A stretch of DNA of 43,981 bases, from NCBI GenBank assembly GCA_029012285.1, contig JAQXLU010000008.1, positions 1-43,981 on the forward strand, read 5' to 3'. A model generated the notes under the pieces. It ran no database searches. It saw only the letters and a program-made list of their open reading frames with translations, and was not told where the DNA came from. Positions 1 through 43,981 of the stretch are shown here, one piece after another (within the stretch, counting starts at the first letter, position 1; each line of letters opens with the position of its first letter). This stretch comes from Clostridiales bacterium (GTDB lineage: Bacteria; Bacillota; Clostridia; Christensenellales; Aristaeellaceae). The translations under genes and the position numbers were made by a program.

Positions 1-37
1 ATCTTGCCCGCTTTGTGCTATACTCTTTCTGAGCCAT
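1..37 (-). CDS. 5' end of a leftward gene running out of the window
   Basis: On the minus strand an ATG at 37 opens a frame reading MAQKEYSTKRAR and continues past the window edge. It has a textbook AGGAGG (complement of 44-49) six bases upstream and an extended -10 box further up, so this is a real gene start, although only twelve codons are visible. The basic, hydrophilic N-terminus does not look like a signal peptide. The product cannot be identified from this fragment. It is divergent from the gene at 248. Confidence 0.6.
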   Translation of the reverse strand, partial: MAQKEYSTKRAR

Positions 38-73
38 GGCGAACCTCCTGGTCTTTTGGTGGGTGGTACTTCC

Positions 74-82
74 ATTTTACCA
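74..82 (-). promoter_or_regulatory. Extended -10 promoter element for the leftward partial gene
   Basis: Minus strand reads TGG-TAAAAT, about 25 bases upstream of the AGGAGG of the partial gene. The -35 region (AACGAG at 17 bp) is poor, so the extended TG motif would carry recognition. The same TGG-plus-hexamer arrangement recurs at other promoters in the window. Confidence 0.45.
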
Positions 83-177
83 CAAGTTCGCTGCGGCTCG
101 TTTTCTTTTTTTCACTGTCCTATTTCATTTTACAATCAACCCATATTGGAAAAATGCAAGACGATCTGTGAAACCCT

Positions 178-206
178 TTGCATTTTGGGCGGATGTATGG
201 TATAAT
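178..206 (+). promoter_or_regulatory. Sigma-A promoter for the coiled-coil lipoprotein gene
   Basis: TTGCAT (178-183), 17 bp spacer, TATAAT (201-206), with an extended TGG directly before the -10. It lies 42 bases upstream of the ATG at 248. Confidence 0.75.
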
Positions 207-247
207 CATCAAAACATCGTGTAAATAACGCAAAGGAGGCGAGCGGA

Positions 248-691
248 ATGAAGAAACCATATTGCCGAAGCTTCACTGTGGTGCTGGTGGCGGTGCTGCT
301 GTTGTGCTGCGCGGTGGTGGCCGGCTGCATGATCCATCAGGCGACGATGAATGGGAAGATCGCCCAGGTGCAGGCCAATCTGGAGGCCGTACAGGCCAGG
401 CTGCGCAAGCAGCAGGTCGAGTATGAGCAGTATCAGCAGGAGCTGCCCATGGTGCAGGCGCAGCTGGCAGAGCTGCAGCCCATTGCCGATGCGGCGTATG
501 AGCAGGAGCAGGCCATGCGCCAGCAGCGCAAGGAGCTGCGCGAGGAAAACGCCGCCCTGGCCGAGGAACTGGCTGCTTTGCAGGCCGAGGCCGATGCGGC
601 TGGCGACGAGAGCCAGCAGACTGCCGCAGCCATTGTCCGGCTGCAAAACGCCCTGGATACGCTCAAGGAGCTCGGAAATCTGCTTGAGTAA
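248..691 (+). CDS. Coiled-coil envelope lipoprotein, function unknown
   Basis: A 147-residue protein. Residues about 9-27 form a hydrophobic export/anchor segment ending in VVAGC, which fits a lipoprotein signal peptidase II box, so the mature protein is probably attached to the outer face of the membrane by the Cys. The rest is almost entirely heptad-like, rich in Gln, Glu, Ala and Leu, and should form a long coiled coil without a globular domain. Start chosen from AAGGAGG nine bases upstream and a strong promoter. The next gene also encodes a membrane-anchored coiled coil and lies 57 bases downstream with no terminator between, so the two may be co-transcribed and may interact. No family recognised. 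Confidence 0.8.
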   Translation: MKKPYCRSFTVVLVAVLLLCCAVVAGCMIHQATMNGKIAQVQANLEAVQARLRKQQVEYEQYQQELPMVQAQLAELQPIADAAYEQEQAMRQQRKELREENAALAEELAALQAEADAAGDESQQTAAAIVRLQNALDTLKELGNLLE

Positions 692-748
692 CCAATATGA
701 CTAGCGTACTTGTGGTACGTAACGATGTATGTTGAAGGAGGTAATCCC

Positions 749-1492
749 ATGTCCCAGGAAACGAAGAAGAACCAAGCTGCCCCTCAGAAGAACCGCTCCT
801 CGCTGATTGCGCTGATCGTGGTGCTGGTGGTGGCGGTAGCGCTGGCCGTGGTGCTGCTGGTGCGCTCCAACAGCCTGAACAGCCAGCTGGACAGCCTGAA
901 CACCGAGCTTACGGAAACCAATGCGACCCTGCAGCAGACCATCACCGATAAGGAAGCCCTCGAGGCGCAGCTCAAGGCCGCCGAGGAAGGGCTGCGCGAG
1001 GCCGAACTGGTGGTGGAGGAATCCACCAAGAAGGTGGCCGACCTGGAGGGTCAGCTGACTGCCCTGACGGTGGAGAACAACGCCAACAAGGAGCAGATCG
1101 CCGTGCTGACCGCCGACCTGGAGGTCGCCAAGGCCAACAAGGCCGCTGCGGAGATCTACCTGGCCAATGTGGAAGCCAGCATTCAGATGGCGCTGAACGC
1201 CTTGAACGGCGTGACCCCCGCCCCCACCGCTGAGCCCACTCCCGAACCCCTTGCGGATGAACTGCCCGACGAGGTCGTTCCTGCCGAGGAAGAAGCTACC
1301 GAAGCCCCCACTGAGGAAGTAGCGCCCCAGGCTGAGGAAGTCCCCGCTGAGGAAGTCGCTCCCTTGACCGAGTCAACCCCCGCCGAGGATGAAGCTCCCG
1401 AAGCCGAGGAAGCTCCCGCTGAGGAAGTCGCTCCCCTGACCGAGTCAGCCCCCGCTGAGGAGGAAGCCACTGCTGAGGAACCTGCTGCCTGA
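749..1492 (+). CDS. Membrane-anchored coiled-coil protein with Pro/Glu-rich repeat tail
   Basis: A 247-residue protein counted from the ATG at 749, preceded by GAAGGAGGTAA; the longer ORF beginning at 710 would place this SD inside the gene and is not favoured. Order: short charged cytoplasmic N-terminus (about 1-18), one transmembrane helix (about 19-37), long coiled coil (about 40-150), then an acidic low-complexity tail of about 80 residues with approximate repeats such as AEEVAPLTES and AEEAPAEE. The layout suggests an extracytoplasmic spacer or scaffold, with the tail reaching into the cell wall. Second gene of a likely two-gene unit ending at a strong terminator. The repetitive tail could change length by slippage. 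Function unknown. Confidence 0.8.
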   Translation: MSQETKKNQAAPQKNRSSLIALIVVLVVAVALAVVLLVRSNSLNSQLDSLNTELTETNATLQQTITDKEALEAQLKAAEEGLREAELVVEESTKKVADLEGQLTALTVENNANKEQIAVLTADLEVAKANKAAAEIYLANVEASIQMALNALNGVTPAPTAEPTPEPLADELPDEVVPAEEEATEAPTEEVAPQAEEVPAEEVAPLTESTPAEDEAPEAEEAPAEEVAPLTESAPAEEEATAEEPAA

Positions 1493-1498
1493 TTTATT

Positions 1499-1529
1499 CG
1501 CCCCGGGCGGACATCGCTCGGGGCGTTTT
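1499..1529 (+). terminator. Rho-independent terminator after the coiled-coil pair
   Basis: An 11-bp GC-rich stem (CGCCCCGGGCG / CGCTCGGGGCG, one G-U pair) with a five-base loop, followed by TTTT. It lies seven bases after the stop of the upstream gene. Confidence 0.85.
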
Positions 1530-1558
1530 GCTACCGCAATCGAATACACGCTTGGAGG

Positions 1559-2017
1559 ATGATATTTACCTTGAACATTTGCTTGAAGCCCGTGGACGAA
1601 AGCAATTTCCTGGATGTGTTCCAGCTAAAGCTGGGCGCGGGCCAGGAGGAATATGTGTCCCACCCCATCCGCAGCCTTGCCCAGGCCTATGTGTACCGCG
1701 CGCAATGCCAGCCCTTCGCCATCTGCGCGGAGGAAAGGGTTGTCGGGTATGTGATGGTCATTTATGATGGCGACATCCCGGAATACGACATCTGGCACAT
1801 GATGGTGGATGCTGCCCATCAGGGGCAGGGCATCGGCCGCATGGCCCTTGGGCAGGCGCTGGACTACATCCGGCAAAAGCCCTTTGGCGACGCCAGCCGG
1901 GTGGCCCTGACCTGCAACGAAGCCAATACCGCCGCACTGACGCTATACAAGTCCCTGGGTTTCGCCCTGACAGGCGAGTGCGATGGAGACGAGGTGGAGC
2001 TGGCGCTGACACTGTAA
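1559..2017 (+). CDS. GNAT family N-acetyltransferase
   Basis: A 152-residue protein with the GCN5-related acetyltransferase fold; it would transfer an acetyl group from acetyl-CoA to an amine, substrate unknown. The acetyl-CoA pyrophosphate-binding motif A is clear near residue 88 (HQGQGIGRMAL), followed by the typical C-terminal ANTAALTLYKSLGF motif. Start is uncertain: GGAGG at 1554-1558 directly abuts the ATG at 1559, which is too close, so the TTG at 1571 (12-base spacing, four residues shorter) may be used. The gene begins 30 bases after the upstream terminator with no obvious promoter, so it may depend on read-through. It converges with the SIMPL gene. Confidence 0.85.
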   Translation: MIFTLNICLKPVDESNFLDVFQLKLGAGQEEYVSHPIRSLAQAYVYRAQCQPFAICAEERVVGYVMVIYDGDIPEYDIWHMMVDAAHQGQGIGRMALGQALDYIRQKPFGDASRVALTCNEANTAALTLYKSLGFALTGECDGDEVELALTL

Positions 2018-2036
2018 CGCCCCCCGGAAACGAGAA

Positions 2037-2072
2037 GTGCATCCCCCGACCATGCGGAGGATGCACATTTTT
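2037..2072 (+). terminator. Terminator after the GNAT gene
   Basis: GTGCATCC pairs with GGATGCAC, with three further inner pairs, followed by ATTTTT on the plus strand. The opposite strand lacks a T tract, so it mainly serves the rightward gene. Confidence 0.7.
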
Positions 2073-2092
2073 GTTCCCCGAAGCTCGTTGGC

Positions 2093-2800
2093 TTACCGCA
2101 GCTCAAACACCATGGTCACGCTGGCGCTGACGGCGGTATCATCCGGGATGATGCTGTTGCCAACGGTATCCATCTCCAGCTTGGAGGCATAGGTGCGGGT
2201 GTTGAGGTTCCAGGACGCGGTGCTGTCGCTGATGGACACGATGCCGCCCAGCTGCAGGCCTGCTGCGCTTGCCAGGAGCTTCGCCCGGCGCATCGCATCC
2301 TGCACTGCGTAGGTGATTGCTTCGTCCTGCGCCTCGTCAGCCTTGGTAGACAGGAAATCGATGTTGTAAATGTTGTTGGCACCGGCGGCGGTGGCCTTGT
2401 CCAGGGTCGCGCCGATGTGGTCCATGTCGCGAATGACGACCGTCAGCTGATTGGTCACGTTGTAGCCTGTCAGCTTCTGTCCGGCAAAGGAGGAATAGTC
2501 GTATTCCGCATGCACGGAATAGTTGCTGGTGGCGATGTCCTTTTCATCCACGCCTGCCTCCTTCAAGGCCTCAATGACGGTGTGGATGGCAGCGTTGTTT
2601 TGCTGCGCGGCGGCTTCCACGGTCTTGTCGGTGGTGGAAACGCCCACGGAGATGCGGGCGTAATCCGCCTTGAGCGTCACGGTGGCACTGCCGGTGACGG
2701 TGATGGTCGCGCCGTCCGCCACGGAAGGGGTGCTCTCCGATAGCGCCAGGCAGGGCAGGAGCAGCGCGAAGGTCAGGCAGATGGCAAGCAGTTTCTTCAT
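2093..2800 (-). CDS. Secreted SIMPL-domain (DUF541) protein
   Basis: A 235-residue protein. Residues 1-21 are a classical signal peptide (MKKLLAICL then a hydrophobic run to ALS), followed by a SIMPL/DUF541 domain spanning nearly the whole mature chain: ITVTGSATVTLKADYARISVGV at the start and NNIYNIDFLS in the middle. SIMPL proteins are periplasmic or extracellular, form oligomeric shells in characterised cases, and have been linked to envelope or oxidative stress, but their role is poorly defined. The start overlaps the stop of the DUF4349 gene by four bases (ATGA) and has AAAGGAGG eight bases upstream. As the last gene of a sigma-factor operon it is probably part of an envelope stress response. 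Confidence 0.88.
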   Translation of the reverse strand: MKKLLAICLTFALLLPCLALSESTPSVADGATITVTGSATVTLKADYARISVGVSTTDKTVEAAAQQNNAAIHTVIEALKEAGVDEKDIATSNYSVHAEYDYSSFAGQKLTGYNVTNQLTVVIRDMDHIGATLDKATAAGANNIYNIDFLSTKADEAQDEAITYAVQDAMRRAKLLASAAGLQLGGIVSISDSTASWNLNTRTYASKLEMDTVGNSIIPDDTAVSASVTMVFELR

Positions 2801-3903
2801 TTTGACTTCCTCCTTTTAATCACCTTGATGATGATGACCACGATGGCCACGATGGCGATGAAGGGCAGCGCGGCAACCAGGAATACCACAGCGTCTCCCA
2901 GGAATTCAACCAGGCCCTCTAGGCCCAGCTGCATGGCGGACGTCAGGCGCTCCCAGAAGGACACGCTGGTATCGGTCAGCTCAACGGTTCTTTCCTCCCG
3001 CAGGCTGACGCTGACGGTGGAGTAGGCCACCTGGCGGTCGGTGCTGTTCAGCGAGGATTGCAGGGAATCAATCTCGTACTGGGTCTGTGCAATCTGGCTT
3101 TCCAGGGCCAGCAGGTCGGACAGGTCAGCGGATGTGGTAATCAGCGCCTGTAGGCGATCCATCAGGGCCAGCTGGGTGTCCAGGCGGGTGCGGATATCCT
3201 GGTAGGAAGCGGTCACGTCCTGGGCGGACTCGGAGCGGGAAGTCACCCGGCCCAGGCTGTCCGTCCCGGCCAGGAAGGTATCCAGCATGTCCTGGGGGAT
3301 GCGCAGCGTCAAATCAGCGTTGCGCAGCCCGGAGTAGCTGTTGGTGCTCTCGGACAGGGATTCGATCCAGCCGCCCTGGGCCTCACAGGCGTCCTTGAGG
3401 GCGTTCAGGCTGTCCTCGAAGCCCTGGGTGACGATGGTCATGCGGGCCGTGCGGATGATCTTCTTGTCCGTGGGCAGGGTGAGGGCTGTGCTGTCCTCGT
3501 TGAGGCCCGCGCCGCGCTTGGCGGTCATGAGGGTGGCCTCGGCTGTGTCGTATTCCTCGTCCATCGTGTAGCTGGCCATACCGCTTTCGTAGTCGTTGGC
3601 GTAGGCTGCGCCGACGAAGGGCTGCGCATCATGCGGGGGTGCCGAATCCTTGCGGCTTGCGGCCATGTTCAGGCTGTCCTTGGTCAGCAGCGTGCCGCCG
3701 ACGACGAACACCAGTGCCGCCGCGACGCTCAGGAAACGGGTGATGCTCCTGCGGGATGGGGTTTTTTCCGTGCGATTTTCCTTCATATCATCCTCCACCT
3801 TCTGCATCCAGGCGGCGTGGAGTCCCTCCGGCATAGGCGGAACGTCCTCGTTCAGCCTGGAAAGCGCGTCCCGGAGGACTTCGTTCTCATTGAGCTTATC
3901 CAT
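2797..3903 (-). CDS. DUF4349 membrane protein, probable anti-sigma factor
   Basis: A 368-residue protein. About 58 cytoplasmic residues (MDKLNENEVLRDALSRL onward) precede a transmembrane helix at about 59-74; then an extracytoplasmic linker, a DUF4349 domain (about 150-310) beginning with RTARMTIVTQGFEDSL and including a long coiled coil, and a C-terminal transmembrane helix at about 335-362 followed by RRKSK. DUF4349 proteins are often encoded beside ECF sigma factors. Here the gene overlaps the sigma gene by eight bases, so the short cytoplasmic N-terminus probably sequesters that sigma factor while the outer domain senses a signal. I see no zinc-binding anti-sigma motif. Start from AAAGGAGG eight bases upstream. 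Confidence 0.85.
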   Translation of the reverse strand: MDKLNENEVLRDALSRLNEDVPPMPEGLHAAWMQKVEDDMKENRTEKTPSRRSITRFLSVAAALVFVVGGTLLTKDSLNMAASRKDSAPPHDAQPFVGAAYANDYESGMASYTMDEEYDTAEATLMTAKRGAGLNEDSTALTLPTDKKIIRTARMTIVTQGFEDSLNALKDACEAQGGWIESLSESTNSYSGLRNADLTLRIPQDMLDTFLAGTDSLGRVTSRSESAQDVTASYQDIRTRLDTQLALMDRLQALITTSADLSDLLALESQIAQTQYEIDSLQSSLNSTDRQVAYSTVSVSLREERTVELTDTSVSFWERLTSAMQLGLEGLVEFLGDAVVFLVAALPFIAIVAIVVIIIKVIKRRKSK

Positions 3904-4501
3904 GGTGGCGTCCTCCTTTCACCTGTTCAGACGTGGGAAGGCTTGATTTGTTCCCGGGGTCGGAAAGAAATCTGGCCAGCTTTTGCCGCGCCCGGTTGAG
4001 GCGGCTCTTCACCGTACCCACGGAGGTATTCATCACCTCTGCGATCTCCTCGTAGCTCAGCCCCTGCAAGGCATAGAGGATGATCACCGTGCGCATCTCC
4101 CCGGGCAGGGAATCCATGGCGACGCGGATGTCCTCGGCGGATTCCGCCCTCAGGACGGCCTCGTCCGGGGTGGGGGAGGCGTCGATGGGCATGAAGCCGT
4201 CCTCTGCCAGCTCATCGGCGGATTCGGTGGGCGGCAGGCGCTTCTGCTTGCGCAGGAAATCCAGGCACACCGTCGATGCAATGCGGTACAGCCAGGAGGA
4301 GAGGGCACAGTCGCCCCGGTAGCTCCCGATGGCCCGCCAGGCTTTGAGCATGGCCTCCTGCAGGCAGTCCGCCGCGTCCTCTTGGTGGTGCGTGTAGTGA
4401 TAGCAAACGCGCCACAGCATCTGCTCATGGGGGGTGACAAGCTGCTCGAAGGCCTGCGCGTCCCCCTTCTGCGCACGGCGCAGGGTGAATTCGTCGGTCA
4501 T
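3896..4501 (-). CDS. ECF-type RNA polymerase sigma factor
   Basis: A 201-residue protein. Region 2 spans about 20-85 with DAADCLQEAMLKAW and SSWLYRIASTVCLDFLR, the core-binding and -10 recognition part; region 4 spans about 125-175 with LPGEMRTVIILYALQGLSYEEI and a helix-turn-helix ending VGTVKSRLNRARQKL for -35 recognition. The acidic linker between them is typical. I start at 4501 because GAGGG sits six bases upstream; the track start at 4522 adds seven residues but has a weaker SD. It heads the sigma/DUF4349/SIMPL operon, with each start overlapping the previous stop. It is expected to be held inactive by the membrane partner. Confidence 0.92.
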   Translation of the reverse strand: MTDEFTLRRAQKGDAQAFEQLVTPHEQMLWRVCYHYTHHQEDAADCLQEAMLKAWRAIGSYRGDCALSSWLYRIASTVCLDFLRKQKRLPPTESADELAEDGFMPIDASPTPDEAVLRAESAEDIRVAMDSLPGEMRTVIILYALQGLSYEEIAEVMNTSVGTVKSRLNRARQKLARFLSDPGNKSSLPTSEQVKGGRHHG

Positions 4502-4640
4502 GAATGTCCCTCGCTTTCGCATGGGTTGGTCCTATCCTTCCACCCGCCCAGCCCGGACGGTGACGGACGGGGAAGGCTGGTCTGATGATATGACGATGCA
4601 TCGGCGGTTTTTGTTCCCGCCGCCGGTGATTTCTTCCTCC

Positions 4641-4649
4641 ATTATACCA
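4641..4649 (-). promoter_or_regulatory. Extended -10 promoter for the sigma-factor operon
   Basis: Minus strand reads TGG-TATAAT, about 140 bases upstream of the sigma gene start, leaving a long 5' leader. The hexamer at the -35 position (TTTCCC at 17 bp) is poor. The 345-base gap 4502-4846 also holds the CIRCE element and the htpG promoter. Confidence 0.55.
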
Positions 4650-4719
4650 TGGTTTTTGCCACAGGGAAACCCCACAGCCCTGGATGAAAGTGCCTGAGGG
4701 GTGGAAAAACGAAATTTTG

Positions 4720-4746
4720 TTAGCACTCTCCTTGAATGAGTGCTAA
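4720..4746 (+). promoter_or_regulatory. CIRCE element, HrcA repressor operator
   Basis: TTAGCACTC, nine bases, GAGTGCTAA: both half-sites match the classical CIRCE consensus exactly. HrcA binds this inverted repeat and represses chaperone genes until heat shock. It sits seven bases upstream of the -35 of the htpG promoter and is the only such site in the window, so HrcA control of htpG is strongly suggested. Confidence 0.93.
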
Positions 4747-4753
4747 TTTTCTA

Positions 4754-4782
4754 TTGCATTTCGGTCAAACTGGTGGTACAAT
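4754..4782 (+). promoter_or_regulatory. htpG promoter
   Basis: TTGCAT (4754-4759), 17 bp, TACAAT (4777-4782), with TGG immediately before the -10. Transcription would begin near 4790, about 55 bases upstream of the ATG. Confidence 0.8.
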
Positions 4783-4846
4783 ATCCCCTGTGATTGGAAA
4801 ACCACAGAAACTAACCATCAAAATGACCACCAGGAGGTATTGATTT

Positions 4847-6733
4847 ATGGCAATCGACATGGAAAAGGGTTCCGTATCCATTGACGCGCAAAATATTATG
4901 CCCGTCATCAAGCGCTGGCTGTATTCCGACCAGGACATCTTCCTGCGCGAGGTCGTGTCCAACGGCTGCGACGCGATCACCAAGTTCCGCATGAAGTACG
5001 GCACGGATGAGGACATGCAGGTGCTCATCACCGTCAATAAGGAAGAAAAGACCATCACCATCTCCGATACCGGCATCGGCATGACGGCGGACGAGGTGCG
5101 CCGCTACATCAACCAGGTGGCTTTCTCCGGCGCGACGGAGTTCATGAAGAGCTTTGAGGGCGACGAGAAGAAGGGGGACATCATCGGCCATTTCGGATTG
5201 GGCTTCTACAGCGTGTTCATGGTGAGCGACAAGGTTGAGATTGTCACCCTGTCCGCAGAAAATGGCGCGGAGGCCGTGCATTGGGTGTCCGAGGACGGCA
5301 TGTCCTTTGAGATGGGCGCGGGGGAGCGCGCGGCTCACGGCACCGACATCATTTTGCACATCAGCGAGGACGCGAAGGAATTCCTGGAGATGTACCGCGT
5401 ACGCGAGGTGCTGAGCCGTTACTGCGGCTACATGGCTTACCCCGTGTACCTGTTCGACGCCAACGCCAAGCCCTTTGAGCGCGAAGAAGAGGTGGAGGGC
5501 GAGACCGACGCGGACGGCAAGCCCCTCAAGCGCAAGGTCATGGTGGACCCCAAGCCCAGCCTCATCAACGAAACTGCGCCCCTGTGGCTGAAGAAGCCCT
5601 CCGACTGCACCGAGCAGGAGTATCTGGACTTCTACCACAAGATGTTCGGCTATGAAGATCCGCTCTTCTGGGTACACCTGAACGTGGACTATCCCTTCAA
5701 CCTCAAGGGCATCCTCTACTTCCCCAAGCTCAAAAACGAGTTCGGCGCCAACGAGGGTCAGGTGAAGCTGTTCTCCGGTCAGGTGTTCGTGGCGGACAAT
5801 GTCAAGGAGGTCATCCCGGAGTTCCTGATGCTGCTAAAGGGCGTGATTGACTGCCCCGATCTGCCGCTGAACGTCAGCCGCTCCTTCCTGCAGAACGACG
5901 GCACCGTCAAGAAGCTCTCCGCCCACATCACCAAGAAGGTGGCGGATCGCCTCGTCGGGCTGTTCAACACAGAGCGCGAAACCTACGAGAAGTACTGGGA
6001 CGACATCAGCCCCTTCGTCAAGTTTGGCTGCATGAAGGACAGCAAGTTCTTCGAGGCGGTCAAGAAGGCCCTGCTGCTCAAACTGACCGATGGCCGCTTC
6101 CTGACCATCGCAGAGTACCAGGAGGCCAACAAGGAGAAGGCCGACAAGAAGATCTTCTATACCAACGATCCCAAGCGCCAGGCTGCGAGCGTGGCGATGT
6201 ACACGGGCCGTGGCATCGACGTGGCGGTGATGGAACACATCATCGACGGCAACTTCCAGTCCTTCATGGAGTATTCCGGCGGGGACGACGCGGTGACCTT
6301 CGCCCGTGTGGACGCGGATGTGTCCGGACTGACGGAGGAATCCGACGAGGGCGCGGGCCTGGATCAGGCCAAGCTGGCGGAGATGTTCCGCAAGGCCGTG
6401 GGTCAGGCGGAAATGCCCGTTGAGCTGTCCGCCCTGGCGGATGCGGAGCTGCCCGCCATCGTCACCGAGGACGAGCAGATGCGCCGCATGAAGGACATGT
6501 ACCGCATGTACGGCCAGGACTTCAAGATGCCCGACCGCTACACCCTGGTGCTCAACCGCCGAAATGCCACCGTGCAGGCCCTGGCCGAGCGCGACCCGGA
6601 GGATGAAACGACGGTGATGCTCTGCCAACAGCTCTACGACCTGGCTCGGATGTCCGCCAAGCCCCTGGAGGCCGAGGAGATCACCGAGTTCCTCAAGCGC
6701 AGCCAGAAGCTGGTCGCCATGGCCATCAAGTAA
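4847..6733 (+). CDS. htpG: Chaperone protein HtpG (bacterial Hsp90)
   Basis: A 628-residue ATP-dependent chaperone, close to the usual bacterial length. The N-terminal GHKL ATPase domain is clear: REVVSNGCDA with the expected catalytic Glu at residue 35 and Asn at 39, DTGIGM for nucleotide binding, and the lid glycine motif GHFGLGFYS. The middle domain has NVSRSFLQND with the Arg that contacts ATP phosphate, and the C-terminal dimerisation domain ends at LVAMAIK. It remodels partly folded client proteins in the cytoplasm. SD AGGAGG lies upstream of the ATG. Monocistronic: own promoter, CIRCE operator and terminator. CIRCE control differs from Bacillus subtilis, where htpG is outside the HrcA regulon. 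Confidence 0.97.
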   Translation: MAIDMEKGSVSIDAQNIMPVIKRWLYSDQDIFLREVVSNGCDAITKFRMKYGTDEDMQVLITVNKEEKTITISDTGIGMTADEVRRYINQVAFSGATEFMKSFEGDEKKGDIIGHFGLGFYSVFMVSDKVEIVTLSAENGAEAVHWVSEDGMSFEMGAGERAAHGTDIILHISEDAKEFLEMYRVREVLSRYCGYMAYPVYLFDANAKPFEREEEVEGETDADGKPLKRKVMVDPKPSLINETAPLWLKKPSDCTEQEYLDFYHKMFGYEDPLFWVHLNVDYPFNLKGILYFPKLKNEFGANEGQVKLFSGQVFVADNVKEVIPEFLMLLKGVIDCPDLPLNVSRSFLQNDGTVKKLSAHITKKVADRLVGLFNTERETYEKYWDDISPFVKFGCMKDSKFFEAVKKALLLKLTDGRFLTIAEYQEANKEKADKKIFYTNDPKRQAASVAMYTGRGIDVAVMEHIIDGNFQSFMEYSGGDDAVTFARVDADVSGLTEESDEGAGLDQAKLAEMFRKAVGQAEMPVELSALADAELPAIVTEDEQMRRMKDMYRMYGQDFKMPDRYTLVLNRRNATVQALAERDPEDETTVMLCQQLYDLARMSAKPLEAEEITEFLKRSQKLVAMAIK

Positions 6734-6745
6734 TCCATAGAAATA

Positions 6746-6779
6746 AGGACGCTGCTCCTGCGTGGAACAGCGTCCTTTT
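6746..6779 (+). terminator. Terminator after htpG, possibly bidirectional
   Basis: AGGACGCTG pairs perfectly with CAGCGTCCT (9 bp, 13-base loop), followed by TTTTAT. In the other direction the stem is followed by TTATTTC, so it may also end the converging zinc-ribbon gene, whose stop is two bases away. Confidence 0.8.
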
Positions 6780-6780
6780 A

Positions 6781-6975
6781 TCATGTGAAGAGCGTGCAGC
6801 CCATCTCGCGAAACTCGTTGACCTTCTCCTGCAAGACCTCAACCGTCACAGCGAAGCGCTGCGCCAGGCAGGGATAGCATAGATAGGAGGTTGCGCCGCG
6901 ATTGATGAGCTTCTTGGTCAGCCCCACCTCATCCTGGGTGAGCGGCGCGCCGCATTGACAGCACTGCTCATGCAT
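6781..6975 (-). CDS. Small zinc-ribbon protein, function unknown
   Basis: A 64-residue protein with two Cys pairs, QCCQCG near the N-terminus and YLCYPCLA near residue 34, spaced like a treble-clef or zinc-ribbon metal site. Four Cys in two CxxC knuckles imply one structural zinc. The rest is a charged helix. The start overlaps the end of the GH27 gene by eight bases, so the two are translationally coupled, but I see no functional link to glycoside breakdown. Short zinc-ribbon proteins of this kind are common in Clostridia without known function. It ends at the shared terminator. Confidence 0.75.
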   Translation of the reverse strand: MHEQCCQCGAPLTQDEVGLTKKLINRGATSYLCYPCLAQRFAVTVEVLQEKVNEFREMGCTLFT

Positions 6976-8140
6976 GGGTCTTCACCAGCTTGCACAGATA
7001 CAGCTTGCAGTCGTGGCCCTGGATGCGCGGATTGTAGAAATCGGTCACCGGGCCGATGTGCTCGCCGGTGAACACATCGGTCATGTCCAGCGCCACACCG
7101 CTGGTCACGGGCAAGCCCATATCCACAAATTCCCCATGAACCTCCGCGCGTTCATCCGCCAGATTTGCGTAGAAGAGCGCAAACTCGTGATCCGACAGAT
7201 GGCGCAGGAGGATGAAGGCGGAATCCGGGATCTGCCGCCATGTGCCGTTCTCCGTGACGATCACGCAGTCCCGGCGCACCAGGTAGGGGGCACGGCATTC
7301 CTCGTCCTGATTGATGCGTAGCAACGCCTTGTTCTGCAGCAGATCCTTGTAGGCCGCATCAAGGCTGCGCAGGTCAGCACCCATCATCAGCGGCACGCCG
7401 CACAGGCACCAAAGGGTGAATTGCAGCCGGTATTCCTCATAGGTGCACACCTTGCCAAGCCCCACGTTCCCCTTGCCGCACATACCGACGGTCAGCATGT
7501 CCATATCGTTGAAGCAGTAGCTGCCGGACATATGCAGCTTGTCCATCTGGGACTTGGCGATGTCGGTGAAGGACTTGAAATTGTCGAAGATGTCGCCGGT
7601 GGAACGGTACATGTGGGCGCCAATCTGCCGCATCCACTGGCCGGGCTCCTGCTGTCCCCAGTTGCAGGCGGAGAAGAGAATCTCGCGGCCCGTGGCTTTC
7701 AGCGCCATGGACATGGTGAGGTAACGGGTCTTGCAGTCGCCCGAGGCGGGGAAGTTGCAAAAGTCGTATTTGAGGAAGTCCACCCCCCAGTCTGCAAAGG
7801 TCTGGGCGTCCACAAACTCATGGTCGTAGCTGGAGGGGTACCCCGCACAGGTGCGCACGCCGGCGCAGGAGTACATGCCGAATTTCAGCCCCTTGCTGTG
7901 GACGTAGTCCGCCACAGCCTTCATGCCATGGGGAAATTTTGCCGGGTCGGGCACGAGCTTCCCGTCCGCGCTGCGCTGCCGGAGACTCCAGCAGTCGTCG
8001 ATGACCAGGTATTCATACCCAGCGTCGCGGTAGCCGTCGCTGACCATCCGATCCGCCATTTCACGGATCAGCGAGTCGCTGATGTTCTCGCCAAAGGTAT
8101 TCCCGGAATTCCAGCCCCGCGGGGGGGGGCGTGCAATCAT
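6968..8140 (-). CDS. Glycoside hydrolase family 27, alpha-galactosidase-like
   Basis: A 390-residue enzyme of GH27, which removes terminal alpha-D-galactose (some members alpha-N-acetylgalactosamine or beta-L-arabinopyranose) with retention. Family landmarks in order: GWNS near the N-terminus, YLVIDDCW, FLKYDFCN carrying the nucleophilic Asp, FSACNWGQ, RSTGDI carrying the acid/base Asp, and LRINQDE. There is no signal peptide, so it should act in the cytoplasm on imported oligosaccharides. SD AAGGAGG lies upstream. Odd points: the usual PPMGWNSW reads PPPRGWNSGN here, and codons 4-7 contain nine consecutive C residues, a slippage-prone tract. It is divergent from the GH51 genes and probably belongs to the same hemicellulose set. 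Confidence 0.9.
   Translation of the reverse strand: MIARPPPRGWNSGNTFGENISDSLIREMADRMVSDGYRDAGYEYLVIDDCWSLRQRSADGKLVPDPAKFPHGMKAVADYVHSKGLKFGMYSCAGVRTCAGYPSSYDHEFVDAQTFADWGVDFLKYDFCNFPASGDCKTRYLTMSMALKATGREILFSACNWGQQEPGQWMRQIGAHMYRSTGDIFDNFKSFTDIAKSQMDKLHMSGSYCFNDMDMLTVGMCGKGNVGLGKVCTYEEYRLQFTLWCLCGVPLMMGADLRSLDAAYKDLLQNKALLRINQDEECRAPYLVRRDCVIVTENGTWRQIPDSAFILLRHLSDHEFALFYANLADERAEVHGEFVDMGLPVTSGVALDMTDVFTGEHIGPVTDFYNPRIQGHDCKLYLCKLVKTHA
8121..8129 (-). repeat. C9 homopolymer tract at codons 4-7 of the GH27 gene
   Basis: Nine identical bases (G on plus, C on the coding strand) fall 11 bases after the start codon. A change of one base would frameshift the gene at its very start. It may be a slippage hotspot, or its length may be a sequencing error. 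Confidence 0.9.
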
Positions 8141-8255
8141 GTTGTTTTCCTCCTTATGTACGGGAATGATTGATTGTATATTTCACGGCGGAGCAGCCTG
8201 TTTCCTGCTTGGGCATGTTGATTTTTTGCCTCCTTGCGGCGAAATGCCCGTATGG

Positions 8256-8269
8256 GCAAAGCGCTTGCA
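8256..8269 (+). promoter_or_regulatory. Putative LacI-family / cre-like operator
   Basis: GCAAAGCGCTTGCA contains the palindromic core AAGCGCTT and matches the cre-type pattern TGNAANCGNTTNCA at all fixed positions except the first two. It overlaps the -35 of the secreted GH51 promoter, where a bound repressor would block RNA polymerase. The binding protein could be CcpA or a local LacI-type sugar sensor; no such gene is in the window. Confidence 0.5.
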
Positions 8270-8293
8270 CAAGCGTCTTGGATATGGTATAAT
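8265..8293 (+). promoter_or_regulatory. Promoter of the GH51 genes
   Basis: TTGCAC (8265-8270), 17 bp, TATAAT (8288-8293), with extended TGG before the -10. It is 45 bases upstream of the start codon and overlaps the putative operator. Confidence 0.82.
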
Positions 8294-8337
8294 CGAGTCA
8301 AAAGTGTGTCACAAGCCTCCAAAGGAGTGAACAACGT

Positions 8338-10290
8338 ATGAAGCGATTCGTTGCGCTGCTAACAGCCTTGTTGCTGCCTGTGATGGCCAGCGCCTCCACC
8401 CTCACGGCGGATGCGGACGTTACCACCGCAACCATGAGCGATACCCTCTACGGCCTTTTCTTTGAGGACATCAACTGCGCAGCGGATGGCGGATTGTACG
8501 CGGAGCTGCTGCAGAATCGCTCCTTTGAGTATGAGGACATCCTCAACCCGCAAACGGCGGAACACTACAATGGCTGGGCCTTCAACCTGGCCTTCGGGGC
8601 CACCGGCACCGCCACGGTGATGACGGAAAGTCCGCTGCATGAGAACAATCCCACCTACATGCGGGTGGATTGCCAGGAGGGCGAGTACCGCTTTGCCAAC
8701 CTGGGCTACCAGGCCGTTGGCTTGGCGGGGGGCATTCCGGTGGAGGAGGGCAAGACCTACCGCTGCTCGGTGTGGATGCGCAATGGCGGCGGCTTTGACG
8801 GCCAGGTCGAAATCGCCCTCACCAAGCGCACGGGCAAGTCTCTGGCAGTGCCCAAGCGCTTCACCCTGACCGACGAATGGCAAAAGTACGAGCTGACCTT
8901 CAAGCCCTCCTATACCGAGGATGCGGTGCTGTCCTTCATCCTGCATGGCACGGGCGCGGTGGACATCGACATGGCGTCCCTCATCCCGGCGGACGCCTTT
9001 GGCGCCGACTGGCCGGGCGGCGGATTGCGCGCCGACCTGGTCCAGGCGCTCAAGGAGCTGCATCCTGCCTTCCTGCGCTTTCCCGGCGGCTGCGTCGCTG
9101 AGGGCAGCTACTACCGCAGCAACTTCTACGACTGGAAGGACACCGTTGGCCCGGTGGAAACGCGCCGGGAGAACTTCAACACCTGGGGTTACATGCAATC
9201 CTACGGCCTGGGCTACTACGAGTACTTCATGCTGGCCGAGGCCATCGGCGCAGAGCCTCTCCCGGTGGTGCACAGCGGGCTGCTCTGCCAGGCCCGCGAT
9301 GTGAAGGAGGAATCCCTTACCATCGAGGAGACCCGCGCCTATGCCCAGGACCTGCTGGACCTGATCGAATTCGCCAACGGGGATGTAACGACCCCCTGGG
9401 GCGCGCTCCGGACGGAGATGGGGCATCCCGAGCCCTTCCACCTCAAATACCTGGGCATCGGCAACGAAAATTGGGATACCCCCTACTGGAGCCGCTTCGA
9501 CGTGCTTTACCAGGCGGTGAAGGAAGCCTACCCGGAGATGGAGATCGTCTCCTCCGCAGGCCCGGTGGCGGAGGGCGCGCTGCCGGCTTATGCCTGGCGG
9601 ATGATCCGCGCCAAATACCCGGATACCATCGTGGATGAGCACTACTACATGAGCGGGGACTGGTTCTTGAACAACGTGGGCCGCTATGACGGCTACCCCC
9701 GCACCACTCGGGTGTTCGTGGGGGAATACGCCGTACATGAGGATGTGCAAGCCAACGGGCGCAGGCCTAACAGCCTGTACAGCGCACTGTGTGAGGCGGC
9801 CTACATGACCGGCCTGGAGCGCAACAGCGATGTGGTCGTGATGGCCTCCTACGCGCCGTTGATGGCCCGGGACGGCATGCAGCAGTGGACGCCGGACATG
9901 ATCTGGTTCAACGCCCGGGAGGTGCTGCTGACCCCCAACTACCATGTGCAGGCGATGTTTGCGATGGCGGTGGGCGACCAGGTGGTCGATAGCTCCTGCG
10001 AAGGCGGGAACAAGCTGCTCTACCATGTGGTGACCAGGACGGAGGACAAGCTCTACGTCAAGCTGGTGAATGTTGCTGCTGAAATGGACGACATGACCCT
10101 GCGCCTGGCAGGCGTGCCGGACGGCAAGGCCAGCTTCACCCGCCTGACAGGGGAGCGGAACGCCGTCAACACCTTTACCGACAAGGAGCATATCGCCCCA
10201 ACCAAGGGTGTTGTAGCCATCGAAAACGGCGAGGCGACCATGACGTTGCCCGCCTATTCCGTGACCATACTGACCTTTGCGCTCAAATAA
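8338..10290 (+). CDS. Secreted alpha-L-arabinofuranosidase, GH51
   Basis: A 650-residue enzyme that would release alpha-L-arabinofuranosyl side chains from arabinoxylan or arabinan outside the cell. Residues 1-20 are a signal peptide (MKRFVALLTALLLPVMASAS). A GH51-type N-terminal part (LYGLFFEDINCAADGGLYAE) is followed by an inserted beta-sandwich resembling a carbohydrate-binding module (about 75-210), then the TIM barrel (LRFPGGCVAEG). The acid/base Glu is residue 377 in GIGNEN and the nucleophile is Glu 463 in VFVGEYAV; a C-terminal beta domain completes the fold. It is 33 bases upstream of an intracellular GH51, so the pair would act sequentially, outside and inside. SD AAAGGAG. Confidence 0.93.
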   Translation: MKRFVALLTALLLPVMASASTLTADADVTTATMSDTLYGLFFEDINCAADGGLYAELLQNRSFEYEDILNPQTAEHYNGWAFNLAFGATGTATVMTESPLHENNPTYMRVDCQEGEYRFANLGYQAVGLAGGIPVEEGKTYRCSVWMRNGGGFDGQVEIALTKRTGKSLAVPKRFTLTDEWQKYELTFKPSYTEDAVLSFILHGTGAVDIDMASLIPADAFGADWPGGGLRADLVQALKELHPAFLRFPGGCVAEGSYYRSNFYDWKDTVGPVETRRENFNTWGYMQSYGLGYYEYFMLAEAIGAEPLPVVHSGLLCQARDVKEESLTIEETRAYAQDLLDLIEFANGDVTTPWGALRTEMGHPEPFHLKYLGIGNENWDTPYWSRFDVLYQAVKEAYPEMEIVSSAGPVAEGALPAYAWRMIRAKYPDTIVDEHYYMSGDWFLNNVGRYDGYPRTTRVFVGEYAVHEDVQANGRRPNSLYSALCEAAYMTGLERNSDVVVMASYAPLMARDGMQQWTPDMIWFNAREVLLTPNYHVQAMFAMAVGDQVVDSSCEGGNKLLYHVVTRTEDKLYVKLVNVAAEMDDMTLRLAGVPDGKASFTRLTGERNAVNTFTDKEHIAPTKGVVAIENGEATMTLPAYSVTILTFALK

Positions 10291-10320
10291 TCGCCGGCAC
10301 GCCGGTGAATGGGAGGATAG

Positions 10321-11823
<1,503 letters not shown>

Positions 11824-11836
11824 GAAAACCGTTCAG

Positions 11837-11879
11837 GAAGGCGCATTGTGCAAGAAATGAGCATAACGCGCCTTCTTTT
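11837..11879 (+). terminator. Terminator after abfA
   Basis: GAAGGCGC pairs with GCGCCTTC, extended after one mismatch by six inner pairs, then TTTT. It separates the GH51 pair from the xylanase gene. Confidence 0.82.
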
Positions 11880-11902
11880 GCGTGGTGTATCTGGTGGATT
11901 GA

Positions 11903-11911
11903 TGGTACAAT
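11903..11911 (+). promoter_or_regulatory. Extended -10 promoter for the xylanase gene
   Basis: TGG-TACAAT, 38 bases upstream of the xylanase start. The -35 at 17 bp (TGGTGT) is poor, so this depends on the extended -10. Confidence 0.55.
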
Positions 11912-11949
11912 AACCACAAATTCACCGGAAAACCGAAAGGAGAATCGTC

Positions 11950-13164
11950 ATGAAGAGAATGCTGTGCATGGTGCTTTTGCTCATGCTGTGCATGCCCGCT
12001 GCCTTATCCGAGGAGGAGCGCGGCACACTGGACTATCAACCGCTCAAGGAGCTGACCGCGAAGTATGGCTTCACCCTTGGCGCGCCCATGAGCGCGGATC
12101 AGCTGGCGAATTTCAACTACCGCAAGCTGCTGATGCACCACTTCGATACCATCACCCCCACCAACGAATTGAAAGCCTACTCCCTCCTGGATCAGCGGGC
12201 CAGCATGCAAAGCCCCGATGGCATGCCCCGCATGAACTTCGACGTGGCGGACAGAATGGTCAAGTTCGCCTCCGATTTCGGCCTCAAGGTGCGCGGCCAT
12301 GTGCTGGTCTGGGACGCCTACATGACCCCATGGTTCTTCCATGTGGGCTATGATACCAAGAATCCCATCGCCGACCAGGAAACGATGAAGCTGCGCATGC
12401 AGTCCTACATTGAGCAGGTCATCACCCATTTTGAGGAGAGCTTCCCCGGCGTGGTGTACTGCTGGGACGTGGTGAACGAGGCGGTGGGCGACAATCGCGG
12501 CGAGTATATCCCTGAGGATCCCCGCCACGTCCGCACGGTGCGCAACGGCGCAGCCAATCCCTTCTATTACTATGTAGGCCCGGATTATGTCGAGCTGGCC
12601 TTCCTCTACGCCCGCGACGTGGTGGAGGCCCTGGGCGCGGACATCAAGCTGTTCTACAACGATTACAACGCCCTGTACGATGAGAAGCGCGCCGCCATCA
12701 AGGCGCTGGTGGAGAGCATCAACAGCTACGCCACGGATGAGGACGGCAATCCCCGCAAGCTACTCGACGGCGTGGGCATGCAGGGCTACATCGGCGGCTA
12801 CGGCCACCAGGAGGGCTGCATGTCCGATAACGACGTGGCCCTGGTGCGCAAGAGCATCCAGGAGTATGCGGCTTTGGGCGTGCAGGTGCAGCTGACGGAG
12901 ATGTCCCTGCGTAACTACGACAAGGAGAAGGAAGCAGAGCATGCCGCCTTCTATGGCAAGATGTTCGAGGTGTTCTGCCAGGCCAACGAGGGCGAGGGCA
13001 ACCCGCTCACCAGCGTGGCAATCTGGGGCGTGGTGGACTGCAACAACCTGCCCCAAAGCCATTACACCTGGAAGCTGAACGGCCCCTACTGCGGATTGTT
13101 CACCCTGAAGCTGAACGTGAAGGAGTCCTTCAAGACCATCTACGCGCAGATGGGCGGCGAGTGA
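11950..13164 (+). CDS. Secreted endo-1,4-beta-xylanase, GH10
   Basis: A 404-residue enzyme that cuts the internal beta-1,4 bonds of xylan outside the cell. Residues 1-20 are a signal peptide (MKRMLCMVLLLMLCMPAALS). The GH10 barrel fills the rest: NELKAYSLL (substrate-binding Asn-Glu), LKVRGHVLVWD, CWDVVNEAV with acid/base Glu 177, LFYNDYNA, GVGMQGYI, VQLTEMSL with nucleophile Glu 317, and VAIWGVVD near the end. No carbohydrate-binding module or surface anchor is visible, so it should be freely secreted. It has its own promoter and terminator. It would produce the arabinoxylo-oligosaccharides that the neighbouring GH51 enzymes trim. SD GGAG in AAAGGAGAATCGTC. Confidence 0.95.
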   Translation: MKRMLCMVLLLMLCMPAALSEEERGTLDYQPLKELTAKYGFTLGAPMSADQLANFNYRKLLMHHFDTITPTNELKAYSLLDQRASMQSPDGMPRMNFDVADRMVKFASDFGLKVRGHVLVWDAYMTPWFFHVGYDTKNPIADQETMKLRMQSYIEQVITHFEESFPGVVYCWDVVNEAVGDNRGEYIPEDPRHVRTVRNGAANPFYYYVGPDYVELAFLYARDVVEALGADIKLFYNDYNALYDEKRAAIKALVESINSYATDEDGNPRKLLDGVGMQGYIGGYGHQEGCMSDNDVALVRKSIQEYAALGVQVQLTEMSLRNYDKEKEAEHAAFYGKMFEVFCQANEGEGNPLTSVAIWGVVDCNNLPQSHYTWKLNGPYCGLFTLKLNVKESFKTIYAQMGGE

Positions 13165-13199
13165 GCCATCCGCACCTGGCTGAAGCGACAACCCAATGT

Positions 13200-13232
13200 A
13201 AAACGGCGTGACCAATGCGGTCGCGCCGTTTT
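13200..13232 (+). terminator. Bidirectional terminator between xylanase and Nudix genes
   Basis: AAAACGGCG-T-GACC pairs with GGTC-G-CGCCGTTTT, giving a long stem with A and T tracts on its two sides, so it can work in both directions for the two converging genes. Confidence 0.88.
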
Positions 13233-13245
13233 GTCCGTATGTGCT

Positions 13246-13755
13246 TCAGCACTCCAGGTGCTGCTTCAAGAGCAGCAGCGTCCGATATTCCCGCTGGTTC
13301 CAGGGCGATTCACCCTCCCTGTCCAGCATGGCCCGATTGATGCGGATGGCTTCATCCACCGTGTAGAGCGCCCGGTGGAATGCATGCCGCTGCTCGTTGG
13401 CCGTATACGCACATTCGCCCGCGTCCGGCTCGACCTGGCAAAAGTACAGCCGGCTGATCTGATGCCAGATCATCGGCTCATGCACGGAGAGCCGCTTTTC
13501 CTCGATCTGCCCAAAGGGATGGATGGAATCCGGAATGACCGTATAACCAGTTTCCTCGCGCACCTCGCGCGTGAGCGTGTCGGCTTCTGTCTCGCCTGCT
13601 TCCATCCCGCCGCCGGGCAGCTTGACCTCTCCGAAGTCGTTCTCAATCAGCAGCAGCTTGCCGTGTAGCAGGATGATCCCCCGAACGGCCACGCGGCAGA
13701 TTTCGGGCAGGTCGGGCGGATAGTTCTGCGCGTCAAGCAAGAGCAGCTGGTTCAT
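13246..13755 (-). CDS. Nudix hydrolase
   Basis: A 169-residue protein carrying a full Nudix box, GGMEAGETEADTLTREVREETGY (about residues 51-73), matching GX5EX7REUXEEXGU. It would hydrolyse a nucleoside diphosphate linked to another moiety using Mg2+; the substrate cannot be told from sequence. I start at the ATG at 13755, eight bases after AAGGAGG; the track's GTG at 13764 lies inside the SD. Monocistronic, with its own promoter on the minus strand. Its Glu/His-rich C-terminus is not a recognised extra domain. It might be a housekeeping or mutagenic-nucleotide cleansing enzyme, which is inference. Confidence 0.88.
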   Translation of the reverse strand: MNQLLLLDAQNYPPDLPEICRVAVRGIILLHGKLLLIENDFGEVKLPGGGMEAGETEADTLTREVREETGYTVIPDSIHPFGQIEEKRLSVHEPMIWHQISRLYFCQVEPDAGECAYTANEQRHAFHRALYTVDEAIRINRAMLDREGESPWNQREYRTLLLLKQHLEC

Positions 13756-13806
13756 GGCAGGCACCTCCTTGGATCAATCAACGCAGCAGCGAAGGCGGTT
13801 GACGCC

Positions 13807-13835
13807 ATGATACCATATCCCCGTGCCAAAAACAA
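13807..13835 (-). promoter_or_regulatory. Promoter of the Nudix gene, overlapping the sufB terminator
   Basis: Minus strand TTGTTT, 17 bp, TATCAT, with TGG before the -10. The -35 hexamer is formed by the T tract of the upstream terminator, so the two elements share bases. Confidence 0.6.
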
Positions 13836-13866
13836 GAGCGGCCACCGCCCTGTGACGGTGGCCGCT
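13828..13866 (-). terminator. Terminator of the sufCB operon
   Basis: On the minus strand AGCGGCCACCG pairs with CGGTGGCCGCT (11 bp), followed by CTTGTTTTT. Confidence 0.88.
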
Positions 13867-13870
13867 ACGC

Positions 13871-14788
13871 TTATTTGAGGAAGCCGTTGATGATCTGCTC
13901 CTCGGCCTCCGCCTCGGTCAGGCCCAGGGTCATCAGTTTGATGATCTGCTCGCCCGCGATTTTGCCGATGGCGGCCTCGTGGATCAGCGCCGCGTCGATG
14001 TGGTTGGCCTCCAGCTGGGGGATGGCCAGGATCTTCGCCTGATCCATGATGATCGCGTCACATTCTGTGTGGCCGGTGCAAGCAGCGTTGCCGGTGATGC
14101 GGCTGTCAAACTTCTGATAGCTATCGTCACGCGCGACGGATCGGCTCACCACATCGGTGGATGCGCCCTCGCCGTTCAGACGGACCTCGTAGCTGCTCAG
14201 GGCCACCTGGCTGCCATGGGTCATCAGGCGCTCGCGCACGACGAGGCTCGCCCCCGCCGACAGCTCAGCGCGGGTGACGCGGTTGGTGTTGTCCACACCC
14301 TTGATCTGCACCATTTCCATCTCCATGGCGCTGCCGGCGTCCATGGTGACCTCGGTGACCGGGTTCAGGATGCGCTTGCCCTGGCCGTCGCCCTCGCCGT
14401 AGTGCTTCTCCACATACTTGACCTTGGCGTTCTTGCCCACGAAGAAGCGGTGCACGCCGTCGTGCTCGGAATCCTGGCTGCCGCAGTTGTGGATGCCACA
14501 GCCGGCGACGATGACCACATCGCAGTTTTCACCGATGTGGAAATCGTTGTACACGACCTCTTTCAGTCCGCTTTCGCTCAGCACCACCGGGATGTGAACG
14601 CTCTCGCCCACGGTGTTGGGCTTGATGTAGATGTCAATGCCCGACCCGTCCTCCTTGGACACGATGTCGATGTGGGCGGTGACGTTGCGGGCGGCGGATT
14701 TGCCATTGGCGCGGATGTTGTACGCGCCTGCGGGAATCTCCTCCAGCCCGGCGACTTCCATTAGGATACGCTTCTCAATGGCGTCCAT
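13871..14788 (-). CDS. sufB: SufB/SufD-family Fe-S cluster assembly scaffold
   Basis: A 305-residue SufB/SufD-family protein, shorter than the SufB of classical systems (about 470 residues). The right-handed beta-helix core is recognisable, with AGCGIHNCGSQDSEHDG, and the C-terminal SufBD signature IPQLEANHIDAALIHEAAIGKI, with a conserved His region. It would form the scaffold on which Fe-S clusters are built, together with the SufC ATPase. The start overlaps the sufC stop by one base (TGATG). No sufD, sufS or sufU lies nearby, so this is a two-gene minimal SUF arrangement as known in some Clostridia and archaea. The gene name is by family; SmsB could be equally apt. Confidence 0.9.
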   Translation of the reverse strand: MDAIEKRILMEVAGLEEIPAGAYNIRANGKSAARNVTAHIDIVSKEDGSGIDIYIKPNTVGESVHIPVVLSESGLKEVVYNDFHIGENCDVVIVAGCGIHNCGSQDSEHDGVHRFFVGKNAKVKYVEKHYGEGDGQGKRILNPVTEVTMDAGSAMEMEMVQIKGVDNTNRVTRAELSAGASLVVRERLMTHGSQVALSSYEVRLNGEGASTDVVSRSVARDDSYQKFDSRITGNAACTGHTECDAIIMDQAKILAIPQLEANHIDAALIHEAAIGKIAGEQIIKLMTLGLTEAEAEEQIINGFLK

Positions 14789-15531
14789 CACTTATCGCCC
14801 CCTTTCGTCAGCTGGCCGCAGGCGGAGGCCACGGAGGCCGTGCCCAGCAGCGTGGGCAGAATCTCGTCCTTGCTGCCCTGGGCCATGATGCGCCCGCCGC
14901 CCAGCACGATGATCTCGTCCGCGATGTTCAGGATGCGCTCCTGGTGGCTGATGACGATGATCGTGCGGTCGGTATTGGCGCTGCGCATGCGCTCGAACAC
15001 CTCAATGAGGCTCTTGAAGCTCCACAGGTCGATGCCAGCCTCGGGCTCGTCAAACACGGAGAGCGCCGTGCCCCGGGCCAGCACGGTGGCGATCTCGATG
15101 CGCTTGAGCTCGCCGCCGGAGAGGCTGCCGTTCACCTCGCGGTGGATGTAATCCCGCGCGCACAGCCCGACCTCGGACAGGTACGCGCAGGCGTCGCCCA
15201 CGGAGAGTTTTTTCCCGCTGGCGATACGCAGCAGGTCGATCACGCAGATGCCCTTGAACTTGACCGGCTGCTGAAAGGCGTAGCTTACGCCCATGTGCGC
15301 CCGCTCGGTGATGGATTTGTCCGTCATGTCCACGCCGTTGAGCAGGATGGCGCCGCTGGTGGGTCGCTCGATGCCTGCAATCAGCTTGGCCAGGGTGGAT
15401 TTGCCGCCGCCGTTGGGGCCTGTGATAACCACGAAGCGCCCCTTGCCGACGGTCAGCGAAATATCGCGAATGATTTCCTTATCCGCCGCGTCACCCGGCA
15501 CGGCGAAGGACAGATGCTTGATTTCCAGCAT
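14788..15531 (-). CDS. sufC: Fe-S cluster assembly ATPase SufC
   Basis: A 247-residue cytoplasmic ABC ATPase of the Suf system. Walker A is GPNGGGKST near residue 39, the signature is LSGGELKR, and Walker B is LSVFDEPEAGID, followed by the switch His in IIVISHQE. SufC ATPase activity drives conformational change in the SufB scaffold during cluster assembly. It lacks transporter partners and is followed immediately by sufB, which secures the assignment over an ordinary importer ATPase. First gene of a two-gene operon with a near-consensus promoter. Unusual: no cysteine desulfurase or SufU-like gene adjoins it, so sulfur must come from enzymes encoded elsewhere. Confidence 0.93.
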   Translation of the reverse strand: MLEIKHLSFAVPGDAADKEIIRDISLTVGKGRFVVITGPNGGGKSTLAKLIAGIERPTSGAILLNGVDMTDKSITERAHMGVSYAFQQPVKFKGICVIDLLRIASGKKLSVGDACAYLSEVGLCARDYIHREVNGSLSGGELKRIEIATVLARGTALSVFDEPEAGIDLWSFKSLIEVFERMRSANTDRTIIVISHQERILNIADEIIVLGGGRIMAQGSKDEILPTLLGTASVASACGQLTKGGDK

Positions 15532-15579
15532 TGGTACCTACCTCGATGCTCTTGAAATCGGTGATAACCACCGTTTTCC

Positions 15580-15609
15580 ATCATACCACGGAGGTGACAG
15601 CTTTGTCAA
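15580..15609 (-). promoter_or_regulatory. Promoter of sufCB
   Basis: Minus strand TTGACA (15609-15604), 18 bp, TATGAT (15585-15580), with TGG before the -10. About 50 bases upstream of sufC. No Rrf2/IscR-type palindrome is evident. Confidence 0.82.
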
Positions 15610-15688
15610 TCAATCGACAGGATGCGCGGCGCGTGAGCTGCCAATCTACCATAAAGAGCGGCGGACAGGGAGGTCTGTCGCCGATTGC

Positions 15689-16525
15689 TCATATCTGCAA
15701 AAGCCTTGACGCGTTGCGTCCGAAAATGTCCGCCTTTTCCTCCTCCGTCAGGGGAAGCGCGCGTATGCGCGTGACGCAAGCTTGCATGTCATCCCAGGGG
15801 CTGTCGGTGCCAAAGAGCACCCGATTGCTGCCAAAGAGGCGCACCAGCTCGACGAAGCGTTCCTCCGCCAGCATGGGCAGCTCCTCGGGGGTGTAGTGCG
15901 CATCCAGCGGATTGATCGCCCCCAGGGTGTAGGCGGTGTCCAGATACACGCCGGTGTCCAGCAGCTGCTCGGGCACCTCCTCCCAGTTGCGCCAGCCGCC
16001 CATGTGCGCGGCGATGAGCGTCACCGGGCCTGCAAGGGCGAGAGCGCGGCGGAGCCTGGCGGGGCTGCAGCGCTCCACACCGGGAAAGCCGATGTCCGCG
16101 CCGCCGTGCATCACGACAAAGAGCCCCAATTCCCCGCAGCGATCGAGGATGCGTACAAAGCGCGTGTCGTCGATGGGCACGTCCTGGTAGACCGGGTGAA
16201 TCTTCACCCCCAGGAAACCCAGCTGCTGCACGCGGCCCAGCTCCTCGTACCAATCGGGCGCGTCGGGGTGGATGGCGGCCAGGTAGGTGAGGCCGTCGAG
16301 CCCGTCCAGGGCGTGGGAGGCGTCGTTCATCGAGGCGCATTTGAGCGGGTTGGTCGCCACCGGCAGCACCACCGCGTGGTCAATGCCGGCGGCTTGCATG
16401 CATTGGAGCAGCCCGGCCCTGGTGCCATCAGAAAAGGAACGGGCATGGGCCATGTGCTCCAGCTTGTTGACAGCGGCCGGGGCAATCCGGTCCGGGAAGG
16501 TGTGGGCGTGAAAATCAATCATCAT
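15689..16525 (-). CDS. Amidohydrolase family metal-dependent hydrolase
   Basis: A 278-residue TIM-barrel protein of the amidohydrolase-2 group (ACMSD/TatD-like). Metal-ligand motifs are present in order: MIDFHAH at the N-terminus, KIHPVYQD, VVMHGGADIG, IAAHMGGW, and GTDSPWDD near the C-terminus, ending with an FGRNASRLL motif typical of the family. It would hydrolyse or decarboxylate a small organic substrate with a bound divalent metal; which one is unknown. I start at the ATG at 16525, seven bases after the AGGAGA SD; the track start would add about 28 residues that overlap the promoter. Monocistronic and divergent from the acyl-CoA ligase gene, so a role in the same acid metabolism is possible but unproven. 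Confidence 0.88.
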   Translation of the reverse strand: MMIDFHAHTFPDRIAPAAVNKLEHMAHARSFSDGTRAGLLQCMQAAGIDHAVVLPVATNPLKCASMNDASHALDGLDGLTYLAAIHPDAPDWYEELGRVQQLGFLGVKIHPVYQDVPIDDTRFVRILDRCGELGLFVVMHGGADIGFPGVERCSPARLRRALALAGPVTLIAAHMGGWRNWEEVPEQLLDTGVYLDTAYTLGAINPLDAHYTPEELPMLAEERFVELVRLFGSNRVLFGTDSPWDDMQACVTRIRALPLTEEEKADIFGRNASRLLQI

Positions 16526-16547
16526 AAGCATGTCTCCTTTGCCAAAC

Positions 16548-16576
16548 AGTGTAGCCAAAACACACGCCAAAGTCAA
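16548..16576 (-). promoter_or_regulatory. Promoter of the amidohydrolase gene
   Basis: Minus strand TTGACT (16576-16571), 17 bp, TACACT (16553-16548). It lies only about 20 bases from the start codon. Confidence 0.65.
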
Positions 16577-16628
16577 TGCGTGAAGAAGGTGCTGGATACA
16601 GAAAAACATGATGAGTACAATGCGCGCG

Positions 16629-16657
16629 TTGACTTCTTATGTCGCCAATGGTAGAAT
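16629..16657 (+). promoter_or_regulatory. Promoter of the acyl-CoA ligase / ior cluster
   Basis: TTGACT (16629-16634), 17 bp, TAGAAT (16652-16657), with TGG before the -10. It is 33 bases from the TTG start and is the only clear promoter before the cluster's terminator at 24168. Confidence 0.8.
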
Positions 16658-16689
16658 AAGCACAAAATCTGTTCAAAGGGGATAGACCA

Positions 16690-18324
16690 TTGCTTCTGAC
16701 AGACTACCTTGAGCGTAATGCCCGCCTCTACGGCATGGATACTGCCCTGGTGGAAATCAATCCATCGGAGGAGCGCGACCAGGCGACCACCTGGCGTGAT
16801 ATGAACCTGATTGAAAGCGCCAACCCGGACGCGCCCTACCGGCGGGAGATGTCCTGGCGCGAGTTTGATTTGCGGGCCAACCGCTTTGCCAATCTGCTGC
16901 TCAGCCGCGGCGTGGAGAGGGGGACGAAGGTCGCCATCCTGCTGATGAACTGCCTGGAGTGGCTGCCTATCTACTTTGGCATCCTCAAGGCGGGCTGCAT
17001 CGCGGTGCCGATGAACTTCCGCTATTCGTCGGATGAGATCATGTACTGCCTGGAGCTGGCGGATGTGGACGTGCTGGTGTTCGGCCCGGAATTCGTCAGC
17101 CGAATGGACATGATTGCCGACAAGCTCAAGCTGCGCTTCACCTTCTATGTGGGCAAGAACGGCCCCGCCTACACCGAGGACTGCATCCGCCTGATGGGCT
17201 TTTGTTCCACCAGCCAGCCCCCGGTGGCGCTGACCGAGCAGGATCACGCAGCCATCTATTTTTCCTCCGGCACCACGGGCTTCCCCAAGGCGATCCTGCA
17301 CAACCACCGCGCGCTGGCCTATTCCTGCGAGGTGGAGCAGGCGCATCATGGGCAGCGGAAGGATGATGTGTTCCTCTGTATTCCGCCGCTGTACCACACC
17401 GGCGCGAAGATGCACTGGTTCGGCAGCTTGTATTCCGGCAGCAAGGCGGTGCTGCTGCGCGGCGTGAAGCCCGAGTGGATTCTTCGCGCGGTGACCGAGG
17501 AGCGCTGCACCATCGTGTGGCTGCTGGTGCCCTGGGCGCAGGATCTGCTGGACGCTATTGACTCCGGCAGGGTCGACCTGAACCACTACTACCTTGACCA
17601 GTGGCGGCTGATGCACATCGGCGCGCAGCCCGTGCCGCCCAGCCTCGTCACCCGCTGGCTGAAAATCTTCCCCCATCATCAGTATGACACCAACTATGGT
17701 CTGTCCGAGTCCATTGGCCCGGGCTGCGTGCACCTGGGCGTGGAGAATGTCCATAAGGTGGGCGCCATCGGCAAGCCCGGCTACAAATGGTCGGCGAAGA
17801 TCGTCGACAACGACGGTCAGGAGGTCAAGCAGGGCGATGTGGGCGAACTGATCGTCAAGGGCGACGGTGTGATGCTCTGCTACTACAGGAATGAGGAAGC
17901 CAGCCGCGAGGTGCTCAAGGATGGTTGGCTCTACACTGGCGATATGGCCATGATGGACGAGGACGGCTTCATCTACCTGGTCGACCGCAAGAAGGACGTG
18001 GTGATCACCGGCGGCGAGAACCTCTACCCGGTGGAGATCGAGAACTTCATGCGCCAGTTTGACAAGATCAAGGACGTGGCGGTGATCGGCTTGCCCCATC
18101 CGCGCTTGGGCGAAATCGCCGCGGCCATTGTGGAAATCAAGGAGGGCGTCCAGTGCACGGAGGAGGAGATCAACGACTTCTGCCTGGGCATGCCACGCTA
18201 TAAGCGTCCCCGGAAGATCATCTTTGACAAGGTGCCCCGCAATCCCACCGGCAAAATCGAAAAGCCGGTGCTGCGCGAGAGGTACTGCAAAGGCCGCCTG
18301 GTGGAATCCCAGATCACCGGCTGA
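16690..18324 (+). CDS. AMP-forming acyl/aryl-CoA synthetase
   Basis: A 544-residue enzyme of the ANL superfamily that activates a carboxylic acid with ATP and CoA through an acyl-adenylate. The P-loop is IYFSSGTTGFPKA (about residue 193), then NYGLSES (A5), DGWLYTGDMAMMDEDGFIYL (A7) and DRKKDVVITGGENLYP (A8 hinge); the catalytic Lys sits in NPTGKIEKP near the end. The start is TTG at 16690, eight bases after AAAGGGG; the first in-frame ATG would remove 15 conserved-looking residues. Medium-chain fatty, aryl or bile-type acids are possible substrates. It leads a cluster with iorAB and paaK, so an aryl acid is a reasonable guess. No terminator follows, so the symporter is likely co-transcribed. 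Confidence 0.9.
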   Translation: MLLTDYLERNARLYGMDTALVEINPSEERDQATTWRDMNLIESANPDAPYRREMSWREFDLRANRFANLLLSRGVERGTKVAILLMNCLEWLPIYFGILKAGCIAVPMNFRYSSDEIMYCLELADVDVLVFGPEFVSRMDMIADKLKLRFTFYVGKNGPAYTEDCIRLMGFCSTSQPPVALTEQDHAAIYFSSGTTGFPKAILHNHRALAYSCEVEQAHHGQRKDDVFLCIPPLYHTGAKMHWFGSLYSGSKAVLLRGVKPEWILRAVTEERCTIVWLLVPWAQDLLDAIDSGRVDLNHYYLDQWRLMHIGAQPVPPSLVTRWLKIFPHHQYDTNYGLSESIGPGCVHLGVENVHKVGAIGKPGYKWSAKIVDNDGQEVKQGDVGELIVKGDGVMLCYYRNEEASREVLKDGWLYTGDMAMMDEDGFIYLVDRKKDVVITGGENLYPVEIENFMRQFDKIKDVAVIGLPHPRLGEIAAAIVEIKEGVQCTEEEINDFCLGMPRYKRPRKIIFDKVPRNPTGKIEKPVLRERYCKGRLVESQITG

Positions 18325-18461
18325 GGCCGCTGCCCCGCAGAGGCATGGTATCTGCATCATGTAGGAAAATGGCAGACACGTTCTGCTGTTTGGTTGGTTT
18401 GTAGGTTTTGTTCCCCGTTTTCCCGGTAGGAAAGCAGCACTGAAGAATGGGAGGTAACCTC

Positions 18462-20036
18462 ATGGATCTGTTCATCAAGATCGGTATGCTCGTCGTCTTT
18501 TTTGCGGTCACGGTCGCCATCGGCCTGTACTGCCGCAAGCACTCCACGGACGTCAACGGCTTCGTCCTGGGCGGACGCAGCGTCGGCCCGTGGCTGACCG
18601 CCTTCGCCTATGGCACGTCCTACTTCTCCGCCGTAGTGTTTGTGGGCTATGCGGGCCAGTTCGGCTGGAAGTACGGCATCGCCGCCACCTGGGCCGGCAT
18701 CGGCAACGCGCTGCTGGGCTCGCTCATGGCCTGGGCCTTCCTGGGTCGGCGCACCCGCGTCATGACCCAGCACCTGGACAGCGCCACCATGCCCCAGTTC
18801 TTTGAATCCCGCTTTGATTCCAAGGCGTTGAAGCTGGCGGCCTCGGCCATCATCTTCATCTTTCTGATCCCCTATACCGCCTCGCTGTACAACGGCTTGT
18901 CCCGCCTGTTCGGCATGGCCTTTGACATTGACTATACCGTGTGCGTTATCGTGATGGCGGTGCTGACGGCTATCTATGTGGTTGCCGGCGGCTACATGGC
19001 CACGGCGATCAACGACTTCATCCAGGGCATCATCATGATTGGCGGCATCATCGCTGTGATCGTGGCGGTGCTGAACAGCAAGGGCGGCTTCCTGGCGGCG
19101 CTCCAGCAGCTGGGCGAGGTGAGCGTCCCCGCGAATGCGGGCCCGGTCGCATCCCCCGGCGTGTTCGCGTCCTTCTTTGGCCCCGACCCGGTCAATTTGC
19201 TGGGCGTGGTTATCCTGACCAGCCTTGGCACCTGGGGTCTGCCCCAGATGGTGCAGAAGTTCTACGCCATCAAGAGCGAGCAGGCCATCAACAAGGGCAT
19301 GATTATTTCCACCCTCTTTGCGACCATCGTGGCGGGCGGCTGCTACTTCCTGGGCGGCTTTGGCCGGCTCTTTGCGGACAAGCTGACCTTCAATGAGGCG
19401 GGCGGCATCGTCGGCGGCTATGACGCGGTGATCCCCACCATGCTCTCCGAGCTGCCCACCATCCTCATCGCGGTGGTCGTGGTGCTGGTGCTGGCGGCTT
19501 CCATGTCCACCCTGTCCTCGCTGGTGCTGACCTCCTCTTCCACCCTGACGCTGGACTTCATCAAGGGGACCCTGGTCAAGAAGATGGATGAAAAGAAGCA
19601 GCTGCTCACCATGCGCGGCCTGATCCTGATGTTCATCGCCATCTCCGTGGTGCTGGCGATTGTGCAGTACAAGTCCAGTGTGACCTTCATCGCCCAGCTG
19701 ATGGGCGTGAGCTGGGGCGCGCTGGCAGGCGCGTTCCTTGCCCCCTTCCTCTACGGCCTGTACTGGAAGAAGGCCACCCGCGCTTCCGTGTGGTGCTCCT
19801 TCCTCTTCTCCACCGTGGTGATGCTGGCCAACATCCTGTGGCGGCCCCTGTTCCCGGCGCTTTTGCAGAGCCCCATCAACGCGGGCGCGTTCTGCATGCT
19901 GGCAGGCTTGGTGATCGTCCCCGTCGTCAGCCTCGTCACCCCGAAGATGGACAAGGCCTATGTGGACAAGGTATTCTCTTGCTATCACCGCCAGGTGACC
20001 GTGAACGTCACGGACTCCATCGGCGATAATCAGTAA
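18462..20036 (+). CDS. Sodium:solute symporter (SSS family)
   Basis: A 524-residue integral membrane protein with about 13 hydrophobic helices, the usual size and topology for the SSS family. Family marks include the N-terminal VNGFVLGGRSVGPWLTAFAYGTSYFSA stretch, the GGYMAT segment after helix 5, and STLSSLVLTSSSTLTLD with the conserved Ser/Thr of the Na2 site. It would import a solute, such as a carboxylate or amino acid, coupled to Na+. The start is ATG 18462 after GGGAGG, not the track's 18447. The 137-base gap before it has no clear signal. Its position between an acyl-CoA ligase and iorA suggests it brings in the acid or amino acid used by these enzymes. Confidence 0.92.
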   Translation: MDLFIKIGMLVVFFAVTVAIGLYCRKHSTDVNGFVLGGRSVGPWLTAFAYGTSYFSAVVFVGYAGQFGWKYGIAATWAGIGNALLGSLMAWAFLGRRTRVMTQHLDSATMPQFFESRFDSKALKLAASAIIFIFLIPYTASLYNGLSRLFGMAFDIDYTVCVIVMAVLTAIYVVAGGYMATAINDFIQGIIMIGGIIAVIVAVLNSKGGFLAALQQLGEVSVPANAGPVASPGVFASFFGPDPVNLLGVVILTSLGTWGLPQMVQKFYAIKSEQAINKGMIISTLFATIVAGGCYFLGGFGRLFADKLTFNEAGGIVGGYDAVIPTMLSELPTILIAVVVVLVLAASMSTLSSLVLTSSSTLTLDFIKGTLVKKMDEKKQLLTMRGLILMFIAISVVLAIVQYKSSVTFIAQLMGVSWGALAGAFLAPFLYGLYWKKATRASVWCSFLFSTVVMLANILWRPLFPALLQSPINAGAFCMLAGLVIVPVVSLVTPKMDKAYVDKVFSCYHRQVTVNVTDSIGDNQ

Positions 20037-20073
20037 AAAATCAGCATTTCTCAATGCGAAGGAGGATTTCTCC

Positions 20074-21819
20074 ATGAAAACCCTGTTGCTGGGCAATGAA
20101 GCTGTTGCCCGCGGACTGTACGAGGCGGGCTGCGCCTTTGTGTCCAGCTACCCCGGCACGCCCTCGACGGAAATCACCGAGGCGATCGCCAAGTACCGGG
20201 AGGTCTACGCCGAGTGGGCGCCCAATGAGAAGGTCGCGATGGAAGCGGCCTTCGGGGCATGCCTGGCGGGCAAGCGCAGCTTTTGCGGCATGAAGCACGT
20301 GGGCCTGAACGTGGCGGCTGACCCGCTGTTCACCATCAGCTACACGGGCGTGAATGCCGGGATGGTCATCTGCGTGGCGGATGACGCGGGCATGCATTCC
20401 TCGCAGAACGAGCAGGACTCCCGCCACTACGCCCGCGCGGCGAAGATTCCTATGCTGGAGCCTGCGGATTCCGCCGAGGCCCTGGCCTTCGCCAAACTGG
20501 CCTACGAGCTGTCCGAAACCTACGACACCCCGGTGCTGCTGAAGATGTGCACCCGCGTGTCCCACAGCCAGAGCCTGGTAGCATGCAGCGAACGGGTTGA
20601 GTGCGTCAGGGAATACGTGAAGAATTCTCAGAAGTACATCATGATGCCCGGTAACGCCAGGAAGCGCCATCCCGTGGTGGAGGAGCGCACGAAGGCCCTG
20701 ACCGAATGGGCGGAAACGTGCGAGATCAACCGGGTGGAGCCGGGCACGGATCACAGCCGCGGCATCATCGCGTCCTCCACGGCGTACCAGTACGTCAAGG
20801 AGGTCTGCGGTGACCGCTATCCGGTAATGAAGCTGGGCATGATCTGGCCCATGCCGGACAAGAAGATCCGCGACTTTGCCGCCTCCGTCGACGAGCTGAT
20901 CGTGGTGGAGGAGCTGGACAGCTTCATCGAGGCGCACTGCAAGGATTTGGGCTTGAACGTCCGCGGCAAGGAGCTCTTCCCCTGCATCGACGAATTCAGC
21001 CAGAACCTGGTGGCGGAGAAGCTGGGCATGGACGTGCCCTGCTCCGGCGCCAAGGTGGCCGATGCCATCCCTGCTCGTCCGCCGGTGATGTGCGCGGGCT
21101 GTCCCCATCGCGGCTTGTTCTACACCCTGGCAAAGAACAAGATCACCGTCCTGGGCGACATTGGCTGCTACACCCTGGGCGCGGTGGCGCCGCTTTCTGC
21201 GGTGGACTCGGTCATCTGCATGGGCGCGTCCATCTCTGGCACCCATGGCTTCACCAAGGCCATGGAGGGAAAGATGGACGGCAAGACGGTTGCGGTCATT
21301 GGCGATTCCACCTTCATGCACTCCGGCATCACCGGATTGGTCAACGTGGCCTACAACGAATCCAACGCGACCATCATCATTGTGGACAATTCCATCACCG
21401 GCATGACCGGGCATCAGCAGAACCCCACCACCGGTTTCAATCTCAAGGGCGATCCCTGCACGAAGATCGACCTGGAAACCCTCTGCCATGCGGTGGGCAT
21501 CCGCCGGGTGCGCGTGGTCGACCCCTACGACCTCAAGCAGACCGAGGACGCCATCAAGGAGGAACTGTCCGCGCCGGAGGCCTCCGTCATTATCAGCCGC
21601 CGCCCCTGCGCGCTGCTCAAGTACGTCAAGCACAACAAGCCTGTCATCGCCAGCAGCGACAAGTGCCGCTCCTGCAAGATGTGCATGAAGATCGGCTGCC
21701 CCGCCATCGCCATGAAGGACGGCAAGGCTGTCATCGACAATACCCTGTGCACCGGCTGCGGCGTGTGCACCCAGCTGTGCCACTTCGGTGCGCTCAGCGC
21801 TGCAAAGGAGGGCGAGTGA
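20074..21819 (+). CDS. iorA: Indolepyruvate:ferredoxin oxidoreductase, alpha subunit
   Basis: A 581-residue TPP and Fe-S enzyme subunit. With IorB it oxidatively decarboxylates aryl pyruvates (from Trp, Phe, Tyr) to aryl-acetyl-CoA while reducing ferredoxin. The N-terminal pyrimidine-binding domain shows FVSSYPGTPSTEI and NEKVAMEAA; the TPP-binding domain shows MCAGCPHRG, GDIGCYTLG and GDSTFMHSG; the C-terminus has two [4Fe-4S] motifs, CRSCKMCMKIGCP and CTGCGVCTQLCH. Length agrees with known IorA. SD GAAGGAGG. The stop precedes the iorB start by one base, so the two subunits are coupled. Reduced ferredoxin could feed hydrogenase or Rnf, not seen here. Confidence 0.95.
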   Translation: MKTLLLGNEAVARGLYEAGCAFVSSYPGTPSTEITEAIAKYREVYAEWAPNEKVAMEAAFGACLAGKRSFCGMKHVGLNVAADPLFTISYTGVNAGMVICVADDAGMHSSQNEQDSRHYARAAKIPMLEPADSAEALAFAKLAYELSETYDTPVLLKMCTRVSHSQSLVACSERVECVREYVKNSQKYIMMPGNARKRHPVVEERTKALTEWAETCEINRVEPGTDHSRGIIASSTAYQYVKEVCGDRYPVMKLGMIWPMPDKKIRDFAASVDELIVVEELDSFIEAHCKDLGLNVRGKELFPCIDEFSQNLVAEKLGMDVPCSGAKVADAIPARPPVMCAGCPHRGLFYTLAKNKITVLGDIGCYTLGAVAPLSAVDSVICMGASISGTHGFTKAMEGKMDGKTVAVIGDSTFMHSGITGLVNVAYNESNATIIIVDNSITGMTGHQQNPTTGFNLKGDPCTKIDLETLCHAVGIRRVRVVDPYDLKQTEDAIKEELSAPEASVIISRRPCALLKYVKHNKPVIASSDKCRSCKMCMKIGCPAIAMKDGKAVIDNTLCTGCGVCTQLCHFGALSAAKEGE

Positions 21820-21820
21820 G

Positions 21821-22393
21821 ATGCGGACGCAGAACATCATGATCGTCGGCGTGGGCGGGCAGGGAAGCCTGCTGGCTTCCAAGCTCCTGGGCCGGCTGCT
21901 GCTCAAGAAAGGGTATGAGATCAAGGTGTCCGAGGTGCACGGCATGAGCCAGCGAGGCGGCAGCGTCGTGACCTATGTGCGCTTTGGCGACAAGGTGTAT
22001 TCCCCGGTGATCGACAAGGGCGAGGCGGACTACATCGTGTCCTTTGAGCTGCTGGAGGCCGCCCGCTGGACGGAATACCTCCGCCCCGAGGGGAAGCTTG
22101 TGACCAACATCCAGCAGATCAACCCCATGCCCGTCATCATCGGCGCGGCACAATATCCCGCTGACCTGGTGGAAAAGATGACTGCCGCCGGTATCCAGGT
22201 GGACGCCTTCGACGCGCTGACCCTGGCCGAACAGGCGGGTTCTGCCAAGGCGGTCAACATTGTGCTGATGGGCCACCTGTCCCGCAATTTCGACTTCACC
22301 CTGGAGGAGTGGATGGAGGCCATCGAAAGCAGCGTGCCCCCGAAATTCCTGGAGCTGAACAAAAAAGCCTTCCTGCTGGGGCGGGGAGCATAA
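21821..22393 (+). CDS. iorB: Indolepyruvate:ferredoxin oxidoreductase, beta subunit
   Basis: A 190-residue pyruvate ferredoxin oxidoreductase gamma-type subunit. It begins IMIVGVGGQGSLLASKLLG, the typical glycine-rich CoA-site loop, and continues with VSEVHGMSQRGGSVVTYVRFG, both diagnostic of IorB. It pairs with IorA to form the active enzyme. I start at ATG 21821, supported by GGAGGGC inside the end of iorA; the track's 21788 start overlaps iorA without an SD. The paaK gene follows 21 bases later with its own AAAGGAGG, so all three are co-expressed. Confidence 0.95.
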   Translation: MRTQNIMIVGVGGQGSLLASKLLGRLLLKKGYEIKVSEVHGMSQRGGSVVTYVRFGDKVYSPVIDKGEADYIVSFELLEAARWTEYLRPEGKLVTNIQQINPMPVIIGAAQYPADLVEKMTAAGIQVDAFDALTLAEQAGSAKAVNIVLMGHLSRNFDFTLEEWMEAIESSVPPKFLELNKKAFLLGRGA

Positions 22394-22414
22394 ACCACAA
22401 AGGAGGAAAAAACC

Positions 22415-23713
22415 ATGGCGAATTATTATCAGCCAGAGATCGAAACCGCATCGCGGGAGCAGATTCTGGCCTGGCAGAATGAGCGCCTGGTCAAGCAGGT
22501 GCAGCATGTCTGGGACAATGTCCCCTATTACCGCGCCAAGATGGAGGAAAAGGGCCTGACCCCTGCGGACATCCAGTCGGTGGATGATCTGCACAAGCTG
22601 CCCTTCCTGACCAAGGCGGATCTGCGCGACGCATACCCCTACGGGCTGTGCGCCATGCCCCTGAGCGAGTGCGTACGCATCCAATCCACCTCCGGCACCA
22701 CGGGTCGCCGGGTGGTGGCCTTCTACACCCAGCATGACCTCGACCTCTGGGAGGATTGCTGCGCCCGCGCTATCGTCGCGGCTGGCGGCACCAAGGAGGA
22801 TGTGGTGCAGGTGGCCTACGGCTACGGCCTTTTCACCGGCGGACCGGGCCTCAACGGCGGCTCCCACAGGGTCGGCTGCCTGACACTGCCCATGTCCTCG
22901 GGCAACACCGAGCGTCAACTGCAGTTCATGACGGACCTGGAAGCGACCATCCTGTGCTGCACGCCCTCCTACGCCCAGTACCTGGCGGAGAGCATCGAGG
23001 AAGCGGGGCTGCGCGACAAGATCAAGCTCAAGGCGGGCATCTTCGGCGCAGAGGCCTGGTCGGAGGAAATGCGCCAGGACATCGAGAACCGCCTGGGCAT
23101 CAAGGCCTACGACATCTACGGCCTGACCGAAACCTCCGGCCCCGGTGTTTCCTATGAGTGCTGCGAGCAGACTGGCATGCACATCAACGAGGATCACTTC
23201 ATCGCTGAAATCATCAACCCCGAAACTGGCGAGGTGCTCCCCGAGGGCGAAAAGGGAGAATTGGTTTTCACCTCCATCACCAAGGAGGCGTTCCCGCTTC
23301 TGCGCTACCGCACCCGTGACATCTGCGTGCTCAGCCGCAAGAAGTGCTCCTGCGGGCGCACCCATGTCAAGATGTCCAAGCCCATGGGCCGCAGCGACGA
23401 TATGCTGATTATCAAGGGCGTGAACGTGTTCCCGTCCCAGATCGAGACCGTGCTGCTGGAGCAGGGCTATCCGCCGAACTACCAGATCATCGTGGACCGC
23501 GTGAACCACTCCGACACCCTGGAGGTGCTGGTCGAGATGGCGTCGGACAAGTTCTCCGACTCCCTGGCGGAGATCGCCGAGCAGGAGAAGCAGCTCGTCG
23601 GCGCCCTGAAGGCTATGCTGGGCATCTATGCCAAGGTGCGCATCGTGTCACCCAAGAGCATCACCCGCTCCGAGGGCAAGGCTGTGCGCGTGATCGACAA
23701 GCGCAAGATTTGA
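22415..23713 (+). CDS. paaK: Phenylacetate-CoA ligase
   Basis: A 432-residue AMP-forming aryl-acetate CoA ligase of the PaaK type, close to the typical length. Motifs: VPYYRAKMEEKGL at the N-terminus, the P-loop IQSTSGTTGRRVV, YDIYGLTETSGPG, YRTRDICVL and MGRSDDMLIIKGVNVFPSQIE near the hinge, then a short C-terminal domain. It interconverts aryl acetate and aryl-acetyl-CoA. Next to iorAB it may run in reverse, conserving the thioester made by IOR as nucleotide energy, or it may activate imported aryl acids for reductive carboxylation; both are inference. A Cys-rich insertion (KKCSCGRTH) resembles the Cys pair common in anaerobe PaaK proteins. SD AAAGGAGG. Confidence 0.94.
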   Translation: MANYYQPEIETASREQILAWQNERLVKQVQHVWDNVPYYRAKMEEKGLTPADIQSVDDLHKLPFLTKADLRDAYPYGLCAMPLSECVRIQSTSGTTGRRVVAFYTQHDLDLWEDCCARAIVAAGGTKEDVVQVAYGYGLFTGGPGLNGGSHRVGCLTLPMSSGNTERQLQFMTDLEATILCCTPSYAQYLAESIEEAGLRDKIKLKAGIFGAEAWSEEMRQDIENRLGIKAYDIYGLTETSGPGVSYECCEQTGMHINEDHFIAEIINPETGEVLPEGEKGELVFTSITKEAFPLLRYRTRDICVLSRKKCSCGRTHVKMSKPMGRSDDMLIIKGVNVFPSQIETVLLEQGYPPNYQIIVDRVNHSDTLEVLVEMASDKFSDSLAEIAEQEKQLVGALKAMLGIYAKVRIVSPKSITRSEGKAVRVIDKRKI

Positions 23714-23725
23714 CGGAGGTGCACC

Positions 23726-24157
23726 ATGAGCGTTCATCAGATTTCTGTGTTCCTGGAAAACCGCGCCGGTCAGCTGGCGGAGGTCACCAAGCTGCTGTCG
23801 GACAACGCCATCGACATGCGCGCCATCTCCATTGCCGAAACGAAGGATTACGGCGTGCTGCGCATCATCGTTGACGACACGGAGAAAGCCACCCAGACGC
23901 TGCTGGCCTCGGGCTGCATCCTGTCCAAAACGCCGGTGACGGTGGTCTGCGTGCCCGACGTGGCTGGCGGACTTGCCCCGCTGCTGGCTCTGCTGGCGGA
24001 AAACCAGCTGGACGTGGAGTACATGTACTCCCTCTTCACCCACAAGGAGGGCAAGGCTTACATGGTCTTCCGCATCTCCGATGAGGAGCGGTTCAATGCG
24101 GTGCTTGCCGCCAACGGTGTTCCCACCGCGGACAAGGACGAGCTGGGACTAAAGTAA
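23726..24157 (+). CDS. Tandem ACT-domain protein
   Basis: A 143-residue protein made of two ACT domains in tandem (about 1-68 and 69-140). The first opens with ISVFLENRAGQLAEVTKLL, the classical ACT ligand-binding edge. ACT pairs bind amino acids and act as allosteric sensors. Such a small ACT protein is frequently encoded next to paaK and iorAB in Clostridia, so it may sense an aromatic amino acid and adjust the IOR/PaaK pathway. It has no DNA-binding domain. The start follows CGGAGGTGCACC, 12 bases after the paaK stop. It is the final gene of the cluster and is followed by a terminator. Confidence 0.9.
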   Translation: MSVHQISVFLENRAGQLAEVTKLLSDNAIDMRAISIAETKDYGVLRIIVDDTEKATQTLLASGCILSKTPVTVVCVPDVAGGLAPLLALLAENQLDVEYMYSLFTHKEGKAYMVFRISDEERFNAVLAANGVPTADKDELGLK

Positions 24158-24167
24158 TACAACAACC

Positions 24168-24195
24168 GAGCCGGGGAATTTCCTCCGGCTCTTTT
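24168..24195 (+). terminator. Terminator of the ior/paaK cluster
   Basis: GAGCCGG pairs with CCGGCTC, with a GGA/TCC inner extension, followed by TTTT. It lies ten bases after the ACT-protein stop. Confidence 0.85.
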
Positions 24196-24230
24196 GCGTG
24201 GAAATCGCCAGGAAATTCATCATTTATGCC

Positions 24231-24259
24231 TTTACACGCGCAGGCGGTTGTGCTATAAT
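24231..24259 (+). promoter_or_regulatory. Promoter of the ABC importer operon
   Basis: TTTACA (24231-24236), 17 bp, TATAAT (24254-24259), with TGC (extended TGN) before the -10. The leader is about 55 bases. No Fur-type or riboswitch pattern is evident. Confidence 0.8.
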
Positions 24260-24318
24260 GTCCATAACCAATTTGGGCGGTAACAATTCCATACCCAACA
24301 ATCAAGGAGGTTATGACG

Positions 24319-25518
24319 ATGAAAAAGTCTCTTTCCCTGCTCCTGGTGCTGGCGATGGTGCTGTCCGTGTGCTCCTTTGCTGCGGCGGAGGATTACAGCG
24401 GCTATACCATCCGTATCTATTCCAACTCCAACTCCACCGAGCGTGCCAACTGGCTGGCACAGGCCGCCAAGGAAGCGGGCTTCAGCATTTCCATGGACGA
24501 TAACTCCGTCCTCTCCGGCGACGTGGCTGCCATCCAGGCTGCCAATGAGAATAAGGACGGCGACATCATCTTCGGCTTGAACGAGGTGCGCTGGTCCCAG
24601 CTGGTGAACGGCACCTACGAGAACCTGAAGGTCATGGATTGGACTCCCTCCTGGGCGGAGGAGGTCGGCCAGTACAAGTATGATGGCAAGGCCTACGGCC
24701 TGGTCATTCAGAACATCCTGATGCTCTACCGCAATGATGATCTGGGCACCAAGGGCGAAGCGCTCCACTTCGAGCACTGGGCTGACGTCGTGAACTGCGG
24801 CTACACCTGGTACCGTCAGGGCAAGGTGGGCGGCACCACCAACAGCAACATCAACAACTCCATGCTCTATGCCTTCACCGATCCCACCAGCCCCGCTGGC
24901 GGCATCTCCATCGAGGGCTGGAAGACCCTGTGGGCCTACTGCCAGAACGGCGTGTTCACCGGTGACAGCTACGGCTTTGATCCCCTGAACCGTGGCGACG
25001 TGCAGGTATCCACCTTCTACTCCTCCTCCCTGTACGGCAAGGTGGACGACGCGGCCTCCGGCTCTGCCAACCCCCTGCGCGGCGCCCTCGAGCCCGAAAA
25101 CTGGGCCCTGGTGGACATCGCTGACGGTACCTACTACATCGCCGAGTACCTGGGCGTGCTGGACCGTGCTGGCCGCACCGAGAAGGAAACCGAGGCTGTG
25201 AAGGCCTTCGCCGAGTGGTTCGGCTCTGCTGAAACCCAGGCGGCCTGGGCGGAGGAATTCGACTCCTTCCCCTGCAACGCTGGTGCTGTCAAGGCGATCT
25301 ACGGCGAGGACATCCCCGAGATCTACACCATCCCCAACTTCTCCCTGAACAAGGTGGAAGGCACTGACATGACCTACGCCGAGTATGTGGGTGCGCACTC
25401 CTCTGAGTGGACCAATATCATGACCAACCTGGGCTTCTACTGGAAGGATAGCTCCGCTGCCCCCGCCGAGCCCGATTGGGCCAACCTTGACTGGGCAACC
25501 CTGACCCAGGCAAAGTAA
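24319..25518 (+). CDS. ABC transporter substrate-binding protein
   Basis: A 399-residue exported binding protein. Residues 1-24 are a signal peptide (MKKSLSLLLVLAMVLSVCSFAAAE). A Cys is present but LSVC does not fit a canonical lipobox, so signal peptidase I cleavage after AAA is more likely. The mature chain resembles type-2 periplasmic binding proteins of the Fe(3+)/polyamine group: IRIYSNSNSTERANW at the start, WADVVN and NRGDVQVSTFYSSSL further on, and WAEEFDSFPCNAGAV near the end. The ligand is unknown. I start at ATG 24319, eight bases after AAGGAGG; the earlier ATG at 24313 is too close. It is separated from the ATPase gene by a stable hairpin that may keep this message more abundant. 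Confidence 0.88.
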   Translation: MKKSLSLLLVLAMVLSVCSFAAAEDYSGYTIRIYSNSNSTERANWLAQAAKEAGFSISMDDNSVLSGDVAAIQAANENKDGDIIFGLNEVRWSQLVNGTYENLKVMDWTPSWAEEVGQYKYDGKAYGLVIQNILMLYRNDDLGTKGEALHFEHWADVVNCGYTWYRQGKVGGTTNSNINNSMLYAFTDPTSPAGGISIEGWKTLWAYCQNGVFTGDSYGFDPLNRGDVQVSTFYSSSLYGKVDDAASGSANPLRGALEPENWALVDIADGTYYIAEYLGVLDRAGRTEKETEAVKAFAEWFGSAETQAAWAEEFDSFPCNAGAVKAIYGEDIPEIYTIPNFSLNKVEGTDMTYAEYVGAHSSEWTNIMTNLGFYWKDSSAAPAEPDWANLDWATLTQAK

Positions 25519-25534
25519 GCAAAACCTGAGTTTT

Positions 25535-25565
25535 CGGGCGAGTCTGACATGCTCAGGCTCGCCCG
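25535..25565 (+). promoter_or_regulatory. Intercistronic stem-loop between binding-protein and ATPase genes
   Basis: CGGGCGAG-T-CTGA pairs with TCAG-G-CTCGCCCG, about 13 pairs with a five-base loop. The following bases (TATTCCGTTTT) are a poor U tract, so it is more likely an mRNA-stabilising or attenuating hairpin than a full terminator, consistent with a binding protein needed in excess. Confidence 0.6.
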
Positions 25566-25620
25566 TATTCCGTTTTGGCAATCCGCATGAATAAGCAATC
25601 CGAAGGAAGTGATCCCACCC

Positions 25621-26631
25621 ATGATTGAGCTCAAGGATATTGTGGTCAGGTTCGGGGATTTTGAGGCGCTGCACCACATCAATGTGGAGGTGAGGGAAGG
25701 GGAGTTCTTCACCTTCCTCGGGCCGTCCGGCTGCGGCAAGACCACCACGCTGCGCACCATCACCGGCTTCATCGAGCCGGTGAACGGCACTGTGGTCGTC
25801 GATGGCAAGGACATCACCCATGTGCCGATTGAGAAGCGCAACATCGGCATCGTGTTCCAGTCCTACGCGCTTTTCCCCACCATGACAGTGTACGACAACA
25901 TCGCCTTTGGCCTGAAGGTCAAGAAGCTGAAGAAGGACGAGATCGACAAGCGCGTGCGCGACATCGCCCGGAAGGTCGATTTGACCGACGAGCAGCTGAA
26001 AAAGGCGGTTTCCCAGCTTTCCGGCGGCCAGCAGCAGCGCGTCGCCATCGCCCGTGCGCTGGTCAACGGCCCGGCCATCATCTGCATGGATGAGCCCTTG
26101 TCCAACCTGGACGCCAAGCTCCGCGTGCAGCTGCGCAACGAACTGAAAAAGATGCAGAAGGACTTCGGCATCACCACCATCTATGTCACCCATGACCAGG
26201 AGGAGGCCCTGACCCTCTCCGACCGAATTGCCGTGTTCAACAAGGGATACATCGAGCAGATCGGCACGCCCAACGAGGTGTACAACCACTCCGCCACCGA
26301 GTTTGTGTGCAACTTCATCGGCGACATCAACCGTATCGAGGGTGAGCTGGCGCAGAAGATGGCGCTTGATCCTGCGAAGAACCACTTCATCCGCCTGGAA
26401 CGGCTGCGGGTCAACCAGCCCCAGCGGGAGAACGAAATCGTTCTGGAAGGCACGGTGGAAAGCCGCGAATACTACGGGCTGTACATCAAGTACTTCATCC
26501 ACGTGGGCAGCCAGACGCTCAAGGTGATTGAGAAAAACGACGGCGTGAACATCTACGAGGCCGGGCAGAAGGTGACCGTGGGGCTGGGCCTTGGGGACGT
26601 GATGAGCTACCCCATCCCCGCGGGCGAGTAA
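25621..26631 (+). CDS. ABC transporter ATP-binding protein
   Basis: A 336-residue importer ATPase of the FbpC/PotA type. Walker A is GPSGCGKTT near residue 39, the Q-loop is [10 protein letters not shown], the signature is [15 protein letters not shown], Walker B is [11 protein letters not shown], and the H-loop is [12 protein letters not shown]-terminal extension of about 100 residues is likely a TOBE regulatory domain. It energises uptake together with the double permease. I start at ATG 25621 (AAGGAAGTG upstream); the track's GTG at 25609 overlaps the SD. A 12-base gap to the permease gene indicates translational coupling. The substrate class (iron, polyamine or other) cannot be settled by the ATPase alone. 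Confidence 0.93.
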
Positions 26632-26643
26632 GGAGGGCTGCTG

Positions 26644-28569
26644 ATGACAACATCGAAGGCTGCTCCGCGCAAGCTCAGCCTGTCGCTGCTCTGGAAGGTG
26701 TTCGGCACGGCGTTCTTTGTGTACTTGTTCTTCGGGTTCATGCTGCTGCCCTGCCTGAACACCCTTGGGCAGATCTTCACGGCGAAGAATGCGGCGGGCG
26801 AGACCGACCCGCTGGCGGTGCTCAAGTTCTTCTTTGCGGGCAATATGCCCTCCTTTGTGTGGAACTCGCTCAAGCTGGCGCTGGCCCTGGTCGTGACGGT
26901 CAATGTGGTCGGCGTGTCCATCGTGCTGCTGACCGAGTATTTCGATATCAAGGGCGCCCGCATCCTGCGCCTGGGCTACATGACCACGCTGATCTACTCC
27001 GGCGTGGCGCTGGTGACGGGCTATCTGTTCCTCTACGATTCCGACGGCATCCTGACCTCCTGGCTATCCAAAATCATCCCCGGCATGGACAAAAACTGGT
27101 TCTCGGGCTTCAAGGCGGTGCTGTTCACCATGACCTTTGCCTGTACGTCCAACCATGCGCTGTTTTTGCGCAACGCCATCCGCGGGATTGACTACAACAC
27201 GGTGGAGGCCGCCCGCAACATGGGCGCTGGCCCTGTGCGCGTGCTGCTGAAGGTCGTTTTCCCCACGTTGATCCCGACCATGTTCTCCCTGACGGTCATG
27301 ACCTTCATCACGGGTCTGTGCGCCATGTCCGCGCCCACGCTGCTGGGGTATAACTCCATCAACCCGGAGATCGTCCGCCTGGCGGGCTCCTCCATGGCGG
27401 ATGAAGCCTTCCCTCAGGCCCGCGCGGCGCTCCTGTCCATCATCCTGGCGCTGTTTACCATCATCTTGCTGACGGTGCTCTCCGCCTATGAACGCAAGGG
27501 GCATTACCTCTCCGTGTCCAAGACGAAGGCCAAGCTGGTCAAGCAGAAGATCAACAACCCCGTGGCCAATGTGCTGGCCCACATCTACGCCTATGTGCTG
27601 TGGATCATCTACATGACCCCCGTGGTGATGATCGTGCTCTTCGCCTTCCAGAACTACTCGGCCATCAAGCTGAAGGCGCTGAGCCTGAAGGATTTCACCC
27701 TCATCAACTTCTTTGGCACGCAGGACTACGAATACCTGACCAGCCGCGGCAAGGTCAAGACCCGCGTCGGGCAGATATCCGGCGTGTTCTCCAATGCCGA
27801 CACCCTGGGCGGCATCAAGACGTCCTTCATCCTGTCGGCCCTGGCGGCGGCCCTGGCCTGCGTGATCGTCGTGATCGCGGTCAACTACATCTTCAAGCAC
27901 AAGAACAAGCTGCGCTCCACCATGCTGGAGTACTCGCTGCTCTTCCCCTGGCTGCTGCCGACCATCCTCATCTGCTATTCCTACCGCACCTACTTTAACT
28001 CCAACGATGTGTGGTATGTGATGGGGCAGAACCTGTACTTCCGCGAAAACGTGCGATTGCTGATTGTGATTGCCTACACGGTGGTGAAGCTGCCCTTTGC
28101 GCTGCGCATGATCAAGGCCTCCTTCTACGCCATTGACGAGGAATTGGAGGACGCGGCGAAAAACCTGGGCGCCAGCGAATGGCGCACCTTCCTGAAGGTG
28201 AAGCTGCCCATCGTGTTGCCCAGCGTTCTGGCGGTGTTTGCGCTCAATTTCAACGCCCTCTTCACCGAATACGACATGGGTGCGACCTTCCAGTCCAGCT
28301 ACGGAAAGACCTACGCGATGGTCATCCAGAACATGTGCAACGACGAGGGCCGCGACGGCTACAACGTCAACGCCTCGGGCCGCCGTAATGCCTCGACGGT
28401 GTTCATCATGGCGGTCAGCGGATTGATCCTGTACCTGGTGTACGGCGTGGGTGCGCGCGACCTGGGCGAACGCCTGGAGGCCAAGGAGCGCCGCCGCCGC
28501 AGGCTACAAAAGGTGACCGCACGGATTCGTCCCAGCAAGGCCAAGCCCGCGTACCATATGCGGCCATAA
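26644..28569 (+). CDS. ABC transporter permease with two fused membrane domains
   Basis: A 641-residue integral membrane protein made of two successive BPD-transporter permease domains, each with about six helices. Each half has an EAA loop for contact with the ATPase: VEAARNMGAGPVRVLLKVVFP near 195 and LEDAAKNLGASEWRTFLKVKLP near 500. Such double-length permeases are typical of the Fe(3+)-type (FbpB/AfuB) and ThiP transporters, so one polypeptide forms the full channel. Substrate is undefined. SD AAGGAGG upstream. Last gene of the three-gene operon; its end is followed by a strong hairpin. The C-terminal tail is Arg/Lys-rich. Confidence 0.92.
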   Translation: MTTSKAAPRKLSLSLLWKVFGTAFFVYLFFGFMLLPCLNTLGQIFTAKNAAGETDPLAVLKFFFAGNMPSFVWNSLKLALALVVTVNVVGVSIVLLTEYFDIKGARILRLGYMTTLIYSGVALVTGYLFLYDSDGILTSWLSKIIPGMDKNWFSGFKAVLFTMTFACTSNHALFLRNAIRGIDYNTVEAARNMGAGPVRVLLKVVFPTLIPTMFSLTVMTFITGLCAMSAPTLLGYNSINPEIVRLAGSSMADEAFPQARAALLSIILALFTIILLTVLSAYERKGHYLSVSKTKAKLVKQKINNPVANVLAHIYAYVLWIIYMTPVVMIVLFAFQNYSAIKLKALSLKDFTLINFFGTQDYEYLTSRGKVKTRVGQISGVFSNADTLGGIKTSFILSALAAALACVIVVIAVNYIFKHKNKLRSTMLEYSLLFPWLLPTILICYSYRTYFNSNDVWYVMGQNLYFRENVRLLIVIAYTVVKLPFALRMIKASFYAIDEELEDAAKNLGASEWRTFLKVKLPIVLPSVLAVFALNFNALFTEYDMGATFQSSYGKTYAMVIQNMCNDEGRDGYNVNASGRRNASTVFIMAVSGLILYLVYGVGARDLGERLEAKERRRRRLQKVTARIRPSKAKPAYHMRP

Positions 28570-28570
28570 G

Positions 28571-28607
28571 CAAACAAAAACCCCCGGCTGCGCCGTGCAG
28601 TCGGGGG
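28571..28607 (-). terminator. Terminator between the permease and peroxiredoxin genes
   Basis: CCCCCGGCTGC pairs with GCAGTCGGGGG (11 bp, one G-U). On the minus strand it is followed by TTTTTGTTTG, a good U tract for the peroxiredoxin gene; on the plus strand ATGTTTGT follows, so it may also stop the ABC operon. Confidence 0.85.
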
Positions 28608-28622
28608 ATGTTTGTGCAGGAA

Positions 28623-29084
28623 TCAGCGCGCGGCGAGGTAATCCAGGATCTCGGCAGCATTCGTATCCGGCTTGACCTTGGGCATCACCTTTTCGATCAT
28701 GCCCTCCTCGTCGATGATGTAGGTGGTGCGGACAACGCCCATGCTGGTCTTGCCGCACATCTTCTTCTCCTGCCACACGTCGTAAGCCTGGATGGCCGTC
28801 AACTCCGGGTCGGAGAGCAGCACGAAGGGCAAATTGAACTTCTCCGCAAACCGGACATGGGAGGCCACGGAGTCCTTGCTCACGCCGATAACGGCGACCT
28901 CCTGCGCCTGGAAGGCAGCGTAGCTCTCCGCAAAGGCGCAGGCCTGGCGGGTGCAGCCGGGGGTGTTGTCCTTGGGGTAGAAGTAGAGCACGACCTTTTT
29001 GCCCAAATAGTCGGACAGGTGAATCTCCTTGCCGTGCTGGTCGTTCAAGGTGAAATCGGGCGCCTTCATACCGGCTTGTAGCAT
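28623..29084 (-). CDS. bcp: Thioredoxin-dependent peroxiredoxin (BCP type)
   Basis: A 153-residue cytoplasmic thiol peroxidase that reduces hydrogen or organic peroxides. APDFTLNDQHGKEIHLSDYLGKKVVLYFYPKDNTPGCTRQACAF shows the peroxidatic Cys and, five residues later, the resolving Cys of atypical two-Cys BCP proteins. FVLLSDPEL and RTTYIIDEEG are the later family motifs. I start at ATG 29084, seven bases after GGAGG; the 29102 start would sit upstream of that SD. It lies 45 bases downstream of the DUF2200 gene with no terminator between, so the two are probably one unit. A protective function in a mostly anaerobic organism is expected. Confidence 0.93.
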   Translation of the reverse strand: MLQAGMKAPDFTLNDQHGKEIHLSDYLGKKVVLYFYPKDNTPGCTRQACAFAESYAAFQAQEVAVIGVSKDSVASHVRFAEKFNLPFVLLSDPELTAIQAYDVWQEKKMCGKTSMGVVRTTYIIDEEGMIEKVMPKVKPDTNAAEILDYLAAR

Positions 29085-29129
29085 GATGTGACCTCCATTC
29101 ATGATGTGGCGGAGGATGCGGTGCGGGCA

Positions 29130-29480
29130 TCACTTCCGCAGAATTTTGTCCAGGGGCTTCCCCTTGGAGAGCTCATCCACCAGCTTGTCCAGGTAGCGGA
29201 GCTCCAGCATGAGGGGATCGTCGATTGCTTGTAGCTTCACGCCGCAGACCGAGCCGGTGATCTTGCGGCGGTTCTCGTTCAGGCAGGGGGCGTTTTGAAA
29301 GAACGCGCCATAGGGGAGGGGACTTTCCAGCAGAGCGTCCAGCTCGGTGGCGCTGTACCCGGTGAGCCAGGAGGTCACCTCGTATACCTCCTGGCGGGTG
29401 CGGCCCTTCCGTTCGGCTTTGGCGATCAGCAGGGGGAACACCTTCGCAAAGGGCATGGCGAACACCTTGTCGTTGGTCAT
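29130..29480 (-). CDS. DUF2200 family protein
   Basis: A 116-residue cytoplasmic protein that matches my recollection of DUF2200: MTNDKVFAMPFAKVFPLLIAKAERKGRTRQEV at the N-terminus, VTSWLTGYS, YGAFFQNAPCLNENRRKITG in the middle, and LMLELRYLDKLVDELSKGK near the C-terminus. Function is unknown. I start at ATG 29480, preceded by AAAGGAGG; the track's longer frame contains the promoter region. It has an extended -10 promoter of its own. It is followed by bcp on the same strand. Confidence 0.85.
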   Translation of the reverse strand: MTNDKVFAMPFAKVFPLLIAKAERKGRTRQEVYEVTSWLTGYSATELDALLESPLPYGAFFQNAPCLNENRRKITGSVCGVKLQAIDDPLMLELRYLDKLVDELSKGKPLDKILRK

Positions 29481-29508
29481 GGGGGCACCTCCTTTGCCTG
29501 ATGGGGAT

Positions 29509-29517
29509 ATTGTAACA
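29509..29517 (-). promoter_or_regulatory. Extended -10 promoter for DUF2200-bcp
   Basis: Minus strand TGT-TACAAT, 28 bases upstream of the DUF2200 start, with a weak -35 (TTCCCT-like). Confidence 0.5.
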
Positions 29518-29545
29518 CAATTTCCTGCGGGAGGGAAGGAGAACA

Positions 29546-29577
29546 ACAAAAAAACCTTGAAGCGATACTCCAAGGTT
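29546..29577 (-). terminator. Terminator after the tRNA pair
   Basis: On the minus strand AACCTTG pairs with CAAGGTT, followed by seven T residues. It lies five bases after the tRNA-Met 3' end. Confidence 0.85.
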
Positions 29578-29581
29578 TGTG

Positions 29582-29655
29582 TGGCTCAAATAGGATTCGA
29601 ACCTATGACCTGCCGGGTATGAACCGGACGCTCTGGCCAGCTGAGCTATTGAGCC
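29582..29655 (-). tRNA. tRNA-Met (CAT), elongator type
   Basis: The minus strand folds as a cloverleaf: acceptor GGCTCAA/TTGAGCC, D stem GCTC/GAGC, anticodon loop TTCATAC with anticodon CAT, T arm ATAGG-TTCGAAT-CCTAT, discriminator A. The 3' CCA is not encoded and must be added. The anticodon stem does not carry the three G-C pairs of initiators. A tRNA-Ile2 (modified CAT) is a remote alternative; the sequence is like clostridial elongator tRNA-Met. Confidence 0.93.
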
Positions 29656-29658
29656 AAA

Positions 29659-29735
<77 letters not shown>

Positions 29736-29781
29736 TCATTGGTGTGTGCCGCTTATGGGTTATCCCGTGGCGACAAGAGAT

Positions 29782-29810
29782 ATATTACACCATTCCATCG
29801 GGGTTGTCAA
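29782..29810 (-). promoter_or_regulatory. Strong promoter of the tRNA pair
   Basis: Minus strand TTGACA (29810-29805), 17 bp, TAATAT (29787-29782). The same hexamers and spacing occur at the rRNA-type promoter at 43826. Confidence 0.85.
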
Positions 29811-29868
29811 CCCCTAAAATGAGCTTTTTTGAAAATTGCCGGAAATGCTGCGCTATCCTGGCCAGCAC

Positions 29869-31173
29869 TCAGAGCAGGTGCGGCACGTAAAGCGGCATCA
29901 CGGTGACGCGCTTCAGGGCGCTGCGCAGGATGCAGGCGTTCCAAATCACGCGCATCAGCGTGCCGCACAGGCTGGCGACGGCCGCGCCGTACAGGCGGAT
30001 GCGCGGCAGGGGACAGAGCGCAGCCGTGACGAGCAGATTCAGCAGGGAGGCAAGCACGGTGCCCGTCAACGCCTTCTGCTGCACGCCCAGGCCTGTGATG
30101 AGCCCGAATTGCACCTGCTGGAGGGCCATCAGCAGCGCGGCGGGGGCCATCAGGCGCAGCAGTGGCGCCAGGGCGGCTTCCCGGTACAGGCAGCTGCTGA
30201 TAAAATCCGCCCCCAGGAAGAGCCCGATGGCTACGACGGACCCCACGCCCCACGCGCTCAGCAGCAGCTGTCGCATGGTGCGCCGCAACCGGGTATGCTG
30301 GCCCTCCTGGCGGGACACGGCGGGGGTGGCAACCATGCAGATCGCGCCGGTCACGATGCCGGGGAGCATCAGCAAGGGCATGGCCATGCCGCTTAGCAGA
30401 CCAAACTGGGCGGTGGCGGCAGCCTGGCTCAGCCCGGAGCGCCTCAGGCATGCCGGCAGCAGCACGGCGTTCAGTGCCCGCAGGACAGTCTGGCATAGCC
30501 GGGCAGCGGTGGTGGGTGCGGTCAGGCGGAATAGCTCGCGGCGAATGCCGGGGTCGGGCGCGAGATGTCCCATGCGCGGCGTTTGACGCCGGAACAGCAT
30601 CCACACGCACAGGCCCGCCGCGATCTCCGCCACCCCGGGGAGGGCTGCTGTCAGCGCCACGTCGCGCTGGGCAAAGCGCAGTAGCAGGAGGATGGTCAGC
30701 ACGCAGCGCACCGTTTGCTCGGCGCATTCGCTCAAGGCAGGGGTATCCATGTCGTTTCGGCCATAACACCAGCCGCTGTACACCGTGCACAGGCCCAGCA
30801 GCAGGATCAACGGCAGGCCCATCAGGATGGCGGGGAGCGTCCGCAGATCGCCCAGCACCCAGGCGATGCCGGGGGATAGCAGCAGCATGGCCGGCGTCAG
30901 CAGCAGGGACAGCCGCTTCACCAGGGACAAGCCGGAGCGCAGCACAGCCGTCGTATCCGCGTTTCGCTGGGCGGTGAGGCGGCTCATGGCGGTGGGTACC
31001 CCGGAGGTGACCGGCGTGATGGCCAGCATCACCGCCGAGGAGGAAAGCTCCATCACGCCCATGGCTTCCGCGCCCATCAGCCGGGCGCTCACCATGCGCA
31101 GCACAAAGCCCAGCGCCCGGGTGTATGCGTTGGCGAGGGTCAGCACCAGTGCCTGTCTTTTCAGCGAAGCCAT
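29869..31173 (-). CDS. MATE/MVF-type flippase (SpoVB-like)
   Basis: A 434-residue integral membrane protein with about 12-14 hydrophobic helices. The opening LVLTLANAYTRALGFVLRMVSARLMGAEAMGVMEL is typical of SpoVB/polysaccharide-transport flippases of the MOP superfamily, which move lipid-linked cell-wall or polysaccharide precursors across the membrane. In sporulators SpoVB-like proteins serve spore cortex peptidoglycan synthesis; the link here is inference. I start at ATG 31173, nine bases after AGGAGG; the track's longer starts lack an SD. The codon set is leucine- and arginine-rich but not foreign-looking. No flanking glycosyltransferases are present. Divergent from the SH3-domain gene. 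Confidence 0.85.
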   Translation of the reverse strand: MASLKRQALVLTLANAYTRALGFVLRMVSARLMGAEAMGVMELSSSAVMLAITPVTSGVPTAMSRLTAQRNADTTAVLRSGLSLVKRLSLLLTPAMLLLSPGIAWVLGDLRTLPAILMGLPLILLLGLCTVYSGWCYGRNDMDTPALSECAEQTVRCVLTILLLLRFAQRDVALTAALPGVAEIAAGLCVWMLFRRQTPRMGHLAPDPGIRRELFRLTAPTTAARLCQTVLRALNAVLLPACLRRSGLSQAAATAQFGLLSGMAMPLLMLPGIVTGAICMVATPAVSRQEGQHTRLRRTMRQLLLSAWGVGSVVAIGLFLGADFISSCLYREAALAPLLRLMAPAALLMALQQVQFGLITGLGVQQKALTGTVLASLLNLLVTAALCPLPRIRLYGAAVASLCGTLMRVIWNACILRSALKRVTVMPLYVPHLL

Positions 31174-31220
31174 CAGCATGCACCTCCTGTGGTTCGGGGG
31201 AGCATATGCGTGATTTCTCG

Positions 31221-31250
31221 TTGACAGCACTGCGCCGGGTGAAGTATAAT
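31221..31250 (+). promoter_or_regulatory. Consensus sigma-A promoter of the SH3-domain gene
   Basis: TTGACA, 18 bp, TATAAT: both hexamers perfect. 79 bases upstream of the ATG at 31330. Confidence 0.85.
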
Positions 31251-31329
31251 GCAGAAAAAAGCGAGCGCTTGGAAGAAATTGCAGCGCTCATGCGTTGATT
31301 TGATGAATCCATTTCGGAGGTGATAGATC

Positions 31330-32406
31330 ATGAAACGACTGATGATGCTCCTGCTGGCGATGATGCTGTGTGTCCCCGCAGCTTGCGGCGAGGAAACGCC
31401 GTACTGGATCGACGGGAAAACGTCTGACCTGGTGCATCTGCGCGCTGCCGCCCAAGCGGATGCCGACTCCCTGGGGCTGTACTACACCGGCACCGATGTG
31501 CGCGTGCTGGAATGGCTCGATGATTGGGCCTATGTGCAGGTGGGCGAGGTATCCGGCTTCATGAGGAGCAGCTACCTGTCTCGGGAGCAGGCGGCTTTGG
31601 CCGGGCCTTGGCAGATGGTGAATAACCCAAGCAGCACCTGGGCGAATCTGCGCTTGACGCCCTCCATGACGGGGAAGATCGCCCTGTGCCCGGATAACGG
31701 CACGGCGGTGCAAGTGCTTGGTGAAACGGCGGATGGCTGGAGCTATGTGGATTGTGACGGGACGAAGGGCTACATCCGCACTTCGCTTCTGTCCCCTGTG
31801 AAGATGGCTGCGCAGCGCACGACCATCCTGTCCCAGGAGAACGTCGACAGCTACATCCACCAGTACATCGCGCCCAATGGCAAGCCCATCTATTTCAGCG
31901 CGGTGCTGCGCGAGCCCATCATTTCCTTTGATGACGTCAATTTTGACGGCAATATGGACATCGTGGTGCTCATCAGCTCCGGCGTGAGCAATGCCTACTA
32001 TGCCTTCTTCGTGTACAATCCGCAATCGGATGCGTATGAGCGCGCCTTCCTGCTGTGCGGGGAAGAGGCCCTGCGCAACTACGTGCTTCGCCCGGAGCAG
32101 CAGATCGTTGTCTCCCAGGGAAGCAATGGCGCGGCGGGCGCGCTGCATGAAACCTACCTCTACCGCTGGCAGGGCCATGAACTCACGCTGATCAGGAGTG
32201 CTGTATCCGAGGACCTGACGGTGATGGAATTTGACGAGCACCGCTTCACCACCACGCTCTACGACGATCTGCTGCATATGACCGTGCGGGATCATCAACA
32301 GGGGGGCGAAGGCGACATCCTGTGGGAAAAGACCGTCCCCCATGAGGAAACGGAAATGATGAACGCCCTGGCGGAAGAGGAAGCCGCGCTCTGGCAGGGC
32401 ATCTGA
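31330..32406 (+). CDS. Secreted bacterial SH3-domain protein
   Basis: A 358-residue exported protein. Residues 1-20 are a signal peptide (MKRLMMLLLAMMLCVPAACG); the Cys near the cleavage region lacks a canonical lipobox. Two SH3b-like modules follow, about 25-90 (VHLRAAAQADADSLGLYYTG to GFMRSSYLS) and about 98-155 (ANLRLTPSMTGKIA to GYIRTSLLS), which generally bind peptidoglycan. The remaining 200 residues contain FDDVNFDGNMDIVVL, similar to a calcium-binding FG-GAP motif, but no catalytic domain is recognised. It probably sits in the cell wall. SD CGGAGG. The dCMP deaminase follows after 15 bases and is likely co-transcribed. Confidence 0.83.
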   Translation: MKRLMMLLLAMMLCVPAACGEETPYWIDGKTSDLVHLRAAAQADADSLGLYYTGTDVRVLEWLDDWAYVQVGEVSGFMRSSYLSREQAALAGPWQMVNNPSSTWANLRLTPSMTGKIALCPDNGTAVQVLGETADGWSYVDCDGTKGYIRTSLLSPVKMAAQRTTILSQENVDSYIHQYIAPNGKPIYFSAVLREPIISFDDVNFDGNMDIVVLISSGVSNAYYAFFVYNPQSDAYERAFLLCGEEALRNYVLRPEQQIVVSQGSNGAAGALHETYLYRWQGHELTLIRSAVSEDLTVMEFDEHRFTTTLYDDLLHMTVRDHQQGGEGDILWEKTVPHEETEMMNALAEEEAALWQGI

Positions 32407-32421
32407 GAAGGAGTGAAACCA

Positions 32422-32895
32422 ATGGATAAGTGGGACATCCGCTTTATGGACATGGCGCGGGTCATCGCCACCTGGACCAGCTGCAACACCCCTGGACGGG
32501 CCATCGGCGCGGTGATCGTCAAGGACAAGCGCATCATGACCACGGGCTACAACGGCGCGCCTGCGGGGCTGAAAACCTGCAAGGAGCGCGGCGAGTGCCT
32601 GAGGCGCAAGCTGGGCATCGCCTCCGGCACCCGCGCGGAGGTGTGCTACGCCATCCATGCGGAGCAGAACGCCATCATCCAGGCTGCCAAGCTGGGCGTT
32701 TCCATCGACGGCGCGACCCTCTACTGCACCCACCAGCCCTGCAGCGTCTGTGCCCGGATGATCATCAACGCGGGCATCCGGCGGGTGGTGTATGAGGAGG
32801 GCTACCCGGATGATTTCACGCTGGAGCTCTTTGGTGAGGCTGGCATCAACCTGGAGCGCTATCAGCCTGGGGAAACTGGCAGCGAAAAGCCCTGA
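32422..32895 (+). CDS. Deoxycytidylate (dCMP) deaminase
   Basis: A 157-residue zinc enzyme that deaminates dCMP to dUMP for thymidylate synthesis. Zinc-site motifs: HAEQNAI with His ligand and catalytic Glu, and CTHQPCSVC with two Cys ligands. GYNGAPAG is the family nucleotide-binding motif. Length and sequence match the ComEB/dCMP deaminase group; as a competence protein it is not supported by context. I start at ATG 32422, eight bases after AAGGAG; the track's GTG at 32413 overlaps the SD. It is read with the SH3 gene from the promoter at 31221. Confidence 0.94.
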   Translation: MDKWDIRFMDMARVIATWTSCNTPGRAIGAVIVKDKRIMTTGYNGAPAGLKTCKERGECLRRKLGIASGTRAEVCYAIHAEQNAIIQAAKLGVSIDGATLYCTHQPCSVCARMIINAGIRRVVYEEGYPDDFTLELFGEAGINLERYQPGETGSEKP

Positions 32896-32932
32896 GGAGG
32901 GTTGACCGTGCTGAAAAAGAGCTGAAAGGGCG

Positions 32933-32964
32933 CGTCCCCAAAGGTGGACTTCACCGTGGGGACG
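32933..32964 (+). other. Stable hairpin without T tract after the dCMP deaminase gene
   Basis: CGTCCCCA and GGTG pair with CACC and TGGGGACG, interrupted by AA/G, about 12 pairs. It is followed by GGGAGGG, so it is not a usual terminator. The 167-base gap 32896-33062 also contains a tiny reading frame (GTG CTG AAA AAG AGC TGA) with an SD-like GGAGGG. Confidence 0.5.
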
Positions 32965-33021
32965 GGAGGGCTCATTGCCGCAGACTGTTGCACAATGACC
33001 ATCAAGCTATAATACCATACG

Positions 33022-33057
33022 AAAAGCTCCTGCCTGGCTGGACAGGAGCTTATTTTA
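33022..33057 (+). terminator. Bidirectional terminator between dCMP deaminase and degV
   Basis: AAGCTCCTG pairs with CAGGAGCTT (9 bp). ATTTTAT follows on the plus strand and TTTTCG on the minus, so it suits both converging genes. Confidence 0.8.
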
Positions 33058-33062
33058 TGCGC

Positions 33063-33938
33063 TTACAGCGTGCGTTCCTTGCCGATGAAGCAGAATGCCA
33101 CCGTGCCGGGGCCGGCATGCGTGCCGATCACCGGGCCAATGGGCTCAATGCGGATGGTCATTTCCGGCAGCTTCTCGTGGAGCATGGCGGTCAGGGTCTC
33201 GGCGTCCTTCAGCGCGTCGGCGTGGATGACCAGACCGATGGATTCCTTCTGGTCGGTGACACATTCCACGGCCTTGTCCACAATGAAGCTCAGGGCCTTC
33301 TTGCGGCCGCGCACCTTGGAGGCCGCTGCCAGCTTGCCCTCGCGGGTCTCGGTCAGGATGGGCTTGAGATCCAGCAGTGTGCCAAGGGCCGCCGCGGTGG
33401 AGGAGATGCGTCCGCCGCGCTGAAGGTACTTGAGGTCCTCCACGGTGAAGTAGGCCTGGGCGCGGAGTTTGTTGTCCTCCACCCACTGGGCCACCTTCTC
33501 GATGGGCTCACCCGCGCGGTACATCTCGTTGGCCTTGAGCACCAGCAGGGTCTGCGGGCCGGAGATGGACAGGGTGTCCACCAGGATGAACTTGCGCTCG
33601 GGGTACTTGGCAAGCAGGGTCTCCCGGGTGGCGCGGATGGCGTTGATGGTCATGGACAGCTGGCTGGAGAAGGCCAGGAACAGGATGTCCTTGCCGCTGG
33701 ACAGGATGGGCTCGAAATACTCCTCGTACACCGTTTCATTCAGCGCGGAGGTGGTGGGGTGCGCCCCCTGGCGCATCTTGTCGTAGAAGGACTTATGATC
33801 CAGGGTCTGGCCCAGGTCGTCGTAGTATTCCTTGCCCTCCAGGGTATAGGGCATGTACACGACGGGGATGTCGTACTCTACCTTCAGCGCGTAGGGCAGA
33901 TCGCTGTCGCTGTCGGTCATGAGAATGTAGTCTTGCAT
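33063..33938 (-). CDS. DegV family protein, fatty-acid binding
   Basis: A 291-residue cytoplasmic protein of the DegV family. Recognisable parts: ILMTDSDSDLPYAL at the N-terminus, HPTTSALN, FSSQLSMTINA, LVDTLSISGPQ, AYFTVEDLKYLQRGGRIS and KPILTETREGKL, with THAGPGTVAFCF at the end. DegV (FakB-like) proteins bind single fatty acids, and some deliver them to a DhaK-type kinase (FakA) for phosphorylation; no kinase gene is nearby. I start at ATG 33938 after AGGAGGAAGCC; the track's longer start has no SD and would overlap the promoter. Its promoter lies about 60 bases upstream. Downstream of the spoVA operon on the same strand but separately expressed. Confidence 0.93.
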   Translation of the reverse strand: MQDYILMTDSDSDLPYALKVEYDIPVVYMPYTLEGKEYYDDLGQTLDHKSFYDKMRQGAHPTTSALNETVYEEYFEPILSSGKDILFLAFSSQLSMTINAIRATRETLLAKYPERKFILVDTLSISGPQTLLVLKANEMYRAGEPIEKVAQWVEDNKLRAQAYFTVEDLKYLQRGGRISSTAAALGTLLDLKPILTETREGKLAAASKVRGRKKALSFIVDKAVECVTDQKESIGLVIHADALKDAETLTAMLHEKLPEMTIRIEPIGPVIGTHAGPGTVAFCFIGKERTL

Positions 33939-33999
33939 GGCTTCCTCCTGTGTAATGAAAAATGATGAAAATGAATATGATATACAGGATACCATGCTT

Positions 34000-34028
34000 A
34001 TTGTAGCGCGAAATGGCGGAAAAAGCAA
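34000..34028 (-). promoter_or_regulatory. Promoter of degV
   Basis: Minus strand TTGCTT (34028-34023), 17 bp, TACAAT (34005-34000). It lies in the short gap after spoVAE, where I see only a weak hairpin and no good terminator. Confidence 0.6.
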
Positions 34029-34086
34029 CCCGAAAAGCTTTGGATAGATATAGAAGAAGATGAGAAGTTGCTGAGAAACGCCATCG

Positions 34087-34458
34087 TTACTCCTTCGGAT
34101 GGGGCTTGAAGAGCAGCGCCGCCAGCGTGCCAAAGAACACCGCCGCCGCGATGCCTGCCGCTGTGTTGGTCAGTCCGCCGGTGAATGCGCCGAGGACGCC
34201 GATCTCCTGCACGGATTTCTTCACGCCCGTGGTCAGGGCATGCCCGAAGCCGGTCAGGGGGATGGTCGCGCCCGCCCCGGCGAAGTCTACCAGCGGGCCG
34301 TAAAGCCCCACCGCGCTCAGCAGCACGCCCAGCACGATGTACCCCACCAGGATGCGGGCGGGGGTCAGCTTGGTTTTGAGCTCCAGGAATTCGCCGATCA
34401 TGCAGATCGCGCCGCCCACCACGAAGGCCTTGGTCAGGTTGACAAGGAGTGAGATCAT
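34087..34458 (-). CDS. spoVAE: Stage V sporulation protein AE (SpoVAEb type)
   Basis: A 123-residue inner-membrane protein with about four hydrophobic helices, beginning MISLLVNLTKAFVVGGAICMIGEFLE and with SAVGLYGPLVDFAGAGATIPLTGFGHALTTGV in the middle; this is SpoVAEb. It belongs to the SpoVA channel that carries dipicolinic acid into the forespore and out during germination. The start overlaps the spoVAD stop by four bases (ATGA), with SD GGAGG. It is the last gene of the operon: no spoVAEa or spoVAF follows. Confidence 0.94.
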   Translation of the reverse strand: MISLLVNLTKAFVVGGAICMIGEFLELKTKLTPARILVGYIVLGVLLSAVGLYGPLVDFAGAGATIPLTGFGHALTTGVKKSVQEIGVLGAFTGGLTNTAAGIAAAVFFGTLAALLFKPHPKE

Positions 34459-35480
34459 GATTCCGCCTCCAATACAATGGCATGGGCGATGCCCGGGATG
34501 GTGTCGCCCTGCTGGGTGGATGTGGGGGACAGGAGCGCGCCGGTGGCCATGAACAGCACCCGATGCAGCTCCCCGCGCGCAAAGCGGTGCAGGATGTAGC
34601 CGCACAGGGTCACCGCGCTGCAGCCGCAGCCGCTGCCGCCGGCGTGGGTGTCCTGGTCGGGAGAAAAGACCTCCAGGCCGCAGTCCATGTAGCGGGCGGG
34701 ATCAAGGGGCTGGCCGCGCTCCTGCATGAGGGTCAGCAGCAGGTCGTGCCCGACCTGGCCCAAATCGCCGGTGATGATCAGGTCGTAGTCGGCGGCGGTG
34801 CGGTTCATGTCGCTCAGGTGGCGGCAGAGGGTGTCCGCAGCGGCGGGGGCCATGGCTGCGCCCATGTTGTTGGCGTCCTTGATGGCCATGTCCACGATGC
34901 GCCCGAGGGTCAGGTGGGTGCTGCAGCAGATGGCGGGCAGCTTTTCCTCCGAGGACACCACGACGGAGCCCGCGCCGGTGACCGTCCACTGGGCCGTCGG
35001 CGGCCGCTGGCAGCCGTATTCCAGCGGGAAACGATACTGGCGCTCCGCCGTGCAGAAGTGGCTGGACGCGGTGCAGACCGCACTTTGCAGATACCCGCCG
35101 TCCACCAGCATGCTGGCCATGCACAGGCTCTCCGCCATGGTGGAGCACGCCCCGTACACGCCGATGAAGGGTGTGTGTAGCTCGCGTACAGCCAGCGAGG
35201 CGGCCATGATCTGGTTGAGCAAATCGCCGCCCAGGGCTGCGTCGATCTGGGCATGGGTCAGCCCGGCCTTCTTGATGGCTAAATCGGCGGCGGTGTACTG
35301 GAAGCGGCTCTCCGCCTTCTCCCAGGTTTCCTCCCCGAACAGGTCGTCCTCGATGATTTCGTCAAACTCGCTGCGCAGCGGGCCTTCGCCCTCCTTCTTG
35401 CCCGCGATGGCTGCGCTGGATACCAGCTTCGGGCGGCTTGGCAGCACGATGGTGGATTGTCCGATACGGTTAAGTGCCAT
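34455..35480 (-). CDS. spoVAD: Stage V sporulation protein AD
   Basis: A 341-residue soluble protein with a thiolase-like fold that binds dipicolinic acid in the SpoVA complex. Typical stretches are STIVLPSRPKLVSSAAIAG at the N-terminus, FIGVYGACSTMAESL, and DTHAGGSGCGCSAVTLCGY near the C-terminus. The start is ATG 35480, from AAAGGAGGGCG upstream. It follows spoVAC by 13 bases and overlaps spoVAE by four. Its presence is one of the best single indicators that this organism makes endospores. Confidence 0.96.
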   Translation of the reverse strand: MALNRIGQSTIVLPSRPKLVSSAAIAGKKEGEGPLRSEFDEIIEDDLFGEETWEKAESRFQYTAADLAIKKAGLTHAQIDAALGGDLLNQIMAASLAVRELHTPFIGVYGACSTMAESLCMASMLVDGGYLQSAVCTASSHFCTAERQYRFPLEYGCQRPPTAQWTVTGAGSVVVSSEEKLPAICCSTHLTLGRIVDMAIKDANNMGAAMAPAAADTLCRHLSDMNRTAADYDLIITGDLGQVGHDLLLTLMQERGQPLDPARYMDCGLEVFSPDQDTHAGGSGCGCSAVTLCGYILHRFARGELHRVLFMATGALLSPTSTQQGDTIPGIAHAIVLEAES

Positions 35481-35493
35481 GATGCGCCCTCCT

Positions 35494-35970
35494 TTACCAC
35501 GGAAAGATGGCATACACGATGCCCACAATGACGGAAATGCTGATGCCCCACACCAGCACCGGCCCGGCGATGGTGAACAGCTTCGCGCCCAGGCCCAGCA
35601 CCAGGCCCTCCCGGCGGAATTCCATGGCCGGGGACACCATGGCGTTGGCAAAGCCGCTGATGGGCACGAAGGCTCCCGCGCCGCCGTATTGCCCGATGCG
35701 GTCGAATACGCCCACGCCCGTCAGCACGGCGGTGATGAACACGATCATCATGCTGCCAAAGGTGACGGAGGTGGTGACGGTCATATCCAGGTAGCGCTGT
35801 CCCAGCTCGATGAAGCACTGCCCGATGGCGCAAATCAAGCCGCCGCATAGGAATGAGCGGAACAGCCCCTGCCCCAGCGCGGATTTCGGGGATAGACGAT
35901 CCACCAGCTGCGCGTAGCGGTCAAGCTGGCGCTGTCGGGCCTGTCCGGCCTTGGCTTTCTTGTCAAACAT
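35494..35970 (-). CDS. spoVAC: Stage V sporulation protein AC
   Basis: A 158-residue membrane protein with about four helices, beginning MFDKKAKAGQARQRQLDRYAQLVDRLSPKSALGQGLFRSF; the FGSMMIVFITAVLTGVGVFDRIGQYGGAGAFVPISGFANAM stretch is diagnostic. SpoVAC behaves as a mechanosensitive channel component for dipicolinate release in characterised species. Start from GGGAGG, nine bases upstream. Its first bases overlap the end of a 43-codon ORF by eight bases. Note the shared repeat-like PxSGFANAM/PLTGFGHAL motif with SpoVAE, reflecting their homology. Confidence 0.95.
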   Translation of the reverse strand: MFDKKAKAGQARQRQLDRYAQLVDRLSPKSALGQGLFRSFLCGGLICAIGQCFIELGQRYLDMTVTTSVTFGSMMIVFITAVLTGVGVFDRIGQYGGAGAFVPISGFANAMVSPAMEFRREGLVLGLGAKLFTIAGPVLVWGISISVIVGIVYAIFPW

Positions 35971-36094
35971 GGCTTCTGCCCTCCCTTCGCGGACGCTGGA
36001 TGGTGCGATCCCGGGGGACGTACAGCCGCGTCTCCCGGTCAGCAGGCCGGGGCTGGCGGATGAGGGTGAACCTCGTGGTGGCATATCGTTGCAT
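35963..36094 (-). CDS. Arg-rich 43-residue small ORF inside the spoVA operon
   Basis: Reading on the minus strand from ATG 36094: MQRYATTRFTLIRQPRPADR and onward to GRSHV, 43 residues with 12 Arg. It has GGAGG eight bases upstream, begins 16 bases after the spoVAB stop and ends with an eight-base overlap of spoVAC, the same coupling style as other junctions in this operon. It is too short for the ORF track. There is no hydrophobic segment, so it is not another SpoVA membrane subunit. The peptide is strongly basic and might bind nucleic acid or an anionic surface in the forespore. Homology unknown; it could also be a spacer whose translation only couples spoVAB to spoVAC. Confidence 0.5.
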   Translation of the reverse strand: MQRYATTRFTLIRQPRPADRETRLYVPRDRTIQRPRREGRSHV

Positions 36095-36110
36095 GATGGA
36101 TTCCTCCGAT

Positions 36111-36527
36111 TCAGTCAAATGTGGTGAATACCAGCGCGGCCAGGATGGCCCCCAGCCCCTTGCCCAGCATCATCACGAAGCGAATGCCGGTGGAGGCGTC
36201 CCCCAAATGGAAGCGCTGCATGAGCACGGGGGCGACCTCCAGGATCTCCTCCAGCGCGGCGGAGAGCATCCCGACGAACATCCCGCCAAGGAGCATCCCG
36301 GCCATGCCGAATACGCTGGGCAGGGATAATGTAAAGTGCAGCATGTCGTGGAGCGTGATGACGAGCATCCCCAGGCACATGGCAAAGGTCAGCAGCCGGG
36401 GCGAACCGGCCTGCATCCTGTCCTGAACCCTGGCGGGGATGAGCAGCACCACCCACACGCAGCTGGCAACTACGGCGGTGGCGGCGCCGGCCATCACCCC
36501 CAGGAGAACGGTCAGCACATTAGTCAA
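36111..36527 (-). CDS. spoVAB: Stage V sporulation protein AB
   Basis: A 138-residue membrane protein with about four helices, close in length to the Bacillus protein. It opens MTNVLTVLLGVMAGAATAVVASCV and contains FGMAGMLLGGMFVGMLSAALEEILEVAPVLMQRF. It is assigned as SpoVAB by size, topology and position between spoVAA and spoVAC. The start appears to be TTG 36527, eight bases after GGAGGG and overlapping spoVAA by eight bases; GTG 36518 is a possible alternative. There is no in-frame ATG nearby. It would assist dipicolinate transport in the forespore membrane, but its exact role is not known. Confidence 0.88.
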   Translation of the reverse strand: MTNVLTVLLGVMAGAATAVVASCVWVVLLIPARVQDRMQAGSPRLLTFAMCLGMLVITLHDMLHFTLSLPSVFGMAGMLLGGMFVGMLSAALEEILEVAPVLMQRFHLGDASTGIRFVMMLGKGLGAILAALVFTTFD

Positions 36528-37077
36528 AGCTGTGGCCCTCCGTTTTCTCCATGTCCTCCTGGTACTCGGTCAGCTTGATCTCCAGCGGGGTGGTAGCTTT
36601 CCGGGAGGGCAGCGCATAGAACACCGCCACGCCCAGCGCCACGCCGATGGCGTAGGGAATGGTGATCAGCCGTGGGTCGGAGGGCTCCTCGCCGGTGAGG
36701 ACCTCGTATACGGCTGCTTGCGCCTGAGGCATGTTGACATCCGCGTGAAACCACGCGAGCCCCAGCGCGCCGCCCAGGAACAGCAGCAGAAAGACGAAGG
36801 CTGTTCGCAAAAAGCGTGTGGAATCGCGCTTCAGGGATTTGGCTCGGTGGACATAGCAAATGTCCGCGCCCACCAGGGTGATTTCCTCCTGGGGGTAGGC
36901 TGTGTGCAGCGCCCGGGTCACATGGAGGGCGGTCAGCTTCCAAATGCCGGGCTCATCCGGGCAGGGTAGGGAGAGCTGGGTGGCATCCTCCGGGCCGATG
37001 AGGGTTGCGGCTGTCCCCAGGTGTAAAGTCTGCCCCGCTTCGATGGTCACGCGGGGGCGCAACTGAACGTAGATCAT
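36520..37077 (-). CDS. spoVAA: Stage V sporulation protein AA
   Basis: A 185-residue protein with a soluble N-terminal domain (about 1-90, starting MIYVQLRPRVTIEAGQTLHLG) and two helices near 92-110 and 145-160, matching SpoVAA. It is slightly shorter than the Bacillus protein. The assignment rests on this domain pattern plus its place at the head of the spoVA part of the operon. AAGGAG is only five bases before the ATG. The start is nine bases after the ypeB stop, so germination and dipicolinate-transport genes are directly joined. Confidence 0.9.
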   Translation of the reverse strand: MIYVQLRPRVTIEAGQTLHLGTAATLIGPEDATQLSLPCPDEPGIWKLTALHVTRALHTAYPQEEITLVGADICYVHRAKSLKRDSTRFLRTAFVFLLLFLGGALGLAWFHADVNMPQAQAAVYEVLTGEEPSDPRLITIPYAIGVALGVAVFYALPSRKATTPLEIKLTEYQEDMEKTEGHSFD

Positions 37078-37086
37078 ATGCGCTCC

Positions 37087-38322
37087 TTATGCCGGGACGG
37101 CACCGAATTCCAGCTGCATCACCTTTTCCAGCAGCAGCTCCTGTCCGGTCATCGCGTCGATGTAGCTGATATAGGTTTCACCCTCCTGGGTCAGGGTGAA
37201 TTGCCAGCACAGCCGCTCCTGACCGTCGCTGGGCAGCAGGCACAGCCGGGCAGCATCCACCTGCGTCCCCGGAGAGAGGGAGGCTTGGGCCTCCGACCTG
37301 GTCAGCAGGGGCGTTTGCAGCTTGCGGGGGATGTGGTTGCGCCAGTAGCTGCGGGCCTCGATGCCCACCACCTCCGCCGTGTCCATGCGCACCTGCACCA
37401 GCACGCGGTCAGGCCAGATGAGCACGCCGTTTTGCACATACACGCAGGTCAGGACGCACAGCCCGTCGTACACCTGGTAATAAGGCGCTTCCATCTGCGC
37501 GAAGCCACGGCTTTGCAGGAAGTTAAGGGCCGCTGCGCTGCACTGCTCGGGGGTTTTGGTCATGGGGAAGGAGGCTGTTTCCGGGGCCATCAGCAGCACC
37601 TTGCCGCCGCGCCTTGTGACCTCCAGGTTCAGCTGCACGTCCGCTGTCTGCACCGTCACCCCGAAGGCGGGGAGCGCCCCGGCAGTGTTCGGGGCCTGGC
37701 TGACCGCTGTGACCCGCTCATTGCCCACGAATTCCTTGGCCAGCTGCATGGCCTCGCCGCTGCCGATCTCCCGGGAGGGCAGCGCCTTGTAGCCGCGGAG
37801 CTCCTGGGCGGAGGGTGGCGCGGTCACCTCCGACATGGGGAGGGCTTCCGGATCGCCGCCGGTGAACACGTCCTGACGGGCCAGGGTCATTTCAGCCTGG
37901 AGCAGCTGTAAGCCGCCGAGCATATCGGACAGATCCGCATGGGCCTCGCTGGGCAGATCGCCCTCGGCCAGGTCGGACAGATAGGTCTGGGCCAAATGGG
38001 AGAGCCGGGACAAATAGGCCAGCACGGCCGCTTGCTGTCCCTGGTGATCGGGCAGCGCCGCCAGGCTGGTCTGCGCCCTGTCCGCAGAGAGGACAAGCTG
38101 GGAGAGCAGCTGGGTCTTTTGGCGGGTGGAGGTCGTGACCAGCAGCTTCTCCAGGGAAAGAGTGAGTGTCTCCAACTCGGAGGCTGCCTCGGCGACGGCG
38201 GAGCGGATGCCCTCGTTCAGGGCCAGCTCCGCAGTGGCGGTTCGGCGCTGGGAGGCGTTGAGCGCGATGAGCAGCGTGAGCGAAAGCACGCCCAGCAGCA
38301 GGTAGGGGAGCGTTCTTTTCAT
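37087..38322 (-). CDS. ypeB: Germination protein YpeB
   Basis: A 411-residue forespore membrane protein with one N-terminal helix (RTLPYLLLGVLSLTLLIALNA), an extended helical domain (about 25-160) and C-terminal PepSY-like repeats (GEAMQLAKEFVG; PEQCSAAALNFLQSRGF; RSEAQASLSPG). YpeB stabilises the cortex-lytic enzyme SleB and localises it in dormant spores. I start at ATG 38322, eight bases after GAGG; the track's GTG at 38331 lies on the SD. It follows sleB by 10 bases, the usual partner order, and continues into spoVAA. Confidence 0.93.
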   Translation of the reverse strand: MKRTLPYLLLGVLSLTLLIALNASQRRTATAELALNEGIRSAVAEAASELETLTLSLEKLLVTTSTRQKTQLLSQLVLSADRAQTSLAALPDHQGQQAAVLAYLSRLSHLAQTYLSDLAEGDLPSEAHADLSDMLGGLQLLQAEMTLARQDVFTGGDPEALPMSEVTAPPSAQELRGYKALPSREIGSGEAMQLAKEFVGNERVTAVSQAPNTAGALPAFGVTVQTADVQLNLEVTRRGGKVLLMAPETASFPMTKTPEQCSAAALNFLQSRGFAQMEAPYYQVYDGLCVLTCVYVQNGVLIWPDRVLVQVRMDTAEVVGIEARSYWRNHIPRKLQTPLLTRSEAQASLSPGTQVDAARLCLLPSDGQERLCWQFTLTQEGETYISYIDAMTGQELLLEKVMQLEFGAVPA

Positions 38323-38332
38323 CCACATCACC

Positions 38333-39001
38333 TCAGATGGCGAAGGCGTGCCGCCCGATGGACAGCTGCACCGTCCGCGACCAGATCCACTCGTTGGTGG
38401 CGGTAGCGGGATTGTAATAGTAGGTACAGCCGCCAGTGGGATCCCAGCCGTTCATGGCGTCCCGGGCAGCGCGGACACAGGAAGCAGTGGGCTCCATGTC
38501 GAACTGCCCGTCCCAGACTGCGTCGAACGCGCCGGGCTGGAAGATCACGCCGGAGATGGTATCGGGGAATTCGTCGCTGCTGACCCGGTTGAGCACCACC
38601 GCTGCCACCGCCACCTGGCCGATGTATGGTTCGCCCCGGGCCTCGCCGTTGACTAAGCGGGAGAGCAAAGAGAGCTCGGACTCCCGGTACAAGCTGGCGG
38701 AGATGGTGCCGGTGATGCTCACGCCCAGGGCTGCGGCGGTTTTCGGGCCGACCTTGCCATCGGCGGTCAGACCGTTTTGCCGCTGGAAGCGCACCACAGC
38801 GTTGTAGGTGTCCCGCCCGAAGATGCCATCCACCGCCCCTGTGTAGTAGCCCCAGGTTTTCAGCCGCTGCTGGATGAGCGCTACCCTTTCCCCGCGGCTG
38901 CCCAGAGTGAGGGTGGCGGCGCTGGCGCTGCTGTATGTGACGCACAGCAACGCGGCCAGGGCGAGCAGCGCAATCAGGCGCTTGTCAGAGGGTTTGCGCA
39001 T
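38333..39001 (-). CDS. sleB: Spore cortex-lytic enzyme SleB
   Basis: A 222-residue exported enzyme that degrades spore cortex peptidoglycan during germination (lytic transglycosylase on muramic-lactam-containing cortex). Residues 1-29 are a signal peptide. A PG_binding_1 domain (about 32-93) contains GSRGERVALIQQRLKTWGYYTG and FQRQNGLTADGKVGPKTAAAL. The Hydrolase_2 catalytic domain (about 105-222) has RLVNGEARGEPYIGQVAVAAVVLNRV with the presumed catalytic Glu 120, and GCTYYYNPATATNEW near the end. SD AAGGAGG. It is the second gene of the operon and its start overlaps the upstream small gene by 17 bases. Confidence 0.96.
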   Translation of the reverse strand: MRKPSDKRLIALLALAALLCVTYSSASAATLTLGSRGERVALIQQRLKTWGYYTGAVDGIFGRDTYNAVVRFQRQNGLTADGKVGPKTAAALGVSITGTISASLYRESELSLLSRLVNGEARGEPYIGQVAVAAVVLNRVSSDEFPDTISGVIFQPGAFDAVWDGQFDMEPTASCVRAARDAMNGWDPTGGCTYYYNPATATNEWIWSRTVQLSIGRHAFAI

Positions 39002-39278
39002 CGCCGGTGGCCTCCTTCACGATGGGCTGCTGAAGCAGCGCTGCCCAGAAGGCACGCCAGCCCCAGCGCCACATGACGGGACGCGCATCCGTCCCGCCTT
39101 CCGATGGCACGCGAGCATACCATGCGGACAGCTCGGGATCCAGCATGCCCCACATGAGCCGTTCCATCCGGGGTTCCTCCTGCACGCAGGGATGAAGTGT
39201 ATCCTGCCTGACAGGCACGGGCAGTCCGGACAGCAGCATCTGCAGGGTAAGCATCAGGGACAATAGCATGGCAAGCAT
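38985..39278 (-). CDS. Small exported or membrane protein preceding sleB, function unknown
   Basis: A 97-residue protein. A hydrophobic N-terminus (MLAMLLSLMLTLQMLLSGLP) suggests export or membrane attachment; the rest is Trp-rich (MWGMLD, MWRWGWRAFWAALLQQP) and has no recognised domain. AAGGAGG lies eight bases upstream of the ATG, and its end overlaps sleB by 17 bases. It is first in the sleB/ypeB/spoVA operon, directly behind a sigma-G-like promoter, so forespore expression is expected. The tryptophan cluster might mark an amphipathic membrane-binding segment. I do not recognise a homologue. Confidence 0.68.
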   Translation of the reverse strand: MLAMLLSLMLTLQMLLSGLPVPVRQDTLHPCVQEEPRMERLMWGMLDPELSAWYARVPSEGGTDARPVMWRWGWRAFWAALLQQPIVKEATGDAQTL

Positions 39279-39315
39279 GGGCGTTCCTCCTTGTTTGGGT
39301 GAGATTATCTAAAAA

Positions 39316-39345
39316 GAGCATGCCCGAATGCTGATAGGTTTATAC
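39316..39345 (-). promoter_or_regulatory. Sigma-G-like forespore promoter of the germination operon
   Basis: Minus strand GTATA (39345-39341), 18 bp, CATGCTC (39322-39316), matching the Bacillus sigma-G pattern GNATR-N17/18-CATNNTA except for the last base. It is 38 bases before the first gene. A TTGACA nearby (39356-39351) has no suitable sigma-A -10 at 17 bp. In B. subtilis both sleB and spoVA are sigma-G dependent. Confidence 0.65.
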
Positions 39346-39382
39346 AGTTCTGTCAATAATCAGGAGGAATGGGGCGTTCGCC

Positions 39383-39411
39383 TTTACGCAAAGCGAAAAT
39401 TGTGGTAAGAT
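39383..39411 (+). promoter_or_regulatory. Promoter of the membrane-protein gene at 39490
   Basis: TTTACG (39383-39388), 17 bp, TAAGAT (39406-39411), with TGG before the -10. Divergent from the germination operon. Confidence 0.65.
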
Positions 39412-39489
39412 TGTGGTTACAGAGCGGTTCGGGCGATGATTTTTCTGCATCCAGGTGGGGATTGACGCCTGAATCAAGGAGGTTTTGTG

Positions 39490-39978
39490 ATGGAACGTTG
39501 GGGAAACCGCTATGCGCATGGCCGCAACGACGGCCGTGGAATGGAGCATTCCCGGGCTGACCGGGTCAAGAGCATCGCGATTATTCTGCTTTTGGTTGCC
39601 ATCCTGGGCGTGGGTATTGCAGGCGGCCAGGCGATTGCCTTCCGGGGCAAGACGGAGCAGCTGCTGATTTCCCGCGCGATCACCGAATGTGGCGCGGCAG
39701 TCAATCAGGGGTCAACCCTGTCCCGTTCCGGCGGGTCGGACACGGCGGGCGCGCTGGGGAAGATTCGCGCCAGCATCAATGCGGTGGATGTGATCAGCGG
39801 CATCCGCCAGACGCTTTATGGGCAGCCCCTTGCCCCCAAGGCGGATTTCAATGATCTGTATGAGATCATCGACAGCTATTCCGCCAAGCTCAAGAATGGC
39901 ACATCCACCATTGACGAGCTGACCCGCCTGAACGAAGGGCTGGCGGCGCTGCAGGATGTGCTGCAAAAGGCCAAGTGA
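39490..39978 (+). CDS. Single-pass membrane protein, function unknown
   Basis: A 162-residue protein. A charged cytoplasmic N-terminus (MERWGNRYAHGRNDGRGMEH) precedes one transmembrane helix (about 28-48, IAIILLLVAILGVGIAGGQA) and a helical extracytoplasmic domain of about 110 residues. The latter includes AITECGAAVNQGSTLSRSGGSDTAGALGKIRASINAVD and ends in a predicted coiled coil. Start is ATG 39490, seven bases after AAGGAGG; the GTG three bases upstream is less likely. It has its own promoter. The propeller/binding-protein gene follows 151 bases downstream beyond a probable terminator. I recognise no family. Confidence 0.75.
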   Translation: MERWGNRYAHGRNDGRGMEHSRADRVKSIAIILLLVAILGVGIAGGQAIAFRGKTEQLLISRAITECGAAVNQGSTLSRSGGSDTAGALGKIRASINAVDVISGIRQTLYGQPLAPKADFNDLYEIIDSYSAKLKNGTSTIDELTRLNEGLAALQDVLQKAK

Positions 39979-40067
39979 GCGATGTAACATATGTAAACTT
40001 TCCCAGGGATGGAAGATTCATCCGCCCCCATGCGTTGAGTAAGTGACGGCGCAATCGGCGGAGCAGG

Positions 40068-40102
40068 GCGTTCCTCCGGCATGTGCTGCGGGGACGCTTT
40101 TT
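40068..40102 (+). terminator. Probable terminator after the membrane-protein gene
   Basis: GCGTTCCT pairs with GGGGACGC (8 pairs, two G-U), followed by TTTTT. It lies only about 30 bases before the next start codon, with no promoter clearly seen between, so it may act as an attenuator rather than a full stop. Confidence 0.65.
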
Positions 40103-40129
40103 ACTGCCCCAAAGAAAGGAGCGATCTGA

Positions 40130-42349
40130 TTGAAACGGATTCTGTGCTTAGTGCTTATGCTGTGCCTGCTGATGGCCTCCGCCTGCGCGGGCGAAACCAT
40201 CCTGACCAGTCAGATGGAGAAGGATGACATCTATCAGAATATCCACGACATGGCGACGGTGGGCGACACCCTTTATGTGCTGACCTCATACGGGGTGAAT
40301 GCGCGGCTGTATCGCTGGAAAAAGGGGTTGGCGGGCGCGGAGACCGTCGCGGAGAACCTGGTGTATGGCTGGGGCTACCTCTCCGTGAGCGATTTGGAAC
40401 GGGATTATCCCGGCCTTGAGGTGAAGGGCAACAGCGACCCGAAGCACGCGATGAGCGAGCTCTTTACGGACGGGGAGAAGCTCTATGGCTTCAACGCGGC
40501 GACGAACCTGGTTTTTGAAATCGAGGTGACGGCGGATGGCCTTCGCTACACCGATGTGGCCACGCTGCCCCGGGAGCGGGCGCAGAGCGAATATGCGGCA
40601 ATCTCTGTAAACAAGGTGGACAAGTGGCTCTTATGGATGGAGCTTGACCCCAATAGCCGCAAGTATAACCAACGTCTGCTGGTCTATGACCTGGAAAACG
40701 GTACGGTCAAGCAAGCAGTGCTGCCGGGCCTTCAGGCGGTGACTTCATATCAGGATACGCAGGTGCTTGCGATCTGCAAGACCGATGAGCAGGACAAGGC
40801 CTGGTCCGTGTACGCTTATGCCCCTGCCAACGACGCCTGCACGCTTCTGGGTATCCTGCCCACGGGCACCACGCTCTCCACCGCCGCCTATAGCGAGGAG
40901 ATGGATTTGCTGATCTATCAGAAGCAAACCAGCGTCATGGGTTGGCATCCCGATACCGGCGAGGAACGGCTGGGCTTTGTGCCTGACAGCTACTCGGCGT
41001 GTATGATAGCCCTGGGGGAACAGGCCATCAGCAACACGGGCAATCAGGTCATTGTAAGCAGCATTGGCCAGGGGTATACGCCAGAGCACAGCGTCACCGT
41101 GATGAATGGCATCGTGGATGTGGCGGGGAAGGCCTTCCTTGCCAAGTACCCAGACGTGCCCTTCTTCTACGGCAGCTTCTCTGGGGAAAGCTTTACGCAG
41201 CTCCTTCGCCGAACGAAGGATGCGCCCGATCTGCTGCGCCTATCCAGCGAGGATCATCCCGAAGCCCTGGCGGCGGAGGGCTTGCTGGCGGATTTGTCCG
41301 TCTACCCCGACATCAAGGCCTATGTGGATGTGCTTTACCCGCCCTACAAGGAGCTGGTCACGGAAGGCGACGCCATTTATGCCGTGCCGGTGTTCGCGAG
41401 CGCCTACAACGGCTGGTTCATCAACAAGGAGGTCATGAACGCCATGGGCTTCACGGCGGAGGACATCCCCACCAGCCTGACGGAGCTGTGCGCCTTCGCG
41501 ACCAAATGGAATGATGAGCTGGCGGAGAAGTATCCGCATTATACGCTGCTGAACAACACCACCTCCTACCGCGAGCGGCTGCTGGAGGCCATCGTCGACG
41601 CCTGGCGGGACTACTGCGCCTTCACCGGTAAAGATCTGAACTACGACGATCCCATATTCCGCGAGGCGCTTGTCGCGCTGGATGCAGCCCGCCTGGACAA
41701 GCTGGACGCGGCCCTCCGCCAGACCAACCCCGAGGTGTCCGAATACAAGCAGGCGCTGATCTGGACGGGCTGCAAGACCGTCGGCAACTTCAAAACCTAC
41801 ATGGAGGACTTCAGCGACCGCATCTTCATCCCCCTGACCCTCACCCCCGACACGCCCTATACCTGCGATGTCAGGAATGTATCGCTGTGGACGGTCAACG
41901 CAGCCTCCACGAACAAGGATTACGCCGCAGCCATGCTCAGTGAGATCATCGCCGGGATGGACGACACCTCCGCCTATGTCCTGCGCTCCGACAGGACCGA
42001 GCCTGTGATGGAGGACTACGCGGAGGATGTGCTATCCGCTGAACGGGAAGCGCTCGCGGAGCTGGAGGCCAAGCTGGAGGAATCCGTCAACCGGGCTGCC
42101 ATCGAAAAGCGCATCGAAGAGCGAAAGACCTATATCGAGGATCAGCTGATGCCCCAGCTGTATAATATCGTGCCCTCCGCGCTGGAAAACTATGTGAAGG
42201 TCATTGTGCCTGCCACCTTCATCGGCCGGATGAGCGATGTCTACGGCGAGGACTATGCAACGGTCGAGGACTACATGGCGGATTATGCAGAGGGGAAGTG
42301 CACGGCGGATGAATTCATCACCCGCATGAATGAATGGCTCAAAAACTGA
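40130..42349 (+). CDS. Exported fusion: propeller-like domain plus ABC-type solute-binding domain
   Basis: A 739-residue exported protein. Residues 1-20 are a signal peptide (MKRILCLVLMLCLLMASACA), with a Cys but only a marginal lipobox. Residues about 25-320 contain repeated beta-rich segments with DTLYVLTSYG, GEKLYGFNAATN, NQRLLVYDLENG and WSVYAYAPAND, suggesting a beta-propeller. From about 325 it resembles family-1 solute-binding proteins: VDVAGKAFLAKYPDV, AIYAVPVFASAYNGWFINKEVMNAMGF, and a C-terminal region with long acidic helices. The start is TTG 40130, eight bases after AAAGGAG. No permease or ATPase adjoins it, so it may be an orphan receptor or wall-linked sensor rather than a transporter part. 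Function unknown. Confidence 0.75.
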   Translation: MKRILCLVLMLCLLMASACAGETILTSQMEKDDIYQNIHDMATVGDTLYVLTSYGVNARLYRWKKGLAGAETVAENLVYGWGYLSVSDLERDYPGLEVKGNSDPKHAMSELFTDGEKLYGFNAATNLVFEIEVTADGLRYTDVATLPRERAQSEYAAISVNKVDKWLLWMELDPNSRKYNQRLLVYDLENGTVKQAVLPGLQAVTSYQDTQVLAICKTDEQDKAWSVYAYAPANDACTLLGILPTGTTLSTAAYSEEMDLLIYQKQTSVMGWHPDTGEERLGFVPDSYSACMIALGEQAISNTGNQVIVSSIGQGYTPEHSVTVMNGIVDVAGKAFLAKYPDVPFFYGSFSGESFTQLLRRTKDAPDLLRLSSEDHPEALAAEGLLADLSVYPDIKAYVDVLYPPYKELVTEGDAIYAVPVFASAYNGWFINKEVMNAMGFTAEDIPTSLTELCAFATKWNDELAEKYPHYTLLNNTTSYRERLLEAIVDAWRDYCAFTGKDLNYDDPIFREALVALDAARLDKLDAALRQTNPEVSEYKQALIWTGCKTVGNFKTYMEDFSDRIFIPLTLTPDTPYTCDVRNVSLWTVNAASTNKDYAAAMLSEIIAGMDDTSAYVLRSDRTEPVMEDYAEDVLSAEREALAELEAKLEESVNRAAIEKRIEERKTYIEDQLMPQLYNIVPSALENYVKVIVPATFIGRMSDVYGEDYATVEDYMADYAEGKCTADEFITRMNEWLKN

Positions 42350-42356
42350 CCCGCCT

Positions 42357-42388
42357 GGACGGACGGCCCGTGCTGTCCGTCCTTTTTT
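42357..42388 (+). terminator. Terminator after the fusion-protein gene
   Basis: GGACGGAC pairs with GTCCGTCC (8 bp, ten-base loop), followed by six T residues. Confidence 0.9.
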
Positions 42389-42415
42389 GCCGGATTGCCA
42401 GTGATATAGAAGGAA

Positions 42416-42443
42416 TTGGCCGCTCCAGTGGCGAATGTATGAC
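42416..42443 (+). promoter_or_regulatory. Weak candidate promoter of the Eis-like gene
   Basis: TTGGCC, 16 bp, TATGAC, about 24 bases before the start codon. Both hexamers deviate from consensus. Confidence 0.3.
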
Positions 42444-42466
42444 GCAAAGTCATTGAGGTGATGCAT

Positions 42467-43654
42467 ATGAATCAGCTCCGCACCATGGAGAACAAGGACC
42501 TGCTGGCCTACGAGCGCCTTTGCTCCATCTGTTACACCTATCCAGCAGGGCATGACGCGCCGTCTGAATTGCCAGAGGATAAGCTGCGCATCCGTCGCGG
42601 TGTATTTGACGAGTCCGGCCATCTCCTGAGCGCGATGATGCAGATCCCGTATCAGCTGCGCTTTTGCAATCAAACGGTCAACATGGTGGGCATCGGCGGC
42701 GTGGTGACCGACCCAACCGCCCGCGCCCAAGGGGCCATTCGCTCCTTGTTTGAAGCCGACCTGCCTACGTTGTTCCGCGAGGGCCATGTGTTCAGCGCGC
42801 TCTACCCCTTCAGCTACCGCTTTTATGGCAAGTTCGGATACATCTGGGCGCGGTTCGGGCGGAATATGGAAATCGCCCGTGACGCGATCCGCTCCGATCT
42901 TCGCCGCGCGGAGGAGATCGTCCGCGTGCTGCCTGGTGAGGACGATCAGGGAATGGCGGCGATCTACGCGCAGTATGTGGCGGACAAGGACTTTGCCGTG
43001 CTCCGCGACGGGGATATGTGGGCGCAAAAGCGCAAGGGCACGCCCTGGGATGACCTGAAGTACGCCTATGTGCTGCGCATCGCGGGCGAACCGGTGGCAT
43101 ATTGGATCGGTAGCATGCAGAAGGGAAGGAACGGTGCGAAGCTGACACTGACGGATTTCGCCTGGACAACCCAGGCCGGACTGGAAGCCATCTTTGCTAT
43201 GATTCGTGGGATGAACGAGGTAGGCACTGTCCGCATGCAGGTCAGAAGCGGCCTGGAGTTGGCACTCCTGTGCAACGAGGCCTGGGATGTGGACGCGAAG
43301 GAGGACTGCCAGGGCATGGTGCGCGTCGTGAACGCGGAGCAGGCGCTGGCGCTGCTGCCCGCGCCGCTGCTGCCCGGCCGGTTGACGCTTGCCGTGACCG
43401 ACGGGCAGATTCCTGAAAACTGCGCGACATTTACCGTGCTTGGCGATGGGCAAACCCTGACCGTCACGCGGGAAGCGCAGGCGGAGGCGGACATTCGCTG
43501 CGACATCCGGGGCTTGAGCGCGCTGGTGGTGGGCCGTCACCGCTTTGGAGACGCGGTGTCCCTGGGCCTGGTGGAGCTGCTGCATTCAGAGAATGAACGC
43601 TTTGCCCAGCTGCTGTTTGCAGAGCGCAGACTGCATCTGAACTGGGATTTCTGA
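42467..43654 (+). CDS. Eis-like GNAT acetyltransferase with SCP2-type C-terminal domain
   Basis: A 395-residue protein of the enhanced-intracellular-survival (Eis) type. An N-terminal GNAT domain (about 1-135) carries MVGIGGVVTDPTARAQGAIRSLF (acetyl-CoA binding) and ALYPFSYRFYGKFGYIWA. A second GNAT-like domain follows (about 140-285), and a C-terminal sterol-carrier-like domain (about 290-395) includes LTLAVTDGQIPENCATFTVL. Eis enzymes acetylate amines of aminoglycosides or proteins; the substrate here is unknown, and resistance should not be assumed. I start at ATG 42467, six bases after GAGGTG; the track's GTG at 42458 lies on the SD. No terminator is evident after the stop. Confidence 0.88.
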   Translation: MNQLRTMENKDLLAYERLCSICYTYPAGHDAPSELPEDKLRIRRGVFDESGHLLSAMMQIPYQLRFCNQTVNMVGIGGVVTDPTARAQGAIRSLFEADLPTLFREGHVFSALYPFSYRFYGKFGYIWARFGRNMEIARDAIRSDLRRAEEIVRVLPGEDDQGMAAIYAQYVADKDFAVLRDGDMWAQKRKGTPWDDLKYAYVLRIAGEPVAYWIGSMQKGRNGAKLTLTDFAWTTQAGLEAIFAMIRGMNEVGTVRMQVRSGLELALLCNEAWDVDAKEDCQGMVRVVNAEQALALLPAPLLPGRLTLAVTDGQIPENCATFTVLGDGQTLTVTREAQAEADIRCDIRGLSALVVGRHRFGDAVSLGLVELLHSENERFAQLLFAERRLHLNWDF

Positions 43655-43825
43655 GCTGATATGCCGCCGGAGGACGACTGACCCTTCCCAAAGAACCCGA
43701 ACAATTACGGCGGATGGAGCGAGAAACAAACCGATTTTGCCTGGAACATCATGCGAAGGGTTTTGGGAGAATGTTCGAGAAACCAAAAACGTCGCCAAAA
43801 AACTGAAAAAAGTTGAGATAAGGTG

Positions 43826-43854
43826 TTGACAATTCTTTTGGGTGATGATAATAT
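43826..43854 (+). promoter_or_regulatory. Strong stable-RNA promoter (rrn type)
   Basis: TTGACA (43826-43831), 17 bp, TAATAT (43849-43854). Same hexamers and spacing as the tRNA promoter at 29782-29810. It is preceded by an A/T-rich stretch (about 43785-43825) that could act as an UP element. The rest of 43655-43785 shows no gene; it holds only an imperfect GAACAT/ATGTTC inverted repeat. Confidence 0.85.
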
Positions 43855-43860
43855 ATACAA

Positions 43861-43981
43861 GCTGACTCGCGCGGCGACGCGCAGATCGGCACTGAACCTT
43901 GAAAACGATACAGACAGAAAGAAACGCAAAGGAAAGACAGTAATTCCGAATGAGTGAAGCTTGCCGGAAAACCGGTTAGTG
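43861..43981 (+). ncRNA. 5' leader of a probable rRNA operon, 16S gene beyond the edge
   Basis: Downstream of the strong promoter the leader has a small hairpin GCGCG-GCGA-CGCGC with a GNRA loop (43869-43882), then ACCTTGAAAAC (about 43896-43906), similar to the TTTGAAAAC boxA region found in Firmicutes 16S leaders, then CAGAAAGAAACGCAAAGG. The boxB-like hairpin before a boxA-like motif is the order used for rRNA antitermination. No mature 16S sequence is within the window, so the assignment rests on the leader. Confidence 0.72.

Follow-up and report, generated by a model that had tools for sequence, protein, structure and literature searches.

A perfect CIRCE operator stands immediately ahead of the htpG promoter in the window (the whole 43,981-nucleotide stretch of DNA analyzed here), and we consider it likely, judging from the sequence, that HrcA acts at this site to repress htpG from in front of the promoter by blocking polymerase contacts, with relief by way of GroE. 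Few bacterial operators are as conserved as CIRCE, and the usual view of HrcA is that it blocks the start site. An operator held at a fixed place upstream, specific to one Hsp90 lineage and exchanged for the downstream placement in one clade, offers a natural experiment on how position affects repression, and our results indicate that Hsp90 is a class I heat-shock gene in many gut clostridia, unlike in Bacillus subtilis.

Operator, Promoter, and Regulon in the Source Genome

The operator (TTAGCACTCTCCTTGAATGAGTGCTAA, 4720–4746) reads TTAGCACTC-TCCTTGAAT-GAGTGCTAA with 0 mismatches in a pattern search of the window, and so has the TTAGCACTC-N9-GAGTGCTAA form that defines operators of the HrcA/CIRCE regulon. 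It is the sole match with up to three mismatches in the 44-kb window; 100 shuffles of the sequence gave 0 matches, and 0 are expected by chance. Between CIRCE and htpG, which are 100 bp apart, lies a sigma-A-type promoter with a 17-bp spacer between its −35 and −10 elements, and the gap from CIRCE to TTGCAT is 7 bp (Table 1). Both statements of the original prediction about this site, that the two 9-base half sites and their nine-base spacer match exactly and that the operator lies 7 bp upstream of the −35, are thus correct to the base. The inferred transcription start at ~4789 would place CIRCE between about −69 and −43; the T-tract, probably a proximal UP-element, would run from about −42 to −36.

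Table 1. Features of the htpG locus, in window coordinates
Feature	Coordinates	Strand	Position or basis
CIRCE operator (HrcA site), perfect 9-9-9 inverted repeat	4720..4746		Centre about −56 from inferred start; pattern match
7-bp A/T-rich spacer TTTTCTA	4747..4753	+	T-tract kept as TTTTnT in relatives
−35 hexamer TTGCAT	4754..4759	+	Sequence and recurrence in relatives
Extended −10, TGG + TACAAT (TG 4774–4775; TACAAT 4777–4782)	4774..4782	+	Sequence
Shine-Dalgarno-like AGGAGGT before htpG	4833..4839	+	Read by eye
htpG (Hsp90), 628 aa, window-type lineage	4847..6733	+	Motifs SNGCDAI / GHFGLGFYS

The source genome (2.8 Mb in 169 contigs) carries an intact, full-length hrcA (TIGR00331, 319.5 bits against a cut-off of 197.2, with the Pfam HrcA domain), the gene whose absence had been named as grounds for abandoning the prediction. 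The proposed genome-wide search for the operator pattern returned exactly three CIRCEs with up to three mismatches, located before hrcA-grpE, groES-groEL, and htpG. Operators of the hrcA-grpE-dnaK and groESL type are therefore both present, as seen from hrcA and grpE behind one CIRCE (dnaK lies beyond the stretch read) and from groESL behind another. At hrcA-grpE and groESL the operator follows a −10 box by 10 and 8 bp, respectively, in the textbook layout, and htpG is the only one of the three loci with the operator ahead of its promoter. Placement in or downstream of the promoter, from which htpG departs, is a usual trait of CIRCE and no requirement, as the groEL2 CIRCE of Myxococcus xanthus, which covers the −35 region, illustrates.

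Operator Position Across Relatives and Hsp90 Lineages

Among the 80 closest HtpG loci in 85,462 species genomes, 79 have a CIRCE with 0–2 mismatches upstream of htpG. The remaining locus (L068) lacks one within 600 bp. When these 79 CIRCE-bearing loci are counted together with the window, the best promoter falls exactly 7 bp past CIRCE in 70/80 loci and 5–8 bp past it in 77/80, and the recurrent promoter at 7 bp is often TTGACA-17-TATAAT-like. The window promoter (TTGCAT-17-TACAAT) is weak alone: a strict consensus promoter scan at htpG did not pick it up, and its score is not significant (reached by 12% of shuffles). Its support comes from relatives, in which this element recurs with identical spacing. 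Across the htpG relatives the −35/−10 spacer is mostly unconserved save at its two ends, and the DNA upstream of CIRCE holds little information beyond A/T at the operator's edge. A GTAT-like tetranucleotide is conserved just before the −10, where the 17-bp spacer ends, in window-type htpG loci (GTGG in the window), and one window-type locus, L106, has its CIRCE 38 bp from the gene without a clear promoter at 7 bp.

The upstream geometry occurs in at least nine families of the class, and Frisingicoccus caecimuris (L095) and Acetivibrio ethanolgignens (L047) are among the species that have it. Even sampling of the class gave 20 strongly scored upstream sites, 19/20 of them at 7 bp and the other at 8 bp, in eight families besides the window's own; two "upstream" sites of family f55 at 12 bp were omitted for weak promoter scores. 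Within the window's own family the CIRCE-N7-promoter pattern, allowing up to two mismatches, was found in 48/80 genomes and is thus not universal. Apart from one chance match (L300), the inspected sites stand before htpG; having been found with the 7-bp pattern itself, this set serves gene identity and is excluded from the spacing statistic. A pattern search on genomes drawn from across the phylum matched 5/300: the source genome of the window, three genomes of family f52, and one that is probably a chance hit. It says little on the class, to which only about ten of the 300 genomes belong. On these sequence comparisons, upstream placement is a conserved property of the window's HtpG lineage and no local oddity. 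CIRCE follows the −10 box at 30/30 hrcA loci of the class and at most of 30 groES loci, mostly by 8–13 bp, and the overall range at downstream sites (3–13 bp) is looser than the near-invariant 7 bp upstream. The htpG operator thus differs in position from the hrcA and groESL CIRCEs of the same genome and class, and its description as unusual stands.

The 4847–6733 reading frame encodes HtpG (NF003555, 604.9 bits against a cut-off of 371) with the Hsp90 domain PF00183. Clostridial HtpG proteins form two groups with ~30% identity between them, one including the window protein and marked by SNGCDAI and GHFGLGFYS, the other by SNASDA and GQFGVGFYS. Compared with E. coli HtpG, the window type scores 244 bits and the other clostridial type 456 bits, and the window protein, unlike members of the second group, is not highly similar to the E. 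coli protein or to E. coli-like proteins from clostridia. Operator position follows Hsp90 lineage, upstream in the window type and after the −10 in the divergent E. coli-like type. With types assigned for loci L035–L114 and L180–L209, a tree of 106 proteins places 78/78 upstream-operator htpG genes in the window group and 19/21 downstream-operator genes in the E. coli-like group; because one deep branch separates the two groups, this link amounts to roughly a single evolutionary contrast. Chen et al. 2006 (PMC1525184) distinguish HtpG groups A, B, and C, Firmicutes occurring in A and C; the window type may correspond to group C. By comparison with clostridial and E. coli HtpG, the window protein appears to be of a separate, deeply branching Hsp90 lineage, and B. 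subtilis is therefore probably not a good standard of comparison.

One well-supported clade within the window group (INTERMEDIATES), comprising L104, L053, L100, L103, and L084, holds every step between the upstream and downstream positions. L053 and L100 have the upstream site together with a second CIRCE after the −10 (1 and 3 mismatches), the second site of L104 has 3 mismatches, L103 combines a decayed upstream site with a good downstream one, and L084 has a downstream CIRCE alone. The CIRCE-like second sites of L059 and L110 have 5 mismatches, close to chance level, and were excluded. Upstream and downstream operator sites look interchangeable in this clade. Doubled, decayed, and replaced operators are what would be expected if both positions repress, which argues for repression over activation.

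Proposed Repression from Upstream and Its Alternatives

In B. subtilis, GroE maintains HrcA in its active state, and the alpha C-terminal domains of RNA polymerase bind the upstream promoter region (the zone of about −69 to −36), with sigma region 4 adjacent. Because CIRCE and the T-tract lie where the alpha C-terminal domains bind, we propose that repression excludes the polymerase's upstream contacts. An active HrcA dimer centred at about −56 on htpG would cover the A/T-rich UP-element region and abut the −35 box, thereby keeping both the alpha C-terminal domains and sigma region 4 from the promoter. When unfolded protein titrates GroE, HrcA would lose activity and release the operator, and htpG would then be induced jointly with groESL and hrcA-grpE-dnaK. 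Such co-induction of htpG with groESL and dnaK is described for CIRCE-bearing clostridia (PMC3828012, PMC8336468), species whose Hsp90 type and htpG geometry may be those of the downstream kind.

Against repression count the incomplete spread of the N7 pattern in the window's family and the exactly fixed upstream spacing, which is also expected of an activator that contacts polymerase. HrcA at −56 might touch RNA polymerase and activate or fine-tune htpG, so that Hsp90 would be regulated unlike GroESL and DnaK, and the conserved T-tract and a spacing tighter than that of downstream sites would suit such a role. We nevertheless regard activation as improbable, since in clostridia with CIRCE before htpG (PMC3828012, PMC8336468) stress raises htpG along with groESL and dnaK, a condition in which HrcA is expected to be inactive, and since a swap between upstream and downstream operators is not expected of an activator site. 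Somewhat more room, although we still think it unlikely, is left for a second mode of HrcA in this one Hsp90 lineage, in which the protein, held at an invariant distance before the −35, would contact or lock RNA polymerase through alpha-CTD/sigma-4 instead of simply blocking the start site, and the response curve of htpG would be unlike that of groESL or dnaK.

The poor score of the window promoter and its absence from the strict scan would fit a CIRCE that serves an unrecognized promoter farther upstream in the usual geometry, with TTGCAT/TACAAT secondary or there by chance. This is very improbable given that most relatives repeat this promoter 7 bp past CIRCE, often near consensus, that the best promoter in our scans falls downstream of CIRCE, and that so little information is found before the operator. 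Less probable still is control of the divergent sigma-factor gene (3896–4522) instead of, or besides, htpG. CIRCE is symmetric, and one relative (G506, L305) does have two divergent promoters around a single operator, but the best minus-strand promoter in the window (4669–4641) is about 50 bp from CIRCE, and the scan showed no promoter 7 bp away on the sigma-factor side. We give almost no credence to the remaining claim of the original prediction, that htpG was newly recruited to HrcA control here. Although htpG is outside the HrcA class in the B. subtilis scheme (class IV), the presence of CIRCE at nearly all related HtpG loci refutes a recent recruitment, and the spread of the upstream geometry over families of the class and the published Clostridium regulons (PMC3828012, PMC8336468) speak against it as well.

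Known HrcA Systems and Neighboring Genes

Membership of htpG in the HrcA regulon was already known. Reports on Clostridium acetobutylicum (CAC3315, PMC3828012) and Clostridium cellulovorans (Clocel_0510, PMC8336468) place htpG in the CIRCE regulon, behind a perfect or conserved CIRCE, as a third member beside groESL and hrcA-grpE-dnaK. These loci resemble the window in the presence of CIRCE; we found in neither report a description of where the operator lies relative to the promoter. Canonical groESL and dnaK CIRCEs share the 9-N9-9 operator and the repressor family but overlap or follow the start (3–4 nt downstream of it in Lactobacillus plantarum, PMC1676014; over it in Campylobacter jejuni, PMC7464140), whereas the window CIRCE ends before the −35. 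The nearest positional precedent is M. xanthus groEL2, described as HrcA-repressed (PMC9040617), whose operator is likewise on the promoter's upstream side; there, however, CIRCE overlaps the −35 region, while in the window it abuts at a fixed distance, and both gene and phylum differ. In the searchable, open-access literature we found no description of an HrcA operator upstream of its promoter at a fixed distance, or of a link between such geometry and one Hsp90 lineage.

The gene divergent from htpG encodes an ECF-type sigma factor and is part of a minus-strand stretch (2797–4522) in which it is followed by a gene for a DUF4349 protein whose N-terminus is weakly anti-sigma-like. A carbohydrate-degradation cluster (6968–13164) adjoins htpG and includes a melibiase-family protein and reading frames that by eye resemble arabinofuranosidase and xylanase. 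In the relative with divergent promoters, the single CIRCE (L305:2464–2490) lies 7 bp from each of them and is flanked by htpG on one side and by a gene for an HTH/S24-peptidase-like regulator on the other.
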